Assembly (NCBI RefSeq): GCF_002278135.3
Contig: NZ_CP029425.2
Coordinates: 868,001-932,000 of the forward strand
Reading direction: 5' to 3'
Length of the DNA: 64,000 nt
Source: Bradyrhizobium ottawaense
GTDB taxonomy: Bacteria > Pseudomonadota > Alphaproteobacteria > Rhizobiales > Xanthobacteraceae
The position numbers and the translations under genes are program-made. This document shows positions 1-64,000 of the stretch, piece by piece; within the stretch, counting starts at the first letter, position 1; each line of letters opens with the position of its first letter. The notes below the pieces were generated by a model that worked only from the letters and a program-made list of their open reading frames with translations, did no database searches and was not told the origin of the DNA.

Positions 1-834
1 CGGCTTGCCGAAGGCTTTGCGCTCCTTGGTGTAGTCGGTGGTGAGCTTGACCGCGCGCTCCATCGCGGCGACGGCGCCGACCGCGAGCGCAAGCCGCTCC
101 TGCGGCAATTGCTGCATCAGTTGCACAAAACCCTGGCCTTCCTCCTTGCCGAGCAGGTTTTCCGGCGGCACGGTCACGTTGTCGAAGAACAGTTCCGAGG
201 TGTCGGAGGCATGCAGGCCGATCTTGTCGAGGTTGCGCCCGCGCTTGTAGCCGTCCGCGCCTGCGGTCTCGACCACGAGCAGCGAGATGCCCTTGGCACC
301 AGCATCGCCGGTGCGCGCGACCACGATGACGAGATCAGCGGCCTGGCCGTTGGTGATGAACGTCTTCTGGCCGTTGATGACGTAGGAATTGCCCTGTTTC
401 TTGGCCGTGGTCTTGACGGCCTGCAGATCCGAGCCGGTGCCGGGCTCGGTCATGGCGATGGCGCCGACCATCTCGCCCGAGGCCATCTTCGGCAGCCAGC
501 GCTTCTTCTGCTCCTCCGAGCCGTAGTTGAGGATGTAATGCGCGACGATGGCGCTGTGCACGGAGACGCCGGTCGTCAGCTCCGGCACCGTGCTTTCGAG
601 GTCGTCCAGCACCGCCGCGTCATAGGCGAAGGTCGCGCCCAGCCCGCCATATTCCTCCGGCACGCTCGCCAGCAGCGCGCCCATCTCGCCGAGCCCGCGC
701 CAGGCGAAGCGGTCGACCATCTTCTGCTCGCGCCATTTTTCGGCATGCGGCGCCAGATCCTTGGTGAGATATTTACGGAACTGGTCGCGGAAGACATCGA
801 GCTCTTCGGTCATCCAGGAGGAGCGGTAGGACAT
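1..834 (-). CDS. Acyl-CoA dehydrogenase (3' part outside the window)
   Basis: Reads leftward from ATG at 834 and runs off the left edge, so only about 278 N-terminal residues are visible of a family usually near 380. It begins MSYRSSWMTEEL; an internal ATG gives MTEEL as an alternative start. An N-terminal helical domain is followed by the signature AIAMTEPGTGSDLQ, the flavin-facing segment of acyl-CoA dehydrogenases, and NGQKTFITNGQ. The family oxidises acyl-CoA to 2-enoyl-CoA using FAD and passes electrons to ETF. An enoyl-CoA hydratase lies 2 kb away, consistent with a beta-oxidation-like neighbourhood. The substrate cannot be read because the active-site base region lies outside the window. 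Confidence 0.9.
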   Translation of the reverse strand, partial: MSYRSSWMTEELDVFRDQFRKYLTKDLAPHAEKWREQKMVDRFAWRGLGEMGALLASVPEEYGGLGATFAYDAAVLDDLESTVPELTTGVSVHSAIVAHYILNYGSEEQKKRWLPKMASGEMVGAIAMTEPGTGSDLQAVKTTAKKQGNSYVINGQKTFITNGQAADLVIVVARTGDAGAKGISLLVVETAGADGYKRGRNLDKIGLHASDTSELFFDNVTVPPENLLGKEEGQGFVQLMQQLPQERLALAVGAVAAMERAVKLTTDYTKERKAFGKP

Positions 835-960
835 GGTTACCTCGGTTGATGCGCGTTTCCGGCTTGGTAGGCCAGTCGGCCGCGGCAATTATTGTGTTTT
901 CAGGCTGCGCCGGTGACGCTACCAAGGCGGCCGGGGCGGCGTCTGTCGGGATGTCTGATT

Positions 961-1641
961 TTGGCGACCAAAACACAAGAGCTCAAGCTCGAGATCGAGC
1001 GCATCGGCACGGTCTCGGCGATTCTGACGCAGCCGGACAATGCGCGTGCCTGTTACGTGCTGGCGCATGGCGCGGGCGCCGATATGCGGCATGCTTTCAT
1101 GGAGAAGGTCGCGGCCGGCCTTGCCGATCGCGGCATCGCGACCTTTCGCTTCAATTTCCCCTACATGGAAGAGAAGAAGGGACGTCCCGACCAGCCGGCG
1201 GTCGCGCACGCTGCGATCCGCGCGGCAGTCGCGGAGGCGGCGCGGCTGTGCCCCGGGGTGACGCTCGTCGCAGGCGGCAAATCATTCGGCGGACGCATGA
1301 CCTCGCAGGCGCAGTCCAAGGCGCCGTTGCCTGACGTCAAAGGGCTCGCCTTCCTCGGCTTTCCCCTGCACGCCGACAAGAAGCCGTCGTCCGAGCGCGC
1401 CGAGCACCTCGCCGGCGTCACCATCCCCATGCTGTTCCTGCAAGGCACGCGCGATGGGCTTGCCGATCTGAGCTACCTCAAGCCTGTCGTCGAGAAACTC
1501 GGTCCGAAGAAGGCGACGCTGCATGAGATCGAAGGCGGCGATCACTCGTTCGCGGTGCTGAAGAAATCCGGCCGTAGCAATGACGAGGCGCTTACAGAGG
1601 TACTGAACGCGCTCGTAGCCTGGATCGACACGCTCGCCTGA
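961..1641 (+). CDS. Alpha/beta-hydrolase family protein (KANL3/Tex30-like)
   Basis: About 226 residues. The open frame extends upstream to 892, but homology-like sequence begins at KTQELKLEIE, so a TTG start at 961 is proposed; no strong ribosome binding site decides it. Motifs: YVLAHGAGADMRH (oxyanion strand-loop), GGKSFGGRMTS (nucleophile elbow with Ser in GKSFGG), and a late GGDHSF that supplies the His. These match the small alpha/beta hydrolases annotated as dienelactone-hydrolase-like or KANL3/Tex30. A cytoplasmic esterase or thioesterase role is plausible but the substrate is unknown. It stands convergent to the ketopantoate-reductase-like gene, three bases away. Confidence 0.75.
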   Translation: MATKTQELKLEIERIGTVSAILTQPDNARACYVLAHGAGADMRHAFMEKVAAGLADRGIATFRFNFPYMEEKKGRPDQPAVAHAAIRAAVAEAARLCPGVTLVAGGKSFGGRMTSQAQSKAPLPDVKGLAFLGFPLHADKKPSSERAEHLAGVTIPMLFLQGTRDGLADLSYLKPVVEKLGPKKATLHEIEGGDHSFAVLKKSGRSNDEALTEVLNALVAWIDTLA

Positions 1642-1644
1642 GGC

Positions 1645-2619
1645 TCACGCCGAATAAAGCCCCTTGTCGCGGGCCTTCTGGATCGCGAGCGCGGCAATGA
1701 GATCGAGCGTCGGTGTCGACAGGCCTGCCGTGCGCGCGAAGGCGGCGGGCGCCTTCACCAGAACGTCGATCTCCATGGCGCGGCCAAGCTCGTAGTCCTG
1801 CAGCAGCGATGGCTTGTGATTGGGGGCGGGTCCGCTCCGCGTCACGCGCTTGACCTCGGGGATGAAATGCTGCGCGATGTCGTTGGCCTCGTTCAGCATG
1901 CGCGGGATGACCTCCGCAAAGGCGGCGTCGTCGCGCACGCCGCGTGCGGTCTGGCCGGTCAGCAGGCACAGCACCGACAGCGACATGTTGGTCAGCAGTT
2001 TCGACCAGATCGCCTCGCGGATTTCCGCGACCGGCGGGGACTCCAGCCGCGCGTCGTTGAAGACGCCGCGCAGCTTGGTGATGCGCTCGCAATTGCGGTC
2101 GTCGCATTCGCCGATCAGCAGGCGGTTGCGGTCCGGGGTGAGGTTGTGCACCACGCCGGGCGCGGTCACCTCGTTGGAGGAGAAGACGACGCCGCCGATG
2201 ATCCGCTCCTTCGGGATGCAGGCGCGCAAGCGTCCGCCGGGGTCGAGGAAGGAAATGTCCGGCGGTGTCGGGTGCCGCGGCGGCAGGCCGATCCCGTACC
2301 ACCAGGGAATACCGTTCTGGGCAAAGACGATGGCGGTGTCGTCCCGAAGCAGCGGCTTGATGCTGGCGACCAGCCCCGGGAGCGCAGTGGCCTTCAACGT
2401 CGAGATCACGACGTCCTGCGGACCGAGCTGGGCTGGGTCGCCCGAGGCGTTCACCTTGGCGGAGACCTCGGAATCGCCGACGCGCAGTTTGAGGCCGCCC
2501 GCCCGGACCGCCTCCAGATGCGCCCCCCGCATCACGCACGAAACGTCATGACCAGCGCGCGCCAGCCGGACCGCGATATGGCTGCCGACGGCGCCCGCGC
2601 CGAAAATGCAGATGCGCAT
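1645..2619 (-). CDS. 2-dehydropantoate 2-reductase family protein (ApbA/PanE)
   Basis: 324 residues from ATG at 2619. The N-terminal Rossmann motif MRICIFGAGAVGSHIA is the PanE/ApbA NADP-binding signature; the C-terminal half contains the family helix IREAIWSKLLTNMSLSVLC with the conserved Lys-Asn region. PanE reduces ketopantoate to pantoate in CoA synthesis, but rhizobia carry several paralogues that probably act on other 2-oxoacids, so no symbol is assigned. The same frame stays open upstream to 3486, but that stretch is a shadow of the enoyl-CoA hydratase gene. It is divergent from that gene with about 150 bp between. Confidence 0.85.
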   Translation of the reverse strand: MRICIFGAGAVGSHIAVRLARAGHDVSCVMRGAHLEAVRAGGLKLRVGDSEVSAKVNASGDPAQLGPQDVVISTLKATALPGLVASIKPLLRDDTAIVFAQNGIPWWYGIGLPPRHPTPPDISFLDPGGRLRACIPKERIIGGVVFSSNEVTAPGVVHNLTPDRNRLLIGECDDRNCERITKLRGVFNDARLESPPVAEIREAIWSKLLTNMSLSVLCLLTGQTARGVRDDAAFAEVIPRMLNEANDIAQHFIPEVKRVTRSGPAPNHKPSLLQDYELGRAMEIDVLVKAPAAFARTAGLSTPTLDLIAALAIQKARDKGLYSA

Positions 2620-2772
2620 GATGATTCCGTCCCTGGTCCCAAACTGCCGCCCGGCGCCACCATGACACAAGCCGCCATGCGATGGGCGCGACCGCCCCAC
2701 GCTGGAAAGATATGGATCGGGATGCGTTGCCTCGGCCATAGTGCACGGCAAACAATGACCGGAGGATCGCCG

Positions 2773-3576
2773 ATGACTGCCAGCCCCGTGCTGTGGACCC
2801 TCGATGAGCGTGGGGTTGCGACCGTCACGTTGAACCGGCCGGAGGTCAACAACGCCTATGACGGCGCGCTGATCGCGGGCGTGCTCGCGGCCATGGACGA
2901 TCTCGGCAAAAAGCCGAATCTTCGCGTCGTCGTGTTGAGGGGCAATGGCAAGCATTTCCAGGCCGGCGCCGACCTGAAATGGATCAACGGCGTGCGGCCG
3001 CAATCGGCTGATGCGAACGAGGCAGCCTCGCGCGCGACCTTCGAGGCCGTGCAGCGACTCAACACGCTGCCGATCCCGACGGTCGCACTGGTGCAGGGCG
3101 GCTGCTTCGGTGGTGGCACCGGCGTGATCGCAGGCTGCGACGTCGTGATCGCCGCGGACAACGCCCTGTTCTCGATCACCGAGGTGCGTTGGGGCCTGAC
3201 CGCGGCGATCATCATCCCGCAGCTTTGCGACGCCATCGGCGTGCGCCAGGTCCGCCGCTACGCGCTCACCGGCGAGCGTTTCGGCGCCGAGGACGCCCGC
3301 CGCATCGGTCTCGTACATGAGGTGGTGCCGCTCGCCGATCTCGAAGCCGCCGGAACCAAGGTGGTCGAGCAGCTGCTCGCCAACGGGCCGGAGGCGATGG
3401 CCGAGACCAAGAAGCTCGCGCTGGAGAGCTCGTTCGGCGGCATGGCGGTGGACGATGCCGCGTATGCGCGGCTCGTCCACCTGCATTCGCTCAAGCGCCA
3501 GAGCGCGGAAGCGGCGGAAGGGCTGGCCTCGTTCGCCGAGAAGCGGGCGGGGAATTGGGGCGGTGGGAAAGGTTGA
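2773..3576 (+). CDS. Enoyl-CoA hydratase/isomerase family protein
   Basis: 267 residues from ATG at 2773, preceded by GGAGG about eight bases upstream. Crotonase-fold motifs are clear: RGNGKHFQAGADLKWI (first oxyanion-hole loop) and GGCFGGGTGVIAGCDVVIAAD (second oxyanion loop). The place of the second catalytic Glu is occupied by TEVRWGL. The family adds water to 2-enoyl-CoA or carries out related reactions. Its position near an acyl-CoA dehydrogenase suggests acyl-CoA degradation, and methylglutaconyl-CoA hydratase-type members look similar. Convergent with the small secreted protein gene that follows. Confidence 0.88.
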   Translation: MTASPVLWTLDERGVATVTLNRPEVNNAYDGALIAGVLAAMDDLGKKPNLRVVVLRGNGKHFQAGADLKWINGVRPQSADANEAASRATFEAVQRLNTLPIPTVALVQGGCFGGGTGVIAGCDVVIAADNALFSITEVRWGLTAAIIIPQLCDAIGVRQVRRYALTGERFGAEDARRIGLVHEVVPLADLEAAGTKVVEQLLANGPEAMAETKKLALESSFGGMAVDDAAYARLVHLHSLKRQSAEAAEGLASFAEKRAGNWGGGKG

Positions 3577-3579
3577 GTG

Positions 3580-3852
3580 TCAGCAGCCGCGGCAGATGTT
3601 GTTGATGCTGCGATAGACGGCGTCGTCGTCCTGCCGCATCTGGCGCAGAGTTTCGAGTGTCTGACCGTCGTTGGCGGGGGCAACGGGCCTGCGCTTCGCG
3701 GCCAGTTCGTCCTCCTGCCGCTTGTAGCAGGCCTCGCGCTCGGGCTTGGCCTGAATGAAGCGGCAGTTTTGCTCCACGGCTGCGGCGGGAGCGGCGGAGA
3801 TCGCGAGAGCGATCACGGCGGGCAGGGCGAATTTCAAGAGCGTCGAATCCAT
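3580..3852 (-). CDS. Small secreted/periplasmic protein of unknown function
   Basis: 90 residues from ATG at 3852. A signal peptide is evident (MDSTLLKFALPAVIALAIS, then SAAPAAA). The mature part is charged and has four cysteines: NCRFIQ, EACYKRQ and a terminal CRGC. The cysteine spacing suggests disulfides and periplasmic location. An upstream in-frame extension to 3888 would place residues before the signal peptide and is less likely. No known family is recognised. Confidence 0.6.
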   Translation of the reverse strand: MDSTLLKFALPAVIALAISAAPAAAVEQNCRFIQAKPEREACYKRQEDELAAKRRPVAPANDGQTLETLRQMRQDDDAVYRSINNICRGC

Positions 3853-3918
3853 GCGGCCACTTCTGTCAGGTCCGCCATTCCCGGGCAACCGTCTTTTGGC
3901 GGGCTACGGCACTGCACT

Positions 3919-4803
3919 TCACAGCGACGGCGCCAGTGACGTTTTCAGCAGCGTCAGCAGCGCCTGCACCGCGGCGGCATTGCGCCGCCGCTCGGGGATC
4001 GTGGCTTTCACCCACAGCTCCGGAATTGGAAAGTCGCGCAGCACCGGCTTGAGCGTGCCGTCGCGCAAGGCGTCCGCGACGAGATAATGCGAGATCAGCG
4101 CGATGCCGTTGCCGGCGATCGCGCTGCGCGCCAGCACGTGTCCCTCATTGGTGGAGAGCAGCGGGCTGACCTGGATGCTGATGCGGCCGCGTGGTCCGTC
4201 GAAGATCCATTCCGGGCCGGTCGGCATGAAGCTGAGGCAGCGATGCTCGACGAGGTCGCGCGGATGTTTTGGCGTGCCATGTTTCTTCAAATAAGCGGGC
4301 GAGGCGCAGAGCAGCCGCCTCAGCGCGCACAGCGGCTCGTCGACCACGCCGCCGAACGAATGCGGGAAGGCGCCGATGGCGATGTCGAAGCCTTCCGTGA
4401 CGGGATCGACCGGGCGATCGATCAGCACGATATCGAGCTTCAGCTTCGGGTTCTGGGTCTGAAACGCGCTGAAGGCGTCGGCGAGCCGGGCGACGGTCAG
4501 CGAGGTCGGTGCCTTGATGCGCAGATGATCGACGAGGTCGTGGCCCTTCTCGCCCATGCGTGAGAGCAGATCGGTCGCATCGGTCACCACGCCGCGTGCG
4601 CGATGCACATAGCGCTGTCCGGCCTCGGTCAGCCGCAATTGCCGGGTCGAGCGGTGAAACAGCGCCGTGCCGATCCGCGCCTCCAGCTGCGTGACGCGCT
4701 TGGCCACCACCGAGGTCGAGACGCCGAGCTTTCGCGCTGCGGCCGAGAAGCCGGTGGCGTCGGCGGTCGCCAGGAACGCTTGCAGGTTCACCAGGATGTC
4801 CAT
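3919..4803 (-). CDS. LysR-family transcriptional regulator
   Basis: 294 residues. N-terminal winged HTH at about residues 1-60 (FLATADATGFSAAARKLGVS, then VVAKRVTQLEARIG and LFHRSTRQLRLTEAG), followed by a PBP2-type effector domain. This is the CrgA/YhjC-like branch of LysR proteins. It is divergently placed against the FAD oxidoreductase-ABC operon starting at 4914, the usual layout for control of the neighbour operon and itself. The 110-bp divergent region holds TTCGCGAA (4819-4826), a possible half of an operator, but nothing proves binding. Confidence 0.9.
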   Translation of the reverse strand: MDILVNLQAFLATADATGFSAAARKLGVSTSVVAKRVTQLEARIGTALFHRSTRQLRLTEAGQRYVHRARGVVTDATDLLSRMGEKGHDLVDHLRIKAPTSLTVARLADAFSAFQTQNPKLKLDIVLIDRPVDPVTEGFDIAIGAFPHSFGGVVDEPLCALRRLLCASPAYLKKHGTPKHPRDLVEHRCLSFMPTGPEWIFDGPRGRISIQVSPLLSTNEGHVLARSAIAGNGIALISHYLVADALRDGTLKPVLRDFPIPELWVKATIPERRRNAAAVQALLTLLKTSLAPSL

Positions 4804-4913
4804 CTCGACCTTTCTCGATTCGCGAAAGCTGATCGCGTATTTTGGTAGATTGTAGCCCGCCTCGCGTTAATTCATAGTCGAACCCAAGCAAGAGATTTGG
4901 GAAGGGACGCGCC

Positions 4914-6281
4914 ATGCGGGCCATGACGATCGAAGAACCGGCACGACAGGTGCCGCTCTATGGCGAATATGAAGTCGTCGTGCTTGGCGGCGGCCCGGCC
5001 GGCATCGTTGCCGCGGCCTCAGCCGCGCGCGCGGGGCGAAAGACGCTTCTGATCGAGCGCTACGGCTTTCTCGGCGGCATGGGCACCGCTGCCGGTGTCA
5101 CAAATTTTTGCGGTCTGCATGGCAATGTCTACGGCCAGGCCCATCGCCTCGTGCAGGGCATGGCGTCCGAGCTGCTGGCGCGGATCGATCGGCTCAACGG
5201 CCTGAACACGCCGCATCTGATCCTCGACAAGGTCTTTGCGCAGGCCTACGACACCGCGGCCTACAAGATCGCGGCCGATCAGTTGCTCGCGAGCCACAAG
5301 GTGCACATCCTCTTCCACGCGCTCGGCGCCGGCGTCGTGATGGGTGACGACAGCCGCATCGACGCGCTGATGGTCGAGACCAAGGCCGGGCGGCAGGCGG
5401 TGCGATCAGAGATCTTCATCGATTGCTCCGGCGACGGTGATCTCGCCGTCTGGGCCGGCGCGCCGTTCGAGATCGGTGACGAGCATGGCCATCCGATGTA
5501 CCCCTCGATGATGCTCCGCCTCAACGGCATCGATCCCGCAAAGGCGGGCGAAGCCTGGCGCACCATTCCGCAATTGATGGAGAAGGCGCTCGCCGCCGGT
5601 ACCCACACATTTCCGCGCAAGAGCGCCATCGTGCGGCCGCAGAAATCCGGCATCGAATGGCGGGTGAACTTCACGCAAGTGGCGCGCGAGGACGGCCATG
5701 CCATCAACGGCGTCGAGCCTGACGATCTAACCCGCGGCGAGATCGAGGGCCGCAAGCAGGCGCTCGCCGCCTACGAGTTCCTGCGCAGCACCGTGCCGGG
5801 CTTTGAAAAATCCTACATCGTCGATTTGCCGCCGCAGCTCGGCATCCGCGAGACCCGCCGCATCAAGGGCGGCTACCAGCTCAGCGGCGAGGACGTGCTC
5901 GGCTGCGCCTCCTTCGAGGATTCGATCGGCGTCAATGGCTGGCCGATCGAGGCCCACGTGCCCGGCGACGTGATCTTCACTTTTCCGCCGATCCCGGAAT
6001 CGCGCGGCTATAACGAGTTGCCCTACCGCATGCTGGTGCCTGAAGGCGTCGACAACCTCCTGGTCGCCGGCCGCTGTGCCTCCATGACCCATGAGGGCCA
6101 GTCCGCGGCGCGGGTGTCGGGGGCCTGTTTCGTGATGGGCGAGGCGGCCGGTTCCGCCGCCGCGCTGGCGCTGTCCGGAAACCGCATCCCCCGTGATATC
6201 CCCATTGAAAAATTGCAGGAAACGTTGAAACAACAGGGCGCCTTCATCGGCCGGGACCAGATGGTGCCCGAAGGCCTGTAA
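4914..6281 (+). CDS. FAD-dependent oxidoreductase (FAD_oxidored family)
   Basis: 455 residues; ATG at 4914 follows AAGGGACG. The dinucleotide-binding motif VVVLGGGPAGIVAAASAARAG is near residues 22-42, followed by IERYGFLGGMGTAAGV; a second FAD motif (LLVAGRCASMTHEGQSA) lies near the C terminus. The family includes dehydrogenases of unknown substrate and BaiN-like enzymes. It is the first gene of a co-directional set with a substrate-binding protein, ABC ATPase and permease (to 9062), so it probably oxidises or reduces the compound that transporter imports. Which compound is not readable from sequence. Confidence 0.85.
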   Translation: MRAMTIEEPARQVPLYGEYEVVVLGGGPAGIVAAASAARAGRKTLLIERYGFLGGMGTAAGVTNFCGLHGNVYGQAHRLVQGMASELLARIDRLNGLNTPHLILDKVFAQAYDTAAYKIAADQLLASHKVHILFHALGAGVVMGDDSRIDALMVETKAGRQAVRSEIFIDCSGDGDLAVWAGAPFEIGDEHGHPMYPSMMLRLNGIDPAKAGEAWRTIPQLMEKALAAGTHTFPRKSAIVRPQKSGIEWRVNFTQVAREDGHAINGVEPDDLTRGEIEGRKQALAAYEFLRSTVPGFEKSYIVDLPPQLGIRETRRIKGGYQLSGEDVLGCASFEDSIGVNGWPIEAHVPGDVIFTFPPIPESRGYNELPYRMLVPEGVDNLLVAGRCASMTHEGQSAARVSGACFVMGEAAGSAAALALSGNRIPRDIPIEKLQETLKQQGAFIGRDQMVPEGL

Positions 6282-6315
6282 CGCACTGCAAGACAACGAC
6301 GGCGGAGGAAACGGG

Positions 6316-7320
6316 ATGATCGGGATAATGCGGCTCGCGCTTGCGGGGCTGGTGGCGATCACGGCGATGGGCACGGCGCGGGCCGAGGACGCGCTGAAGG
6401 CCAGGATCGGCGTGCTCCGTCTGTCCTCCTCCGCGCCGGTCTTCATCGCGCAGGACAAGGGCTATTTCCGCGAGGCCGGCCTCGAGGTCGAGCTGAAATT
6501 CTTCGAAGCGGCCCAGCCGATCGCGGTCGCGACGACCTCGGGCGACGTCGATTTCGGCATCACCGCCTTCACCGCCGGTCTCTACAATCTCGCCGGCAAG
6601 GGCGTGCTGAAGGTGATTGGCGGGATGAGCCGCGAAAAGGCCGGCTATCCCCTGATCGGCTATTTCGCCAGCAACAACGCCTACGCGGCCGGATTGAAGA
6701 CGCCGAAGGACCTCGCCGGCAAACGCGTGGCGATGACGCAGGTCGGATCGAGCTTTCATTATTCGCTCGGCCTGCTCGCCGACAAATACGGCTTCAAGCT
6801 CTCTGAGGTGAAGATCGTGCCGCTGCAATCGTTGTCGAACGCCGCCGCCGCGCTGAAGGGCGAGACCGTCGATGCGGCGCTGCTGCCGATCTCGACCGCG
6901 CGAAAGCTCACGGACGAAGGCGGCGCGAAATTCTTAGGCTGGGTCGGCGACGAGACGCCGTGGCAGCTGGGCGCCGTGTTCGCCTCGCCGAAGACGCTGA
7001 CCAACAAGGCGCTGGTGACGAAGCTGCTCGGCGCACTCGCCAAGGCCGACCGCGAATATCACGACGTCATCCTCGCCTCGATGAAGGACGGCGTCGCCCC
7101 GATCAACGACAAGACCAAGCCATTGCTGGAGATCATCGCCAAATACACCAACCTGCCGGTCGAGCAGGTGGTCGGCAATTGCGCCTATATCGATCCCGAC
7201 GGCAAGCTCGACGTGAAGAACGTCGACAACCAGATCAAATGGCTGCAGGAGCAGGGCTTTGCCGACAAGGGCTTCGACGCCAACGCGATCATCGCCAAGG
7301 AATTTGTGAAGGCGGATTGA
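6316..7320 (+). CDS. ABC transporter substrate-binding protein (NMT1/SsuA-like)
   Basis: 334 residues from ATG at 6316, with GGAGG ten bases before. A signal peptide ends at about GTARA-ED (residues 22-24). The mature protein opens RIGVLRLSSSAPVFIAQDKG and has LEVELKFFEAAQPIAVATTS, typical of the taurine/sulfonate/nitrate periplasmic binding proteins. It is followed by a palindromic repeat and then its ATPase and permease. Ligand unknown; aliphatic sulfonate, nitrile or amine-type organic molecules are usual for the family. Confidence 0.87.
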   Translation: MIGIMRLALAGLVAITAMGTARAEDALKARIGVLRLSSSAPVFIAQDKGYFREAGLEVELKFFEAAQPIAVATTSGDVDFGITAFTAGLYNLAGKGVLKVIGGMSREKAGYPLIGYFASNNAYAAGLKTPKDLAGKRVAMTQVGSSFHYSLGLLADKYGFKLSEVKIVPLQSLSNAAAALKGETVDAALLPISTARKLTDEGGAKFLGWVGDETPWQLGAVFASPKTLTNKALVTKLLGALAKADREYHDVILASMKDGVAPINDKTKPLLEIIAKYTNLPVEQVVGNCAYIDPDGKLDVKNVDNQIKWLQEQGFADKGFDANAIIAKEFVKAD

Positions 7321-7343
7321 TTGATGCGAGTCCTACTCTCTCC

Positions 7344-7456
7344 CCGTCATCCTGAGGTGCTCGCGAAGCGAGCCTCGAAGGATGCGCGGCCCGGATGCAG
7401 CGGGGCCGTCGCCCTTCGAGGCCTCCGCTTCGCTCCAGCACCTCAGGGTGACGGAT
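7344..7456. repeat. Intergenic palindromic repeat, CATCCTGAGG class
   Basis: About 113 bp bounded by CCGTCATCCTGAGGTGC on the left and GCACCTCAGGGTGACGG on the right, which are inverted copies; inside are smaller hairpins (CTCGCGAAGCGAG). The same boundary words recur at 19600 and 28102. It lies between the substrate-binding gene and the ATPase, where it could act as a processing or attenuation hairpin within the operon. Confidence 0.8.
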
Positions 7457-7474
7457 TGAAGAGCGGAGTTTGAG

Positions 7475-8248
7475 ATGGACCTGATCGCCAACCACATCAG
7501 CCACCGCTTCGGCGACCTCGCCGTGCTCGACGACGTCTCCTTCACGGTCAGCGCCGGGGAGGTGGTGGCGATCGTCGGGCCCTCCGGCTGCGGCAAGAGC
7601 ACGCTGCTGTCCATCCTCGGCGGGCTGTTGCAGCCGACCTCAGGCGAGCCCGAGTTGCGTGGCGCGCCGCCGGCGGACAGCCTCAATCCGCTGACCTTCG
7701 TATTCCAGGATTTTGCGCTGCTGCCCTGGGCCAGCGTGGAGGAGAACGTCGAATTCCCGTTGCTGCACACTCAGCTCTCGGCCACTCAGCGCCGTGAGCT
7801 GGTCGAGGATGCCTTGCGCCGCACGGGGCTGACTGATTTTCGCAAAACCTATCCCAAGCAGCTCTCCGGCGGCATGCGCCAGCGTGTCGGCATCTCGCGC
7901 GCGCTCGCGGTGAAGCCCGCGATCCTCTTGATGGACGAGCCGCTCTCCGCGCTGGATTCGCAGACCCGCGAACTCCTGATGGAGGATTTCGTCCGCCTGC
8001 TCGCCGATGGCGGCATGGGCGCGGTCTATGTCACCCATAATCTCGAAGAGGCTGCGCGGCTGGCCGATCGCATCGTGGTGTTGTCACGGCGGCCCGGCCG
8101 CATCCGCGAGGTCGTGACCGTGCCGATGACGCGCACTGAACGCGGCGAAGCGGCGGCGCGCGAAAAACTGCTGGCGCTGCAGAACCAGATCTGGTCGCTG
8201 ATCCGCAACGAAGCCATCGATGCCGAGCGCGAGGTCCAGCATGCTTGA
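7475..8248 (+). CDS. ABC transporter ATP-binding protein (SsuB/TauB type)
   Basis: 257 residues. Walker A GPSGCGKST, Q-loop VFQDFALLPWASVEEN, signature LSGGMRQR, Walker B ILLMDEP followed by LSALDSQTR, and the switch His in VYVTHNLEEA are all present, so it should be a competent ATPase. Length fits the nitrate/sulfonate importer class. Its last codons overlap the start of the permease by eight bases, indicating translational coupling. Confidence 0.92.
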   Translation: MDLIANHISHRFGDLAVLDDVSFTVSAGEVVAIVGPSGCGKSTLLSILGGLLQPTSGEPELRGAPPADSLNPLTFVFQDFALLPWASVEENVEFPLLHTQLSATQRRELVEDALRRTGLTDFRKTYPKQLSGGMRQRVGISRALAVKPAILLMDEPLSALDSQTRELLMEDFVRLLADGGMGAVYVTHNLEEAARLADRIVVLSRRPGRIREVVTVPMTRTERGEAAAREKLLALQNQIWSLIRNEAIDAEREVQHA

Positions 8249-9062
8249 TCGCGCGGCGACTGACACTGCGAAGGATAGCGCGACGCGGCGCGTCCGCTTT
8301 CGTGGCGCCGGCTTCGTGCCCGCGTCGAGCCGTTTCGGCGGCTGGATCGCGCTCGCACTGGTCATCGCGATCTGGCAGGCGGCGGGCAGCACCGGCCTCG
8401 TCAATCCCCTGTTTCTGCCTGCGCCGTTGGCGATCGCGCGCTCGATCTATCAGCTCGCGATCTCAGGCGCGCTCTGGCAGCATTTGTCGGCATCGCTGCT
8501 GCGCATCGGCGTCGGCTGGCTGTTGGGGACGGCGGCTGGCATCGCCGTCGGCTTTGCCATCGGCCTGTCGCGGCTCGCGCGCAGCGTCGGCATCACCTTC
8601 ATCTCGGCGCTGTTCCCGATCCCGAAGATCGCGCTGCTGCCGCTGTTGATCCTCTGGCTCGGCATCGGCGAAGAGCCGAAGATCGCGACCATTGCACTGG
8701 GGGTGTTCTTCTCCACCGCGATCTCGGTCTATAGCGGCGTCGATGCGGTGCCGCGCAACCTCATCCGCATGGCGCAGAGCTTCAACGTCCCCTTCGCCAC
8801 CATCGTGCGCAAGGTGATCTGGCCCGGCGCGCTGCCCGCGATCCTCGCCGGCTTCCGCATCACGGCGTCGGTGGCGCTGCTGCTCGTCGTGAGCGCCGAG
8901 ATGATCGGCGCCCAATACGGCATCGGCGCCTTTGTGCTCCAGGCCGGCAATCTGATGCAGACCGATCAGCTGCTCGCGGGCGTGGTGATCCTGTCGGTGT
9001 TCGGGCTGGCGGTCGGGAAGGTGATCGGCTGGTTGGAGACAAGGTTGCTGCATTGGCGGTAG
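8241..9062 (+). CDS. ABC transporter permease (SsuC/TauC type)
   Basis: 273 residues; ATG at 8241 overlaps the ATPase stop. Several hydrophobic membrane segments are visible (for example GWIALALVIAIWQAAGS and LLVVSAEMIGAQYG), and the cytoplasmic EAA-loop region is APAILAGFRI-like (WPGALPAILAGFRITASVAL). With the two genes before it this makes a complete binding-protein-dependent importer in the inner membrane. Confidence 0.9.
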   Translation: MLDRAATDTAKDSATRRVRFRGAGFVPASSRFGGWIALALVIAIWQAAGSTGLVNPLFLPAPLAIARSIYQLAISGALWQHLSASLLRIGVGWLLGTAAGIAVGFAIGLSRLARSVGITFISALFPIPKIALLPLLILWLGIGEEPKIATIALGVFFSTAISVYSGVDAVPRNLIRMAQSFNVPFATIVRKVIWPGALPAILAGFRITASVALLLVVSAEMIGAQYGIGAFVLQAGNLMQTDQLLAGVVILSVFGLAVGKVIGWLETRLLHWR

Positions 9063-9108
9063 GCGCGTCCGCAATGATGCGGGGCGCAGATGCGCCACAA
9101 CCTCCGCC

Positions 9109-9242
9109 GTCGTCCCGGCGAACGCCGGGACCCATACCGCGTGATCTATCGAGTGTGGGCGGTCTTCGTACCGGCTGGATAACTGCAAGTCTTCGCCAAA
9201 CTACTCCCTGTGGTTATGGGTCCCGGCGTTCGCCGGGACGAC
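9109..9242. repeat. Intergenic palindromic repeat, GTCGTCCCGG class
   Basis: Left arm GTCGTCCCGGCGAACGCCGG and right arm CCGGCGTTCGCCGGGACGAC are inverted copies flanking GGGACCCATA and TGGTTATGGGTCCC. It sits between the convergent permease and gentisate dioxygenase genes and could form a bidirectional transcription end. Relatives occur at 11693, 21783 and 24245, with a variant at 10396. Confidence 0.8.
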
Positions 9243-9270
9243 AGTTGAGTATTTGTCCGGCAGCGTGGCC

Positions 9271-10311
9271 TCACGCGTTACCGCGATCCTCGCGGAACAA
9301 ATCCAGCTTCTGCTGCACCGGCCGATCTGAGAAGCTGAACAGCACGGCGTCCTCATCGGCCTCGTGCGTCACCCAGTGCCAGCTCGGCACCACGAACAGA
9401 TCGCGCGGACCCCATTCGAAGACGGCATCGCCGATGCGGCTGCGGCCACGGCCCTCAATCGGACAGAACACGGTGGCATCGGTTGAACGATAGCGCGCGG
9501 TCGTAAATCCCTTTGGCAGCAGCTGGATGAAAGTGCCGATGGTCGGCATCGCGAAATCGCCGGTCTCGGGGTTGCTGAACTTCAGCTTGAGGCCGTGGCA
9601 GGCGTCCCACTCCTGGCTCGTTCTGGCTTTCTCCAGCGCCTCGCGCGTGTAGGCGTAGGGATAGCTGAAGATCGGCGAGGTCTTCGAGCTCCGCTTGACG
9701 TCGACCGGCAGCAGGTTGTGGCCGTAGCGGGCAAAGCTGTCGCCGGCCGGCTTTGTGATCCTCTGCTGATCTTCCTTGGAGCCTTCCGCAAAGGAGCAAT
9801 CGAAGAACTGCACCAGCGGAATGTCGAGGCCATCCAGCCAGAACATCGGCTGATCGGTCTCGTTGGAATGATCGTGCCAGGTCATCGACGGCGTGATGAT
9901 GAAATCGCCGGGCTCCATCGCAGTGCGCTCGCCGTCGACGGCGGTATGGGCGCCCTTGCCTTCGAGCACGAAGCGCAGCGCCGACTGGCTGTGTCGGTGG
10001 GCCGGCGCGACGTCGCCGGGCACCACCATCTGCACGCCGGCATAGAGCGAGGTCGTGATCTTGGACTGGCCGCGCAGGCCGGGGTTCTCCAGCACCAGCA
10101 CGCGCCGCTCGGCTTCCTTGGCGGTGATCAGCTTGCCGGCCTCCGTCATGTAGTCGCGGATGATTTCGAATTTCCAGAGGTGCGGCCGGCAGGCGCTCTT
10201 CGGCTCCGGCGTGATCAGATCGCTCATCACCGTCCACAGCGCGGTGAGGTTTTCGCCGTCGATCTTCTTGTAGAACGCCTCGCGTTCCGGCGTCTTGGTC
10301 ACGGCTTCCAT
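9271..10311 (-). CDS. gtdA: Gentisate 1,2-dioxygenase
   Basis: 346 residues from ATG at 10311. A bicupin: the first cupin carries APAHRHSQSALRFVLEG (His105 and His107) and MTWHDHSN (His146, His148), the Fe(II) ligand region; the C-terminal cupin has EWGPRDLFVVPSWHWVTHEA. The length matches gentisate dioxygenases (about 340-370). The enzyme opens the gentisate ring to maleylpyruvate with O2. A predicted promoter with a 10-bp palindrome lies 27 bp upstream and is shared with the hydroxylase/ligase operon at 14601. The divergent GST-type isomerase would take the next step. Confidence 0.92.
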   Translation of the reverse strand: MEAVTKTPEREAFYKKIDGENLTALWTVMSDLITPEPKSACRPHLWKFEIIRDYMTEAGKLITAKEAERRVLVLENPGLRGQSKITTSLYAGVQMVVPGDVAPAHRHSQSALRFVLEGKGAHTAVDGERTAMEPGDFIITPSMTWHDHSNETDQPMFWLDGLDIPLVQFFDCSFAEGSKEDQQRITKPAGDSFARYGHNLLPVDVKRSSKTSPIFSYPYAYTREALEKARTSQEWDACHGLKLKFSNPETGDFAMPTIGTFIQLLPKGFTTARYRSTDATVFCPIEGRGRSRIGDAVFEWGPRDLFVVPSWHWVTHEADEDAVLFSFSDRPVQQKLDLFREDRGNA

Positions 10312-10337
10312 GGCGGCGCTCCCGTTCGTTTTGTTGA

Positions 10338-10361
10338 TTGACAGTATACTGACGATCTAGG
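10338..10361 (-). promoter_or_regulatory. Promoter with MarR-type operator of the gentisate dioxygenase gene
   Basis: Contains the perfect palindrome CAGTATACTG (10342-10351). Read toward the gene it supplies a -10 TATACT with a TTGACG sixteen bases upstream, a good sigma-70 promoter. The 24-bp block differs at only two positions from 14617-14640, which precedes the aryl-CoA hydroxylase operon in the same orientation. The MarR gene at 11143 is the obvious candidate regulator, by inference. Confidence 0.65.
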
Positions 10362-10395
10362 TAGCGTCAATGCGAGGGGTGACGTGTAAGGTCGT

Positions 10396-10494
10396 CGTCA
10401 TTCCGGGGCGACGCGCCAGCGTCGAGCCCGGAATCCATAACCCCGATCGGGAGTATGGATTCCGGGCGCTCGCTTCGCGAGCCCCGGAATGACG
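10396..10494. repeat. Intergenic palindromic repeat, CGTCATTCCGG class
   Basis: Inverted arms CGTCATTCCGGGG and CCCCGGAATGACG enclose GGAATCCATAACCCCGATCG and GGGAGTATGGATTCC. It is a variant of the GTCGTCCCGG repeats and lies upstream of the isomerase gene. Confidence 0.75.
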
Positions 10495-10520
10495 GAGAAA
10501 AACTAACAGGGAGGGTCCCA

Positions 10521-11153
10521 ATGAAGCTGCACGGCTATTTCCGCTCCAGCGCCGCCTATCGGGTGCGGATCGCGCTGAACCTCAAGGGACTTGGTGCCGA
10601 GCACCTGCCGCATCATTTGCGCAAGGGCGAGCAATGCGCGCCCGCCTATCTTGCCATCAACCCGCAGGGCCTGGTGCCGGCGCTGGAGAACGACGGCGGG
10701 GCGGTGCTGACGCAATCGGTCGCCATCATCGAATGGCTCGACGAGACCCATCCCAACCCGCCGCTGCTGCCGAAGGATCCGCTGCGGCGCGCCAAGGTGA
10801 GGGCGTTCGCAATGGCGATCGCCTGCGACACCCATCCGGTGCAGAACCTGAAAGTGCTGGCGCGGCTGCGCGAGCTCGGCCTGCCTGAGGAGAAGGTCCA
10901 GGACTGGGCGGCCTGGGTCAACCGCGAAGGGCTGTCGGCTTGCGAGGCTCTGATCAAGGACGAGCCCGGCCCGTTCTGCTTCGGCGATGCGCCGACGCTC
11001 GCCGATCTCTGCCTGGTGCCGCAGCTCGCCAATGCCCGCCGTTTCGGCGTCGACGTGTCGGCCTATCCGCGTCTGCTCGCGGCAGAGGCGGCCGCAAAGG
11101 CGCTCGCCGCGTTTGCCAACGCTGCGCCGGAGAAGCAGCCCGATGCCGAGTAA
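10521..11153 (+). CDS. maiA: Maleylacetoacetate/maleylpyruvate isomerase (zeta-class GST)
   Basis: 210 residues from ATG at 10521 with GGGAGG upstream. The N-terminal thioredoxin-like half begins MKLHGYFRSSAAYRVRIALN; SSAAYRVR is the zeta-class SSCSXRVR-type glutathione motif, here with Ala in place of Cys. QSVAIIEWLDETHP is also typical. The family isomerises cis to trans double bonds in maleyl-keto acids. Beside a gentisate dioxygenase the likely substrate is maleylpyruvate rather than maleylacetoacetate. It overlaps the MarR gene by eleven bases. No fumarylpyruvate hydrolase is in the window. Confidence 0.85.
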   Translation: MKLHGYFRSSAAYRVRIALNLKGLGAEHLPHHLRKGEQCAPAYLAINPQGLVPALENDGGAVLTQSVAIIEWLDETHPNPPLLPKDPLRRAKVRAFAMAIACDTHPVQNLKVLARLRELGLPEEKVQDWAAWVNREGLSACEALIKDEPGPFCFGDAPTLADLCLVPQLANARRFGVDVSAYPRLLAAEAAAKALAAFANAAPEKQPDAE

Positions 11154-11655
11154 GCCTCCTCCTCCGATCACGATCGACGCGGTTTATGCCGCGCCGGGCT
11201 ATCTGTTCCGGCGCATGCAGCAGATCGCGGTCTCGATCTTCATGGAGGAGTGCAAGACGTTCGACCTGACCCCGGTGCAATATGCGGCGCTGATCGCGAT
11301 CCACACCCATCCCGGCATCGACGCGACGCGGCTGTCGGCGGTGATCGCCTTCGACCGCTCCACGCTCGGCAGCGTGATCGAGCGGCTGCAGGCCAAGGAC
11401 TATGTCGAGCGCAAGCCGGCCCCCGAGGACAAGCGGATCAAGCTGCTCTATCTAACCAAATCCGGCGCCGCGATCCTGCGCGAGATCATTCCCGCCGTCG
11501 AGCGCGCCCAGGCGAGGATGCTGGAGCCGCTGAAGCCCGCCGATCGCAAGACGCTGATGGGGCTTTTGGTGCAGCTCGTCGATCTCAACAACGAGGCCTC
11601 ACGCGTGCCGCTGCGTGCCGAGGATGCGCTGGAGCATCTGGGGAAGGCGGGGTGA
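11143..11655 (+). CDS. MarR-family transcriptional regulator
   Basis: 170 residues; ATG at 11143 lies inside the end of the isomerase gene, so the two are coupled. The winged HTH spans about residues 40-110: LTPVQYAALIAIHTHPGIDA, FDRSTLGSVIERLQAKDYV (recognition helix) and RKPAPEDKRIKLLYLTKSG (wing). MarR proteins usually respond to aromatic acids. Two near-identical sites with a CAGTATACT core at 10338 and 14617 are its probable targets, giving coordinated control of the whole 9.3-14.6 kb cluster. This link is inferred. Confidence 0.9.
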   Translation: MPSKPPPPITIDAVYAAPGYLFRRMQQIAVSIFMEECKTFDLTPVQYAALIAIHTHPGIDATRLSAVIAFDRSTLGSVIERLQAKDYVERKPAPEDKRIKLLYLTKSGAAILREIIPAVERAQARMLEPLKPADRKTLMGLLVQLVDLNNEASRVPLRAEDALEHLGKAG

Positions 11656-11692
11656 GGGTGGTGTGAGGCGATACTCACGCCTCATCCCCGCT

Positions 11693-11825
11693 GTCGTCCC
11701 GGGGCGCGCGTAGCGCGAGCCCGGGACCCATAACCCCAGGGAGAAATTTGGCGAAGACTCGCGGTTACCAGTCGCGCACCAAACCACTCCCTGTGGTTAT
11801 GGGTCCCCGCCTGCGCGGGGACGAC
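11693..11825. repeat. Intergenic palindromic repeat, GTCGTCCCGG class
   Basis: Left end GTCGTCCCGGGG and right end CCCGCCTGCGCGGGGACGAC form inverted termini around GGGACCCATAACCCCAGGGA and CCCTGTGGTTATGGGTCCC. Located between the convergent MarR and CoA-ligase genes. Confidence 0.8.
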
Positions 11826-11851
11826 ACCTGTGGTGTGGCGACGTCTCGTCT

Positions 11852-13465
11852 TCACATCCGCAGCAACGCCTGCCGGTCGATCTTCCCCGTGCCGGTCTTC
11901 GGCAGCTCGTCGGTGAAGATCACTTCGCGCGGATATTTGTAAGGAAGCAGCCTGCCCTTGACGTAGTCCTGCAGCCGCCGCGTCGCGTCACCCCGGTCGA
12001 CCGTGCGGCTGTTCATCACCACCACGGCCTTCAGCGTCATGCGCCGGTCCGGCAGTTCGGCGGCGAACACCGCGCATTCGCGGATATCGGGATGGTCGGC
12101 GAGGCACAGCTCGACCTCGAGCGGGTAGACCCACTGTCCCGAGATCTTGATGAGATCGTCGGCGCGGCCGCGGAAGAAGTGGAAGCCGTCGGCATCGCGC
12201 ACGAAGCGGTCGCCGGTGTAGATCCAGCCGCCCTGCCGAATCGTCTCCGCGGATTTGTCCGGCCGGTTCCAGTACAGCGGCGTGTTGGAATCGCCGCGCA
12301 CCCACAAGATACCTTCCTCGTTGTCGGCGACATCGCGTCCGTCCTTGTCGCGCAGCGCGACCTCGTAGCCGGGCACGCGCAGGCCTGCGGCCCCTAACTT
12401 CTTCTGCTCGGGCCTGTTGGAGAGATAGATGTGCAGCACCTCGGTCGAGCCGAGCCCTTCGACGATCTCCAGGCCCGTGAGCGTCTTCCAGCCGTTGAAG
12501 ACCTCGGCCGACAGCACCTCGGCCGCGGAGAGCGACATGCGCAGCGACGAGAAGTTGGTCTGTTGCGCGCCCTCGGCCTTGGTCAGGGACGTGTAGAGCG
12601 TCGGCAGGCCGAAGAAGACCGTCGGCTTGTGCTGCTCGATCGCCGCGAAGATCGTGGCCGGCTTCGGCTGGCCCGGCAGCAGCAGCGTTGCCGCGCCCGC
12701 CGAGAACGGGAAGGTGACGGAATTGCCGAAGCCATAGGCGAAGAAGATCTTTGGCACCGAGAAGCAGATGTCGTCGGGCGTCAGCTTCAGCACGTTCTGC
12801 GCAAAGGCGAGCTCGCTATAGGCCATGTCGTGCTGGAGATGCACGATGCCCTTGGGCCGGCCGGTCGAGCCGGACGAATACATCCAGAACGCCATCTCGT
12901 TGCGATGCGTCTCCGCTTCCGCCAGCTCGGCCGGGAATTGCCTGAGCCAGTCCGTCGCCGCGAGCGCGCTCGGCGCGGCGTGATCGCCCGCCTCGCCATT
13001 GGCGACAATCAGCGTGCGCAGGCGCGTGTCCTTGCAGGCCTCGGCATTGAAGCGTGGCGCGAATTCGGCGTCCGCCACCGCAACGCTGGCGCCGGAATCG
13101 GCGAGGTAGAATTGCAGCAAATCCGGCGGCGTCAGCGTGTTGATCAGGAGCGGCACGAAGCCTGCCCGCACCGCGCCGAAGAACGCGGCCGGGTAGGCCG
13201 GGGTGTCGTCGAGAAACAGCAGCACGCGGTCGCCGCGCTTCAGGCCGAGCGATGCAAAGCCGTTGCCCCAGCGGCAAGTCTCGTCGCAGAGCTCGGCGTA
13301 AGTCCGCGTGCCTGCCGGACCCATGAGCGCGACCCTGTCGCCACGGCCCTTGGCGAGATTGTCGAACAGCACGCGGCTGGCGTTGTAGATTTCAGGAACG
13401 GCAAAGCCGATCTCGCGCGCCCCCTCGCTATCGGCGGGAACCTGGTCGAAGATCTCGTTGCTCAT
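11852..13465 (-). CDS. Aryl-CoA ligase (benzoate-CoA ligase family)
   Basis: 537 residues from ATG at 13465, which overlaps the hydroxylase stop as ATGA. Adenylate-forming motifs: YSSGSTGRPKG (about 196-206), GLGSTEVLHIY, WIYTGDRF, and the C-terminal KTGTGKIDRQ lysine motif. The overall pattern is that of benzoate-CoA and 4-hydroxybenzoate-CoA ligases. It should activate an aromatic acid to its CoA thioester with ATP. Because the coupled partner is an aryl-CoA-type hydroxylase and the cluster contains gentisate dioxygenase, salicylate is the most likely substrate; anthranilate or benzoate are alternatives. Confidence 0.88.
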   Translation of the reverse strand: MSNEIFDQVPADSEGAREIGFAVPEIYNASRVLFDNLAKGRGDRVALMGPAGTRTYAELCDETCRWGNGFASLGLKRGDRVLLFLDDTPAYPAAFFGAVRAGFVPLLINTLTPPDLLQFYLADSGASVAVADAEFAPRFNAEACKDTRLRTLIVANGEAGDHAAPSALAATDWLRQFPAELAEAETHRNEMAFWMYSSGSTGRPKGIVHLQHDMAYSELAFAQNVLKLTPDDICFSVPKIFFAYGFGNSVTFPFSAGAATLLLPGQPKPATIFAAIEQHKPTVFFGLPTLYTSLTKAEGAQQTNFSSLRMSLSAAEVLSAEVFNGWKTLTGLEIVEGLGSTEVLHIYLSNRPEQKKLGAAGLRVPGYEVALRDKDGRDVADNEEGILWVRGDSNTPLYWNRPDKSAETIRQGGWIYTGDRFVRDADGFHFFRGRADDLIKISGQWVYPLEVELCLADHPDIRECAVFAAELPDRRMTLKAVVVMNSRTVDRGDATRRLQDYVKGRLLPYKYPREVIFTDELPKTGTGKIDRQALLRM

Positions 13466-14601
13466 GCCTCGTCCCCGCCGTTCTTGGCAGCCTCGTAACG
13501 CGCCATGAAGCCCGGCGACATGTGGCGCAGGCGTGCATCGTCGATGCGGCCGGAGCGGGTGATGTAGCTGTAGGCGAAGTCCATCAGACCCTGCTGCATG
13601 TGCTGGGCAAAATGCTCGTACCAGAAGGCGCTGGTGCGCGCCGCGTTGACGAGCTTTTGTACCACCGGTTTTCGCGCGGCCTGGTATCGGTGCAGGGCGG
13701 TTGCAAGATGCGCATCCGATTCCAGCGCCTTGACCAGCGCGATGGCGTCCTCGATCGCGAGCCGCGTGCCCGAGCCGATCGAGAAGTGCGCCGAATGCAG
13801 GGCGTCGCCGATCAGCACCATGTTCTTGAACGACCAGTGCTCGTTCCAGACCCAGGGAAAGTTGCGCCAGACCGATTTGTTGGAGACGAGGCAATGGCCG
13901 CCAAGCGTGTCCGCGAACACCTCTTCGCAGACGCCCTTGGACTGCTCGACGTCCTTGTAGGCGAAGCCATAGGCCTGCCATGTTGCGTGGTCGCATTCGA
14001 CCAGGAAGGTGCTCATGGCGGGCGAGTAGCGGTAGTGATGGGCGTTGAAGGCACCGCGATCGGTCTTCACGAAGGTCTGCGACAGCGTGTCGAAGCGCTT
14101 CGAGGTGCCGTACCAGACGAACTTGTTGGAGGAGTAGGACAGCGAGGTGCCGAAATCTCCCTCGAAGGCGCGGCGCACCTGCGAGTTCAAACCGTCGGCG
14201 GCGACGATCAGATCGTGGCCGTTGAGCTGGTCGATCGCATTTATCTGCGTGTCGAAGCGCGGGGTGACGCCAGCGTCGAGCGCGCGCTGCTGCAGGAACC
14301 GCAGCAGCTCGAGCCGCCCGATCGAGGAGAAGCCGACCCCGTCGATGGCGACGCTGTCGCTGCCGAGATTCAGCGTGATGTTCTGCCAGCTCTCCATGTG
14401 CGGCGCGATCGCATCGACCGTCTCGGGGTCGTCGGCACGCAGAAATTCCAGCGCCTGGTCCGAGAACACGACGCCAAAGCCCCAGGTCGCGTCGGCCGGG
14501 TTCTGTTCGAACAGGTCGACTTGATCCTCGGGGTGACGCTTCTTCCAGAGATAGGCGAAGTAGAGCCCACCGGGCCCTCCGCCAATCACGGCGATCCGCA
14601 A
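13462..14601 (-). CDS. FAD monooxygenase, salicylyl-CoA/anthraniloyl-CoA 5-hydroxylase type
   Basis: 379 residues starting at TTG (14601), preceded by GGGAGG at a good distance. MRIAVIGGGPGGLYFAYLWK is the FAD-binding start and VLIGDALHSAHFSIGSGTRL the second FAD motif (GD). The sequence resembles the N-terminal domain of bifunctional salicylyl-CoA 5-hydroxylases and 2-aminobenzoyl-CoA monooxygenases, but lacks their C-terminal old-yellow-enzyme domain, as does SdgC of the Streptomyces salicylate pathway. It is translationally coupled to the CoA ligase. Expected product: gentisyl-CoA, which then needs a thioesterase; none is obvious in the cluster. Confidence 0.78.
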   Translation of the reverse strand: MRIAVIGGGPGGLYFAYLWKKRHPEDQVDLFEQNPADATWGFGVVFSDQALEFLRADDPETVDAIAPHMESWQNITLNLGSDSVAIDGVGFSSIGRLELLRFLQQRALDAGVTPRFDTQINAIDQLNGHDLIVAADGLNSQVRRAFEGDFGTSLSYSSNKFVWYGTSKRFDTLSQTFVKTDRGAFNAHHYRYSPAMSTFLVECDHATWQAYGFAYKDVEQSKGVCEEVFADTLGGHCLVSNKSVWRNFPWVWNEHWSFKNMVLIGDALHSAHFSIGSGTRLAIEDAIALVKALESDAHLATALHRYQAARKPVVQKLVNAARTSAFWYEHFAQHMQQGLMDFAYSYITRSGRIDDARLRHMSPGFMARYEAAKNGGDEA

Positions 14602-14616
14602 CGTCTGCCTCCCTAA

Positions 14617-14640
14617 TTGACAGTATACTTACTATCTAGG
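14617..14640 (-). promoter_or_regulatory. Promoter/operator of the aryl-CoA hydroxylase-ligase operon
   Basis: Near-identical to 10338-10361 (22 of 24 bases): TTGACAGTATACT on the plus strand, giving TATACT as a -10 toward the gene. The predicted leader is only about 14 bases, with the GGGAGG ribosome binding site just behind. The palindrome is imperfect here (CAGTATACTT), so regulator affinity may differ from the dioxygenase site. Confidence 0.62.
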
Positions 14641-14790
14641 GGTAGACTAATGTGCTCCGGCGTCCCGCGCCAGCGGAATTATCGGCCAGCGCAGGCGCGC
14701 CAAAGCGCACTTCGGCCACACGTTTTACGCGTGTCCGAAACCTCAGGTCCGAATCATAGCCAAACCGCGCCGGCTTGGCCATCCGCACCG

Positions 14791-15006
14791 TCAGACGCAG
14801 CGCTTCACGTAGACCCCGTTCACCAGCACCCGGGTACAGCGCACGGCTGGAACCGGCTTGCGGACCACGACGGCCGCGTTCGGCCCGGCGCAGCCGGCGC
14901 GATAGACCCCGCGTGCGCAGACCACCGCATTGGCGTCGGTGGCCTCGAACGTCATCGTCGCTCCGAAGGCGAGGAGCGCAGAAGCAACGAGCAGCAATGA
15001 ACGCAT
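14791..15006 (-). CDS. Small secreted cysteine-containing protein
   Basis: 71 residues from ATG at 15006. Signal peptide MRSLLLVASALLAFGA followed by TMTFEATDANA; the mature part has CARGVYRAGCAGP and ends RCTRVLVNGVYVKRCV, four cysteines. This is a small protein type frequent in Bradyrhizobium with no assigned function. The longer upstream frame to 15846 is antisense to the next gene and is rejected. Confidence 0.65.
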   Translation of the reverse strand: MRSLLLVASALLAFGATMTFEATDANAVVCARGVYRAGCAGPNAAVVVRKPVPAVRCTRVLVNGVYVKRCV

Positions 15007-15125
15007 GTTGTCCTCCCGGTCTTGCCGTGATCGAAATCGGATATCTGCAAAAGATCTGTCGTTGCAGGCGTGCGGAAATTCATGCGCACGCCGTTCGTCG
15101 TTGCGGCTTTGGCGCCTGCGCCGTG

Positions 15126-15971
15126 TTACCTCGCCGCGAATGGGGCGAGCACGTCCTTGCACGCCGGCGACAGCGAGGCAGCCCTGTTGGAAATGCATTG
15201 AATGATGCGGCCGCCTCCGGGCGCGACGCCGGCGCAGAGCGTGCGGATGTCGGCGCCGCAGGCCGAGCGCGCGATGAACAGCTCTTCGCGCGGCAGCAAG
15301 GGACGCAACACGATCACGGCTGGCGGTGCCGCCGGCGCGGCTCCCGCCGCGGGGGCTGCTGCTGCGGGAGCCGCACCCGCGGGCGCCGCCGTTGCGGCCG
15401 CGCCACCGCCGGCTGCGGCGCTCACGGCCTTCTCGCAGGCCGGCGAAACCCTGGCCTTGTTCTTTTCCAGGCATTCGAGCGCTGCCGCGCCGCCCGGCGG
15501 CACGCTGGCGCACACCTTGGGATAGTCGGCGCGGCACGCGCTCTTGACCGCCGCAACCTGCGCGCTGCTCGGCTGCTTGGCGGCCGCGGCCTTCTGCGCG
15601 GGTGCGGCAGCCGGCTTTGCCGCGGGGGCGGCATCTGCTTTCGGTGCGCCTGGCGCCGTTTCCGCCTTGGGCGCGGCCTCGCTCTTCGGCGCGGCGGGGG
15701 CAGCTTCGGTTTTCGCCGGTTCGACAGCGCGAACCGCGGTCTGGCATCCCGCCGACAGGCTGGACATGTTCTTCGCCAGGCATTGATACGCTTCCACGCC
15801 GCCGGGCGTCACGCTCGAGCAATGCGCCATGAAATCCGAACGGCATGCGGAGCGGATGGCGCTCTTCTGAGCTTCGGTCGGTGCTTGCGCGAACGCGCCT
15901 GTTGCAGTTGCGAAGAGCGCGGCCGCCAGCAACGCCTTGCGCGTCGATGCCTGTTTCAACGTGTTGAACAT
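15126..15971 (-). CDS. Secreted protein with three cysteine-rich repeats and Ala/Pro linkers
   Basis: 281 residues from ATG at 15971. After a signal peptide (KALLAAALFATATGAFA), three related modules of about 55 residues each carry the pattern SACRxDxxxxC, PGG, then xCLxxN and a final Cys; examples are SACRADYPKVCASVPPGG and SACGADIRTLCAGVAPGG. Long Ala-Pro-Glu-Lys linkers separate them. This looks like the cysteine-rich GLG1-type repeat found in rhizobial periplasmic proteins. Function unknown. The high-GC linkers are repetitive and may vary in length between strains. Confidence 0.7.
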   Translation of the reverse strand: MFNTLKQASTRKALLAAALFATATGAFAQAPTEAQKSAIRSACRSDFMAHCSSVTPGGVEAYQCLAKNMSSLSAGCQTAVRAVEPAKTEAAPAAPKSEAAPKAETAPGAPKADAAPAAKPAAAPAQKAAAAKQPSSAQVAAVKSACRADYPKVCASVPPGGAAALECLEKNKARVSPACEKAVSAAAGGGAAATAAPAGAAPAAAAPAAGAAPAAPPAVIVLRPLLPREELFIARSACGADIRTLCAGVAPGGGRIIQCISNRAASLSPACKDVLAPFAAR

Positions 15972-16115
15972 CTGGTGATTTCCTGCCCCGTCGGTCACGC
16001 CGACGACTTTCAAAATGTGATGTAATCGCAATCTTCGCGAGTGACGCCTCGCAAGCAGCATCATTCGCCGCTTTGACGTCACCCGCAAGTCAATTATGCC
16101 GGTGCAATTGCGCCG

Positions 16116-17117
16116 TCAGAGCCTGACCATGCGCTTGCCGCGGTTCTCGCCCGCAAGCAATCCGATCAGCGCCTTCGGCGTGTTCTTGAGGCCATCGATG
16201 ATGTCCTCCTGCACCTTCAGCTTGCCGGATTTGACCCAGCCCTGGAGCTCGGCGAGCGCGCGCTGGCTCTCCTTCATGTAATCCATCACGATGAAGCCCT
16301 GCATGACCAGCCGCTTCACCACGATCAGCCCGGGCACGCCGCGCGGGCCGTGCGCGGAGGGCGCACCGTCATATTGCGAGATCGCGCCGCAGCAGGCGAT
16401 GCGGCCGTAATTGTTCATCTGCGGCAGGCAGGCTTCCAGAATGTCGCCGCCGACATTGTCGAAATAGACGTCGATGCCCTTGGGTGCAGCTGCGCGCAGC
16501 GCCTTGAAGACCGCGCCGTCCTTGTAGTCCACGGCGGCATCGAAGCCGAGCTCGGAGGTCAGCCAGCTGCACTTGTCCGCGCCGCCGGCGATGCCGATCA
16601 CGCGGCATCCTTTGATCTTGGCGATCTGTCCGACGATCGAGCCGACCGAGCCCGCGGCCGCGGAGACCACGACGGTCTCGCCCTCTTTGGGCTTGCCGAT
16701 CTCCAGCAGGCCGAAATAGGCGGTGAGGCCGGCGATGCCGAACACGCTGAGCAGGTGCGTCATCGGCTCGAGCTTCGGCATCTTGGTGAGATGCTTTGCC
16801 GGCACCGCGGCAAATTCCTGCCAGCCGGTGTCACCGAACACGATGTCGCCCGCCGCAAGCCCATCGGCCTTCGAGCTGACGACCTCGGCAATGGCACCGC
16901 CAGCCATCACGCTGTTCGCTTCGACGGCGGAGCGATAGGTCGCGCCGTGCATCCAGGCGCGGTTGGCGGCGTCGAGCGAAATGTATCGCACGCGCAGCAG
17001 GACTTCGCCGTCCTTCGGCTCCGGCACCGTGCTCTCCACCATCTTGAAATGTTCGGGGCCGAGCTTGCCGCTGGGTTTTTCGACCAGCAGAATCTGGTGA
17101 TTGATGTTGCCGCTCAT
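16116..17117 (-). CDS. NADP-dependent MDR-family oxidoreductase (CurA/YncB-like)
   Basis: 333 residues from ATG at 17117. A zinc-free medium-chain dehydrogenase/reductase: nucleotide-binding motif VVSAAAGSVGSIVGQIAKI, VIGIAGGADKC, and the family ending EDIIDGLKNTPKALIGLLAGENRGKRMVRL-like tail (residues about 303-333). Members reduce the double bond of 2-enals, curcumin or 15-ketoprostaglandin-like substrates with NADPH. It stands alone, divergent from the symporter gene, so detoxification of reactive carbonyls is a reasonable role. Confidence 0.85.
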   Translation of the reverse strand: MSGNINHQILLVEKPSGKLGPEHFKMVESTVPEPKDGEVLLRVRYISLDAANRAWMHGATYRSAVEANSVMAGGAIAEVVSSKADGLAAGDIVFGDTGWQEFAAVPAKHLTKMPKLEPMTHLLSVFGIAGLTAYFGLLEIGKPKEGETVVVSAAAGSVGSIVGQIAKIKGCRVIGIAGGADKCSWLTSELGFDAAVDYKDGAVFKALRAAAPKGIDVYFDNVGGDILEACLPQMNNYGRIACCGAISQYDGAPSAHGPRGVPGLIVVKRLVMQGFIVMDYMKESQRALAELQGWVKSGKLKVQEDIIDGLKNTPKALIGLLAGENRGKRMVRL

Positions 17118-17329
17118 GGCGTTTCCCTCTTTGATTGTCTTGACGATTATTGATGCAACCGCCGCAAACAAAACGTGCAGGCCGCATGCGTTGTGCGCTG
17201 CATGAAAGCTAGATCGCGGCGTTCCATTTCACAACGGGAACATCCTGAAAACGCGATCACACGCAAAGCGTGTTGCGTCGTTGTGATAACTGCGACATCA
17301 TGAAGCGCCGGTGTACGTGGGGGTAAGCG

Positions 17330-18628
17330 ATGTCGAACAGGTTTACGCAATACATTCTGGCCGCGATGGTGCTCGGCATCATCATGGGGTCGGCAATCTA
17401 CAACTTCCTGCCCGACACGCGCGCCGACTGGGCCTCCTCCATCAACCTGATCGCCATGATGTTCCTGCGCCTGATCAAGATGATCATCGCGCCGCTGGTG
17501 TTCGCGACCCTGGTCGGCGGCATCGCCCATATGGGCTCGGGCTCCAAGCTCGGCCGCATCTTCGCCAAGACCATGGGCTGGTTCATCAGCGCCTCCTTCG
17601 TCTCGCTGCTGCTCGGCCTCGTGATGGTGAACCTGCTGCAGCCCGGTGCGAACTTCCCGGGCACGCTGCCCCAGGCGGGGCAATCGACCGGCCTGCCGGT
17701 GTCGGCATTCTCGATCGAGAAATTCCTGACCCATCTGATCCCGACCTCGATCGCGGACGCGATGGCGCAGAACGAGATCCTGCAGATCGTGATCTTCGCG
17801 GTGTTCTTCTCGGTGGCGATGGGCTCCATGCCCGAACGTTCGAAGCCGATCCTCGCGATGATCGACGACGTCGGCCACATCATGCTCAAGGTCACGAGCT
17901 ACGTGATGCTGTTCGCGCCGCTCGCGGTGTGGGCGGCGATCACCGCAACCGTCGCCAAGAACGGCCTCGCGGTGCTCTGGAAGCTCGTCGTGTTCATGGG
18001 CGGCTTCTATCTCTCGCTGGCGATCCTGTGGACCATCCTGGTCATCGTCGGCTTCATCGTGATCGGCCCGCGCTACAGCCATCTGTTGAAGCTGGTCCGT
18101 GAGCCGCTGATGATCGCTTTCTCGACCGCGAGCTCGGAGGCGGCCTATCCGAAGACGCTCGAGGCGCTCAACCGCTTCGGCGCGTCGTCGCGGATCTCGA
18201 GCTTCGTGCTGCCGCTCGGCTATTCCTTCAATCTCGACGGCACGATGATGTACTGCACCTTCGCGGCCGTCTTCATCGCGCAGAGCTATCACATCGACAT
18301 GCCGCTCGGCACCCAGCTTGCGATGCTGGCGACGCTGATGATCACCTCGAAAGGCGTCGCCGGCGTGCCGCGCGCCTCGCTCGTGGTGATCGCCTCGACG
18401 CTGGCGCAGTTCAACATCCCCGAAGCGGGCCTGTTGATGATCATGGGCATCGACACCTTCCTCGACATGGGTCGCAGCGCCACCAACGTGATCGGCAACA
18501 CGCTCGCGACCTCGGTCGTGGCCAAATGGGAAGGCGAGCTCGGGCCCGAGCACGAGCTCGGACCCGGCGAGGTCGTGCCTGAGGACATGGTGCCGGGCGA
18601 AGTGCCCGCGATGGCCGGCCATGGATAG
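17330..18628 (+). CDS. Dicarboxylate/amino-acid:cation symporter (DAACS)
   Basis: 432 residues. The family motifs are present: serine-rich loop AFSTASSEAAYPKTLE, the NMDGT-like SFNLDGTMMYCTFAAVFIAQ, and MGIDTFLDMGRSATNVIGN in the last helices. About eight membrane segments and two re-entrant loops are expected. Substrates are C4-dicarboxylates, glutamate or aspartate. The C-terminal tail is unusually acidic and Gly-Pro rich (ELGPEHELGPGEVVPEDMVP). An amino-acid-type binding protein starts ten bases after its stop, an uncommon partner for a secondary transporter. Confidence 0.9.
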   Translation: MSNRFTQYILAAMVLGIIMGSAIYNFLPDTRADWASSINLIAMMFLRLIKMIIAPLVFATLVGGIAHMGSGSKLGRIFAKTMGWFISASFVSLLLGLVMVNLLQPGANFPGTLPQAGQSTGLPVSAFSIEKFLTHLIPTSIADAMAQNEILQIVIFAVFFSVAMGSMPERSKPILAMIDDVGHIMLKVTSYVMLFAPLAVWAAITATVAKNGLAVLWKLVVFMGGFYLSLAILWTILVIVGFIVIGPRYSHLLKLVREPLMIAFSTASSEAAYPKTLEALNRFGASSRISSFVLPLGYSFNLDGTMMYCTFAAVFIAQSYHIDMPLGTQLAMLATLMITSKGVAGVPRASLVVIASTLAQFNIPEAGLLMIMGIDTFLDMGRSATNVIGNTLATSVVAKWEGELGPEHELGPGEVVPEDMVPGEVPAMAGHG

Positions 18629-18637
18629 GAGCGAACC

Positions 18638-19579
18638 ATGGGCCAGACACTGGCGAGGTCACTGACCTCAATCGGCTTGTTGCTCGCGGCATCGTTGCTC
18701 GCAACCTCCTTGTTCGCGACCTCGGCATCCGCGCAGACCGGCGGCGAAGGGCTCAGCCCGACGCTGTCGGCCATCAAGACGGCGCACACCGTGCGGCTCG
18801 GCTATCGCGAGAGCTCGCCGCCGTTCTCGTTCCTCGACCAGTCGGGCCGTCCAATCGGCTACAGCCTCGAGCTCTGCGAGGCCATCGTCGAGGAGATCGG
18901 CGTCGAGGTCGACGATCCCAATCTCAGAATCGACTACGTCAAGGTCACCTCGGACGACCGCATCGACGCCGTGCTGCAGAACAAGATCGACCTGGAATGC
19001 GGCTCGACCACGGCCAATGCCGAGCGCGGCAAGCGCGTCGCCTTCTCGCCGCTGATGTTCGTCGCCGGGACCAAGCTGATGGTGCCGAAGACATCCAGCG
19101 CCCAGTCGCTCACCGATCTGAAGGGCAAGACCATCGTGGTGACGAAGGGCACCACCAACGAGCAGGCGATCCAGGCCGCGGACAAGAAATTTTCGTTGGG
19201 ATTGAACATCGCCGTCGGCGCCGATCACGAGCAATCCTACCAGATGCTCGCCGATGGCAAGGCCGATGCCTTCGCAACCGACGACATCCTGCTCTTCGGC
19301 CTGATCGCGCGCCACAAGGCGCAGGACAAGTTCCGCGTCACCGGCGATTATCTGTCCTACGACCCCTACGGCATCATGTTCAGGAAGGGCGAGCCGCAGC
19401 TATCGGCCGTGGTCGAGCGCGCCTTCCGCAAGCTCGGCTCCAACCGCGACCTCGTCCCGCTCTACAACAAATGGTTCACCGCAAGGCTTCCCACCGGCGA
19501 ACGTCTGAACGTGCCGATCTCGCTGCAGCTGGAAGAGGCGTTCAAGGCGATGGACGATTCAGCGAGCGCGAATAATTAG
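18638..19579 (+). CDS. Amino-acid ABC transporter substrate-binding protein (GltI-like)
   Basis: 313 residues; signal peptide with two hydrophobic repeats (LLLAASLLATSLFATSASA). The mature protein carries the PBP2 family-3 pattern: YRESSPPFSFLDQSGRPIGY, then GSTTANAERGKRVAFS and DLKGKTIVVTKGTTNEQAI. Glutamate/aspartate binding is typical. No ATPase or permease follows, so it is either an orphan that joins a distant transporter or it works with the upstream symporter; the ten-base spacing supports cotranscription. Confidence 0.87.
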   Translation: MGQTLARSLTSIGLLLAASLLATSLFATSASAQTGGEGLSPTLSAIKTAHTVRLGYRESSPPFSFLDQSGRPIGYSLELCEAIVEEIGVEVDDPNLRIDYVKVTSDDRIDAVLQNKIDLECGSTTANAERGKRVAFSPLMFVAGTKLMVPKTSSAQSLTDLKGKTIVVTKGTTNEQAIQAADKKFSLGLNIAVGADHEQSYQMLADGKADAFATDDILLFGLIARHKAQDKFRVTGDYLSYDPYGIMFRKGEPQLSAVVERAFRKLGSNRDLVPLYNKWFTARLPTGERLNVPISLQLEEAFKAMDDSASANN

Positions 19580-19599
19580 ACGGCGGTTCGCTCTCTCTC

Positions 19600-19756
19600 C
19601 GTCATCCTGAGGCGCGCGCTCGGCGGTGCAAGCGCACCGCCGAGCAGGCCTCGAAGGATGAACGGCCGAGCTGGCAGCCGGGCCGTCGCCCTTCGAGGGC
19701 CGCTGAAGAAGCTGCCACCCCCAGCGCAACGGCCTTGCCGTTGCGCTGGGGGTGGC
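19600..19756. repeat. Palindromic repeat and long perfect hairpin
   Basis: Begins with CCGTCATCCTGAGG as at 7344, contains a first hairpin CTCGGCGGTGC-AAGC-GCACCGCCGAG (19619-19644), and ends with a perfect 19-bp stem, 19715-19755, with loop CTT (arm start CCACCCCCAGCGCAACGGC). It lies between convergent genes, so a shared transcription terminator is plausible although no U-tract follows. Confidence 0.75.
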
Positions 19757-19765
19757 GGTGATGGG

Positions 19766-20581
19766 TCATCGTTCGCTGTGCACTCGATCGAACACCCGAT
19801 CCAGCGCCGCATCATACGCCGCTTGCACCAGTTGCGGATGCAGCTTGCCGAGCGTTTCCATCATCACGCCGGAATTGATCTCGAGCACTTTCCATTCGCC
19901 GTCGACGCGGACCACGTCGATCGACGCAAAAGCGATGCCGATCGCGCGCGCGGCATCCATTGCCAGCTCCACGCAGGCCGTTCGAACCTCGCTGTCCCCC
20001 AGCAACACCGGCTTTGCGCCGGCATCGAGATTATGTCGCCAATCCGTGCCGCGCTGCTTGCTGTAGACGACGAGGGGCGCCTCATCGAGCAGCACCACGC
20101 GGACCTCGTCCTCGATCGCGACATAGGGTGAGATCACGAGCCCGGCGCTCATCGAAAACACCTCGCTGGCCGCGTGGTCGAGTTCCGCCTCCGTCGTCAC
20201 CTTGAACACCGAGCGCCCCGATGTCCCCTCGTTCGGCTTCACCACCACGCCTTGCGGATTCTGAGCGAGCAGCGCGAGCATCCGCTGGCGCCAATCGGCA
20301 CCGGCGACGTGCACGCCCAGCTTCGGGTTGAGGAAGAGGTGATGGGAAATGCAGGGCACGCCCTCCAGCGCCAGCGCCTCTGATGTCGCCGATTTGTCGT
20401 TGGCGAGGCGATGGGCGATGGCGCTGTTGAGGCCGATGTCGTAGCCGAAGGCGAAGCGCCGCTCATCGCCCCGGCGCATCGCGATCAGCCAGCCACCGGC
20501 GCGGACATCGACCGCAATGCCATGCTCCGCGCAATAGCGCCTGATGGCCTGGACGAAGATTCGCTCGTCGCTTGCCGCCAT
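19766..20581 (-). CDS. ATP-grasp family ligase-like protein
   Basis: 271 residues from ATG at 20581; a TTG at 20626 is an alternative start. ATP-grasp features: VVKPNEGTSGRSVFKV (glycine-rich ATP loop), GLVISPYVAIEDEVRVVLLD, and the metal-binding FASIDVVRVDGEWKVLEINSGV near the C terminus (Glu and Asn of EIN). This resembles RimK or YheC/D-type ligases that add amino acids or make peptide bonds. No partner gene reveals the substrate. Confidence 0.75.
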   Translation of the reverse strand: MAASDERIFVQAIRRYCAEHGIAVDVRAGGWLIAMRRGDERRFAFGYDIGLNSAIAHRLANDKSATSEALALEGVPCISHHLFLNPKLGVHVAGADWRQRMLALLAQNPQGVVVKPNEGTSGRSVFKVTTEAELDHAASEVFSMSAGLVISPYVAIEDEVRVVLLDEAPLVVYSKQRGTDWRHNLDAGAKPVLLGDSEVRTACVELAMDAARAIGIAFASIDVVRVDGEWKVLEINSGVMMETLGKLHPQLVQAAYDAALDRVFDRVHSER

Positions 20582-20965
20582 GTGTTTCCGTCGCGCTTCA
20601 GACGTTCCTGGCGCCAAAAGCCGCAAAAATGCGGGAAACGGCGCCGAACCAGGGTGAAAGTCAGAGCTATTCTTAATGAAATTCTCGCGAGCGCGATGGA
20701 AATTAAGTGCTGCATTCGAACGCTGCAGGGAAAAGAAATTGCCCGCCGCGCGCGCCCGGCAGCAGATTCATTAACAATATGGCCAATTCCGCCGCAAATG
20801 CCGGTTTGACCGGCATCAATTGCATCCGGAACGAGGTTGATTATTGGTCTCAATGGCGTAGATCACACACGCGAAATCCTCCGCCATGGCAATGGTGTCC
20901 GCCCCGTTTCAGGGCCGGGCAACGCTTTTGCCCTAAAACCGCAATTATTCGGAATATCGAAAATC
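20582..20965. other. Intergenic region, nothing recognised
   Basis: 384 bp between the divergent ATP-grasp and ferredoxin-NADP reductase genes. It is less GC-rich than its surroundings and must hold both promoters. Short open frames here have no start signal or recognisable product. Confidence 0.5.
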
Positions 20966-21739
20966 ATGAGCGCGTTTTACCGAGAGAAGGTTCTTTCCGT
21001 CCAGCACTGGACCGACACGCTGTTCAGCTTCCGCGCCACGCGCGATACCGGCTTCCGTTTCCAGAACGGCCAGTTCGCGATGATCGGCCTCGAGATCGAC
21101 GGCCGTCCGCTGCTGCGCGCCTACAGCATGGCGAGCGCCAATCACGAGGAAGAGCTCGAGTTCTTCTCGATCAAGGTTCAGGACGGCCCGCTGACCTCGC
21201 GCCTGCAGAAGATCAAAGAGGGCGACACCATCCTGGTCGGCCGCAAGGCGACCGGCACGCTGATCACCGATAACCTCCTTCCCGGCAAGCGGCTGATGCT
21301 GCTCTCGACCGGAACGGGCCTCGCGCCGTTCGCGAGCCTGATCAAGGACCCCGAGGTCTATGACCAGTTCGAGTCGATCGTGCTGGTGCATGGCTGCCGC
21401 CAGGTCTCCGAGCTCGCCTATGGCGAGAAGCTGGTCGCTTCCTTGCGCGAGGATGAGCTGTTCGGCGAGCTGCTCGCGGACAAGCTGATCTACTACCCGA
21501 CCGTGACCCGCGAGCCGTTCAAGAACCGCGGCCGCATCACCGACCTCATCAACTCCGAGCAGATCTTCAACGATATCGGGCAATCGCCCCTCGACATCGC
21601 CACCGACCGCATCATGATGTGCGGCAGCCCGGGGATGCTCGAAGAGCTGAAGGTGATGTTCGAAGGCCGTGACTTCATCGAAGGAAGCGGCAACAAGCCT
21701 GGCCATTTCGTGATCGAGAAGGCATTCGTCGAGCGCTAA
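20966..21739 (+). CDS. fpr: Ferredoxin--NADP(+) reductase
   Basis: 257 residues from ATG at 20966. FAD-binding RAYSMASANHEEELEFFSIK, NADP-binding LLSTGTGLAPFASLIKDPEVY and VYDQFESIVLVHGCR, and C-terminal GNKPGHFVIEKAFVER, all as in the subclass-I Fpr of Azotobacter and Rhodobacter. The enzyme exchanges electrons between NADPH and ferredoxin or flavodoxin, and takes part in oxidative stress defence. An in-frame extension upstream to 20837 lacks similarity and is rejected. Confidence 0.93.
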   Translation: MSAFYREKVLSVQHWTDTLFSFRATRDTGFRFQNGQFAMIGLEIDGRPLLRAYSMASANHEEELEFFSIKVQDGPLTSRLQKIKEGDTILVGRKATGTLITDNLLPGKRLMLLSTGTGLAPFASLIKDPEVYDQFESIVLVHGCRQVSELAYGEKLVASLREDELFGELLADKLIYYPTVTREPFKNRGRITDLINSEQIFNDIGQSPLDIATDRIMMCGSPGMLEELKVMFEGRDFIEGSGNKPGHFVIEKAFVER

Positions 21740-21782
21740 GCTCTTTTGAAGAAGCGGCGTAATCGCGCGCCACACTCAACTC

Positions 21783-21935
21783 GTCGTCCCGGACAAGCGC
21801 AGCGAAGCGGAGCGCCGATCCGGGACCCATAACCACAGGCCGTGGTTATGCGAAGGGTCGGAGTGACAGTCTTCTCTCACCACGACATCTTGTGGTTATG
21901 GGTCCCGGGTCTGCGCTTACGCTTGCCCGGGACGA
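21783..21935. repeat. Intergenic palindromic repeat, GTCGTCCCGG class
   Basis: Inverted termini GTCGTCCCGGACAAGCGCAG and CTTGCCCGGGACGAC, with internal GGGACCCATAACCACAGG and TGGTTATGGGTCCC. It lies downstream of fpr, and about 300 bp remain before the next gene. Confidence 0.8.
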
Positions 21936-22234
21936 CAGCTGAGCTTGGGGAATCCAGTGTGACCCCACGCGCGGCCATTAAGGGCCCAGCGTCCGCCGCC
22001 CCTCCACCACCCTTCTGCTGCACTGCAAAACCCGCCCATCGGGCTGATTGATCTATCTCGGCCGAATTCGCTAGCCTGAAACAAGGGCCGCGTCATATCC
22101 GTATGACAGGCAAGGGCGTATCGTACCGCCTCATTGCTGGCGAGAGGATGGGAATCGTGGCCGACGACACCAAGACGCAGGACTTCTCCCAACACTCATC
22201 CCACAAACGCCTGCCGCTGGCGGAGGAGGGGATC

Positions 22235-23860
22235 ATGGAGACCCTGCTGCTGCCATTCTCGCCGCGCTTCATCGTGCTGACGATCTGCGCAGTCGTCACC
22301 GCGCTCCTGATCGGTATCGGTATCGCCGACCGCAAGATCTTCGACATCCTGCTGGTGCCGATCCTGATCTTCGGCGCGCTGACGCTGCTCGGCGTCCGCG
22401 ATCTCCTGCAGAAGAGCCACGCGGTGCTGCGCAACTATCCGATTTCGGCGCATATCCGCTTCCTGCTCGAAGAGATCCGCCCGGAGATGCGGCAGTATTT
22501 CTTCGAGAGCGAGAAGGACGGCATGCCGTTCTCGCGCGACACCCGCGCGGTGGTGTATCAGCGCGCCAAGATGGAACTCGACAAGCGTCCGTTCGGCACC
22601 CAGGAGGACGTCTACCGCCAGGGCTACGAGTGGATGCATCACTCGGTGTCGCCGAAGGCGCATGCCGAGGAGAAATTCCGCATCAGCATCGGCGGCCCCG
22701 ACTGCAAGAAGCCCTATTCGGCCTCGGTGTTCAACATTTCCGCGATGAGCTTTGGCGCGCTCAGCCCCAACGCAGTGCGCGCGCTCAATGCCGGCGCCAG
22801 GAAGGGCGGCTTCGCGCACGACACCGGCGAGGGCGGCGTCAGCCCCTATCACCGCGAGATGGGCGGCGACATCATCTGGGAGATCGGCTCCGGCTATTTC
22901 GGCTGCCGTCATCTCGACGGCACCTTCGATCCCGAAGCGTTCGCGCGCGTCGCCGGTGACGACCAGATCAAGATGGTCGAGCTCAAGGTCAGCCAGGGCG
23001 CCAAGCCCGGCCACGGCGGCGTGCTGCCGGCGGCAAAGGTCTCGGAGGAGATCTCCAAGATCCGCGGCGTCGCGATGGGCGAGGACTGCATTTCGCCGGC
23101 CTCGCATCGCGCCTTCTCCACCCCGGCCGGCATGATGCAGTTCATCGCCGAGATGCGCCGCCTGTCGGGCGGCAAGCCGGCCGGCTTCAAGCTGTGCATC
23201 GGCCATCCCTGGGAATTCCTGGCGATCTGCAAGGCGATGCTTCAGACCGGCATCTATCCGGATTTCATCGTCGTCGACGGCAACGAAGGCGGCACCGGTG
23301 CGGCGCCGCTGGAATTCATGGACCATCTGGGCATGCCGATGCGCGAGGGCGTCAACTTCGTCCACAACGCGCTGATCGGCATCAATGCGCGCGACCGCAT
23401 CAAGATCGGCGCGTCCGGCAAGATCGCCACCGCCTTCGACATGGCGCGCGCGATGGCGATCGGCGCCGACTATTGCAATTCGGCGCGCGGCTTCATGTTC
23501 TCGCTCGGCTGCATCCAGTCGCTGAGCTGCCACACCGACCGCTGCCCGACCGGGGTGGCGACCCAGGATCCGACGCGCGCGCGTGCGCTTTACGTGCCGC
23601 TCAAGATCGACCGCGTGCACAATTATCACCACGCGACGCTGCATTCGCTGACCGAGCTGATCGCCGCGGCAGGCCTCGAGCATCCGCAGCAGCTGCGCCC
23701 GATTCACTTCACCCAGCGCACCTCGACCACCGATGTGAGATCCTTTGCGCAGCTCTATCCGGCGCTGCGTCCTGGCGAGCTGCTCGAAGGCACCGAAGAC
23801 CCGCGCTTCCGCGACGCCTGGCGGTTGGCGCAGGCGGAAACGTTCCAGCCGGCGCCATAG
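22235..23860 (+). CDS. FMN-binding glutamate-synthase-like protein (GltB central/FMN domain)
   Basis: 541 residues; ATG at 22235 is chosen because GGAGGAGGGG lies directly before it, though the frame is open to 22103. One or two membrane-like segments at the N terminus (FIVLTICAVVTALLIGIGIA, then ILLVPILIFGALTLL) precede a GltS FMN domain: SFGALSPNAVRALNAGA, GEGGVSPYHREMGGDIIW, DGNEGGTGAAPLEFMD, and CHTDRCPTGVATQDP. This single-domain class lacks the glutaminase domain. It is probably membrane-anchored, and its reaction is not established. Confidence 0.85.
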   Translation: METLLLPFSPRFIVLTICAVVTALLIGIGIADRKIFDILLVPILIFGALTLLGVRDLLQKSHAVLRNYPISAHIRFLLEEIRPEMRQYFFESEKDGMPFSRDTRAVVYQRAKMELDKRPFGTQEDVYRQGYEWMHHSVSPKAHAEEKFRISIGGPDCKKPYSASVFNISAMSFGALSPNAVRALNAGARKGGFAHDTGEGGVSPYHREMGGDIIWEIGSGYFGCRHLDGTFDPEAFARVAGDDQIKMVELKVSQGAKPGHGGVLPAAKVSEEISKIRGVAMGEDCISPASHRAFSTPAGMMQFIAEMRRLSGGKPAGFKLCIGHPWEFLAICKAMLQTGIYPDFIVVDGNEGGTGAAPLEFMDHLGMPMREGVNFVHNALIGINARDRIKIGASGKIATAFDMARAMAIGADYCNSARGFMFSLGCIQSLSCHTDRCPTGVATQDPTRARALYVPLKIDRVHNYHHATLHSLTELIAAAGLEHPQQLRPIHFTQRTSTTDVRSFAQLYPALRPGELLEGTEDPRFRDAWRLAQAETFQPAP

Positions 23861-23963
23861 GGCATCGCTCGGCCGGTGGCGGCACCGGCCCGGCCCGCGC
23901 ATATTCGTCGCGAGCGGAGCTGGCATTTAAGATTTTGTTCAACTTTGGGTGTAGATTGTGCCC

Positions 23964-24203
23964 ATGGACGAACGGCGCGACAAGGCGAGACATCGCGTGC
24001 TGAAGGCCGGAACGATCGAGTTCGGCGGCGGCGCGATCGACTGCACCGTCCGCAACCTGTCCGACACCGGTGCCGCGCTCGACGTCACCAGCCCGGTCGG
24101 CATTCCCGAGCATTTCACCCTGTTCGTCCAAGCGGACGGAACGCATCTGTCGTGCACCGTGATCTGGCGCAAGGAGAAGCGGATCGGCGTGAGGTTCGGG
24201 TGA
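23964..24203 (+). CDS. PilZ-domain protein
   Basis: 79 residues from ATG at 23964 (a GTG six bases earlier is possible). Short PilZ domain: the N-terminal basic stretch MDERRDKARHRVLKAG holds the RxxxR c-di-GMP contact, and VRNLSDTGAALDV is the (D/N)xSxxG element. Many rhizobial members are this short. Likely a c-di-GMP-responsive adaptor, though the arginines are spaced differently from strong binders. Confidence 0.8.
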   Translation: MDERRDKARHRVLKAGTIEFGGGAIDCTVRNLSDTGAALDVTSPVGIPEHFTLFVQADGTHLSCTVIWRKEKRIGVRFG

Positions 24204-24244
24204 GGTGAGTTGGCGCGAGGTGAGTTCGCGCTGCAAACACCGCT

Positions 24245-24400
24245 GTCGTCCCGGGGCGCGACAAAGTCGCGAACCCGGGACCCATAACCACAGGGAGAAG
24301 TCGCCGCGCGAGCTGGCAACTCCGAATCTTCGCCAAACGGCCTTCCGGGAGTATGGGTCCCGGATCGGCGCGCGCTTGAAGCGCGCTTGTCCGGGACGAC
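24245..24400. repeat. Intergenic palindromic repeat, GTCGTCCCGG class
   Basis: Inverted termini GTCGTCCCGGGG and GTCCGGGACGAC, with CCCGGGACCCATAACCACAG and TATGGGTCCCGG inside. It occupies the space between the convergent PilZ and CorC/HlyC genes. Confidence 0.8.
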
Positions 24401-24427
24401 AGCTGTGGTTGAGGCTCGCTCTATCAA

Positions 24428-25723
24428 CTACCCCGTCTCGACCTCACTCAACCGGCTCGCCAGGATCTTGTCGATCCGCCGCCCGTCGAGATCGACCACC
24501 TCGATGTGCCAGCCGCCGAAGTCGAAGGCATCGCCGGTGTCGGGCAGCACGTTGAACTGTTGCAGCACCAGGCCGGCCACCGTGTTGTAGCGGTGCGGCG
24601 GCAATTCGACGCCGAGCAATTCGCCGAATTCGTCCACCGGCATCCAGCCCGAGATCAGCAGCGAATCGTCGGCGCGCCTGACAAAGGCGGGCTCCGGCGG
24701 TCCGGCCTCCGAATGGAAGGCGCCGACGATCGATTCGAGGATGTCGGCGGCCGTCACCATGCCTTCGAAGCCGCCATATTCGTCGTAGACGAAACCGACG
24801 TGGACCGGCGCAGCCTTCAGGATGGTCAGCACGTCGCGCGCGTCTGCCGACGCCGGGATGCCGGGCGCTTCGCGCACCAGCGCGCGCAGGTCCGGCGTGC
24901 GTTCGTTCATATAGGCGATCAGCAGGTCCTTGGCCTGGAGCACGCCGATCGGCTTGTCGCGGTCGCCGTCGGAGACGGGAAAGCGCGAATGCGGGCTCTT
25001 GGCGATGATCTCCCGGATGGCCGCCGGATCGTCGTTGAGGTCGATCTCGTCGACCTCTGTGCGCGGCGTCATCACCGCGCCGACCGGCCGGTCGCCGAGC
25101 CGCATCACGCCGGCGATCATCTCCTTCTCACCGGGCTCGAGCACGCCCGCGCTCTCGGCCTCGCTGACGAGGTGGTGGATCTCGTCCTCCGAGACCTTCT
25201 CCTCGGCCTTGCCGCCGCGGCCGAGCAGCGTGAGGATCAGCCTGCCCGAGAGATCGAGCAGAAAGACCAGCGGCAGCGAGACTTTCGCAAGCACGTGCAT
25301 GGCGGGCGCGACCCTGACCGCGATGCTCTCGGGGTCGCGCAGCGCCACCTGTTTCGGCACCAGCTCACCGACGATCAGGGTGGCGTAGGTGATCAGCGTC
25401 ACGACGATGCCGACGCCGACGATGTCGGCAATTCCCGCGGATAGACCGAGCTCGAGCAGCCATTGCGTCAGCCGCTGTCCGAGCGTCGCGCCGGAGAACG
25501 CGCCGGAGAGCACGCCGACCAGCGTGATGCCGATCTGCACCGTCGAGAGGAACTTGCCGGGATTGGCTGCCAGTGTCAGCGCCCGCTCGGCGCCGCGCAC
25601 GCCCTTGGCGGCGAGCATCGACAACCGGGCCGGGCGGGACGAGACCACGGCCAGCTCCGACATGGACAAGAGGCCGTTGATGACGATCAGGACGACGACG
25701 ATGACGAGTTCGACCGAGAGCAT
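24428..25723 (-). CDS. CorC/HlyC-family membrane protein with CBS domains
   Basis: 431 residues. Order: DUF21/CNNM transmembrane domain at about 1-180 (VELVIVVVLIVINGLLSMSE at the start, and VELVPKQVALRDPE near 120), a CBS pair at about 205-330 (VMTPRTEVDEIDLN, SRFPVSDGDRDKPIGVLQAK), and a CorC_HlyC domain at the C terminus. These proteins are Mg2+/Co2+ efflux or membrane stress proteins. The old haemolysin name is not supported as a function here. Confidence 0.9.
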   Translation of the reverse strand: MLSVELVIVVVLIVINGLLSMSELAVVSSRPARLSMLAAKGVRGAERALTLAANPGKFLSTVQIGITLVGVLSGAFSGATLGQRLTQWLLELGLSAGIADIVGVGIVVTLITYATLIVGELVPKQVALRDPESIAVRVAPAMHVLAKVSLPLVFLLDLSGRLILTLLGRGGKAEEKVSEDEIHHLVSEAESAGVLEPGEKEMIAGVMRLGDRPVGAVMTPRTEVDEIDLNDDPAAIREIIAKSPHSRFPVSDGDRDKPIGVLQAKDLLIAYMNERTPDLRALVREAPGIPASADARDVLTILKAAPVHVGFVYDEYGGFEGMVTAADILESIVGAFHSEAGPPEPAFVRRADDSLLISGWMPVDEFGELLGVELPPHRYNTVAGLVLQQFNVLPDTGDAFDFGGWHIEVVDLDGRRIDKILASRLSEVETG

Positions 25724-25964
25724 TGACGTTCCGAGGTAAGGGAGTGTGGCCGAAGAGGACGCACACGCCTTGATATAGGTATTCGGCGAAGAAATGCCGG
25801 CAATTTTGCCGCATTTGGCGCCCCGAGGGAACCGTGTCGCCGCTGACTTCGACTCCGCTTGCGCGAGCTCCCGTGGAACTACGGGAATGCCGGTGCTTAA
25901 CGGGCTCTTAGTGGCCCCCGGCTAGGTTTTCGACATTGCAGAAGTGTATTCGGGGGGGCCCAGG

Positions 25965-28040
25965 ATGCGGATCGGGAAGCTTTTCGCGCTGTCGATGCTG
26001 ACGGTGACGGTATTTGCAGTCATCCTCGGCGCCGAGGTGCTGATACCCCAGACGCGCATCTTCACGAACCGCTCCGACGCGATCAAGACTGTCGATGCCT
26101 TTGGTGCGACCCTGATGGTCAGTCAGCACGTCGCCGGCCTTCGCGCCCCCTATATCGGTCCGATCTTCCAGGAAGCGGCGGCGACGCCAGCCCAGATCGA
26201 AGCGGTCGGGAAGGCCGCGAAAGCCGCCGAGGCCGGCTTCGAGGCTGCAAGGCGCGCGATCCTGGTGCTGAATGACGGCGGAGCGATTGTCGAGAATCTC
26301 GACCGTGCCGCACGGCGGCTGAAGGAGGTCACCGCGGCGGCAGATCGCGCGATGAGCGTCCCCCTGGCGGCGCGCGATGGTGCTGTGATCAAGGGCTTTC
26401 TCCCCGGTGTTGCCGAGGTCATCGGCAACATCGAGCCGGTCATGAACCGGCTCGAAGCGAAAGTCATCAACGCCGATTCCTCGCTCGCGGCGCTGTTGAG
26501 CCTGGCGCGGACGGCCCAGGACCTGCGTGTCGCGGCCGGCAGCCGAGCGGCCACGCTGTCCCCGGCGCTGTCCGCGAGCCGCCCGCTCACGGCGACCGAA
26601 TTGTCGCTGATGGATCGCATGCAAGGCCGCGTGGAGGCCGACCGCGAGCGCATCGAGGCAGGCATCGACCAACTCGGAAATCCCTCCCGCATCGCGACCG
26701 CGCTGAAGGCGGCGACGGAATCGTATTTTGGAAAAGCTGCGGCCGCCGTCGACAAGGAGATTCCCGCAGCCCGGAGTGACGGCAAGTACAGCAGCAACGC
26801 CGACGAACTGGCGAAGGTCATCGTGCCGGCCATCCAGATGTTCTACGGCGTGCGCGATGCCGCATTGGCGGAAGCTTCCGAGCGTGCCTCGGCCTCGCGC
26901 GATGGCGCACTGGCGATGCTCGCGCTCGCAGGCGTGGTGGTTCTGGCGCTGCTCGGGACTCTCGGTGGCGTGACCATGATGCTGCGCAGGCGCGTGGTGA
27001 CGCCGCTCAGCCGGCTCGCGGACGTGATCGCAACGCTCGCTGCCGGACAACACGACGTCGAGAATCCCGCGACGGGCCGCAATGACGAGATCGGCCAGGT
27101 GGCGGGCTCGCTGCAGCACTTCAAGGATTCACTGCTCGCCAAGAAGGCCGCCGATGAGGCGGCCGCGGTCGAGGCCGACGCGAAGCTCCGGCGCAGCCAG
27201 CGTATGGACCAGATCGCGCGCGATTTCGAAGCCATGATCGGCGACGTGATCAACACGGTGTCGTCGGCTTCCTCGGAGCTGGAAGTGTCCGCGGGAACGC
27301 TGACGAGCACGGCCGATCAATCGGAAAAGGTCACCGCGACCGTCGCGGCCGCTTCCGAACAGGCCTCCACCAACGTGCAGACCGTTGCCGCGGCGGCCGA
27401 GGAGATGGCCTCGTCGGTCGACGAGATCAGCCGGCAGGTGCAGGATTCCGCGCGCATCGCCGGCGAAGCGGTGCAGCAGGCGGGCCGGACCAACGATTAT
27501 GTCGGCGAGCTCGCCAAGGCCGCGGGGCGGATCGGCGACGTCGTCGAGCTCATCAGCCAGATCGCAGGCCAGACCAATCTTCTGGCTCTCAACGCCACCA
27601 TCGAGGCGGCGCGCGCCGGCGAGGCCGGCCGCGGCTTTGCGGTGGTCGCCTCCGAGGTCAAGGCGCTGGCCGAGCAGACCGCCAAGGCCACCGGCGAGAT
27701 CAGCCAGCAGATCACGGGAATCCAGACCGCGACGGAGGACTCCGTCGGCGCCATCAGGTCGATCAGTGACACCATCTCCCGCATGTCCGAGATTGCATCC
27801 GCAATCGCCGCGGCGGTGGAGGAGCAGGGCGCAGCGACGCGGGAGATTTCCCGCAACGTGCAGCAGGCGGCCCGCGGCACCCAGCAGGTCTCCGCCAGCA
27901 TCGTCGACGTGCAGCGCGGCGCGAGCCAGACCGGATCTGCCTCCTCCAACGTGCTCGCCTCGGCCAGATCGCTGTCCGGCGAGAGCAGCCGTCTCAAGGT
28001 CGAGGTCGGCAAGTTCCTGGACGCGATCCGCGCTGCGTAG
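25965..28040 (+). CDS. Methyl-accepting chemotaxis protein
   Basis: 691 residues from ATG at 25965. An N-terminal membrane segment ([20 protein letters not shown]), a periplasmic sensor of about 300 residues, a second membrane segment ([20 protein letters not shown]), HAMP ([20 protein letters not shown]) and a cytoplasmic signalling domain with the CheA/CheW tip [20 protein letters not shown]. The sensor is helical and Ala-rich, of unknown ligand. No che genes are adjacent. There is no C-terminal NWETF-like tether. Confidence 0.93.
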
Positions 28041-28101
28041 AACTTCTGCGCCTCTGCTGCAGGGAGAAGCAATCGCATTCGAAGAGCGACGTGCCCGCGG
28101 C

Positions 28102-28226
28102 CCATCCTTCGAGACGCGCGCAAGTGCGCGCTCCTCAGGATGGAGTGTGCGGAGCGCTTCGATGAGCTCCGGTGTCGCTTGCCTCATCCTGAGGAGCCCG
28201 CGAAGCGGGCGTCTCGAAGGACGAGG
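28102..28226. repeat. Intergenic palindromic repeat, CATCCTTCGAGACGC class
   Basis: Left end CCATCCTTCGAGACGCGCGC and right end GCGGGCGTCTCGAAGGACGAGG are inverted, with internal TCCTCAGGATGGA and CTCATCCTGAGGAG. It shares the CATCCTGAGG and CTTCGAG words with the repeats at 7344 and 19600. Positioned between convergent genes. Confidence 0.78.
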
Positions 28227-28254
28227 CGCGCGCATCATCCGGGCCGTACTGCGC

Positions 28255-30288
28255 TCAGAACTCCCCGTGCAGCCGCCCGGAAATGACCGACACCGGTCCG
28301 CGATCGGCGTTGTAGGCGGGGTTGACGATGAGCTGGTAGTCGGCGGTGAGGGTGAGATTCTTGTTCAGCGCATAGGCGTAATAGGTTTCGAGGATGCGCT
28401 CCTTGCGGTAGTTGAGCGCACCGTCGCCGACCAGCACGCCGAGGCCGCCGGCGGCGAGGAAGTCCCGGTAGTCCTGCGAAATCGCGTTGATCGCGCCGCC
28501 GACGCCGACCACGTCGTCAGGCCGGCCCCATTTCGTGCCCTTGATCGAAAGACCAGCCGACAGGCTGCGGTTGATGTCGGTGAAGGCGAGCGTTTCGCTC
28601 TTGCCGTCGTTCCAGCTCCAGCGGCCGAACAGTCCGACATCTTCGGTGATCGCCTGCTCGAGGTTGACGACATAGCCGACCTTGGTGCGGCCGCGCCGGG
28701 TCTGCGCAATGTCGAGATTGAGCGCGGGATTGTTCAACGTCTCGCGGAAGCTGCCCATGTTGGCGCTGTCGAGCCAGCCCATGGTCCTGAGCTTGCCGGG
28801 TTGGCCGAACAGCGAGAAGCGCGTCTCGAGCTCGATCACGTACTGGCCGCGCTCCCCGACCTTGGTGTCGAAATGATTTGAATTGGGCTCCGCGACCATC
28901 AGGAAATAGCCGCCGCGCAGGGCCCATTGCTTCTGATTGAGCTCGGCGGTGACGCCGTAGGTAAGGCCGACCTTGTCGGCGGAATAGTCGAAGGCGCCCG
29001 GGGCCCAGATCGACCAGTTCATGAAATCCCTGCGGGTGTCCTTGGCGTAGGCATTGCCGTCGAACACGTCGACCACTGCGAACTTGCCGGCCTGCACGGT
29101 GAGGCGGGACACGTCGACCTTTTGCCCCAGCTGCAACTGGCCGCTGGCGAGTTCTTCCTGCTCGCCGCCGAAGCCGAAGGTCTGGCGCACGAACAGGCGC
29201 GAGGTGTTGTAATGCGGATAGGGGAAGTTCGACTTCTGCGCTTCGCCGTTCGGGAAGCCGGCCGCGCCGACCGTGTCGTTCAGGCCAAATCCCTGGAGCA
29301 GCTCGGGATTGTAATAGACCTCGCCGCCGTCCCACAGCCGTGCGTTCAGGAACAGGCTGTTGCTCCAGGTCGCCTTGGCCTGCCTCGTCGGTGAGAGAGA
29401 GTTCGTTCCGCTGTAGAGCGCGGGGAACGACGGATAGCCTTGCGGCAGATAGGTGCTCTGGCCGTGAATCTCCCAGCGATCCGATTCGGTGTCGATGAGC
29501 GAGCTGTTCGGATTGTAGCTCGGCATGCCCGGCCAATCGACCTTGCGGTTGAGGCCGAGCCTGACCTGCTGGAAGTCGAGCGACGAAGAGCTGTATTGGG
29601 CCCCCGTGGAGAAGGCGACATTGGCGCCGTCGAAGCGGCTGTAGAGATATTCGAGCCGTGCGCTCCAATGCGGCGCGAAGCCGTATTCGACGCCGGCACC
29701 CGCGATCCAGCCGGGCCGCGTGTTCAGGATTTTCGGGACTTCGGCGCCGGAGGCCGGCGTGTCGAAATAGCGCTCGCCCATCCAGGCAAAGCCGCCGGTG
29801 GCGTAAACCAGCCACGGACCGCTGGTGTAGCCGACGCGGCCGCGCAGGCTGGCGGTGTAGTCCCATTGCTGCGTGACAGTGTTGGCGGGTGTCGTCAGGA
29901 AGGAGACGATCGAATTCGAGGTGATGTAGTTGGGGAACGTGAAATCGCCTTCGACGCCGACCAGCCAGCCGGAGTTGAGGCGGTAGTTGTAGCCCGCCTG
30001 CACGCCGCCGATCATGCCGCTGAAGACGCCGCTGTCGTTGATCCCTGTGCCGTCGTTCAGCGCAAACTGCGACGAGCCGCGGCCATAGCCGGCATGCGCA
30101 CCGATATAGAGGCCGGTCCAGTCATAGACCGCTCTCGGCGCCGGCGCCTTCAGCGGCAGATCGGCCGCGCGCCCCGCGGCGGGAAAAGCCAGCACGCCCG
30201 AGGCAATCGCCGCGGCCGTTCGCAAGTATCTGTAACGGTGACTTCTCAACGTCAAAACGCACGCCCCCAAAACGCGAATGTGTCCCAC
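28255..30288 (-). CDS. Outer-membrane protein: Omp25-like barrel fused to OprB-type carbohydrate porin
   Basis: 677 residues with a GTG start at 30288; a signal peptide ends GVLAFPAAGRAADLP. Residues about 50-270 look like an Omp25/Omp31 small barrel (YDWTGLYIGAHAGYG, GGVQAGYNYRLNSGWLVGVE and the closing LEYLYSRF). Residues about 300-677 look like an OprB carbohydrate-selective porin (KVDVSRLTVQAGKFAVVDVF, FMNWSIWAPGAFDYSADKVG, and the terminal YQLIVNPAYNADRGPVSVIS, ending in Phe). Each part is near full family length, so this is a two-barrel fusion or one large composite barrel. It faces convergently toward the chemoreceptor. Confidence 0.82.
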   Translation of the reverse strand: MGHIRVLGACVLTLRSHRYRYLRTAAAIASGVLAFPAAGRAADLPLKAPAPRAVYDWTGLYIGAHAGYGRGSSQFALNDGTGINDSGVFSGMIGGVQAGYNYRLNSGWLVGVEGDFTFPNYITSNSIVSFLTTPANTVTQQWDYTASLRGRVGYTSGPWLVYATGGFAWMGERYFDTPASGAEVPKILNTRPGWIAGAGVEYGFAPHWSARLEYLYSRFDGANVAFSTGAQYSSSSLDFQQVRLGLNRKVDWPGMPSYNPNSSLIDTESDRWEIHGQSTYLPQGYPSFPALYSGTNSLSPTRQAKATWSNSLFLNARLWDGGEVYYNPELLQGFGLNDTVGAAGFPNGEAQKSNFPYPHYNTSRLFVRQTFGFGGEQEELASGQLQLGQKVDVSRLTVQAGKFAVVDVFDGNAYAKDTRRDFMNWSIWAPGAFDYSADKVGLTYGVTAELNQKQWALRGGYFLMVAEPNSNHFDTKVGERGQYVIELETRFSLFGQPGKLRTMGWLDSANMGSFRETLNNPALNLDIAQTRRGRTKVGYVVNLEQAITEDVGLFGRWSWNDGKSETLAFTDINRSLSAGLSIKGTKWGRPDDVVGVGGAINAISQDYRDFLAAGGLGVLVGDGALNYRKERILETYYAYALNKNLTLTADYQLIVNPAYNADRGPVSVISGRLHGEF

Positions 30289-30501
30289 CCGTCGCGATAT
30301 CCCTGCCGATTCGCGGCGGCCCTGTCATCAGGTCTTGGTTGCTCGCGTCGTCGAGATGATCTCGATTCGACGCGATTTCGCCCCAAGTTCCCGAGCTTGG
30401 CTCGAACCTTATTGCGATTAATTCGCAATAGCAACTGGTGAAGATTGGCGCACGGGATGGTTCGCACCGCTGTGTGACGGGACGGCAACAATTCTCGGCC
30501 C

Positions 30502-30542
30502 AAAAAGAATGACCCCGCCCGGGGGGACAGCCGGGCGGGGTC
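30502..30542 (-). terminator. Intrinsic terminator for the small protein gene at 30619
   Basis: A perfect 12-bp stem (GACCCCGCCCGG, 30511-30522, with CCGGGCGGGGTC, 30531-30542) is followed on the minus strand by ATTCTTTTTGG, a U-rich tail. The remainder of the 330-bp gap around it holds no visible gene. Confidence 0.8.
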
Positions 30543-30618
30543 GGGGGCACGACACGGGGTGGATGAGGCGCCCGTGTCGGACGCAGGATCCACGTAAGAT
30601 CGGCCTCAGGTACTCAAA

Positions 30619-30882
30619 TCAGTAGCAGCTACGAACGCGGCCAACGTACTGGCCGAAAGCGTTGTACTGGGCGACCCAGCCGCAGCGGTGATAGCCGTAG
30701 TAATAGGGGTCGTTGTTGGCGGCGATCGCGGAGCCGACGACAGCGGCGGTGGCGATGCCGGCACCGACACCCCAGACCCAACCGGGCTGCTTGGCTTCGG
30801 CCGAGGAGGTGGTGGACACGATGCTGCCGGTGACGGCGAGGGTCGCGAGAGCGAGAGCGGCAATCTTGGTCTTGATCGACAT
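30619..30882 (-). CDS. Small secreted protein, glycine-zipper-like
   Basis: 87 residues from ATG at 30882, with a purine-rich upstream sequence (GGATGGAGTTTCAC). Signal peptide MSIKTKIAALALATLAVTGS, then a Gly/Ala hydrophobic stretch WGVGAGIATAAVVGSAIAAN and an aromatic end YYYGYHRCGWVAQYNAFGQY. This type is common in Bradyrhizobium with no assigned role. It has its own terminator. Confidence 0.7.
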   Translation of the reverse strand: MSIKTKIAALALATLAVTGSIVSTTSSAEAKQPGWVWGVGAGIATAAVVGSAIAANNDPYYYGYHRCGWVAQYNAFGQYVGRVRSCY

Positions 30883-31022
30883 GTGAAACTCCATCCGGGG
30901 TTGAGGCGGTCCGTTGTGGCCCGCGTGCCCAGTTTGACGGAGGCTCCCCGCGTCCGGTTCGAATGCGGCGAATCCGCTCCCGGAGCGAGGAGTTTTCGTA
31001 AATGATTGCAATAGGATATTGG

Positions 31023-31829
31023 TTAGCCGAGGGGCCCCTTGGCGAGCCTGTTCACGTCGAAGTTATCGGCCTCGCCCAGGAGTTCGCAAAAAGCACGGGC
31101 GCCTTGATCGATGAGCTGCTCGCCCTTCGCGGCGACGGCCAATGTCGCATTGCCGACGGCGCCGCTGGCGTTGAGATCCTGCGCCTGCCAGGCGAACGGC
31201 GCGGGCCGCTGCGTCGACAGCCAGCGGTACTGCTGCTCCAGTGCGATGCTGCTCGCAGGAAAATCCGCGATGGCATCCTTGCGCACCTGATCGGGATAGC
31301 GCGCCAGCATGATCGAGGTCTCGACCGCGCCGCCATGAATGCCGTGGCGCACTTCGTCGGCCGGGAACAATGTGTCGGCGCCTGATAGCCGCGACCATGA
31401 CGTGGTCACCACGAACATTTTTTGATGCGCCCGCAGATCCTGCGCCACCAGCATCATGGCCGCGCTGTTGCCACCATGGCTGGTGATGATGACGAGCTTC
31501 TTCACGCCGCGCCGCGCGACCTCCTCGCCGATCCCGGTCCATCGCTTCAACGCGGTTTCAGTCGGCAGCGTCTGCGTGCCGGGATAGTCGATATGCTCGG
31601 TGGAAATCCCGACCGGTTCGACGGGAAGAAAACTGGCCGGAACGTTGTCGGGCAGAAGCTCGCGCACGCGCGCAAGATACGCGTCCGCGATCAGCACGTC
31701 GGTGGTGAGCGGCAAATGCGGGCCGTGCTGCTCGGTCGCCGCCAGCGGCAGCACCGCGATCCATCGCGACGTCTCCGCGGGGGGCGCATCGACCCAGCGG
31801 ATCTCGGTCCAGTCGCGGGATGGCATCAT
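31023..31829 (-). CDS. Creatininase-family amidohydrolase
   Basis: 268 residues; two consecutive ATGs (31829 and 31826). Metal-site motifs: LPLAATEQHGPHLPLTTDV (Glu, His, Asp ligands), IITSHGGNSAAM, and HGGAVETSIML with Glu. The family hydrolyses cyclic amides (creatinine, or the formamide intermediate in riboflavin/F420 or mycofactocin pathways). It is divergent from the NMT1-type ABC operon at 31995, so the importer may supply its substrate. Confidence 0.87.
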   Translation of the reverse strand: MMPSRDWTEIRWVDAPPAETSRWIAVLPLAATEQHGPHLPLTTDVLIADAYLARVRELLPDNVPASFLPVEPVGISTEHIDYPGTQTLPTETALKRWTGIGEEVARRGVKKLVIITSHGGNSAAMMLVAQDLRAHQKMFVVTTSWSRLSGADTLFPADEVRHGIHGGAVETSIMLARYPDQVRKDAIADFPASSIALEQQYRWLSTQRPAPFAWQAQDLNASGAVGNATLAVAAKGEQLIDQGARAFCELLGEADNFDVNRLAKGPLG

Positions 31830-31994
31830 TGAGTTTTCTTTGGAGGTTTCATTGCCCGAATTTGTCACGTAATTTGGGTTATCAGGGGACGCGGGCCCGG
31901 CCGGCTCGTGTCCCCTGACGTCATGCGGTTTTATCGCGTTGGCCTGCCACGAGCTAGACGCGATTATGCTGGAAGCGATCGACGGAGTGCCATT

Positions 31995-33017
31995 ATGACC
32001 CCCTCTCATCTGCGCAGAGCGCTAACTGCGGGCCTGATGGCCGCTCTGGTCTGGAGCGTCCCGGCGCGGGCCGAAACGCTGGACAAGGTCACCTTCGGCA
32101 CCAACTGGGTCGCCGAGGCCGAGCACGGCGGCTTCTTCCAGGCGGTCGCCGACGGCACCTACAAGAAATACGGCCTCGACGTCACCATCGTTCCCGGCGG
32201 CCCGAACGAGAACAACCGGATGCTGCTGATCGCCGGCAAGATCGATTTCTTCATGGCCGCGAACACGCTGATGTCGTTCGACGCGGTCGCCAACAACGTT
32301 CCCGTCGTGACCATCGCCGCGATCTTCCAGAAGGATCCGCAGGTGATGCTGACGCAGCCGGATGCCAAGGTCAGCAAGATCGAGGATCTCAAGCCGCTGA
32401 CGCTGTTCGTCTCCAAGGAGGGCATGGGCAGCTATTTCCAGTGGCTGAAGTCCGAATACGGCTTCAGCGAGAAGAACGTCCGGCCCTATAATTTCAATCC
32501 GCAACCCTTCATCGCCAATCCCAAGAGCGCGATGCAGGGCTACGTCACCTCCGAGCCGTTCGCGGTGGAGAAGGCCGCCGGCTTCAAGCCCAACGTGCTG
32601 CTGCTCGCCGATTACGGCTTCAACACCTATTCGACCTTGATCGAGACCCGCCGCGACGTGGTCGAGAAGAAGCCCGACCTGGTGCAGCGTTTCGTCGATG
32701 CCTCCATGATCGGCTGGTACAATTACATCTACCGCGACAATTCCGCCGGCAACGCCATGATCAAGAAGCTCAATCCGGAAATGACCGACGACCTGCTCGC
32801 CTATTCCGTCGCCAAGATGAAGGAGCATGGCATCGTCGATTCCGGCGACAGCCTGAAGAACGGCATCGGCGCGATGAGCGACGAGCGCTACACCTCCTTC
32901 TTCAACAAGATGGTCAAGGCCGGCGTCGTGAAGCCCGAACTCGACTTCCGCAAATCCTACACGCTGCGCTTCGTCAACAAGGGCGTCGGCGTCGAGCTGC
33001 GCCCGAGCAAGCCGTAG
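31995..33017 (+). CDS. ABC transporter substrate-binding protein (NMT1/THI5-like)
   Basis: 340 residues from ATG at 31995. Signal peptide ends VWSVPARA-ET. The mature start DKVTFGTNWVAEAEHGGFFQ and VTIVPGGPNENNRMLLIAGK match the NMT1 fold used for pyrimidine precursors, riboflavin or related N-heterocycles. Its ATPase begins 11 bases after its stop. Confidence 0.88.
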   Translation: MTPSHLRRALTAGLMAALVWSVPARAETLDKVTFGTNWVAEAEHGGFFQAVADGTYKKYGLDVTIVPGGPNENNRMLLIAGKIDFFMAANTLMSFDAVANNVPVVTIAAIFQKDPQVMLTQPDAKVSKIEDLKPLTLFVSKEGMGSYFQWLKSEYGFSEKNVRPYNFNPQPFIANPKSAMQGYVTSEPFAVEKAAGFKPNVLLLADYGFNTYSTLIETRRDVVEKKPDLVQRFVDASMIGWYNYIYRDNSAGNAMIKKLNPEMTDDLLAYSVAKMKEHGIVDSGDSLKNGIGAMSDERYTSFFNKMVKAGVVKPELDFRKSYTLRFVNKGVGVELRPSKP

Positions 33018-33027
33018 CGCAAGCTCG

Positions 33028-33843
33028 ATGTCATCAGGCAAAATCTCGTCCCCGGCCGACGCCGGCCTGACGCATCTCGCCGTCAGCCTGCGCGGCGTGA
33101 CGAAGACCTATGACAATGGCGTCATGGCGCTCGGCCCGTTCGACCTCACTGTCCGCAAGGGCGAGTTCATCTCGCTGCTGGGCCCGTCCGGTTGCGGCAA
33201 GTCGACGGTGCTGCGGTTGATCGCGGAGCTCAGCGCGCCGTCGTCAGGCATCGTGCGGGTGGCCCATCACGAGGGCGTGGTACAGCCGGGTCACGGTATC
33301 GGCTTCGTGTTTCAGGAGCCCACCTTGATGCCCTGGACCAGCGTGCGCGAGAATGTGCGGCTGCCGCTGAAGCTCGCGGGCGTGCCGAAGGCGGAGGCGC
33401 GCGGGCGTGCCGACGCGGCGCTGGCCAGCGTCGGGCTCGCCGATTTCGCCGATGCCTTTCCGCGTGAGCTCTCCGGCGGCATGAAGATGCGGGTGTCGCT
33501 GGCGCGCGCGCTCGTCACCGATCCGGATATCCTTTTGATGGACGAGCCGTTCGCCGCGCTCGACGAGATCACGCGCTTCCGCCTCAACAATGATCTGCTC
33601 GCGCTGTGGCGCAGCCTCGGCAAGACCGTCATCTTCGTCACCCATTCGGTGTTCGAATCCGTCTATCTGTCGCAGCGCGTAGTGGTCATGACGGCGCGGC
33701 CCGGCCGCATCCAGGCCGACATCCGCATCGAGACGGTCGAGCCGCGCGGCGAGGCGTTTCGCACCTCCGCCGCCTATTCCGATTATTGCCGGAAGGTGTC
33801 GGCTGCGCTGGCTCCGTCTTATTCGGGGCAGTCGACCTTATGA
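33028..33843 (+). CDS. ABC transporter ATP-binding protein
   Basis: 271 residues. Walker A GPSGCGKST, Q-loop VFQEPTLMPWTSVRENV, signature LSGGMKMRVSLARAL, Walker B ILLMDEPFAALDE and switch His in VIFVTHSVFES. Nitrate/sulfonate/NMT1 importer class. The stop overlaps the permease ATG by four bases (ATGA). Confidence 0.93.
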   Translation: MSSGKISSPADAGLTHLAVSLRGVTKTYDNGVMALGPFDLTVRKGEFISLLGPSGCGKSTVLRLIAELSAPSSGIVRVAHHEGVVQPGHGIGFVFQEPTLMPWTSVRENVRLPLKLAGVPKAEARGRADAALASVGLADFADAFPRELSGGMKMRVSLARALVTDPDILLMDEPFAALDEITRFRLNNDLLALWRSLGKTVIFVTHSVFESVYLSQRVVVMTARPGRIQADIRIETVEPRGEAFRTSAAYSDYCRKVSAALAPSYSGQSTL

Positions 33844-34658
33844 GCGCGCAGGCGGCCGTCACTGCAAAACCGCGAGGCGCACAACGCGCGATGCGTTTCG
33901 TGCTTCCCGTCATCGTGTTCGCGGCCGGCATGCTCGCCTGGGAACTCTTGGTTCGCATCAAGGACATCCCGCCTTACGTGCTGCCGGCGCCCTCCGTCAT
34001 CGTCCTGACGCTGATCAAGGACTGGGCAGTGCTGTCACAATCGCTCGCCACCACGCTTCTGACCACGCTCGAAGGTTTTGCGGCGGCCAGCATCGGCGGC
34101 ATCGCGCTGGCGCTGTTGTTTAACCAGTCGAAATGGGTGGAATATTCGCTGTTCCCCTATGCCATCGTCCTCCAGGTCACCCCGGTGATCGCGATCGCGC
34201 CGCTGCTCCTGATCTACCTGGAGCAGCAGACCGCGGTGGTGGTTTGTGCTTTCATCGTCGCCTTTTTCCCGGTGCTGTCCAACACCACCCTTGGGCTCAA
34301 TTCGGTCGATCGCAACCTTGCCGGCCTGTTCCAGCTCTATGGCGCCTCAAAGCCGCAGACGCTGCGCTTTCTCAAGCTGCCCGCGGCGTTGCCCTACATT
34401 CTCGGCGGCTTGCGCATCGCCGGCGGCCTGTCGCTGATCGGCGCGGTCGTGGCGGAGATCGCGGCGGGAACAGCCGGTGCCGGCTCGGGGCTCGCCTACA
34501 GGATCGCCGAGTCCGGCTATCGATTGAACATACCCCGCATGTTCGCAGCGCTGCTTTTGTTATCGCTGGCCGGGATTGTCATCTATGGGGTGCTGGCGGT
34601 AGTTTCCCACCTCGTTTTACGGCGCTGGCATGAAAGCGCTCTTGGAAAGGAAAACTGA
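33840..34658 (+). CDS. ABC transporter permease
   Basis: 272 residues from ATG at 33840. Hydrophobic segments FVLPVIVFAAGMLAWELLV, GFAAASIGGIALALLF and the C-terminal LLLLSLAGIVIYGVLAVVS; the coupling-helix region is KLPAALPYILGGLRIAGGLS. It overlaps both neighbours by one to four bases, so the operon is tightly coupled. Confidence 0.9.
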   Translation: MSAQAAVTAKPRGAQRAMRFVLPVIVFAAGMLAWELLVRIKDIPPYVLPAPSVIVLTLIKDWAVLSQSLATTLLTTLEGFAAASIGGIALALLFNQSKWVEYSLFPYAIVLQVTPVIAIAPLLLIYLEQQTAVVVCAFIVAFFPVLSNTTLGLNSVDRNLAGLFQLYGASKPQTLRFLKLPAALPYILGGLRIAGGLSLIGAVVAEIAAGTAGAGSGLAYRIAESGYRLNIPRMFAALLLLSLAGIVIYGVLAVVSHLVLRRWHESALGKEN

Positions 34659-35647
34659 TGGCTGCCGGTTCGATTTCGTCCGAGAAGATCGACCTTCTGA
34701 TCTATGGGCCGGTGCGGCCGATCCTCGAGAACGGGTTTTCCGACCATTTCGTCGTGCACAAGGCCGAGACGCGCGGCGACCTCGAGCGGCTGACGCCGGC
34801 GATCCGCGAAAAAATCCGCGGCGTCGCCGTGACCTATCACACCGTCCGTGCCGACAAGGAGTCGCTGTCGCAACTGCCCAAGATCGAGATGGTGGCGAGC
34901 TTCGGCGTCGGCTACGACCATATCGACGCCAAATACGCGGCCGAGCACAACATCATCGTCACCAACACGCCCGACGTGCTGACCGAGGAGGTCGCCGACG
35001 TCGCGATGGGCCTGCTGATCTCCACCTTGCGCGAGTTCATCAAGGCCGACCGGTATGTGCGTTCCGGCCTCTGGCAGACGCAGAACTATCCGCTCAGCGT
35101 CGGCTCGCTGCGCGACCGCAAGGTCGGCATCGTCGGCATGGGCCGGATCGGCCAGGCCATCGCGCGCCGGCTCGACGCCTCGCTGGTGCCGGTGGTCTAC
35201 CACTCGCGCAATCCGTCCAAGGACGTCTCCTACAAGCACTATCCCGATCTGATCGAGATGGCGAAGGCGGTGGATACGCTGATGGTGATCGTGCCCGGCG
35301 GCGCCTCGACCAACAAGATGATCAATGCCGAGGTGTTCAAGGCGCTCGGCCCGCGCGGCGTGCTGGTCAACGTCGCGCGCGGCTCGGTGGTCGACGAGCC
35401 GGCGCTTGTGCAGGCCCTCAAGTCGGGCACCATCCTCGCCGCCGGCCTCGACGTGTTCGCGGCCGAGCCGACCGTGCCGGACGAGCTCAAGGCGATGCAG
35501 AACGTCGTGCTGCTGCCGCATATCGGCTCGGCCTCGGTGGTGACGCGCAACGCGATGGACCAGCTCGTGGTCGACAACCTCAAGTCATGGTTCTCGGGCA
35601 AGGCGCCGTTGACGCCGGTTGCCGAAACGCCATTCAAGGGGCGCTGA
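34658..35647 (+). CDS. D-isomer-specific 2-hydroxyacid dehydrogenase
   Basis: 329 residues; TGATG overlap with the permease. The NAD(P) motif is VGIVGMGRIGQAIARRLDAS; catalytic Arg in VLVNVARGSVVDEPAL, Glu in FAAEPTVPDE, and His in LLPHIGSASVVTRNAM. The glyoxylate/hydroxypyruvate reductase (GhrB) subgroup looks closest. Being coupled to an importer suggests it acts on the imported compound or a breakdown product. Confidence 0.9.
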   Translation: MAAGSISSEKIDLLIYGPVRPILENGFSDHFVVHKAETRGDLERLTPAIREKIRGVAVTYHTVRADKESLSQLPKIEMVASFGVGYDHIDAKYAAEHNIIVTNTPDVLTEEVADVAMGLLISTLREFIKADRYVRSGLWQTQNYPLSVGSLRDRKVGIVGMGRIGQAIARRLDASLVPVVYHSRNPSKDVSYKHYPDLIEMAKAVDTLMVIVPGGASTNKMINAEVFKALGPRGVLVNVARGSVVDEPALVQALKSGTILAAGLDVFAAEPTVPDELKAMQNVVLLPHIGSASVVTRNAMDQLVVDNLKSWFSGKAPLTPVAETPFKGR

Positions 35648-36384
35648 TGCGAAGTCTTCGGGTCGTTGCATCCGCCGTCGCGGCCCATTTGGCCGCGATC
35701 GGCGCCGTCGCGGCCCATTTGGCCGCGATCGGCGTTGCTCAGACGAGGCCGGCGCATGCGCAGGATACGACGACCCTGAAGAAGGAGATGCTCGGGCAGT
35801 GGGAGCTCTCGACCACCGAGCGCAGCAAGACCTGCGTCGTCACGATGAAGGGCGACGCCGCGGGGCAGGGCTTCAAGCTGGAGCTGGAGCCGGCCTGCAA
35901 GGCGGCGCTGCCCTTCACCAAGGACATCGTCGCCTGGAGCGTCAGGGGCCTCGACATCGTCCGCCTGCAGGACGCGACCGGTGAAGCCGTGATCGACTTC
36001 ACCGAGGTCGAGGCCGGCATCTTCGAAGGCCTGCGCCAGGGCGAGGGCGTCTACATCCTGCAGGATCTCGCCGCCGCGCGCTCGATGGCCAAGTCGATGG
36101 ACCAGATGATCGGCGACTGGGCGATGGTGCGCGGCAACGGCCAGCCGGTCTGCGGGCTGACGCTGACCAACACGGAAGCCGGCTCCGACAATTTCCAGGT
36201 CTTCCTCAAGCCGAAATGCGATCCGGCCATCGCGCAGTTCAACCCGACGCAATGGCGGCTCGAGCGCGGCCAGATCATCCTGATGTCGAAATCGGGCAAC
36301 GTCTGGCAGTTCGAGGCCGACGACAACGCGCAGTGGCGGCGCGTCCCCGATACCGCCGATCCCCTGATCATGCTGCGTCAGTAG
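35647..36384 (+). CDS. AprI/Inh-like secreted beta-barrel protein (two repeats)
   Basis: 245 residues; ATG at 35647 overlaps the previous stop (TGATG). The signal peptide contains a duplicated decapeptide, AVAAHLAAIG twice, ending ARPAHAQD. Two similar domains follow (KEMLGQWELSTTERSKTCVV and DQMIGDWAMVRGNGQPVCGL), each with a W...C pattern of the AprI/Inh metalloprotease-inhibitor lipocalin-like fold and each with a second Cys. The family inhibits serralysin-type proteases in the periplasm. No protease gene is adjacent, so the role is open. Confidence 0.75.
   Translation: MRSLRVVASAVAAHLAAIGAVAAHLAAIGVAQTRPAHAQDTTTLKKEMLGQWELSTTERSKTCVVTMKGDAAGQGFKLELEPACKAALPFTKDIVAWSVRGLDIVRLQDATGEAVIDFTEVEAGIFEGLRQGEGVYILQDLAAARSMAKSMDQMIGDWAMVRGNGQPVCGLTLTNTEAGSDNFQVFLKPKCDPAIAQFNPTQWRLERGQIILMSKSGNVWQFEADDNAQWRRVPDTADPLIMLRQ
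35674..35733 (+). repeat. Perfect 30-bp tandem duplication in a signal peptide
   Basis: Two exact head-to-tail copies, 35674-35703 and 35704-35733, each beginning GCCGTCGCGGCCCATTTGGC and coding for AVAAHLAAIG. The repeat lengthens the hydrophobic core without changing frame and may differ in copy number between strains. Confidence 0.9.
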
Positions 36385-36486
36385 GCGGGCCCACATTCGC
36401 TGCCGCCGAATGGCGCCACGCGAAGGCGGAACCTGCAGACCGGGCATCTCGTTGACGGAAGAGGCGATTTCGTTGGGAGATCCGGC

Positions 36487-36861
36487 ATGGCCAAACGCGT
36501 CCTCGCGATCGGCATCGAACCCGGCAGTGCCGACTACAGCGCATTCCCGCAGCTCACGCCGGAGCTCGTGCGAACCTACATCGATGCGCAGCTGTTGCGC
36601 CTGCGCGATCTCGGCTTCGAGGTCACGAGCTGCCTGATTGATCTCGACGCCACCGCGGAAGCCGGCGTCACGGCGGCGCTGCGCGACGAGCGTTTCGACT
36701 GCATCGTGATCGGCGCCGGCCTGCGCGAGCCGAAGGAGCGCCTCGTGCTGTTCGAGAAGGTGCTCAACCTCGTCCATCGCCTCGCGCCGGACGCTGCGAT
36801 CTGCTTCAACACCACGCCCGCCGATACCGTCGAGGCCGTGCAGCGCTGGGTCGATGCTTGA
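36487..36861 (+). CDS. Conserved hypothetical protein, flavodoxin-like fold
   Basis: 124 residues from ATG at 36487, GGGAGA eight bases before. Alternating hydrophobic strands and helices (AKRVLAIGIEPGSADYSAF, FDCIVIGAGLREPKERLVLF) suggest an alpha/beta Rossmann-like fold. No catalytic motif is recognised and no family is assigned. A free-standing cytoplasmic protein. Confidence 0.65.
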   Translation: MAKRVLAIGIEPGSADYSAFPQLTPELVRTYIDAQLLRLRDLGFEVTSCLIDLDATAEAGVTAALRDERFDCIVIGAGLREPKERLVLFEKVLNLVHRLAPDAAICFNTTPADTVEAVQRWVDA

Positions 36862-37013
36862 CGTCCAATCGGCCGGCCGGTGCATCGTACGCGGCGCGGT
36901 TTGAGCCGTCTTCGCGCTGCGCCTCCGGCCATCGCGGGCCGCCGTGCCGGCAATTTGTCTGGCCCGAATCCTCGCCCGGGGCTATGACTCCCTCCACCAC
37001 AGGGAGGGCGAGC

Positions 37014-37334
37014 ATGCTTCGAGGTCTTCGCATTGGAAGTTTTGGAATCGCGGCCTGTCTGACGGTTGCGATGGCGGTGCCGGCGCATGAGGCGGCGGCC
37101 CAGGATGCCATCGGCGGCGCGATCATCGGCTGCGTCGGCGGGGCGATCCTCGGTGGTGCGCTCGGCGGAGGCAGGGGGGCTGCCATCGGTGCCGTCGTCG
37201 GTGCCGGCACGGGCGCCGCGATCGCCTCCGAAGGCGAGCGCCGCCGCTCCGGCTACTACGCCTATCAGCGCGGCTGCTACATGCAGAGGCCGGACGGCTA
37301 CTACGTCCGGGTCGATCACAGGTATTGCTACTGA
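37014..37334 (+). CDS. Glycine-zipper secreted/outer-membrane small protein
   Basis: 106 residues from ATG at 37014 with AGGGAGGG upstream. A signal peptide (GIAACLTVAMAVPAHEAAA) precedes a glycine zipper (IGGAIIGCVGGAILGGALGG and AIGAVVGAGTGAAIA) and an aromatic, Cys-containing tail (YYAYQRGCYMQRPDGYYVRV). Resembles the protein at 30619 in layout. Function unknown. Confidence 0.72.
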   Translation: MLRGLRIGSFGIAACLTVAMAVPAHEAAAQDAIGGAIIGCVGGAILGGALGGGRGAAIGAVVGAGTGAAIASEGERRRSGYYAYQRGCYMQRPDGYYVRVDHRYCY

Positions 37335-37349
37335 GCCGGCCAGCGCGAC

Positions 37350-38324
37350 TTATGTGATCGCTCTGTCGCGCACTTCGCCTGGTGTCGCATCGAAGTGGCG
37401 CCGGAAAATGCGATGAAAGTGCGATACTGTCGGGAATCCACACTCGTAGGCGACGTCCATGACCTTCATATGTGCGTAGTGCGGCGACGCCAGCATCTCG
37501 TGAGCCCGCATCAGGCGGCGAGTGGTCAGTTCATCGGTGAACGACGTTCCGGCTTCGGAGAAGAGCGCCTGCACATAGCGCGGCGAAACCAGAAGGCGGC
37601 GTGCGAGCGCCGTCAAGGAAAAGCCGGGCATCATGAAATTGCGATCAAGCTCGCGCCGGACGGTCTCAAACCGAGCCGCTCGCAAACTCGGCGCCTGTGT
37701 CTCCTGATGCAAGGTCTTGAGGGCCACTGCAGCCACGACGAGATCGGCGATGTGGTCGGCGGCAAAACGCGGGATATCGGCTTGCTCCGCGGCGCCGGAT
37801 AGCTTCAGCAGCGTCTCGACGTAAGCGTATGCCAGCGCCGGCGCCGAAGCCGATGCCGGAATCGGCGTCATGAATCGATCTTCGACGTTGCACGTCTGGC
37901 CACGCAGCTGCTGGCGCGGCAATTGAATTGCCATGAAATTGCAGTGATGCTGCGCACTTACATTGATGGTCGACGGCACGCACTGTTCGATAAGCACCGC
38001 AGCACCGGCGGTGCAGGCAACGCTCTTGCCGCTTTGCTCAACGAGCATTTCGTCCGTTCCGCTATTGAGCAGAAGCACGGCATTGTCGGTGTTCTCGATG
38101 GCGATTTCCGCGGCTCCGCGCGAAATGGTCTGCACGGTCCCGCAAATGCGACCAATCGCGGCTTGGCCGAGCAGCATGATCTTGAGCTGGCCGTCGAAGG
38201 GCACGTTGGGCCTGGCGTCGGCGCGCAGACGCACGTAACCGGATGACAGTGAATCGACCCAGCGATCTCTGCGCAGCCACTCGTCGCCGGGAAGATCGGC
38301 GGAGTCAAACGAGATTCTCTGCAT
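37350..38324 (-). CDS. AraC-family transcriptional regulator
   Basis: 324 residues. The N-terminal part resembles the AraC-binding-like domain of NphR/FeaR-type regulators (with SSGYVRLRADARP). C-terminal double HTH at about 220-320: FSLTALARRLLVSPRYVQAL and VMDVAYECGFPTVSHFHRIF, the AraC consensus. Convergent with the glycine-zipper gene and divergent from the outer-membrane protein at 38618, which it may control. Confidence 0.9.
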   Translation of the reverse strand: MQRISFDSADLPGDEWLRRDRWVDSLSSGYVRLRADARPNVPFDGQLKIMLLGQAAIGRICGTVQTISRGAAEIAIENTDNAVLLLNSGTDEMLVEQSGKSVACTAGAAVLIEQCVPSTINVSAQHHCNFMAIQLPRQQLRGQTCNVEDRFMTPIPASASAPALAYAYVETLLKLSGAAEQADIPRFAADHIADLVVAAVALKTLHQETQAPSLRAARFETVRRELDRNFMMPGFSLTALARRLLVSPRYVQALFSEAGTSFTDELTTRRLMRAHEMLASPHYAHMKVMDVAYECGFPTVSHFHRIFRRHFDATPGEVRDRAIT

Positions 38325-38617
38325 TTACATTGGAGTCCGCAGTGAGGGCTGGCGACATCGAGCATATTGGAACTTGGTGCCAAGCGCTATTCGCGAAAAG
38401 CAATAATTCCGTTCGTAAAAGAGCACCTCGGTGCGGTGTCGCGCCGTTATGTTGCACGGAAGCCTCAACAGTGCAGCTCATGGATATTGAGGGGCGAGAA
38501 TACGCAAACCGCTACAGCACCGTTCGTCATAAGCGACGACAGTCTCGCCGCACCTCACCTAGAATCTTGCCGAAATGATGCCTTGGCGTCGAAGGCATGT
38601 TCATCTGAGGGGTTTCA

Positions 38618-39730
38618 GTGCTTTATCGGCATATTCGGCTATCGATCATCGCAACCGGACTGGTGGCGGCAACTTCCGCGCCTGTACTTGCCGCAGATAT
38701 TCCGATCAAGGCGCCGGGGGTGGCCACCGCGAGCACGGCTGGCGGGGTCTACTTCTGGGCTGACGGCTCAGCGCAGTCGATCCGCCTGCCGACCTATGAT
38801 ATAGGCACTCGTCTGTTGCCGGTCGCCCCGGGATCGGGGATATCCGCGGCAAATACATATGACCCGCGGGCAACCGGATATGGCATCTCCGGCGGATTGG
38901 GCTTCGTTTTGCCTCCCGGTGTGTCTCTGTCGAATATCGGCACCAATGGGCGGATCGAGTTCAGCGGGTCCTATGTCAACGCGACCGCCTCGCAAGCAGC
39001 TACGGCTGTGTCGACATTGGGATCGGGATATTCGCTGCCGCAGGTTGGCGGGATCACAAACTTCGCGGGCTCGGTCGCTTGCGGCGCCGGCACATCATGT
39101 GTCGTTTCCAGCACGCTCGGTACCAGCTATTCGAGTTGGCAAGTCAGCGGGCGGTACGCGACAGATTTCAAGGTGAGCGGCGTCACCATTACGCCGTCGC
39201 TTGCGGTGTTTGGCGGCAAGTCCCGCAACTCTCAGACGTTGTCCGAAACCAATCTCGTTTTCGGCGGCACTGCGTCCGTCCGCTATGACGCGGACACCAA
39301 GCTCGATTGGACGGACTGGGGAGCCCGCGCCGGCCTGTCTGGTTCGGTACCTGTGACGGATTGGCTGACATTTGTGGCTGGTGGCAACGCCGGGCTCGCC
39401 ATGCGGCGGGTATCGCTGACGGGCTCGGACTCCGTCAACGTCTTCGTGGGTGGGGTGCCCTTTTTCGCCCCGACCTTCTCTGCCACAACGTCCAGTGCAA
39501 CGACCACCGCATTCGTTGCCAATGCCGAAGCCAGCGTCAACATCAAGCTGGCGCCGAGCTGGGCGTTGCGGGCCTTTGGCGGCCTCAACTACGATAACAA
39601 GGTCCCTGGCGTTTCAGCCCCGGCTGTCGTGCTTCCGTTCGGCTTTGGAGGCGCGAGCACGCCAGCGGGGGTCAAATACCAGGCCGAGACAAGCTATTAC
39701 GCGGGTGGCGGATTAACGGTCAGGTTTTGA
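38618..39730 (+). CDS. Outer-membrane beta-barrel protein
   Basis: 370 residues with a GTG start at 38618. Signal peptide RLSIIATGLVAATSAPVLAA followed by DIPIKAP, the usual processed start of rhizobial Omp25-like porins. Many alternating-residue strands (YGISGGLGFVLPPGVSL, GRIEFSGSYVNATASQAATA) and a terminal Phe (YYAGGGLTVRF) indicate a barrel. GC is lower than in upstream genes. It is the last gene before the island-like region. Confidence 0.75.
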   Translation: MLYRHIRLSIIATGLVAATSAPVLAADIPIKAPGVATASTAGGVYFWADGSAQSIRLPTYDIGTRLLPVAPGSGISAANTYDPRATGYGISGGLGFVLPPGVSLSNIGTNGRIEFSGSYVNATASQAATAVSTLGSGYSLPQVGGITNFAGSVACGAGTSCVVSSTLGTSYSSWQVSGRYATDFKVSGVTITPSLAVFGGKSRNSQTLSETNLVFGGTASVRYDADTKLDWTDWGARAGLSGSVPVTDWLTFVAGGNAGLAMRRVSLTGSDSVNVFVGGVPFFAPTFSATTSSATTTAFVANAEASVNIKLAPSWALRAFGGLNYDNKVPGVSAPAVVLPFGFGGASTPAGVKYQAETSYYAGGGLTVRF

Positions 39731-39764
39731 GAGCCGGTGCAAGGCTGGTCCGACACGCGTTGCC

Positions 39765-39931
39765 CTAGATCAACCGCATCCCGCGCAGGCTGGCATGCCC
39801 GCTTTTGCCAACGATGATGTGGTCGTGCACGGCGATGCCGAGCGGTTTTGCGATGTCGATGATCGCTTTGGTCATCTGGATGTCGGCCTGCGAGGGCGAG
39901 GGATCGCCGGAGGGATGGTTGTGCATGAGCC
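39765..39931 (-). pseudogene. radC: Truncated radC (MPN/JAB domain), C-terminal fragment
   Basis: Read on the minus strand, about 55 residues end with the RadC tail: [19 protein letters not shown], then [20 protein letters not shown] and [18 protein letters not shown] at 39765. [11 protein letters not shown] is the JAMM metal motif. Upstream of LMHNHP the reading becomes RRRR and unrelated sequence, so the first two-thirds of the gene are gone. RadC-like genes are frequent passengers of integrative elements, so this scar could be a decayed element gene or a chromosomal gene cut by insertion. Confidence 0.88.
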
Positions 39932-40175
39932 TGCGGCGTCTATTATCTATTTGAGTTTGCTGTTATTTTAGATTCTGATCGAGCTGTAGGAGGCGGAGAC
40001 TGGGGCATGTAGTGGGTGATTGTTCGTGATAGTCACGAGAGTTCACGCTCGGTCCTGGCCGCTTCGATTGGAGTCCTTGTTTCAATGCCCGATCTGTCCG
40101 TGACATGCATTTCAGTGCGTATCGACGGCTTACGGACACCGCCGAAAGCATCAGCCTGAATGCTCAGGTTTTCCG
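39932..40175. other. Junction region without a gene
   Basis: About 245 bp of lower-GC sequence between the radC fragment and the defence gene. A 62-codon minus-strand frame (39963-40151) has no recognisable product or start signal. The break in radC near 39931 makes this the likely left junction of the inserted region. No direct repeat, tRNA fragment or integrase was seen. Confidence 0.5.
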
Positions 40176-41600
40176 TTAACGTGTCCTTTCATCGACGGCT
40201 TCCTCCAATACGTGCAACGTATCGCGCCGCTCGAACAGTAAAATTAGCTCTCTGACCCGGGCCGATTTGCGGTCGCCGGGAATTTCGTCAATGTCCACGC
40301 CCAGGAGAAAGCAAAGGTTCTTAAACTCTTCCATATCGAACGCCGTACACAGCTCATCGAACAATTTCTTACGTTGAGCTATCGAAATACGCGACTTCGT
40401 TGCCGCTACCGAAGCAACGGACTTCGGCCACGCCCCCTCCGAGAGGGAAACTGGGCGCGACTCAATGAAGCTTCGCAAGCACGAAGCCGCGGAATACGCT
40501 GCGTACTCTTGCCACATGTCATTCTTTTTGCCGTCGGCGAAGTCGCAGATGGCTCGGATCGTCAAGAATCCCACCTTCTTGACAGCGCTGAATGCCGCAG
40601 AAGCGACTCCTGCACTCTCCATCTCAATTGCGATGAGATCGCGTTGCAACGACCGAAGCTCTTGGGCAGCCTCGCTTGAAGCAATCACCTTCTCTCCAGA
40701 GGCAATTGGTCCGACATGAATTCTCGGCTCGATGGCGCTCGCGCTTTTCCCATCGGGCCTTGAAGGCAAATGTGCGCGCCACGTTGAGTCGGTCAAGTTC
40801 AGTATTCCATCCACGAGGATGGGGTCCGCCTGAAATTGCCGAGCTCGATGCTCCTGATGATTGGGTCGAACCTTCGAGAGCTCATAATAGAAAATGGAGT
40901 TCGAGGCCACGATATCGCCGAAGCCCTGATCCTTTCTAGAGATTCCACCAGCAATTCCATTCACAAGTACAAATCGCGGCTTCCATTTGTGGATGAGGTC
41001 CGATGTCGCATGTGCGGCATCGAGATTTCCCATCGAATGAAGGAGAGTGGCAACAACTCGATACGAGCCGCCGCGTCTTGTTGGAATCGTTCCGCGAAGG
41101 TACGTGCGGGTCGAATCCGATGTCGACGAAATCGGTACCAGCTCAGGAAAATAATGCTTAAGCGCAGCCAATTCCTTCCGCAACGCGACGACAACTGCGA
41201 AGTCGACTGATTCGTCCTCCACCTGTCGCGAGAGGTCGGTAGCCTGCTTGTCAGTAAGCTCGACAGCAACCGAGCTGAGAAATGCTGCGACGCGGCTCTC
41301 ATGGCGCCGTTTCATGAGAAGCAACGAATCCGCTGTGTAAGTGGTCGGATCCTGATCGACCAAACGATGATGCGTTGGACATAGGATGATCAAGTTGTCT
41401 GCGTCGTTGCGCGACTCTTCGGATTGCGCGGGATCGAATCTCGGCCCCCCGGGAGAGGCCGCACGAATGTGGCAGAGTTCGCCCAGTAATGCGCGAGATT
41501 GAGGCTGAACGAGCTGCGTTGTACATCCCGGGAAAGCGCATAGGCCCCCCGAAGAAGCGAACAGAATCTTTATCGAACGATCACTGGGTTGTCGTCGCAT
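40176..41600 (-). CDS. HNH nuclease - nucleoside phosphorylase - EAD7-like three-domain defence protein
   Basis: 474 residues, start at 41600. Residues about 10-105: an HNH domain with CAFPGC, ELCHIRAASPGGPRF, NLIILCPTHHRLVDQ (His44 and the C-x2-HH motif; same style as the HNH of Cap5). Residues about 130-380: a PNP/MTA-SAH nucleosidase fold with VVVALRKELAALK, RFVLVNGIAGGI, the ribose-binding IEMESAG, and the catalytic-Asp loop RAICDFADGKK. Residues about 405-472: LFDELCTAFDMEEFKNLCFL and LGVDIDEIPG, KSARVRELILLFERR, which match the effector-associated domain 7 (death-like adaptor) pattern. All three active regions look intact. Low-GC, divergent from the next gene. A toxic or immune effector role is inferred. 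Confidence 0.78.
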   Translation of the reverse strand: MRRQPSDRSIKILFASSGGLCAFPGCTTQLVQPQSRALLGELCHIRAASPGGPRFDPAQSEESRNDADNLIILCPTHHRLVDQDPTTYTADSLLLMKRRHESRVAAFLSSVAVELTDKQATDLSRQVEDESVDFAVVVALRKELAALKHYFPELVPISSTSDSTRTYLRGTIPTRRGGSYRVVATLLHSMGNLDAAHATSDLIHKWKPRFVLVNGIAGGISRKDQGFGDIVASNSIFYYELSKVRPNHQEHRARQFQADPILVDGILNLTDSTWRAHLPSRPDGKSASAIEPRIHVGPIASGEKVIASSEAAQELRSLQRDLIAIEMESAGVASAAFSAVKKVGFLTIRAICDFADGKKNDMWQEYAAYSAASCLRSFIESRPVSLSEGAWPKSVASVAATKSRISIAQRKKLFDELCTAFDMEEFKNLCFLLGVDIDEIPGDRKSARVRELILLFERRDTLHVLEEAVDERTR

Positions 41601-41886
41601 AGCACCTCAAGCACGCTCCGCATGCCGTCGCCCCGTAGTCAAGAGATCATAGCCTTCAACGCCCATCAACCGGATACGTGTCGATAAGCCGACACTTTGT
41701 GGCTAACGTTGCTATTGAGCAGGCCGTCTAGAGCTGCGCGACATCGAGTAGCCTTCTAACTCTTCTTTGCGGGGGGCATGTTCTTTCCATTTGCATCGTG
41801 GAGGCATTCGCGCTTAAGTTGATCATATTGAAGGTCCGTCTTAATTGACATGGCGTACTTCCGCGCGGAAACGCGACGGGGGATGG

Positions 41887-43698
41887 ATGATCGACTCTCT
41901 TCGCGTTGCAAAAACAGCAAATTTTCACATTCTTAAGCGGCAGATGAGCAATGCCGCATTGGATGACCTTTTTCGCCAAGTTCGGGCAAGCCAGCCCTCG
42001 GCCTCCCAAAACATATTCTACCATCGGCGCGTCCAAGCTGGGCGCGCGCGTTGGTCTGCGATCTCCTTCCTCTATGACCGCTCGCCTTCATTCTTAACCG
42101 AAGACGCAGGAATCCGAGAACGAATCTGCGGATTTATTCTTTTGATCGAATATCGCGATCATCTCGCGATTCTTAAATCCAAGCTCGATCTTCCGGCAGG
42201 ATTTTTCACCCGCTATCTCGGTCGAGTATCAGCCGAACGCGTGGATCGTGCGGTCGCACGGCAGGGAGCGGTGTTCGAAAAGATTCGGCTTCGAAACATG
42301 TCGGTCTCCAAGCACGTGATGAGGAGTAAAACGTTCGAAGCCGATGACCTACAAAATGTTGTCGGGCCTGCTGGCGCAAACCGGTATGTGCCCCAGGCGT
42401 ACGCGGTCCGGTCGGGAACTGACCACTATTCTACAACTCCTAGCACCGGCAGGATAGGGCAGCGGTCTGATCGGGTCGATCACCTCGCACTTGTGGAGTA
42501 CGCGAAATCTGTAATTGACGAGCTGGTAGGTGGAAGAGCTGCACCTGCCAGCTTTCTCCGTACCTTAGCCCGCGCTATCGATTTGGCGAGTATTGGCGGC
42601 ACCGCGCGTCCAACAAGTTTTGCCGTCGACGTTGCGGGATTTGTTGATGCGATCCATGTCGATCGCGAAATCAGACTTGTACATGAAGATAGCGGTAGAC
42701 TCACTCAACTCTCCAAGCATGAAATCGATGCAGCGTTAAATGAGCTCGATCGTGCGTTTAGGGTCAGCGGCGACGGAAAGAGGATGGATATCTTCGACGG
42801 TGCTGATTCGGTTGGAGCAATTGCAATCAACCAAGCTCGCGTAGCATTGCGTGACTTGCAATTGCCGATCACTGCCGGCATCGAGGTCGAAAGTACAGAG
42901 TATGCTCTCGGTCACGATCCAAATCGGATCTCGCTCCGACGCTACATCGATCGCGAGGATAAGTTCATATTGCTGTTCGACGCCCTCTCTTTAGCTTACA
43001 TCGACGGGACCTTGTTCCGCGACGAAGGCTTTGTAGATGGTGGCGCAGCCCTGTTGCGCCATTTGCGCTCTGATCCGCTCCTAGACGGAGTGACTGATGA
43101 AAAGGGTAACTTTTCGACGCGAAAGGCCACCTTTGATGCTGACTCCACTTTCGGTGTGATCGAAGCGAGTGTTGCGGACGGGGACGATGTGCTTGTGTGC
43201 GACGATCTTGGCGACGAATGGGCGGACTATATTGGGCTAAACAACTCCAGCAGCCCGCCTAGAATTACCTTTTATCACGCAAAGCATGGTCCACTATCGC
43301 TCGGTGCTGGGCCGTTCCATATCTCCGTGAGCCAAGCAATTAAGAACTTGCAGCGTATGAGCCTTCCGCCGGAATCGATGGAAGCGAAAATTCGTGGTTG
43401 GAACAACAAGTATGTAAGCGGTAGCGGAGTCAAAACCCGGATCAAGAGGATTGTCCGAGGCGATGCCGACGAGCTAATGAACGAATTCGCTCAAGTGCGG
43501 CTTGCGCCGGATGCAATTCGTCGGGTCTTCATCGTGACCTCTTCGCTGAGCCGCGGTGCTGTTGAAGAGGCGCTAAAGGAAGTCGCAGCCGGCCAAGCGC
43601 CAGACCCATACTTCGTTCAGCTCTATTGGCTGTTGATGTCATTCTTCTCGGCGTGTACCGAAATGAACGCACATGGATACGTGATCTGTCAAACTTAG
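41887..43698 (+). CDS. Unknown 603-aa protein with PD-(D/E)XK-like C-terminal motif
   Basis: 603 residues from ATG at 41887 (GGGGGATGG before it); the frame is open to 41845. No family is recognised with certainty. The N-terminal two-thirds look mixed alpha/beta without known motifs. Near residues 438-468 is VCDDLGDEWADYIGL followed by ITFYHAKHG (His-Ala-Lys 464-466), the spacing expected of a restriction-endonuclease-like core (D/E, then xxK). Base composition is lower in GC than the backbone. It is followed 115 bp later by a frameshifted Mrr-type nuclease in the same direction and is divergent from the HNH-phosphorylase gene, so it probably belongs to a defence module. Confidence 0.6.
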   Translation: MIDSLRVAKTANFHILKRQMSNAALDDLFRQVRASQPSASQNIFYHRRVQAGRARWSAISFLYDRSPSFLTEDAGIRERICGFILLIEYRDHLAILKSKLDLPAGFFTRYLGRVSAERVDRAVARQGAVFEKIRLRNMSVSKHVMRSKTFEADDLQNVVGPAGANRYVPQAYAVRSGTDHYSTTPSTGRIGQRSDRVDHLALVEYAKSVIDELVGGRAAPASFLRTLARAIDLASIGGTARPTSFAVDVAGFVDAIHVDREIRLVHEDSGRLTQLSKHEIDAALNELDRAFRVSGDGKRMDIFDGADSVGAIAINQARVALRDLQLPITAGIEVESTEYALGHDPNRISLRRYIDREDKFILLFDALSLAYIDGTLFRDEGFVDGGAALLRHLRSDPLLDGVTDEKGNFSTRKATFDADSTFGVIEASVADGDDVLVCDDLGDEWADYIGLNNSSSPPRITFYHAKHGPLSLGAGPFHISVSQAIKNLQRMSLPPESMEAKIRGWNNKYVSGSGVKTRIKRIVRGDADELMNEFAQVRLAPDAIRRVFIVTSSLSRGAVEEALKEVAAGQAPDPYFVQLYWLLMSFFSACTEMNAHGYVICQT

Positions 43699-43813
43699 CA
43701 GGCGCTGATCACGGAGTCGGTATTCGAAACTGCGATTTGGCTATTCCGGCTGTTAAGGCCCGACAGCCGGCTGACTGCTAACCTATGCGCAGTTGTAGTA
43801 AAGAGCGCGTGCC

Positions 43814-44601
43814 ATGCTTACTTTGCAGCAGATGGAAGAGGTAAGGGTTCGCCTAGCGCAGCAACTGATATTCTACATGCCCGTTAAGCTGTTTCCTATT
43901 GCGCAGAAATTAGCGTTTCCGATTCTTTTAGAGTTCACACGACTAGTGGATTTTAGGAATCTGGAAATTCCACCAGAGAAGATCAAAATTACTGACTTGA
44001 TCTACGAAGACAGGCTTCCGTCAGTGTTCGAGTCGTTTATCGCTCGGCGGTTTTCCGAGGGGAATAAGCAAGCGGAGTTGCGAGTAGCGGGAATCATTAC
44101 ACCAGATCACAAGATCGTCCTGGCAGATCGTAAAACGGCAGAGGGATTTCTAATAAAGGCAAACTCAGCGGTTTGGTATGAAATTGTAGCAAGCCTGCAA
44201 TCGGATTGGAGCCAAGCGTATTCACTTTCTGCGACGCGTTGGGAAGAGATCGTCGCTGGTGCCTTCGATAAAGCGGGGTTCGACGAGGTGACATTAACGC
44301 CACGCTCAGGGGATCACGGACGGGATGTCATAGCTGTTCGAAGGGGGTTGGTTGCATCAAGATCATAGGATCGGTGAAGGCGTATAAGCCGAGGAACGAG
44401 GTTTCATATGATGACATTCGTGCATTGCTGGGCGTACTCAGCGGGGAGCAGAATGCCTCTAAGGGAATCCTGACTACAACGTCGGACTTTCCGCCAAGGC
44501 TAATATCTGATCCGTTCATAACTCCCTTTCTGCCGACGCGTCTCGAATTGATGAACGGTGACAGCCTTCAAAAGTGGCTTGGTGGCCTCCTGAAAAAATA
44601 G
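43814..44601 (+). pseudogene. Mrr-type restriction endonuclease, frameshifted
   Basis: The first frame codes 184 residues (43814-44368), the second continues to 44601. Joined, they give an Mrr_cat-like C terminus: ATRWEEIVAGAFDKAGFDEV, RSGDHGRDVIAVR (catalytic Asp), then in the other frame GCIKIIGSVKAYKPRNEVSY (the xxK lysine) and VLSGEQNASKGILTTTSDF. The shift falls at the G5 run near 44340-44346; restoring one A before it would join the frames as RKGVGCIKI. The lysine motif is lost from the unshifted product, so it should be inactive unless the run slips. About 263 residues when repaired. Confidence 0.72.
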
Positions 44602-44636
44602 GCTTCTCCCGTTCGGATACATGCCTCTACGAGAGA

Positions 44637-44730
44637 GGGCTTGGGTCCGGACTTAATTGATCCACCAGGTAATCGCAGCGGCGAGGAGGATTGCGGACAG
44701 GAAGATGTCCGCGCGCTTGTCGCATCGGGT
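44637..44730 (-). mobile_element. IS5-family transposase C-terminal scar
   Basis: On the minus strand the sequence reads [20 protein letters not shown] then WIN and a stop (about 44654), the typical last residues of an IS5-family transposase. Only about 95 bp remain, ending near GGGTCCGGACTT, which may be part of a terminal repeat. It begins directly after the repaired Cap5 stop codon. No complete IS is present. Confidence 0.72.
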
Positions 44731-45866
44731 TTAGGGAATATCGAAGGTCCGTATGAACCCGTGCGATCGATTGTGTCGTAGAGCCGGAGGGAAAGATCCG
44801 ATTTGGGCATCCAGACGCGGCCGACCTCGACCGCCAGGGAGGCGGGAAGCGCGGGAAAAACATGCAGCAGCGTTCCCTCGCCATGCCGAGCCTTGATGCG
44901 GTCGTAGAGCCGTCGGAGTTCGCGCCGAAATGCGGCCTGATCGTCAGCTCGCCGCAAGACGTCGTTGTGAGGTTGATCCGCGCAGAGCGACCAGATCGCG
45001 GCTTCGTCGCCGAGAACCGCCTGGAGTCGCGCGTCGGTCACGGTAGCGCTGACACCGAGCTTTAGCGCGACCGAGCCTGACAGCCCGATATCCGGTTCGG
45101 TGACCTGGAATGTGATCGGGGGGCCATCGGACGCCCATCGCCAACTCGCGGGTTCGCGATGCCTTTGATGAACGACGGCCGGAACGATATCGCAGAGCAG
45201 CCGGCCAAGCTCGATCAGCAGCGGCTGCGGTGCGAGTGCGAATACGCTTAGATGCCTAATCTCCTGTCGCTCTACGCGGCCTCGCACCTTCGCTTCGAAC
45301 TGGCGTCTCAGGTTCTCGCGCTGGACCGTCCAATAGGCAGGCTCGTTGTCTCGAAACGCACAGCCTACCATTTCAAGATCCAACCTCTGGCCGCTGGCTG
45401 GGTGGCGGTCGGGCGGCATCGCCGAAAAGATCGCCTGCGTCGATACAAGCGCCTCGTTGTCACAAATGCTCGCCCCAAACCTGATGACGTGAGATGCCCG
45501 GTCTTCGTCGATGCCGGCAACGATCGCGATCCGGCCCTCGTGCTCGGCTTTCATAGTTAGCAGAACAGATTCCGGATGATCGGCGACGGCGTCAAGATCG
45601 ATCAGCTTGTGATGTCGGGCGCACATCAACATTAGATTTTCCAGACTACGCGCGAGCTGAGTCGACCGGATCGGATCGCCGCGCGGGCCGCCTTCGACGT
45701 CAGCCACGATGTGTGCGATGAAGCCGAAGATCCCGTCTTGCCGCCCGGCCACCAGGTCGCCGACCAAATCAGTATTGCATCCACGATATTGGCAGCGGCC
45801 AGCAGCCCGCGCCCACAGCGCCGATTGGACCTTTTGCGGAATGCTGCTCTTAGACACCGACGCCAC
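44731..45866 (-). CDS. cap5: Cap5: HNH endonuclease-SAVED CBASS effector (3' frameshift)
   Basis: GTG start at 45866, overlapping the E2-like gene by 17 bases. HNH domain, residues about 15-90: [48 protein letters not shown] domain, about 140-375: [20 protein letters not shown] and [20 protein letters not shown] then [18 protein letters not shown] senses a cyclic oligonucleotide and triggers DNA degradation by the HNH part. The expected tail GFIRTFDIP and stop lies in a different frame (stop at 44731), so one base seems missing near 44757. As it stands the protein reads on to 44568 with about 58 foreign residues. Confidence 0.87.
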
Positions 45867-46299
45867 CTGCTACGACGTGGCGGCCGCTCGCTGTCCATTG
45901 ACCCGTTGCGCGCCAGCCCTCGTAAGCGGCAAGCCACTCGATCACCCAGGGCACAGTTGTCTGCGAGAGGCTGTCGAACGGCGACCAATCGTCGGAATCG
46001 GGATCGAGCATGCATAGCGTCACTTCGCCATCCGAACCGTAGTACACGTGAGGGAGCCTACCCTCCGGGTCGCCCGGACGGTGCCGTAACGGCGGTGACA
46101 AGACTTTGACGCGTGGCTGGAGAATGCGCACGTCGAGCCGTTCGATCACCAGCGGCGCTCGATAAGTGATCTCGACCTGAAACGTCTGAAGCAAAGGCCG
46201 GAGAGGGCCCTGCCACGCCGCGATTGCGCCGTGGCGGCCGATGAGTTTCAAGTTCGGCCACAAGGAAGCCATGTCAGTGATCTGGGCGTCGACCGTCAT
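45850..46299 (-). CDS. E2-like CBASS accessory protein (type II-short)
   Basis: 149 residues from ATG at 46299; two GTG codons directly upstream are alternatives. Residues follow the bacterial E2-like pattern: [39 protein letters not shown] with Cys96 as the probable catalytic cysteine, then [20 protein letters not shown]. In type II-short CBASS an E2-like protein alone, without E1 or JAB partners, modifies and primes the CD-NTase. It sits between CD-NTase and Cap5, the usual order. Starts seven bases after the CD-NTase stop. Confidence 0.8.
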
Positions 46300-46305
46300 C
46301 ACCAC

Positions 46306-47556
46306 TTATCGGCGCTCTCCCATGTTGGTGTGTGCGCGAGCCGCGACTGGCGCCAGGCTGGTCGCCGCGCCGATGATCGCCGGCGCGGCGGGAACGAACA
46401 GGCCGCCGGAGCGCGTATAACCATGCTGCCGTGATTGAACTTGGCGCCCGAGCCGCTGGTTGAAAGCTTTGACAGAACGCGTGACGACCCGGTCCCCGAA
46501 CTGCCCGCGCAACCACTCCTGCAAGTCCTCCAGCTGCACGTCGCCGGTGCGGGCGGCTTCGAGCCCGTTAGCGAGGGTGTGCAGGTGGCGAGAATAGGTT
46601 GTCTGTTGCAGCTGAGATTCTGGCCAACGGTCGGTGAAACGCTCGACCGGAAATTCGGGGTTGGGCACGACCAGGAGCTGGCCGCGCTTCGCGGCGTCGT
46701 CGATCGCGCGGGCCGTCCAGCGCGCCTGCCGGATCAGCATTTCCGCAAGCCTCATGCCCGGACGGGCGGCATGGCCGGCATGGCACGACAACATCACCGA
46801 TGGCGGGATCCGGCCCGTCTCGGTCGCGTAGGCGATGTTGCGGTGCCGCTTGATTAGCTGCAGCGCGACCGTCGTCACGCTCTTGATGATGAGCGGCGTT
46901 TGCGGCGGAACGTCCTCGACGTCCGCTGCGGCGAAGGCGATTCCGGCCTGTTCGTACAGCTGACGATTCAGCGCCAGCGCGAACCGCTCCTCGGTAGGCG
47001 TTCGGGCGCAATACCACTTCCCGAAGGCATATGAGTTCATCGGCACATAGCGCGCCGGGTCGCTGCGAGTCCCCTTCTTCGCATGCGGGATCTCGCCTTC
47101 CTTCTCCTTCGGCGCCCGCCGCCGCGACGGCGTAATGTCAAGATGCATGCCGTCGGCGTAGTAGAGCGTGATGCACCGAGTTTGGCGCACGACCTTGCTT
47201 ACCGGGTAGCTCTCGAGTGCGGCTTCCAGGTCATCCAGCAGCGCCTCGGGACCGAGGTCGGGGCCTTCGATCTCGGCGACGATATCGAGATCGTACTCGT
47301 CGTCCGTGCCGCGGGTCGACGTGGTTGCGTCGATTGCCATGGAGCCCTGGGGATAGAAGCAGGCGACCCTGCCTTCGAGCGGACTACCGGGTCGTTCGAT
47401 GTAGCGTCGGACCGCCTCATATCGCTCGACCGCCTTGGCATGCAGGCCGGGCGGAAGCTGAATATTGATGGCAAGCTCGGCGAGTACCGCGTCCAGCGGG
47501 TCGGCAAAGGGATCATCAGGCCGATCATCGCGGCGCAGGGACGGAAAATTCGACAT
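46306..47556 (-). CDS. CBASS cGAS/DncV-like nucleotidyltransferase (CD-NTase)
   Basis: 416 residues from ATG at 47556 with AGAGGA upstream. Polymerase-beta-type motif: FYPQGSMAIDATTS (Gly-Ser 71-72), DDEYDLDIVAEI (Asp89 and Asp91), and the third carboxylate in MHLDITPS (Asp140). A conserved NSYAFGKWYCARTP follows the third strand region. On phage sensing it makes a cyclic di- or trinucleotide. E2-like plus Cap5 partners point to the clade G type that makes 3',2'-cGAMP, by inference from characterised CdnG-Cap5 pairs. All three catalytic acids are present. Confidence 0.88.
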   Translation of the reverse strand: MSNFPSLRRDDRPDDPFADPLDAVLAELAINIQLPPGLHAKAVERYEAVRRYIERPGSPLEGRVACFYPQGSMAIDATTSTRGTDDEYDLDIVAEIEGPDLGPEALLDDLEAALESYPVSKVVRQTRCITLYYADGMHLDITPSRRRAPKEKEGEIPHAKKGTRSDPARYVPMNSYAFGKWYCARTPTEERFALALNRQLYEQAGIAFAAADVEDVPPQTPLIIKSVTTVALQLIKRHRNIAYATETGRIPPSVMLSCHAGHAARPGMRLAEMLIRQARWTARAIDDAAKRGQLLVVPNPEFPVERFTDRWPESQLQQTTYSRHLHTLANGLEAARTGDVQLEDLQEWLRGQFGDRVVTRSVKAFNQRLGRQVQSRQHGYTRSGGLFVPAAPAIIGAATSLAPVAARAHTNMGERR

Positions 47557-47631
47557 CGATATTGGTCCTCTTCTTTGAATGACCTCCGCGCGCCGATCCG
47601 ACCGGATCGCCCTGGTGAGCGATCCGTTGGG

Positions 47632-47853
47632 TTATCCTTTCGGCGGGAAGGGATCGTTTCCGTAGGAGTTGGCGTCGCGAATGCGGCCATCGGGACGGTG
47701 GATGACGACTTCGCCGTGCTCGCGAAGCGCAGTGCTACGCGCCGCCTCCGTCGCCTCGGCTTGGGTGTGATGGGTGGACCCCACCCGCAACGCCCCCTCA
47801 CGTCGGGTTGCCCAACCTGATTCGTGCGGCACGACATGAATGCGCTTCGACAT
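47632..47853 (-). CDS. DUF2188 small protein, first gene of the CBASS operon
   Basis: 73 residues from ATG at 47853. KRIHVVPHESGWATRREG and HTQAEATEAARSTALREHG then EVVIHRPDGRIRDANSYG are the DUF2188 pattern: three short strands and a helix. Its stop is 75 bases before the CD-NTase start on the same strand, so it shares the operon and its divergent promoter. Role unknown; DUF2188 proteins often ride on mobile DNA. Confidence 0.72.
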   Translation of the reverse strand: MSKRIHVVPHESGWATRREGALRVGSTHHTQAEATEAARSTALREHGEVVIHRPDGRIRDANSYGNDPFPPKG

Positions 47854-47963
47854 CTCGGTTCCTTCGCCTCGTCGGTGAGCGTCGCGCTCTCCGGCGGGAT
47901 ATGGATTCCTGAGATTGGCCAATATGTCAAGTAATGATCACACTAGTAAGTTTGTAATAAGCA

Positions 47964-47990
47964 CATAATGTTTGCGGGATTGACATTATG
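47964..47990. promoter_or_regulatory. Candidate CapH-type operator in the divergent CBASS promoter
   Basis: A perfect 8-bp inverted repeat, CATAATGT (47964-47971) and ACATTATG (47983-47990), with 11 bases between. The right arm contains the capH start codon, so binding would block both transcription and its own translation start. It lies in the 134-bp space between the CBASS operon and capH. Confidence 0.55.
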
Positions 47991-48383
47991 CCCGAAGCAG
48001 CGCAAACATCGGCGATGGCGGGCAATCCGGTCTATATAGCGTTCGGCAACGCGGTCTCGACGCGGCGCAAGGCTCTTTCGCTGACCCAGGCCCAGTTGGC
48101 GAGCAAAGTTAAGATGTCTCGCGCGTCGATCGCCAACATCGAGAGCGGCCGGCAGAACATATTGCTGCACCATGTCTATGCCCTCGCCACCGCGCTTGAT
48201 TTCGCGAAGGTCGCCGACCTGCTGCCGCCAATGCCGCATAAGTCCATCGGGGAGGAATTGAAGATGACGCTGGTCAATGAGAAGCTTTCGAAGGAGTCGC
48301 TGTCCGAGAACGCGGGCGCCCAGGTCGCTGATTTGATCAGCAGCGCGCTCGCGCCACGCCGCGGCTCTAAGGTCGGATCGTGA
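47988..48383 (+). CDS. capH: CapH-like XRE-family repressor
   Basis: 131 residues from ATG at 47988; an internal ATG at 48015 is an alternative, since no clear ribosome binding site precedes the first. HTH at about residues 18-75: VSTRRKALSLTQAQLASKVK, MSRASIANIESGRQNILLHH. The C-terminal 50 residues are helical and fit a dimerisation segment. The stop overlaps capP by four bases (GTGA). CapH represses CBASS transcription in characterised systems and is cleaved by CapP after DNA damage. Assignment rests on gene pairing and divergent placement. Confidence 0.75.
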   Translation: MPEAAQTSAMAGNPVYIAFGNAVSTRRKALSLTQAQLASKVKMSRASIANIESGRQNILLHHVYALATALDFAKVADLLPPMPHKSIGEELKMTLVNEKLSKESLSENAGAQVADLISSALAPRRGSKVGS

Positions 48384-48901
48384 GGGACGCTGATCCAGGT
48401 CGAGCGCGCGAAGCTGCGCGCTCGATCCTTCGGGAGTTCGGCGTTTCAGCGCCGCCCGTCCCTGTCGAACGCATCATTAAATCGCGCAAGATCGTCCTTC
48501 AGTACGCACCGCTGGAGGAGGATCTTTCGGGCATGGCCTATATCAAGGACGGCATCGGCATCATCGGCGTCAATGCGCTACATCATCCCAACCGCCAGCG
48601 TTTTTCCGCCGCCCATGAACTCGCCCATCATGTGCTGCACGACGAAGACATCAGACAAGCCGTTCACGTCGACAAGGGGATACGCGTTCTCTTCCGAGAT
48701 GATATCTCAGCGCTCGGAACCGAACCGATAGAGATCGAAGCCAACGCCTTCGCCTCAGAGCTGTTGATCCCCGGCGACCTCTTAGCCGCCGTCTTGGAAG
48801 GCGGTGGTGTGGATCTCGAGGACGAGGCAGCGATTGAGGGTCTCGCGCGCCGGTTTAGGGTAAGCCCGGCGGCGATGCGTTTCCGGTTGACTCGTTGGTA
48901 G
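48380..48901 (+). CDS. capP: CapP-like ImmA/IrrE metallopeptidase
   Basis: 173 residues with a GTG start at 48380. Zinc motif SAAHELAHHVLH (His79, Glu80, His83) and a downstream Glu in PIEIEANAFASELLIP complete the ImmA/IrrE site. The C terminus has the usual small domain (EGLARRFRVSPAAMRFRL). Coupled to the XRE gene as in ImmR/ImmA, IrrE/DdrO and CapH/CapP. It probably cleaves its partner repressor when single-stranded DNA signals damage. Confidence 0.83.
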   Translation: MRDADPGRAREAARSILREFGVSAPPVPVERIIKSRKIVLQYAPLEEDLSGMAYIKDGIGIIGVNALHHPNRQRFSAAHELAHHVLHDEDIRQAVHVDKGIRVLFRDDISALGTEPIEIEANAFASELLIPGDLLAAVLEGGGVDLEDEAAIEGLARRFRVSPAAMRFRLTRW

Positions 48902-48908
48902 CACACCC

Positions 48909-50315
48909 ATGAGCTTCGTCTTTTTCGACACCGAGACGACGGGGCTTAAGCGTGGCTTCGATCAGATTCTCCACTTCGCCGCTGTTCGCACCGATGAAAA
49001 CCTGAACGAGGTGGCTCGGTTCGAGACGCGCTCGCGCCTTCAGCCACATGTGCTTCCCCATCCTTCGGCGCTTCGGACGAACGGATTGCCGATCGAGTCG
49101 TTGACTGATTCCAGCCTGCCGTCGCACTACACCATGGTAGGAGATATTCGCCGGACCTTGATTTCCTGGAGCCCTGCGGTTTTCGTCGGCTTCAACTCCA
49201 TCCGCTTCGACGAGGAGATGCTGCGCCACGCCCTCTTCCAGTGCCTATATCCGGCATATCTGACAAGTAATCATCGAAACTGCCGCGCCGATGCGCTCAG
49301 TCTGGTGATGGCCGCCGATGCCGTGTCGCCTGCGCAACTAGTTGTGCCGGTCAGCGAAGAAGGGCGGCGGACATTTCGCTTGCAACAGTTGGCGGCGGCA
49401 AATGGCGTCGCACATGCTCGGGCACACGACGCGATGTCCGATGTGCTTGCGACGCTCGAACTGAGCCGATTGGTCTATCGAAGGTCTCCGGAGTTGTGGC
49501 AGCGCTTCGTGCGCTTCTCGAACAAAGCGACCGTCGCGGATTTCATTGAGGTCGAAGACGGCTTCGTGTTGACCGAGTTTTTCGGCGGCCAAGCTTATCA
49601 TACGTCGGTCGTCTGCATCGGCAGGGATCCCGATCAGGCCAATGGCCGGCTTTGCTTGAGTCTCAACGAAGACATGGGCCGGCTTGCCGCGATGAGCGAT
49701 CTCGAACTGCAAGTTCATCTGACGCAGAAGCCAAGTCCGATTCGTCGCTTCAGGATCAATGCCGCGCCCACGCTGACGGCGTTCTACGACGCTCCCGAGC
49801 ATATGCTGGATGGCGGTTCGATGGGCGCCACCGGAGACCGGGCCTGTCTCATGAAGGCGGACACTGGTCTGTGCGCGCGGCTTGTGGCTGCTTACATGGC
49901 TGCGCGCGAGCCCTACGCATTATCTCCGCACCTCGAAGAGCGCATCTATAGCGGCTTTCCCGGTCCTGCTGATGAGGCACGCATTGCCGCGTTCCACGAT
50001 GCGCGATGGGAGGACCGCCTCGCGATCGTCCAGGGCATGGAGGACGAGCGACTGCGCTGGTTCGGGCTCCGGTTGATCTATTTCGAAGCGCGCTCGGTTC
50101 TCCCCGAACCTACTCGATTGGAGGTCGAGCGCTACTTGACCGATCAGATGACAGGCGACGGTTCGGGCTGCCTCACCATCGATCAGGCGATGGCAGAGAC
50201 GGAAAGGGTGCTTGGCGAGTTCGCCAGTCCAGATGATCTTCTGATCCAATATCGCACGTATCTGCAGGATCGACTGGCGCGGCTTGAGGCCTATCGGACA
50301 CGGCTGATTGCCTGA
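48909..50315 (+). CDS. Exodeoxyribonuclease I (SbcB)-like exonuclease
   Basis: 468 residues, near the 475 of E. coli ExoI; it starts eight bases after capP. DnaQ-type motifs: FVFFDTETTGLKRGFDQILH (Asp7, Glu9), VGFNSIRFDEEMLRHALF, and AHARAHDAMSDVLATLELSR (final His and Asp). The C-terminal region has the ExoI-like extended domain (FHDARWEDRLAIVQGMEDER). It should degrade single-stranded DNA 3' to 5'. Coexpression with capP, whose family responds to single-stranded DNA, is notable. Confidence 0.85.
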   Translation: MSFVFFDTETTGLKRGFDQILHFAAVRTDENLNEVARFETRSRLQPHVLPHPSALRTNGLPIESLTDSSLPSHYTMVGDIRRTLISWSPAVFVGFNSIRFDEEMLRHALFQCLYPAYLTSNHRNCRADALSLVMAADAVSPAQLVVPVSEEGRRTFRLQQLAAANGVAHARAHDAMSDVLATLELSRLVYRRSPELWQRFVRFSNKATVADFIEVEDGFVLTEFFGGQAYHTSVVCIGRDPDQANGRLCLSLNEDMGRLAAMSDLELQVHLTQKPSPIRRFRINAAPTLTAFYDAPEHMLDGGSMGATGDRACLMKADTGLCARLVAAYMAAREPYALSPHLEERIYSGFPGPADEARIAAFHDARWEDRLAIVQGMEDERLRWFGLRLIYFEARSVLPEPTRLEVERYLTDQMTGDGSGCLTIDQAMAETERVLGEFASPDDLLIQYRTYLQDRLARLEAYRTRLIA

Positions 50316-50582
50316 ACCGACCGGTTCGGAGCGCTCAACTCAACGTCGCCTTCTCTGCGCTGAGTATTTGGTCACGGACGGAGTGCCGCGAGGACATGGC
50401 GTCAGTGTTGAGCCGACTTATGATGAAAGCGGTGGTCTGACGGTGCACCGCTGAACAGGGGAAACGCAGCGCGGTTCGCGATTTTAGCTCCCTATCATTC
50501 CGAGCACAGCAACCGAGTCGTTGTCTCGAGCGTGCCAGCGGATTGAGTCATCATATTAGAGCGCGATTTTGTTTTTCTCAAG

Positions 50583-50798
50583 CTAGCTCACGTTCAGTTC
50601 TTTCGACGCACTACAAATCACCAGATTTCCCCGATCCCATGCGTCAAGCTCGTCCACCGGGTATAAGACGGCTTTGCCGATCTTGATGTATGCAGGCCCA
50701 GTTCGCATTGCGCGCCAATTCCGCAGCGTACCCACGGAGACCTCGCCACGGTATCGTGCAGACACTTCCTCCGGTGTCAGGAATTTGGACTCCGTCAT
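50583..50798 (-). CDS. AlpA/excisionase-like helix-turn-helix protein
   Basis: 71 residues from ATG at 50798. MerR-type minimal HTH: FLTPEEVSARYRGEVSVGTL, RNWRAMRTGPAYIKIGKAVL, YPVDELDAWDRGN. Such proteins act as excisionases or regulators of integrative elements. It stands alone; the 267 bp upstream on the left (50316-50582) show no gene. Confidence 0.82.
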   Translation of the reverse strand: MTESKFLTPEEVSARYRGEVSVGTLRNWRAMRTGPAYIKIGKAVLYPVDELDAWDRGNLVICSASKELNVS

Positions 50799-50925
50799 TC
50801 GTCTTCTCCATCACTCCGCCGCACGAAACGTCACGGTCGAGATGACTGAGATGTTGGCACCCAGAATGACGGAAGAAAACGATATTCTCGATGACCCCGC
50901 ATAGCTCGCGTCAAACGCGAGCGAG

Positions 50926-51318
50926 TTAACGCGTCAGCCTGCGTTGATAGCCGCAAGATAGCGTAACGGAGCGTAGCAAAAATACTTGCGGCTCTCGGCC
51001 GCAGGTACACTGACCAATCGCGAAGATCGGAAGGTCGTCCTTGTAGGAAGTGTCTTTGGTTAGAAATGCCTTGAGCTGATCGTCTCCCAACCCGTATCCG
51101 TTGTCTTTGCAGGAAACGATCATGGACTCTCGGTCGTCGAGCATGTCAGCTCGAATAAATTAGACGTCGATTTCAACCAGCATGTCCGTTTCAGAGGCGT
51201 CTTCGTGCTTGCGGATAAGGAATGAGTCGGTCGCATTTGAGATCGGTTCCTCAAAAACGACATACAGGTTCGAGCTGATCTTCGTATTCTTGATGCTGCC
51301 CCTGATATCGAACGTCAT
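50926..51318 (-). pseudogene. GHKL/HSP90-like ATPase fragment with in-frame stop
   Basis: ATG at 51318 gives 52 residues with NLYVVFEEPISNATDSFLIR (the N-box EELISNAxD pattern), then TAA at 51160-51162. The same frame resumes with FIRADMLDDRESMIVSCKDN and GYGLGDDQL (the DNGxG motif) and LPIFAIGQCTCGR (degenerate second ATP loop), then runs out of similarity by 50926. So a point mutation to stop plus 3' truncation leave the ATP-binding domain of a larger GHKL protein, possibly a MORC-like or defence ATPase. Confidence 0.72.
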
Positions 51319-51618
51319 TTTCGTTTCAATCGCTGACGTTGTGGTCTGTGGAGGATCGTTCTGCCGGTGTGTGGGACGTCAAGTCAAGCTGTCGTATGAA
51401 AATGGCGAAAGCACCCGCCAGTTGGCTCCGATGTTCAGTTCCCCTTGTTTGCGCGCGCACTAACTTTCCGAGCTGGTCCATCGGGTTACGCAGCCTGTTG
51501 CTCCGATGATATGGCGAATTCCGGCGGTGCGCCTTTGAGGGGAAAGCCTTCCCCCTGGTCGGCGCCGCGGTCGCCGACGCACCCCCTTCTGCGGGGAGAC
51601 CCCGCAACGCCCCCATTA
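51319..51618. other. Non-coding stretch with two strong hairpins
   Basis: About 300 bp without a convincing gene. It contains GGGGAA-AGCC-TTCCCC (51539-51554) and TGCGGGG-AGA-CCCCGCA (51590-51606), both perfect stems, upstream of the DUF932 leader. They could end upstream transcription or belong to a longer 5' leader. Confidence 0.5.
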
Positions 51619-51700
51619 GAGTGAGAGGACGGATCGGCTTCGCCGTGACGGGTTGATGATCGGAGGAGAGGCCTCCGGCGCCCGTCATGGAGATTGTCCC
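51619..51700 (+). promoter_or_regulatory. Structured leader of the DUF932 gene (copy A)
   Basis: Related to 52988-53069. Outer stem GACGGG (51647-51652) with CCCGTC (51681-51686); inner stem GGAGG (51662-51666) with CCTCC (51672-51676) around loop AGAGG. The flanks AGTGAGAGG and GGCGCCCGTC are shared with copy B, while the inner stem differs by compensating changes. Ends at the CCCATG start. Confidence 0.65.
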
Positions 51701-52897
51701 ATGACCCAAGCAGAAGTTTTGATCGCTGCCCACGACTGCGCCGGCGGCTACAAGGTGGATGTGAGTCGCGGCGAGCGCATCGGCCGCGTTTCATCCGAAT
51801 GGTTCTCGCGGCCGGCGGACGAACGCTATCTGTCCTTGTCGGATCTCTACTCCGCCGTGCGCAGCCGGAGCGAGCGCAGCCGGACCCGAACGGTCGAGAG
51901 CACCGCGATCCGAGTGGAGGCCAACCGCGACGATGCCGAGCGCCTGACGCTGATGCTACCCGGTTGCGACGCGCCGATCGCGCCGACTCATTGGAGCTTC
52001 GGTCAACTTGCCAGCTTGGTCGGAGCGCCGGCGGCTTACCTCCGTCAGCTTCCGGCACCGCTCGCTGGCATCAACCTGCAGTTCGGCCTCAGCTTTCATC
52101 GAGCCGAGCAGATAAAAACGCTTGAGGTGCAGGGCAGTCGCCTCGAGCTTCGCGCCGCGACGGGTCCGGAATATGGGCGTATATTTGACCACGAACTCGT
52201 GGCAGCTGTTCAGCGCATCGCCGGCAATGGCACGGGTGACACGCGCTGGAAGGTCCCAGGCGTGCTTGATTGGTCGACTGGCGTTTACAACCCGCGCGTC
52301 GACATCACCCAGGATACGACGACGCTCTACGCCTCCGATCGCGATGTCTTCCTGTTTCTGGTCGACGACCTCAATCCGATCGAGGCCGGCCGGCTGCCCG
52401 ACGGCTTGCCGGACCTCTACTTCCGCGGCTTCTACTGCTGGAATTCCGAGGTGGGCGCGAAGACGCTCGGCATAGCGAGCTTCTATCTTCGCGCCGTCTG
52501 TCAGAATCGGAATTTGTGGGGTGTTCAGGATTTCGAGGAGATCACCATCCGCCATTCGAAATACGCCGCGACGCGCTTCGCCCATGAGGCGGCGCCGGCG
52601 CTGACACGCTTCGCGAACTCTTCGCCGATGCCCTTCGTCAACGGCATCAAATCGGCGCGGGAGCGGATCGTCGCCCGGACCGACGAGGACCGCAGCGAGT
52701 TTCTGCGCAAGGGCGGCTTCTCCAAGACCGAGACGGCGAAGATCATCGACACAGTTCTGTCCGAGGAAGGCCGGAAGCCCGAGAGCGTGTTTGATTTCGT
52801 CCAGGGCATCACAGCCGTCGCGCGCGACAAGACTCATCAGGACGCACGACTCGACATGGAGGCACGGGCGAAGAAGCTGCTCGACCGCGCGGCCTGA
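51701..52897 (+). CDS. DUF932 family protein
   Basis: 398 residues from ATG at 51701. DUF932 features: WSFGQLASLVGAPAAYLRQL, HELVAAVQRIAGNGTGDTRW, then TTTLYASDRDVFLFLVDDLN and GFYCWNSEVGAKTLGIASFY, with NRNLWGVQDFEEITIRHSKY. Members are phage/plasmid/ICE proteins (LGT_TIGR03299-like) of uncertain role, perhaps in replication or recombination. The gene has a structured leader like that of the ParB-like gene that follows. Confidence 0.85.
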   Translation: MTQAEVLIAAHDCAGGYKVDVSRGERIGRVSSEWFSRPADERYLSLSDLYSAVRSRSERSRTRTVESTAIRVEANRDDAERLTLMLPGCDAPIAPTHWSFGQLASLVGAPAAYLRQLPAPLAGINLQFGLSFHRAEQIKTLEVQGSRLELRAATGPEYGRIFDHELVAAVQRIAGNGTGDTRWKVPGVLDWSTGVYNPRVDITQDTTTLYASDRDVFLFLVDDLNPIEAGRLPDGLPDLYFRGFYCWNSEVGAKTLGIASFYLRAVCQNRNLWGVQDFEEITIRHSKYAATRFAHEAAPALTRFANSSPMPFVNGIKSARERIVARTDEDRSEFLRKGGFSKTETAKIIDTVLSEEGRKPESVFDFVQGITAVARDKTHQDARLDMEARAKKLLDRAA

Positions 52898-52987
52898 TTC
52901 CCGGACAACCGGAGATACGGAACGGTGCTTTTCCGGTTCCGAGGCTTTCCGTCTTTCCTGTTCGTTGGCTTTGCGACGCCGCCCTCC

Positions 52988-53069
52988 AAAGTGAGAGGGC
53001 GGCGCTGCGCTTCGTGACGAGTTGATGTCGAGAGAGAGGCTCTCGGCGCCCGTCGCGGAGTATCATCCC
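52988..53069 (+). promoter_or_regulatory. Structured leader of the ParB-like gene (copy B)
   Basis: GACGAG (53016-53021) faces CCCGTC (53049-53054) with one mismatch; inner stem GAGAG (53030-53034) pairs CTCTC (53040-53044) around loop AGAGG. Same loop, same flanks and same distance to CCCATG as copy A, but a different paired sequence. Confidence 0.65.
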
Positions 53070-55163
53070 ATGGCGACTACCGTTCGCAAGATCACCCTTT
53101 CGCCCTCGCGCGATATCCCCTTCAACAGGCTCGTGCTGAGTCAGTCGAACGTCCGGCGCGTGAAGGCCGGCGTCTCGATCGAGGAGCTAGCAGAGGACAT
53201 CGCCCGCCGGGGCCTTCTGCAGGGCCTCAGTGTCCGGCCCGTCGTCGACCAGGTCGGCGCCGAGACCGGCGTGTTCGAGATCCCGGCTGGCGGCCGGCGC
53301 TACCGCGCGCTGGAGCTGCTCGTCAAGCAGAAGCGCCTCGCCAAGACCGCCCCGGTGCCCTGCGTCGTCCGCGATAGCGGCATCGCTGAGGAAGACTCGC
53401 TCGCCGAGAACGTCCAGCGCGCTCCGCTTCATCCGCTCGACCAGTTCCGGGCATTCCTGGCGCTGCGCGAAAAGGGCCAGTCGGAGGAGGAGATCGCTGC
53501 CGCCTTCTTCGTCTCCGTCAACGTCGTCAAGCAACGCCTCAAGCTCGCGTCGGTTTCGCCGACGCTGCTCGACGTCTATGCGGAGGACGGCATGACGCTC
53601 GACCAGCTCATGGCCTTCGCTGTATCTGGCGACCACGAGCGTCAGGAAGTTGTGTTCGAGCGGCTGAAGGCGTCCCACGACAAGCAGCCCTACGTCATCC
53701 GCCGCATGCTGACAGAAGGCGCGGTCCGCGCTTCCGACAAGCGGGCGCTGTTCATCGGGGTTGACGCCTATACTGCCGCCGGTGGCACGGTGCTGCGAGA
53801 TCTGTTTCAGGGCGACGATGGCGGCTGGATGCAGGATGTCGCGCTCGTCGACCAGATGGTGGCCGACAAGCTGAAGGCGGAATCCGAGACGATTGCCGCC
53901 GAGGGTTGGAAGTGGACCGAGGTCGCCCCCGATTTCGCTTACGGCCACGCTTTCGGTCTGCGACAACTTCGCGGCGAGATCGTCACCCTCACTGCCGAGG
54001 AGGAAGCGGCCCGCAACGCCTTGCAAGCAGAGTTCGATCAGCTGTCTGAGAAACACGCGGACGCCGATGAACTGCCCGACGAGGTCGACGAACGGTTGTC
54101 CGAGCTGGAAACAGCTTTGGAGGGGCTCGAGAGCCGGCCGGTTGTTTTCGACCCGGCCGAGATCGTGCGCGCAGGCGTCTTCGTCAGCATTGGCGCTGAA
54201 GGCGAGCTTCGTGTTGAGCGCGGCTACGTCCGGCCCGAAGACGAACCGTCGGCGGAGCCGGAGCCCGGTCTTGCTGAAGAAGATGGTGAGGCCGAACGGG
54301 CCAAGGCCGCGAGCTACGAAGGCGGCGAGCGCAACGTGTCGGTCGAGCCCGGCGCCGAGCAGGAGGAGGACGAGGGCCTTTCGCCCATCTCCGACCGGCT
54401 GATGACCGAGCTCACCACCCATCGGACACTCGGCCTGCGTCATGCCCTCGGTGAGCAGCCGCAGGTCGCCTTTCATGCGGCCCTGCATGCTCTGACATTG
54501 AAGACCTTCTACCACTACGGCTCGGATAGCTGCCTGGAGCTGGATCTGAAGAGCGTGAGTTTCGGCGCCCAGGCGCTCGGCCTGAACGACAGCGCCTTAG
54601 CCGAGGCGATCCGCGCTCGGCACGAGCGCTGGGCGAAGGCTTTGCCGAAGGAATCGGCCGACCTCTGGGACGCACTTCAGGCGTGGGACGGCGACAGCCA
54701 GGCGATGCTCTTTGCCCATGTCGTCAGCCTGTCGGTCAACGCCGTGCATGAACCCTGGAATCGGCGGCCGCGTGCGCTCGCTCACGCCGACCGTCTCGCC
54801 CGGGCTGTCGATCTCGACATGGCTGCGGCGGGGTGGAAACCGACCGTAGACAACTTCTTCGGTCGGGTGACGAAGACGCGAATCCTCCAGGCCGTGGTGG
54901 AGGCAAAAGGGCAGCGCGCCGCCGATCGGATCGAGCATCTGAAGAAGGGTGACATGGCTGCCGAGGCGCAGACCTTGCTCACCGACACGGCCTGGCTGCC
55001 CGAACCGCTTCGCACGCTGGGCCGAGCCATTGGCGACGAACCGGCGGTCGAATCTATAGTCGAGGAAACTCCAGAGCAGCCTAGCGAAAACAAACTGGAA
55101 GACGAAGAAGAGCGGACCGCCCACAATCAGCGAGCCGGTGAGCAGATTATGGCAGCCGAATAA
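53070..55163 (+). CDS. ParB/Srx-domain protein of an integrative element
   Basis: 697 residues from ATG at 53070. ParB-type N terminus: IPFNRLVLSQSNVRRVKAGV, IEELAEDIARRGLLQGLSVR, the EIPAGGRRYRALELL box and DSLAENVQRAPLHPLDQFRA, followed by an HTH (SEEEIAAAFFVSVNVVKQRL). Residues about 310-470 are acidic and coiled-coil-like. ParB CTPase-fold proteins segregate plasmids; in rhizobial integrative elements this long version is a conserved core gene of less clear function. No ParA is adjacent. Confidence 0.88.
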   Translation: MATTVRKITLSPSRDIPFNRLVLSQSNVRRVKAGVSIEELAEDIARRGLLQGLSVRPVVDQVGAETGVFEIPAGGRRYRALELLVKQKRLAKTAPVPCVVRDSGIAEEDSLAENVQRAPLHPLDQFRAFLALREKGQSEEEIAAAFFVSVNVVKQRLKLASVSPTLLDVYAEDGMTLDQLMAFAVSGDHERQEVVFERLKASHDKQPYVIRRMLTEGAVRASDKRALFIGVDAYTAAGGTVLRDLFQGDDGGWMQDVALVDQMVADKLKAESETIAAEGWKWTEVAPDFAYGHAFGLRQLRGEIVTLTAEEEAARNALQAEFDQLSEKHADADELPDEVDERLSELETALEGLESRPVVFDPAEIVRAGVFVSIGAEGELRVERGYVRPEDEPSAEPEPGLAEEDGEAERAKAASYEGGERNVSVEPGAEQEEDEGLSPISDRLMTELTTHRTLGLRHALGEQPQVAFHAALHALTLKTFYHYGSDSCLELDLKSVSFGAQALGLNDSALAEAIRARHERWAKALPKESADLWDALQAWDGDSQAMLFAHVVSLSVNAVHEPWNRRPRALAHADRLARAVDLDMAAAGWKPTVDNFFGRVTKTRILQAVVEAKGQRAADRIEHLKKGDMAAEAQTLLTDTAWLPEPLRTLGRAIGDEPAVESIVEETPEQPSENKLEDEEERTAHNQRAGEQIMAAE

Positions 55164-55183
55164 GCCGTCGAGAGCAACAACAA

Positions 55184-55216
55184 GGTCCGCTGGCGACGGC
55201 GGACCTTTTCTTTTTG
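55184..55216 (+). terminator. Intrinsic terminator after the ParB-like gene
   Basis: GGTCCGC (55184-55190) pairs with GCGGACC (55199-55205), followed by TTTTCTTTTT. The next start codon is only ten bases after the T-run, so it may work as an attenuator for the Toprim gene. Confidence 0.8.
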
Positions 55217-55225
55217 GGGATGACG

Positions 55226-56278
55226 ATGGCCGATAACGCACACGATCTCGCACGGCGTCTCGGCCGGCAGGCTGAGTCCGTGTGCCGTCACTACCTCTCT
55301 GCCGGACGACGGGAAGGTAGCTATTGGCTCGTCGGCGACGTCCGCAATACGCCTGGCCGCTCAATGTTCGTGCGGCTCAAGCAGTCGGCGAAGGGAGCCG
55401 CCGGCAAATGGACCGATGCCGCCACCGGGGAACATGGCGATTTGCTCGATGTCATTCGCGAGAGTTGCCGCCTGGTCGACTTCAAGAACGTCCTCGACGA
55501 GGCGCGCTTGTTTCTCAGCTTGCCGCATCCAGAGCCCGAGCCCAATCAGCCGCGGCTCCGCAATTCCAGCGCGGCACGAGGATCGCCGGAGGCCGCTCGT
55601 CGGCTCTTTGCCATGTCGCAGCCGATCGAACGCACACTCATAGAAGCGTATCTCCGCAATCGCGGCATTACGTCTTTGCACGAAACCGGAAGCCTGCGCT
55701 TTCACCCACGTTGCTACTACCGGCCCGACGACCACAGCCCGACCGAGACCTGGCCGGCGATGATCGCCGCCGTCACCGATCTGTCCGGCGAGCTGGCTGG
55801 CGTACACCGCACCTGGCTCGACCCGCATGGTTTCAGCGAGGCGACGCTGGGCAAGGCGCCAATCGACACGCCAAAGCGGGCGATGGGCGACCTGCTTGGT
55901 CACGCTGTTCGATTTGGCGTCGCTGGTGAAGTCATGGCGGCCGGTGAGGGCATCGAGACGATGCTGTCGCTCCGCTGCGCCCTGCCGACCATGCCGATGG
56001 TCGCAGCTCTCTCGGCAGCGCATCTCTCCGCCGTCCTTCTTCCGGATACGCTCCGCCGGCTCTACATCGCCCGGGACGACGATCCTGCCGGTGACGGCGC
56101 CATGGCGACCTTGATGGATCGGGCGCAGGAGGCCGGCATCGAGGCAATCGTGATCTCGCCACAGCTTGGCGACTTCAACGAGGATCTTCGCCTGCTCGGA
56201 TTTGACGCCCTTCGGGCCGCAAGCCGCGTACAGATCGCGGCGCAGGACGTCGCGCGCTTTATGGAGCTGGCGGCATAG
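55226..56278 (+). CDS. Toprim-domain primase-like protein (DUF7146 type)
   Basis: 350 residues from ATG at 55226; ATG at 55220 is close to GGGG and less likely. N-terminal zinc-finger-like or DUF7146 region (SVCRHYLSAGRREGSYWLVG, WTDAATGEHGDLLDVIRESC), then a Toprim core: MAAGEGIETMLSLRCA (Glu motif) and LYIARDDDPAGDGAMATLMD (DxD motif). These proteins are found on plasmids and ICEs and are thought to prime or assist element replication. Both Toprim metal motifs are intact. Confidence 0.85.
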   Translation: MADNAHDLARRLGRQAESVCRHYLSAGRREGSYWLVGDVRNTPGRSMFVRLKQSAKGAAGKWTDAATGEHGDLLDVIRESCRLVDFKNVLDEARLFLSLPHPEPEPNQPRLRNSSAARGSPEAARRLFAMSQPIERTLIEAYLRNRGITSLHETGSLRFHPRCYYRPDDHSPTETWPAMIAAVTDLSGELAGVHRTWLDPHGFSEATLGKAPIDTPKRAMGDLLGHAVRFGVAGEVMAAGEGIETMLSLRCALPTMPMVAALSAAHLSAVLLPDTLRRLYIARDDDPAGDGAMATLMDRAQEAGIEAIVISPQLGDFNEDLRLLGFDALRAASRVQIAAQDVARFMELAA

Positions 56279-56417
56279 CCGAAACGGGATGAGGGGCGAC
56301 GCGGCCGCTTCGTTACCGCACGGTCGGTGAACGTGTTTCCCCTCGGCGCCAGAGGACTGCCCCACGGCCTTCTGAGAGGGCGATCGGGCGGCAGGCGGCC
56401 CGGACCGGCAACCTCGT

Positions 56418-56604
56418 GGGCCGACTATTTTCCGTCGGCGGCAGAGCCGCCTTTACATCGCGAGACAAAATAGTCGGCCCCCTTCGGTCCTCCGCCAAGG
56501 CTCCGGCCCTCCGCTGCGCTGCGGGTGCAAGTCCGTTCCGCCTGCCGCTTTCGTCGCCATGAAGGCCGCGATGGGCGCGGTCGATCCGACGAGGGAAAAC
56601 CGCA
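56418..56604 (+). promoter_or_regulatory. Structured leader of the DUF2493 gene (nested hairpin, copy 1)
   Basis: Outer perfect 14-bp stem GGGCCGACTATTTT (56418-56431) with AAAATAGTCGGCCC (56467-56480); inner stem GGCGGC-AGA-GCCGCC (56437-56451). The segment CGCGAGAC just before the second arm, CCTTCGG after it and an AGGCCGCGATGGGCG-like stretch further on recur at 61370-61535, where the outer arms have a different sequence. The remaining leader is GC-rich. Confidence 0.7.
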
Positions 56605-57534
56605 ATGACCGCCGACCACGACAACGATTTCGAGCCGCACCACAGCTCATCCCCGACCGACCAGGTCCTCCAGGAACTCCAGCTCCATGGCTACCGTCCC
56701 TTCCACGATGATCCCGATCCCCGGGGGCTTCCTGAAGCGCGAATCCTCGCCGGCAGCGTCGCCGACATCTTCGATGCCCTGGTGGTGGCGCTGTCCGATA
56801 CCCGTCTTGAGCCCGACCTCGACGACCTGCTCTGGTCGATGGTAAACGTCTTCCATCGTGCGATCGACAGGATCGAGCGCGAGCTCGACGATAACGAGCT
56901 GGCCCAGCAGCGCTCGCAGCGGGAGCAGGACGGCAGCGAAATCAAATCCGTCGAGCTGGAGCGTCTGACGGCAGAAGGGCAAACGCTGATCGAGCGACGC
57001 AACGCCTTCGAGCTGATGCGCGACCAGGCCGCCGACGAGTTCGAACGCCACGCCCATTCCGCATGGCGGCCGCGCAACGGATCGAAGGTCAACCACCGCA
57101 ATCTGACGTCAGCGATGATCGACAGCCGCGATTTCCTGGCCGCGAAGAAGCGCGCCGAAAATCAGGTGCTCATGCCACGCGGACCGAAAGTCGCGCTCAC
57201 CGGTGGACTCGACTTCAACGACTACCGGCTAATTTGGGCTAAGCTCGACCAGGTGCACGCCAAGCACCCGGACATGGTGCTGCTGCACGGCGGATCGCCC
57301 AAGGGCGCCGAGCTGATTGCCGCCAAGTGGGCCGACAATCGCAAGGTCCCGCAGATCGCCTTCAAGCCCGACTGGACAAAGCACGCCAAGGCCGCGCCGT
57401 TCAAACGCAACGATGCGATGCTGGAGACGCTACCCATCGGCGTGATGCACTTTCCTGGCACCGGCATCCAAGACAATCTCGCTGACAAAGCGAAGAAGCT
57501 AGGCATCCCGGTCTGGAGGTACGGCGGCTCGTGA
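56605..57534 (+). CDS. DUF2493 (SLOG/YAcAr-like) protein
   Basis: 309 residues from ATG at 56605. The N-terminal 190 residues are helical and charged; the C-terminal DUF2493 Rossmann-like domain includes VALTGGLDFNDYRLIWAKLD, MVLLHGGSPKGAELIAAKWA and KVPQIAFKPDWTKHAKAAPF, the GGxxKGxD-like nucleotide-binding pattern of the SLOG superfamily. Frequent on rhizobial integrative elements; ligand unknown. Confidence 0.85.
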   Translation: MTADHDNDFEPHHSSSPTDQVLQELQLHGYRPFHDDPDPRGLPEARILAGSVADIFDALVVALSDTRLEPDLDDLLWSMVNVFHRAIDRIERELDDNELAQQRSQREQDGSEIKSVELERLTAEGQTLIERRNAFELMRDQAADEFERHAHSAWRPRNGSKVNHRNLTSAMIDSRDFLAAKKRAENQVLMPRGPKVALTGGLDFNDYRLIWAKLDQVHAKHPDMVLLHGGSPKGAELIAAKWADNRKVPQIAFKPDWTKHAKAAPFKRNDAMLETLPIGVMHFPGTGIQDNLADKAKKLGIPVWRYGGS

Positions 57535-57609
57535 GCGCCGCCGTACCTTGTCGTGCAGAACGACAGACGAAATGAGAGCCCAATCGTGCCATGAAATGCC
57601 TAGCTGCCC

Positions 57610-58278
57610 TCAGGCGTCCTGATCATAGTAATGTGAGTCATCAATGGCGCCCGACGTCTCCAGCTCCGGCCGCATATAGCCGGTTCGACCGGCCACACGC
57701 TCAAATGTTATCATCGTCGTGAAAGCGATCGAATCCCCGTGGAACGGCTTATCCGGATCGTTCTCTCCATTGAGAGAACCTGAGACATTTGCCACGAGCA
57801 CATCGTCTCCGACGTCTAGGCTTACTTTGTCTATGTAAAGCTCGTCAAAAAAAGCATTCGTCATAGCCATCTCACCCGAGAGAGCGTCCTCGATCATCAT
57901 GGGATCTTCTTGAATGAAGGATACATCGATATACTCCTCGAGATCTCGGGTGTACCAAACCTCACCTGAAAAGTAGCCGTTTGCGTTAAGAAAGCTCGAG
58001 AGCAGCGAAGCCAGCTCGTCAACATTGGGTAGACCTGCAGGGAGACCATTGAGGTGCTGCACGCGCTGATCCATCAAGCGCAGATCAGGCATCAGGATCG
58101 CGGCTTTATCCAAAGCCGCAAGCTGATACTTCGGCTCGGCCCTTAGAGCCGCCGCGGTACCATAGCCGAAATACGCAGCCACGATCTCGTGGGCGTGACC
58201 TGATCCGAGCTTGCCGCCGGCCAGATCGTTGAAGGTCATACGCAGAAAGTCTGCGCACTTCTTTTGGATGGTAGACAT
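57610..58278 (-). CDS. Hypothetical protein, 222 aa
   Basis: Starts at 58278. The N-terminal 45 residues (CADFLRMTFNDLAGGKLGSG, HAHEIVAAYFGYGTAAALRA) resemble the helical module of glyoxalase-related proteins that recognise partner proteins. The rest is acidic (SFIQEDPMMIEDALSGEMAM) with beta-rich stretches. No catalytic motif. On the opposite strand to the element core genes, so probably an accessory insertion. Confidence 0.6.
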   Translation of the reverse strand: MSTIQKKCADFLRMTFNDLAGGKLGSGHAHEIVAAYFGYGTAAALRAEPKYQLAALDKAAILMPDLRLMDQRVQHLNGLPAGLPNVDELASLLSSFLNANGYFSGEVWYTRDLEEYIDVSFIQEDPMMIEDALSGEMAMTNAFFDELYIDKVSLDVGDDVLVANVSGSLNGENDPDKPFHGDSIAFTTMITFERVAGRTGYMRPELETSGAIDDSHYYDQDA

Positions 58279-58573
58279 GGCAAATCCATTTCACACCGGC
58301 GTCTTAGTGGCAGTCACAAGCGCTTCATGACCACCGCGCGCCGGCAGAATGGTTGCCGTTCGGGTGTTCGATTGGGAAATCGAGATGCCGCCTTTTGGGT
58401 CGCTTGCAGCCCGGGCGATCGGCTCCTGACGCTCAATATGGTCATTTTGTCATTCGCCCGCAACCGGATTTGTGACGATTCCGGTCGCTGGCATTTGCTG
58501 CTATACTGCGTTTGCGCCGTGGTGGTGGTGGAAGGCGCGACCGTCAGACCCCTATCTCACGGAGCCCACCACC

Positions 58574-58996
58574 ATGATTGCCTTGGGACCACTGCTTATT
58601 TTCCTCGCCATAGGCTTCTTCGCCTGGCTACTCTTCACGCTTGCGGTCTTCGCGGTGCCCGTCTTCGCCGGCGTGACGATTGGTCTTCGGGCCTTCCACA
58701 CAGGGGCTGGCGCTCTGGGCGGAATCGCGGTTGCGTTCGCGGCTGGCGCCGTAACCTTCGGCATCGGCCAACTCGCGCTCGCCCTCGTGACATGGGCTTG
58801 GCTGCGGCTCTTAATCATCATCCTCTATGTCGCGCCCGCGACCGTCGCCGGTTACAGCGCGACGCATGGAATCGCCCAGATGGCGATGTCTTCGCCCACC
58901 TGGCAAACGGTCTTCGCGATCGCCGGGGCCGTTGCGGTCAGCATCACGGCCTTGGCTCGCTTCACCGGCATGGCCGCAGACGGGCCGGCAAGATAG
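58574..58996 (+). CDS. Small integral membrane protein
   Basis: 140 residues from ATG at 58574; an open extension to 58472 has no homology-like content. Four or five hydrophobic segments: GPLLIFLAIGFFAWLLFTLA, FAVPVFAGVTIGL, GGIAVAFAAGAVTFGIGQLA, LLIIILYVAPATVAGYSA, VFAIAGAVAVSITALA. No family recognised. Probably inner membrane. Confidence 0.65.
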   Translation: MIALGPLLIFLAIGFFAWLLFTLAVFAVPVFAGVTIGLRAFHTGAGALGGIAVAFAAGAVTFGIGQLALALVTWAWLRLLIIILYVAPATVAGYSATHGIAQMAMSSPTWQTVFAIAGAVAVSITALARFTGMAADGPAR

Positions 58997-59115
58997 CGCT
59001 TGACGCCGGGCTGATATCAATACCGGGGCGGGCCCGGCAGGAACCTAATCCGGCCGGATATCACGAAGGCTTCGAAGCTTACCGCCGATCGATGTGGACG
59101 CAGATACAATCAGCA

Positions 59116-59814
59116 TCATGGGGCGAGTTCTTCGGCCAATTGCGGCATCTGCTGGATCTGCTCGCGTGTTGGGGCAAACTCCTCGATCCGCCGAATTTGA
59201 AGGCCTGCGCCGATCAGCGTATTCAAGGTAGTGCCAAGTGTCCTGTGGTATTTCAGAACGCCCTTGGCAAACCAGTCCGTCCGACGTTCGCCCTCGACGG
59301 AATATCGATTGACCGGCCAGGTTTTGCGGCCCTCCTCATCGGAAATCCAGTGCGGATGTGCCGCGGCCATGAAGATCGGATGCTCAATCGTAAAGACGAA
59401 ATGCCCGTCAGGAACGAGCGTTTTGCGGATCACATGTACGAGACGGCCAAAGTCCTGAACATAGTGAAAGGTCAGTGCGCTGTAGGCGAGGTCGAAAGCC
59501 GCCTCAGGGAGGTCCAGTGTGTCGAGATCGGCGATGCGATACTCAATGGCCGTATCCGCTGTGTCCGCCCTGGCACGCTCGATCATGTTCTGCGACAGAT
59601 CGAGACCCAGAACCGAGGCCGCGCCCTGCTCGCGCATCCAGCGCGAGGCCCAGCCGAAGCCACATCCGAGATCAACGACACGTTTCCCGACCAAATCGGG
59701 CAGCATGGCCCGGATCGCCGGCCATTCAGGAGCGCCGTCCAGCCCATGCACCTGCCGGGGCAATTGGCTGTAGCCAGCGAAGAAATCGGGATTGTCGTAG
59801 ATATTCTGCGCCAT
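59116..59814 (-). CDS. Class I SAM-dependent methyltransferase
   Basis: 232 residues from ATG at 59814. Motif I VVDLGCGFGWASRWMREQGA, motif II region VLGLDLSQNMIERARADTAD and post-motif FDLAYSALTFHYVQDFGRLV define the UbiE/SAM-methyltransferase-11 fold. Substrate unknown. It reads opposite to the element core genes. Confidence 0.88.
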   Translation of the reverse strand: MAQNIYDNPDFFAGYSQLPRQVHGLDGAPEWPAIRAMLPDLVGKRVVDLGCGFGWASRWMREQGAASVLGLDLSQNMIERARADTADTAIEYRIADLDTLDLPEAAFDLAYSALTFHYVQDFGRLVHVIRKTLVPDGHFVFTIEHPIFMAAAHPHWISDEEGRKTWPVNRYSVEGERRTDWFAKGVLKYHRTLGTTLNTLIGAGLQIRRIEEFAPTREQIQQMPQLAEELAP

Positions 59815-59944
59815 ATCTGCCTGCTATTCGGCTTTTCGCTCTGTGCCGCTCCGGATGATTCTTACGCATCCAAGTCGAATTGTCGCAGTGGGCTGCGCCA
59901 TTTGACGAGCCTATCCGGTCAAGCTGCTTCTCGCGCCGGAAACG

Positions 59945-59969
59945 AAAAACCCCGGCATGAAAGCCGGGG
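59945..59969 (-). terminator. Orphan intrinsic terminator (minus strand)
   Basis: CCCCGGC (59950-59956) pairs with GCCGGGG (59963-59969); on the minus strand TTTTT follows the stem. No minus-strand gene is seen to its right before 60487, so it may be left from a lost gene. The rest of 59970-60248 holds only the csp promoter region. Confidence 0.65.
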
Positions 59970-60248
59970 CTCCCGTGATGCCACGACGTACATCCGGCCG
60001 CGACAAGCAGGCGACAGTTAGCACGGAGTTTTCGAAGAAAATGTGACCTTCGCCTCGTCGTTCTTGAATGCCGGCCGATTTCAGCGTGCTCGTTCATTTC
60101 ATCGAGTGGGGCACTCTATTTCTTCTGTCCAAGACCTACGAACGGGCGGGACAACGGATCCCATCGAGCCGCTTTCGCGCGGAGACTTGCGATCGGCTCG
60201 TTCAATGATTTAGATGGGAAGGTGTTTTTTCTTTTTGGAGCAAATGAC

Positions 60249-60455
60249 GTGGCGTTAGGGACTGTTAAGTGGTTCAACCCGACCAAAGGCTATGGGTTCA
60301 TTGCGCCGGACGACGGTGGCAACGATGTTTTCGTGCACATCTCGGCGGTAGAGAAGGCCGGCTATACCTCGCTTGTTGAAGGCGCGAAGGTCAGCTACGA
60401 GCTGGTGATGAACCGCAGCGGCAAACAAGCCGCAGAAAATCTCCGCCTAGGATAA
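60249..60455 (+). CDS. Cold-shock domain protein (CspA family)
   Basis: 68 residues with a GTG start at 60249, preceded by GGAG at 60236. RNP1 KGYGFIAP and RNP2 DVFVHISA are intact, within GTVKWFNPTKGYGFIAPDDG. Binds single-stranded RNA and DNA as an RNA chaperone. A T-rich 5' stretch (GTTTTTTCTTTTTGG) precedes it. Element-borne csp genes are common in rhizobia. Confidence 0.93.
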   Translation: MALGTVKWFNPTKGYGFIAPDDGGNDVFVHISAVEKAGYTSLVEGAKVSYELVMNRSGKQAAENLRLG

Positions 60456-60486
60456 GGCGCAGCTCGACGTCCTGGCATACTTTGAG

Positions 60487-60828
60487 CTAGCCTGAATCTC
60501 GTGGTTTTGAGACCTTTGGAAGATATCCTAGTTGGCGCTCGAGGGCGGCCAAAGTCGAGTGGGCTGAATCCAAACGTGCGGTCGCCTCAGTTAGGTTGGC
60601 CCACGCTTCGTTCTGCCGCGAGACAGCTGCCGAGCCGATCTTAATGCTATTCTTAAGACACCGCGTGTCTTGGCTGCGTAAGGCGCGCCCCAATTCAGGC
60701 AGTATCCTGGTCACCGCTCGATGCGCGGAACGTTCTTTTCGCTCCAGGCGGCCGACCACGGCGAAGGCCTCACGATAGTTCCATATCGCTTCGATGGCTC
60801 TGTTTTCAAGATCGCTTTTGTCGCTCAT
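60487..60828 (-). CDS. Hypothetical helical protein, 113 aa
   Basis: Starts at 60828. A nearly all-helical, charged sequence (ENRAIEAIWNYREAFAVVGR, AVSRQNEAWANLTEATARLD) with coiled-coil character and no signal peptide. No family recognised; convergent with the csp gene. Confidence 0.5.
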   Translation of the reverse strand: MSDKSDLENRAIEAIWNYREAFAVVGRLERKERSAHRAVTRILPELGRALRSQDTRCLKNSIKIGSAAVSRQNEAWANLTEATARLDSAHSTLAALERQLGYLPKVSKPRDSG

Positions 60829-61369
60829 CCGGTTCTCTTCTCACTCGAGCTCTTAGCGGTCATCATTTGCGCGAGATCCTCCTCTGGGTCCGCGCGGCGA
60901 ATTGTCGTAACCCCTGTAGGGGCGGGAAGGCCTGGCGCAAGCCGGCAGCGTCCATTGGAAGGGGCTGACTCGATCAGACATCCAGCGTGCTCGCATTCTA
61001 GTCTGTGAGCTTCACACAGAGCGGCCAAGCATCGAGACACGACCGATCATCGCAGAGTGGCAGTTTCGTGGCAGTCGTTGTGCGGCATCGACCAAACGGT
61101 GACGGATCACAACTACGGCCAGCCGCTCTCGTGAATGGGGCGTGCTGCCGACGCGCGATCGCGGAAGCGGAGATCCGTCCGTCTCGATTACAGAGGGCTA
61201 AGCAGCATTGGATTCGTTGGGCCAGCTCTCTCGGTGGGCTCCCAAATCGCCACGTTCTCCTTGATGTCAGCTCTGTTTGGATCGAGCGCACCAACGGCCT
61301 CTTCGATGGATGGATCTGGCCGAAGGACGGCTGAAGCCTCGACCGCCTTTGGCGCAACAGCGGCGTCAC
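60829..61369. other. Non-coding stretch
   Basis: About 540 bp upstream of the DUF736 leader. Several short frames occur on both strands (for example minus 61188-61487), but none has plausible composition, start signal or recognisable motif. Confidence 0.5.
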
Positions 61370-61535
61370 AACTTTCTTCCCCTGCCGGCTGCGCCGCCAT
61401 TCCTCGCGCGAGACAAGAAAGTTCCTCCTTTGCTGTCCAGCCCCTTCGGGGTGCGCCGTCGATCGCCTCCGGCCTGTCGATCACCATCGAGGCCGCAAGG
61501 TGCGGGCTCGAAAACAGAGATCAAGGAGAACTACC
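61370..61535 (+). promoter_or_regulatory. Structured leader of the DUF736 gene (nested hairpin, copy 2)
   Basis: Outer stem AACTTTCTT (61370-61378) with AAGAAAGTT (61415-61423); inner hairpin CGGC-TGC-GCCG (61386-61396). CGCGAGAC before the second arm, CCTTCGG downstream and the GAGGCCGCAAGGTGCGGGCT stretch match the leader at 56418. Arm sequences differ while pairing is kept. Confidence 0.68.
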
Positions 61536-61862
61536 ATGGCGACCATCGGCACCTTCAAGAAGACCGGCAACAACGAGTTCAACGGCGAGATCGTCACTCT
61601 CTCGCTCCAGGCGAGGAACGTCCGCATCGTCCCCGAAACCAGCCGCTCGGGCGACAACGCCCCCAGCCACCGGATCTATGTCGGCCGGGTCGAGATCGGG
61701 GCCGCCTGGTCCAAGCGCTCCAACGAAGGCCGCGATTATCTCGGCCTCAAGCTCGACGATCCGAGCTTCACCGCCCCGATCTTCGCCAACCTCTTCGCCG
61801 ATGAAGAGGGCGAGGGCTTCAGCCTGATCTGGTCTCGCCCCAACCGTCGCAACGGCGACTGA
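61536..61862 (+). CDS. DUF736 family protein
   Basis: 108 residues from ATG at 61536 with AAGGAG seven bases before. Whole-length DUF736: MATIGTFKKTGNNEFNGEIV, RSGDNAPSHRIYVGRVEIGA, RDYLGLKLDDPSFTAPIFAN and SLIWSRPNRR. A conserved small core gene of alphaproteobacterial integrative elements and plasmids; function unknown. Confidence 0.92.
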   Translation: MATIGTFKKTGNNEFNGEIVTLSLQARNVRIVPETSRSGDNAPSHRIYVGRVEIGAAWSKRSNEGRDYLGLKLDDPSFTAPIFANLFADEEGEGFSLIWSRPNRRNGD

Positions 61863-61978
61863 GCCGATCCGCAATGCCCCGCCCGGCTGGCCCGGGCGGG
61901 GCACCGCCACGCTGAGGAAGCGCGAAGGCACCTCGTTTGCCGTGACGGCGCAAGCGGCAAGGGCGTAACCGATGCCGA

Positions 61979-62389
61979 TCAGCGGCCGCGTGCCGATTTG
62001 ATTGGACGTCTTTGGTTGGCCTCGATCACGCTCTCGACGATGTCTTCCCAGTCCGGACAAATGGCGACGAGACGATCCAGCACTGTGGGATCCCGTTCGA
62101 TCTGGCCAAGCGCCTGAGCGCGCCACTGGTCGTTGAAACTAATGCTCATCAGTCCCAGGCATTCGACAACCGAACTGTCGGGGAGCAAGTGCTCCATCGT
62201 TGCCGTCACTATGCCGGTCCACTGTTGGATCAGATGCCACGGCTCCGCCTCGCGCCGCGCCTCCAACTTCTCTCCGAGCAGGCCAATCAGCGCAAAGAAC
62301 CGCGTTGGCCAAGGTTGCGGCCTGAGTTCCGTGACCAGAGCATCCACTGTCTCGCGAATGTCGGCTGGCAAGTGCTCGTACAGAGTCAT
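61979..62389 (-). CDS. Hypothetical protein, 136 aa
   Basis: Start at 62389. Mostly helical, Trp-rich (RPQPWPTRFFALIGLLGEKL, EPWHLIQQWTGIVTATMEHL) with no recognised domain or signal. It opposes the core genes and lies between DUF736 and the XRE gene. Confidence 0.5.
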   Translation of the reverse strand: MTLYEHLPADIRETVDALVTELRPQPWPTRFFALIGLLGEKLEARREAEPWHLIQQWTGIVTATMEHLLPDSSVVECLGLMSISFNDQWRAQALGQIERDPTVLDRLVAICPDWEDIVESVIEANQRRPIKSARGR

Positions 62390-62552
62390 GAGGCCTACTC
62401 CATCTCCCCAGCATGCTCGTCCGTTTCTGAACTAGGCATGCGCTTTGGAGACAGATCAGATTTACGTAAAGCCGACTATCAACTTATGCGTGAGGCAATG
62501 CGGAGTTGATTCACGACGTGCCGGTGTTGCGGTGGGGCACAAAATTGTCGCG

Positions 62553-62786
62553 TCATCGAGCCCGATGGGAATGAACCGTCGTTCGCTTGACGAGATCGGT
62601 TGCTTCGACGCCGAGCGCCTCCGCGATTCGGCCAAGCACGGTCACGCTGGCCGACACATCTGCGCGTTCAATTGCGCCGACGTAACGGACGCTTAGTCCA
62701 GCGCCATCGGCCAACTCTTCCTGCGTCATTTTCTTCACATGACGTATCCGACGCAGATTGACCGCCATGACCTCCTTGAGATCCAT
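62553..62786 (-). CDS. XRE-family helix-turn-helix regulator
   Basis: 77 residues from ATG at 62786 (ATG at 62768 or an upstream start at 62804 are possible). HTH: VNLRRIRHVKKMTQEELADG, AGLSVRYVGAIERADVSASV, then VLGRIAEALGVEATDLVKR. Single-domain XRE, likely autoregulatory through the tandem palindrome at 62813-62836 just upstream. Confidence 0.88.
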   Translation of the reverse strand: MDLKEVMAVNLRRIRHVKKMTQEELADGAGLSVRYVGAIERADVSASVTVLGRIAEALGVEATDLVKRTTVHSHRAR

Positions 62787-62812
62787 GGCAACAAGGGAAC
62801 TCACATCGGAAT

Positions 62813-62836
62813 GATCGTTCCAGGAACGATCGTTCC
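62813..62836. promoter_or_regulatory. Overlapping palindromic operators upstream of the XRE gene
   Basis: GATCGTTCC-A-GGAACGATC (62813-62831) overlaps GGAACGATCGTTCC (62823-62836); both are perfect dyads. The spacing from the XRE start (27 bp) fits autoregulation. Which gene the plus-strand side controls is unclear; the next gene starts at 63018. Confidence 0.62.
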
Positions 62837-63017
62837 GATTCGTGCGTCACTGTGCTATTCATATCGTCTGGCTAGGCCCTGGTGTGCCGCTTCCGGGGAG
62901 CGCCGCGATGCGATCTGCGCATCACGGCACAATTCGAGTGTGACGATTTCCCAGCTTGCAAAGTTCTGGAGCTTAGATGAATTCTAATCGCTGCATCAAT
63001 GCTGAGGGGCAATTGCA

Positions 63018-63281
63018 ATGAACGGCGCGCCATTCCAGGACCGGCCGCCAATAACGGATCGCGTCAACGCCTATGACGAGAAACATCTTGCTATCTACGT
63101 TCGGTTGTTGATGGCCGAAGAGGAGGGCGCCGACTGGCGCGAGGTGGTCAGCGTGATCTTCGGCCTCGACCCCACGCGCGAACCAGATCGTGCCAAAAAT
63201 GTCCATGATAGCCATCTCGCCCGCGCGCGATGGATGGTGGAAGCCGGATATCAGGGCCTTTTGGAACCGCGGATGCAGTGA
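63018..63281 (+). CDS. DUF2285-type small element protein
   Basis: 87 residues from ATG at 63018. RVNAYDEKHLAIYVRLLMAE, EGADWREVVSVIFGLDPTRE and HDSHLARARWMVEAGYQGLL follow the pattern of the short DUF2285 proteins seen beside conjugation and replication genes of rhizobial ICEs. Probably regulatory. Confidence 0.75.
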   Translation: MNGAPFQDRPPITDRVNAYDEKHLAIYVRLLMAEEEGADWREVVSVIFGLDPTREPDRAKNVHDSHLARARWMVEAGYQGLLEPRMQ

Positions 63282-63400
63282 TTTGCGCCCCAATCACGCA
63301 AATTGCGATCTCGCGTGATGCAACCTCCGGGTCTGGTCTCTTGTAGCGTCTTTAGGGATCGTGGTGCGGGGCACAGAACAAAAAGACGAGAAGACAGACC

Positions 63401-64000
63401 ATGCCGACCCAGTACTGGCGCTCGCCGGAGACCATCGAACGCCTGAATCGTCTTGAGCGCCCGGGTTTTGCCCTCGAATTCCTTCGTCGCAATGCCGACT
63501 ACCGCCGCGACTTCGCCCGCACTGAGCGACAGATCGCGCGCGGCGAATCCGATCCCAACACCATCCGAACCAGTTTCGCACGTCGATGGAGGTTGCGGTG
63601 TCGCCCATGACCCCGCCTCTCCGGTTTGGCCCGAACCAGCCATTTGGCTGCCCGAGGCATCACCGGGAACATTGATCCTGACGCCCGCGCCGCCGGACTT
63701 CGAGACCGTTCATTCGATTGATCGCAACGCTTTCGGACTGTCGATCGTCGGGCGGACAGATGCTGACGGTCGCGAGCTGGTTGTCGCCGACGGCTCGGGT
63801 GAGCTCCATGTCAGTTTGCGCGACGAGCAGGCCGCGCGCCGTCCCGCCGTGCTTGTGCCGCTCGACGGCATGGGCGAACTGCGGGCCGACGTGGCGCTAC
63901 ACTTCGTGCGTCGCCTCAGCGGCCAGCGCACCGGTCTTCTCCCGGCGGCGCTGCGGCTGACGTCGTTTCAGAAACGGCGACTGATTCAGCTCCTGCACGC
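63401..64000 (+). pseudogene. Element regulator (DUF6499-like N terminus plus RovC/DUF2285-like C terminus), frameshifted
   Basis: ATG at 63401 codes MPTQYWRSPETIERLNRLER, FALEFLRRNADYRRDF and TIRTSFARRWRLRC before a stop at 63608. The rest of the family sequence is in another frame: AHDPASPVWPEPAIWLPEAS, RNAFGLSIVGRTDADG, ADVALHFVRRLSGQRTGLLP and LTSFQKRRLIQLLHA, running off the window. One extra G at about 63600 (CGGTGTC for CGGTTC-like) explains the break. Could be a real inactivation, a programmed shift or a sequencing error. Confidence 0.7.

Follow-up and report, generated by a model that had tools for sequence, protein, structure and literature searches.

The window, the 64,000-nucleotide stretch of Bradyrhizobium ottawaense DNA analysed here, encodes a protein in which an HNH nuclease, a PNP/MTAN-type nucleosidase and an EAD7 adaptor follow one another in that order (Table 1). 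Comparison with database proteins indicates that HNH-PNP-EAD7 is a real protein family, and both catalytic centres of the window protein apparently are intact. We propose, with a probability just under one half (about 0.48), that the protein is an abortive-infection effector that acts alone, assembles with copies of itself and combines two enzymes in a single chain. Effectors of such a class mostly deploy a single enzyme.

According to our proposal, the protein would be held inactive in the resting cell until an infection trigger frees EAD7, the small, helical and perhaps Death-like domain at the C-terminus, to pack with the EAD7s of other copies. Clustering would pair the HNH domains for DNA cutting and would also activate the PNP domain, which would then separate base and sugar in a purine nucleotide or nucleoside; our best guess for this substrate, guided by Detocs and Cap17 effectors, is (d)ATP. 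DNA damage combined with nucleotide loss would stop phage replication, possibly with the death of the host cell.

Table 1. Features of the HNH-PNP-EAD7 protein and its surroundings (positions in the window)
Feature	Position	Strand	Basis
HNH-PNP-EAD7 gene, 474 aa	40176..41600	minus	ORF list, Pfam, full-length database proteins
HNH nuclease domain, residues ~8-110	41271..41579	minus	Pfam HNH_2; PDB HNH matches
HNH key residues: C21, C26, H44, N69, C74, H77, H78			
PNP/MTAN-type nucleosidase domain, residues ~131-387	40440..41210	minus	Pfam; MTAN fold
PNP key residues: E143, E326, E328, D353			
Variable linker, residues 388-406	40383..40439	minus	Low identity to homologues; low pLDDT
EAD7 adaptor domain, residues 413-472	40185..40364	minus	Pfam EAD7; four-helix model
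Left edge of island (probably recently spread)	39755..39765	.	blastn against three related genomes
PDC-S71 candidate defence gene, 617 aa, divergent neighbour	41845..43698	+	PADLOC, E=6.4e-114
CBASS genes: HNH-SAVED effector, E2-like protein, CD-NTase	44568..47556	-	Pfam, PADLOC

Domain architecture and conservation

An earlier, sequence-only reading had described a protein with these three domains in this order, with an EAD7-like C-terminus, a phosphorylase fold in the middle and an intact nucleosidase core, and the follow-up bears out each of these points. All three domains exceed their cut-offs in a Pfam scan (HNH_2 with 22.6 bits for a cut-off of 21, EAD7 with 73.4 bits for a cut-off of 32), and the middle domain, besides its Pfam match, has the MTAN fold in a structure search of the whole model, a search whose matches all come from the PNP domain and which is silent on the HNH and EAD7 parts. 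The sole segment of the model with a pLDDT below 50 (residues 395-403) lies inside the linker. H44 aligns with residue 56 of the PDB entry 7rwm, which we take to be the catalytic His of AbCap5, and E143, E328 and D353 presumably correspond to E12, E174 and D197 of E. coli MTAN.

Searches of protein collections, limited to the best 120 matches each and largely overlapping, listed 128 distinct proteins, made up of 63 full-length homologues, 26 partial ones and 39 others. Conservation was counted over 64 rows, the window protein plus the 63 full-length homologues, which amount to 63 distinct sequences because the window protein is identical to P0001. All seven key residues of the HNH domain are kept in 64/64 rows, as are E326, D353 and K304 of the PNP domain; E143 and E328 are each kept in 63/64. 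Median identity of the full-length homologues to the window protein is 0.59 for HNH, 0.63 for PNP and 0.63 for EAD7, and 0.32 for the linker. Thus, the three domains are conserved and the linker is variable, which argues that all three parts are used. The HNH_2, PNP and EAD7 Pfam domains were all found in 9/9 members scanned singly, although three of the nine have an HNH_2 score that falls short of the cut-off.

The family is sparsely distributed: the protein occurs in 2 of the 398 sampled genomes of its own phylum, its own genome included, and, among the 296 genomes of the phylum to which G400 belongs, in G400 alone. A search of viral_contigs returned one relative, for the PNP part only. Phage records gave a match only to the HNH part, in the P2-like phage P2-EC46 (AJ512680), whose 'putative lysogenic conversion protein' matches window residues 1-109 with 34.5% identity. 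The 368-residue product of a gene on a plasmid of Rhizobium sp. X9 (L096, 7992-9098) has an HNH_2 match below the cut-off, a diverged PNP domain visible only by profiles, and no EAD7 match. At L085 (3-1659), transposase-like ORFs stand between a PNP-like fragment recognised by eye and an EAD7 match, as though an insertion element had broken up a PNP-EAD7 gene.

Each part of the protein has counterparts in known systems. Its N-terminal HNH domain is of the same type as that of the HNH-SAVED CBASS effectors 7rwk, 7rwm and 8fm1, which we take to be Cap5-type (their PDB rows read 'SAVED domain-containing protein'). By contrast, the window protein has PNP and EAD7 instead of SAVED, a domain that the same Pfam scan detects in a neighbouring protein (44568-45866, E=2.6e-50). 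EAD7 is likewise fused to enzymes in effectors of NTP-dependent conflict systems, as described in the sections of Kaur et al. (2020, PMC7159879) available to us, but the window protein joins two enzymes in one chain and its genome holds no second EAD7 above the cut-off. In the accessible part of PMC8195603, a given position is taken by either HNH or PNP as the effector, and the two are not fused. The earlier suggestion that the order HNH-PNP-EAD7 is undescribed agrees with the open-licence literature as searched through listings and text passages, in which we found no description of it, and the combination, along with the apparent independence of the protein, appears to be new.

The nucleosidase domain and its relatives

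Housekeeping MTAN was considered as an identity for the PNP domain and rejected, since the window protein missed both NCBIfam equivalog cut-offs (86.6 of 169 bits for the MTA/SAH nucleosidase model NF004079, and 48.7 of 73.8 bits for the MTAN model TIGR01704); its fused domains also set it apart from a housekeeping MTA/SAH nucleosidase. In a 65-row tree of PNP domains, the HNH-PNP-EAD7 family forms one clade of 12 rows with a support of 100/99. The loci compared were hand-chosen (38 of 80; no frame of L015 could be used, and the match of L016 is broken by stops), and the tree leaves out twenty other family rows and 8 rows with short matches, its row accounting giving 8 of the 53 rows of A1. 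There is no housekeeping enzyme among its rows, and it leaves the housekeeping question untouched because the match of L053, the one housekeeping-like row, was too short to be placed.

By score, the nearest outsiders to the family PNP among the matches listed mostly carry SAVED, SLOG or bDLD3. The PNP-SAVED and PNP-bDLD3 conflict proteins belong to these nearest relatives and resemble the window protein in bearing a sensor or adaptor at the C-terminus, but the C-terminal domain is a different one and those scanned (P0089, L009 and L012) have no HNH in front. The portions of PMC10952713 and PMC11249213 that we could consult report that (d)ATP is degraded by Cap17-type PNP effectors and by DtcC of Detocs. 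Their PNP domains share the catalytic Glu and Asp positions with the window protein, which in turn lacks a receiver or SLOG domain, has HNH and EAD7 added and falls into a separate PNP clade. The PADLOC model PDC-M60C, which we take to be DtcC-like, matches residues 117-381 of the window protein (E=5.8e-42), and no PADLOC model among those matched spans the entire protein. The catalytic positions are also kept in the DtcC encoded by the Detocs-like operon, but in the tree this protein stands far from the family at the end of a long branch. It has no K304, a residue that is invariant in the family as well as among the PNP-SAVED and SLOG-PNP rows. The absence of K304 from DtcC allows for a different ligand of the family PNP.

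This lysine also speaks for the chief alternative to a two-enzyme effector, in which the HNH domain would be the sole weapon and the PNP domain a sensor or timer that binds a nucleotide or nucleoside signal of infection, perhaps hydrolysing it slowly, and thereby gates the HNH, with EAD7 stabilising the oligomer. The PNP domain indeed occupies the place that SAVED takes behind HNH in Cap5-type proteins. However, the hydrolytic residues E143 and D353 are retained although a sensor need not keep them, and in the PNP-SAVED relative P0089 the PNP domain is N-terminal, in the effector place, and is followed by SAVED. Weighing these points, we regard a sensory PNP as unlikely, though as the most serious competitor of the self-assembling two-enzyme effector.

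The EAD7 domain and its possible partners

The consulted part of PMC7159879 proposes that EADs act through homotypic pairing, the other copy of the domain being carried by a core component encoded in the same genome, and the accessible part of PMC8195603 lists STAND and TRADD-N proteins as bearers of EAD7. By this principle, the window protein could be an effector in trans whose EAD7 docks on the NTPase or receptor of another system, the matching domain being too diverged to see. EAD7 does occur outside the family: G096, a genome in which no HNH-PNP-EAD7 protein was found, has two EAD7 genes, one of them fused to a ThsA macro domain, and L083 (1177-2121) encodes a protein in which EAD7 is joined to the macro domain of Thoeris ThsA. 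Overall, EAD7 was found in 4 of 397 genomes of the order of B. ottawaense, its own genome included, and in none of 194 genomes of the phylum of G403, where the control was silent too.

The carrier genomes argue against such a partner. EAD7 is present once above the cut-off in the window's own genome (a single contig) and once in each of seven further carriers, so that a second EAD7 above the cut-off is found in 0/8. Most of the eight are drafts or MAGs, and a very diverged partner would escape the search. Because one island is common to four of these carriers and another to two, they represent about four independent cases. When a profile derived from the EAD7 of the family was run against the eight genomes, only the HNH-PNP-EAD7 protein itself scored below E=0.01, the best other match in the own genome being at E=0.62 and one in G399 at E=0.013 (L120, 39 of 73 positions). 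Two candidates for a second EAD7, L002 in the own genome (20.7 bits) and L094 in G398 (22.4 bits), were below the cut-off and were rejected as chance matches; both seem to lie in one and the same gene for a cyclase-type sensor. No EAD1 above the cut-off was found in the eight genomes either, the one match below it (in G401) having a stop in frame, and no flanking ORF product is common to the window, L095, L005, L006 and L096 by blastp at E<=1e-5. With a second EAD7 in none of the eight carriers, an EAD7-EAD7 partner for the window protein is unlikely, and the sequence-only proposal that EAD7 recruits a partner does not stand in its published homotypic form. We therefore rate docking on another system as less probable still than a sensory PNP domain.

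When EAD7 was modelled alone, it formed four helices whose closest PDB shapes are CARD/Death domains, but these resemblances are weak, with no Foldseek match to the PDB at E<0.001. A profile search of PDB sequences with EAD7 returned Phe-tRNA synthetase beta (E=9e-4) and SNAP25 and no Death domain. The EAD7 alignment behind this analysis had 13 rows. The model thus gives weak hints of a Death-like fold.

It is improbable, in our view, that variable sensors dock on the C-terminal end, with the trigger recognised by the part attached or bound there. Seven of the 63 full-length homologues exceed 530 residues; their sequences after EAD7 differ from each other by eye, save four that have one in common, and the five of the seven that were scanned show no Pfam domain at E<=0.05 after EAD7. 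Against this, 56 of the 63, the window protein included, are without an extension, and some of the long homologues may be gene-prediction joins. The extension common to P0026, P0031, P0039 and P0053 is about 80 residues long and had no Pfam match at E<=0.05 in the two of these four that were scanned.

Genomic settings and significance

About 420 bp separate the gene from the left edge of the island on which it lies, a stretch of at least 38 kb that is 99.9% identical by blastn in three related genomes. Two of these are Bradyrhizobium (L003 and L004), and G035, the third, shares the genus of the window. The stretch of 99.9% identity measures 38.1 kb plus 4.8 kb in G035, at least 38.5 kb in G397 and 44.2 kb in G398, whereas the left flank of the island is 84-92% identical to related genomes, with one 254-bp piece at 78%; this difference speaks for a recent spread of the island by transfer. 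We rejected the idea of a symbiosis island: the island, whose edge is at 0.908 Mb, does not adjoin the nod genes, nodA being at 7.07 Mb in the own genome.

On the island, the gene is accompanied by a candidate defence gene and by CBASS genes (Table 1), the latter with CapP-like and HTH regulators, and none of the five window neighbours scanned matches PDC-M60A or M60B, the models that we take to mark dtcA- and dtcB-like genes. The HNH-SAVED CBASS effector (44568-45866) has 432 residues in the window and 378 in L003 and L004, and a one-base gap is the sole difference between its DNA and that of L003 across 1400 bases, so that the C-terminus was changed in the window strain or in its assembly; intact-looking copies exist. 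Between the candidate defence gene and this effector, 43814-44368 apparently is a truncated restriction gene, an Mrr-type fragment whose ORF stops when no more than positions 3-44 of the 115 in Mrr_cat have been matched. At the island edge, 39756-39959 on the minus strand encodes a peptide, with one stretch of 14 residues, that we take to resemble a RadC-type fragment. An SbcB-like exonuclease is encoded at 48909-50315 (PADLOC RTasSbcB, E=1.2e-100), and ParB-like, Toprim/DUF7146 and YAcAr (SLOG) genes, which are associated with plasmids or integrative elements, lie inside the conserved island at 53022-57534.

A second long context comes from plasmids: 14 of the 23 plasmid records with a match are Agrobacterium plasmids, on which a 45% identical homologue stands directly upstream of PDC-M60A, B and C genes. 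This PDC-M60 operon encodes a large protein without a Pfam match, a receiver-like protein and a receiver-plus-PNP protein whose receiver match is below the cut-off. PADLOC made no Detocs call for these genes, and it is from their content that we infer PDC-M60 to be Detocs; dtcA- and dtcB-like genes and a third, PNP-bearing gene would then adjoin the Agrobacterium homologue, unlike in the window. On pTiBo542 (L095, 9992-21401), the homologue and PDC-M60A/B/C are followed by genes annotated as an ABC-three-component system, and by its gene content the locus is a plasmid-borne defence cluster.

A defence setting is hence seen at both loci with long context, the window island and the Agrobacterium plasmids. 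On the short, metagenome-derived contigs L005 and L006, seven neighbouring ORFs were tested against PADLOC and gave no match. The sequence-only reading had named homologues that are housekeeping enzymes outside defence regions as a refuting outcome. At the loci seen this outcome did not occur, as the protein misses the housekeeping cut-offs, though the tested neighbours at the two metagenomic loci match no defence model. The reading as a degraded or housekeeping protein with no part in defence, for which the rarity of the family and the two metagenomic loci could be cited, is very improbable in the face of invariant catalytic residues, missed housekeeping cut-offs, and defence neighbours in the window and on the Agrobacterium plasmids.

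More tentatively than for the two-enzyme effector as such, we suggest that the HNH-PNP-EAD7 protein might be a partner-free immune effector, a nuclease plus a nucleotide-destroying enzyme switched on by its own Death-like adaptor, in which the EAD would be an oligomeriser in cis and not a plug for a separate NTPase. If so, the protein would offer a compact test of whether EADs drive assembly alone, and of why a defence protein attacks DNA and nucleotides together. It would also be a candidate single-gene anti-phage system.
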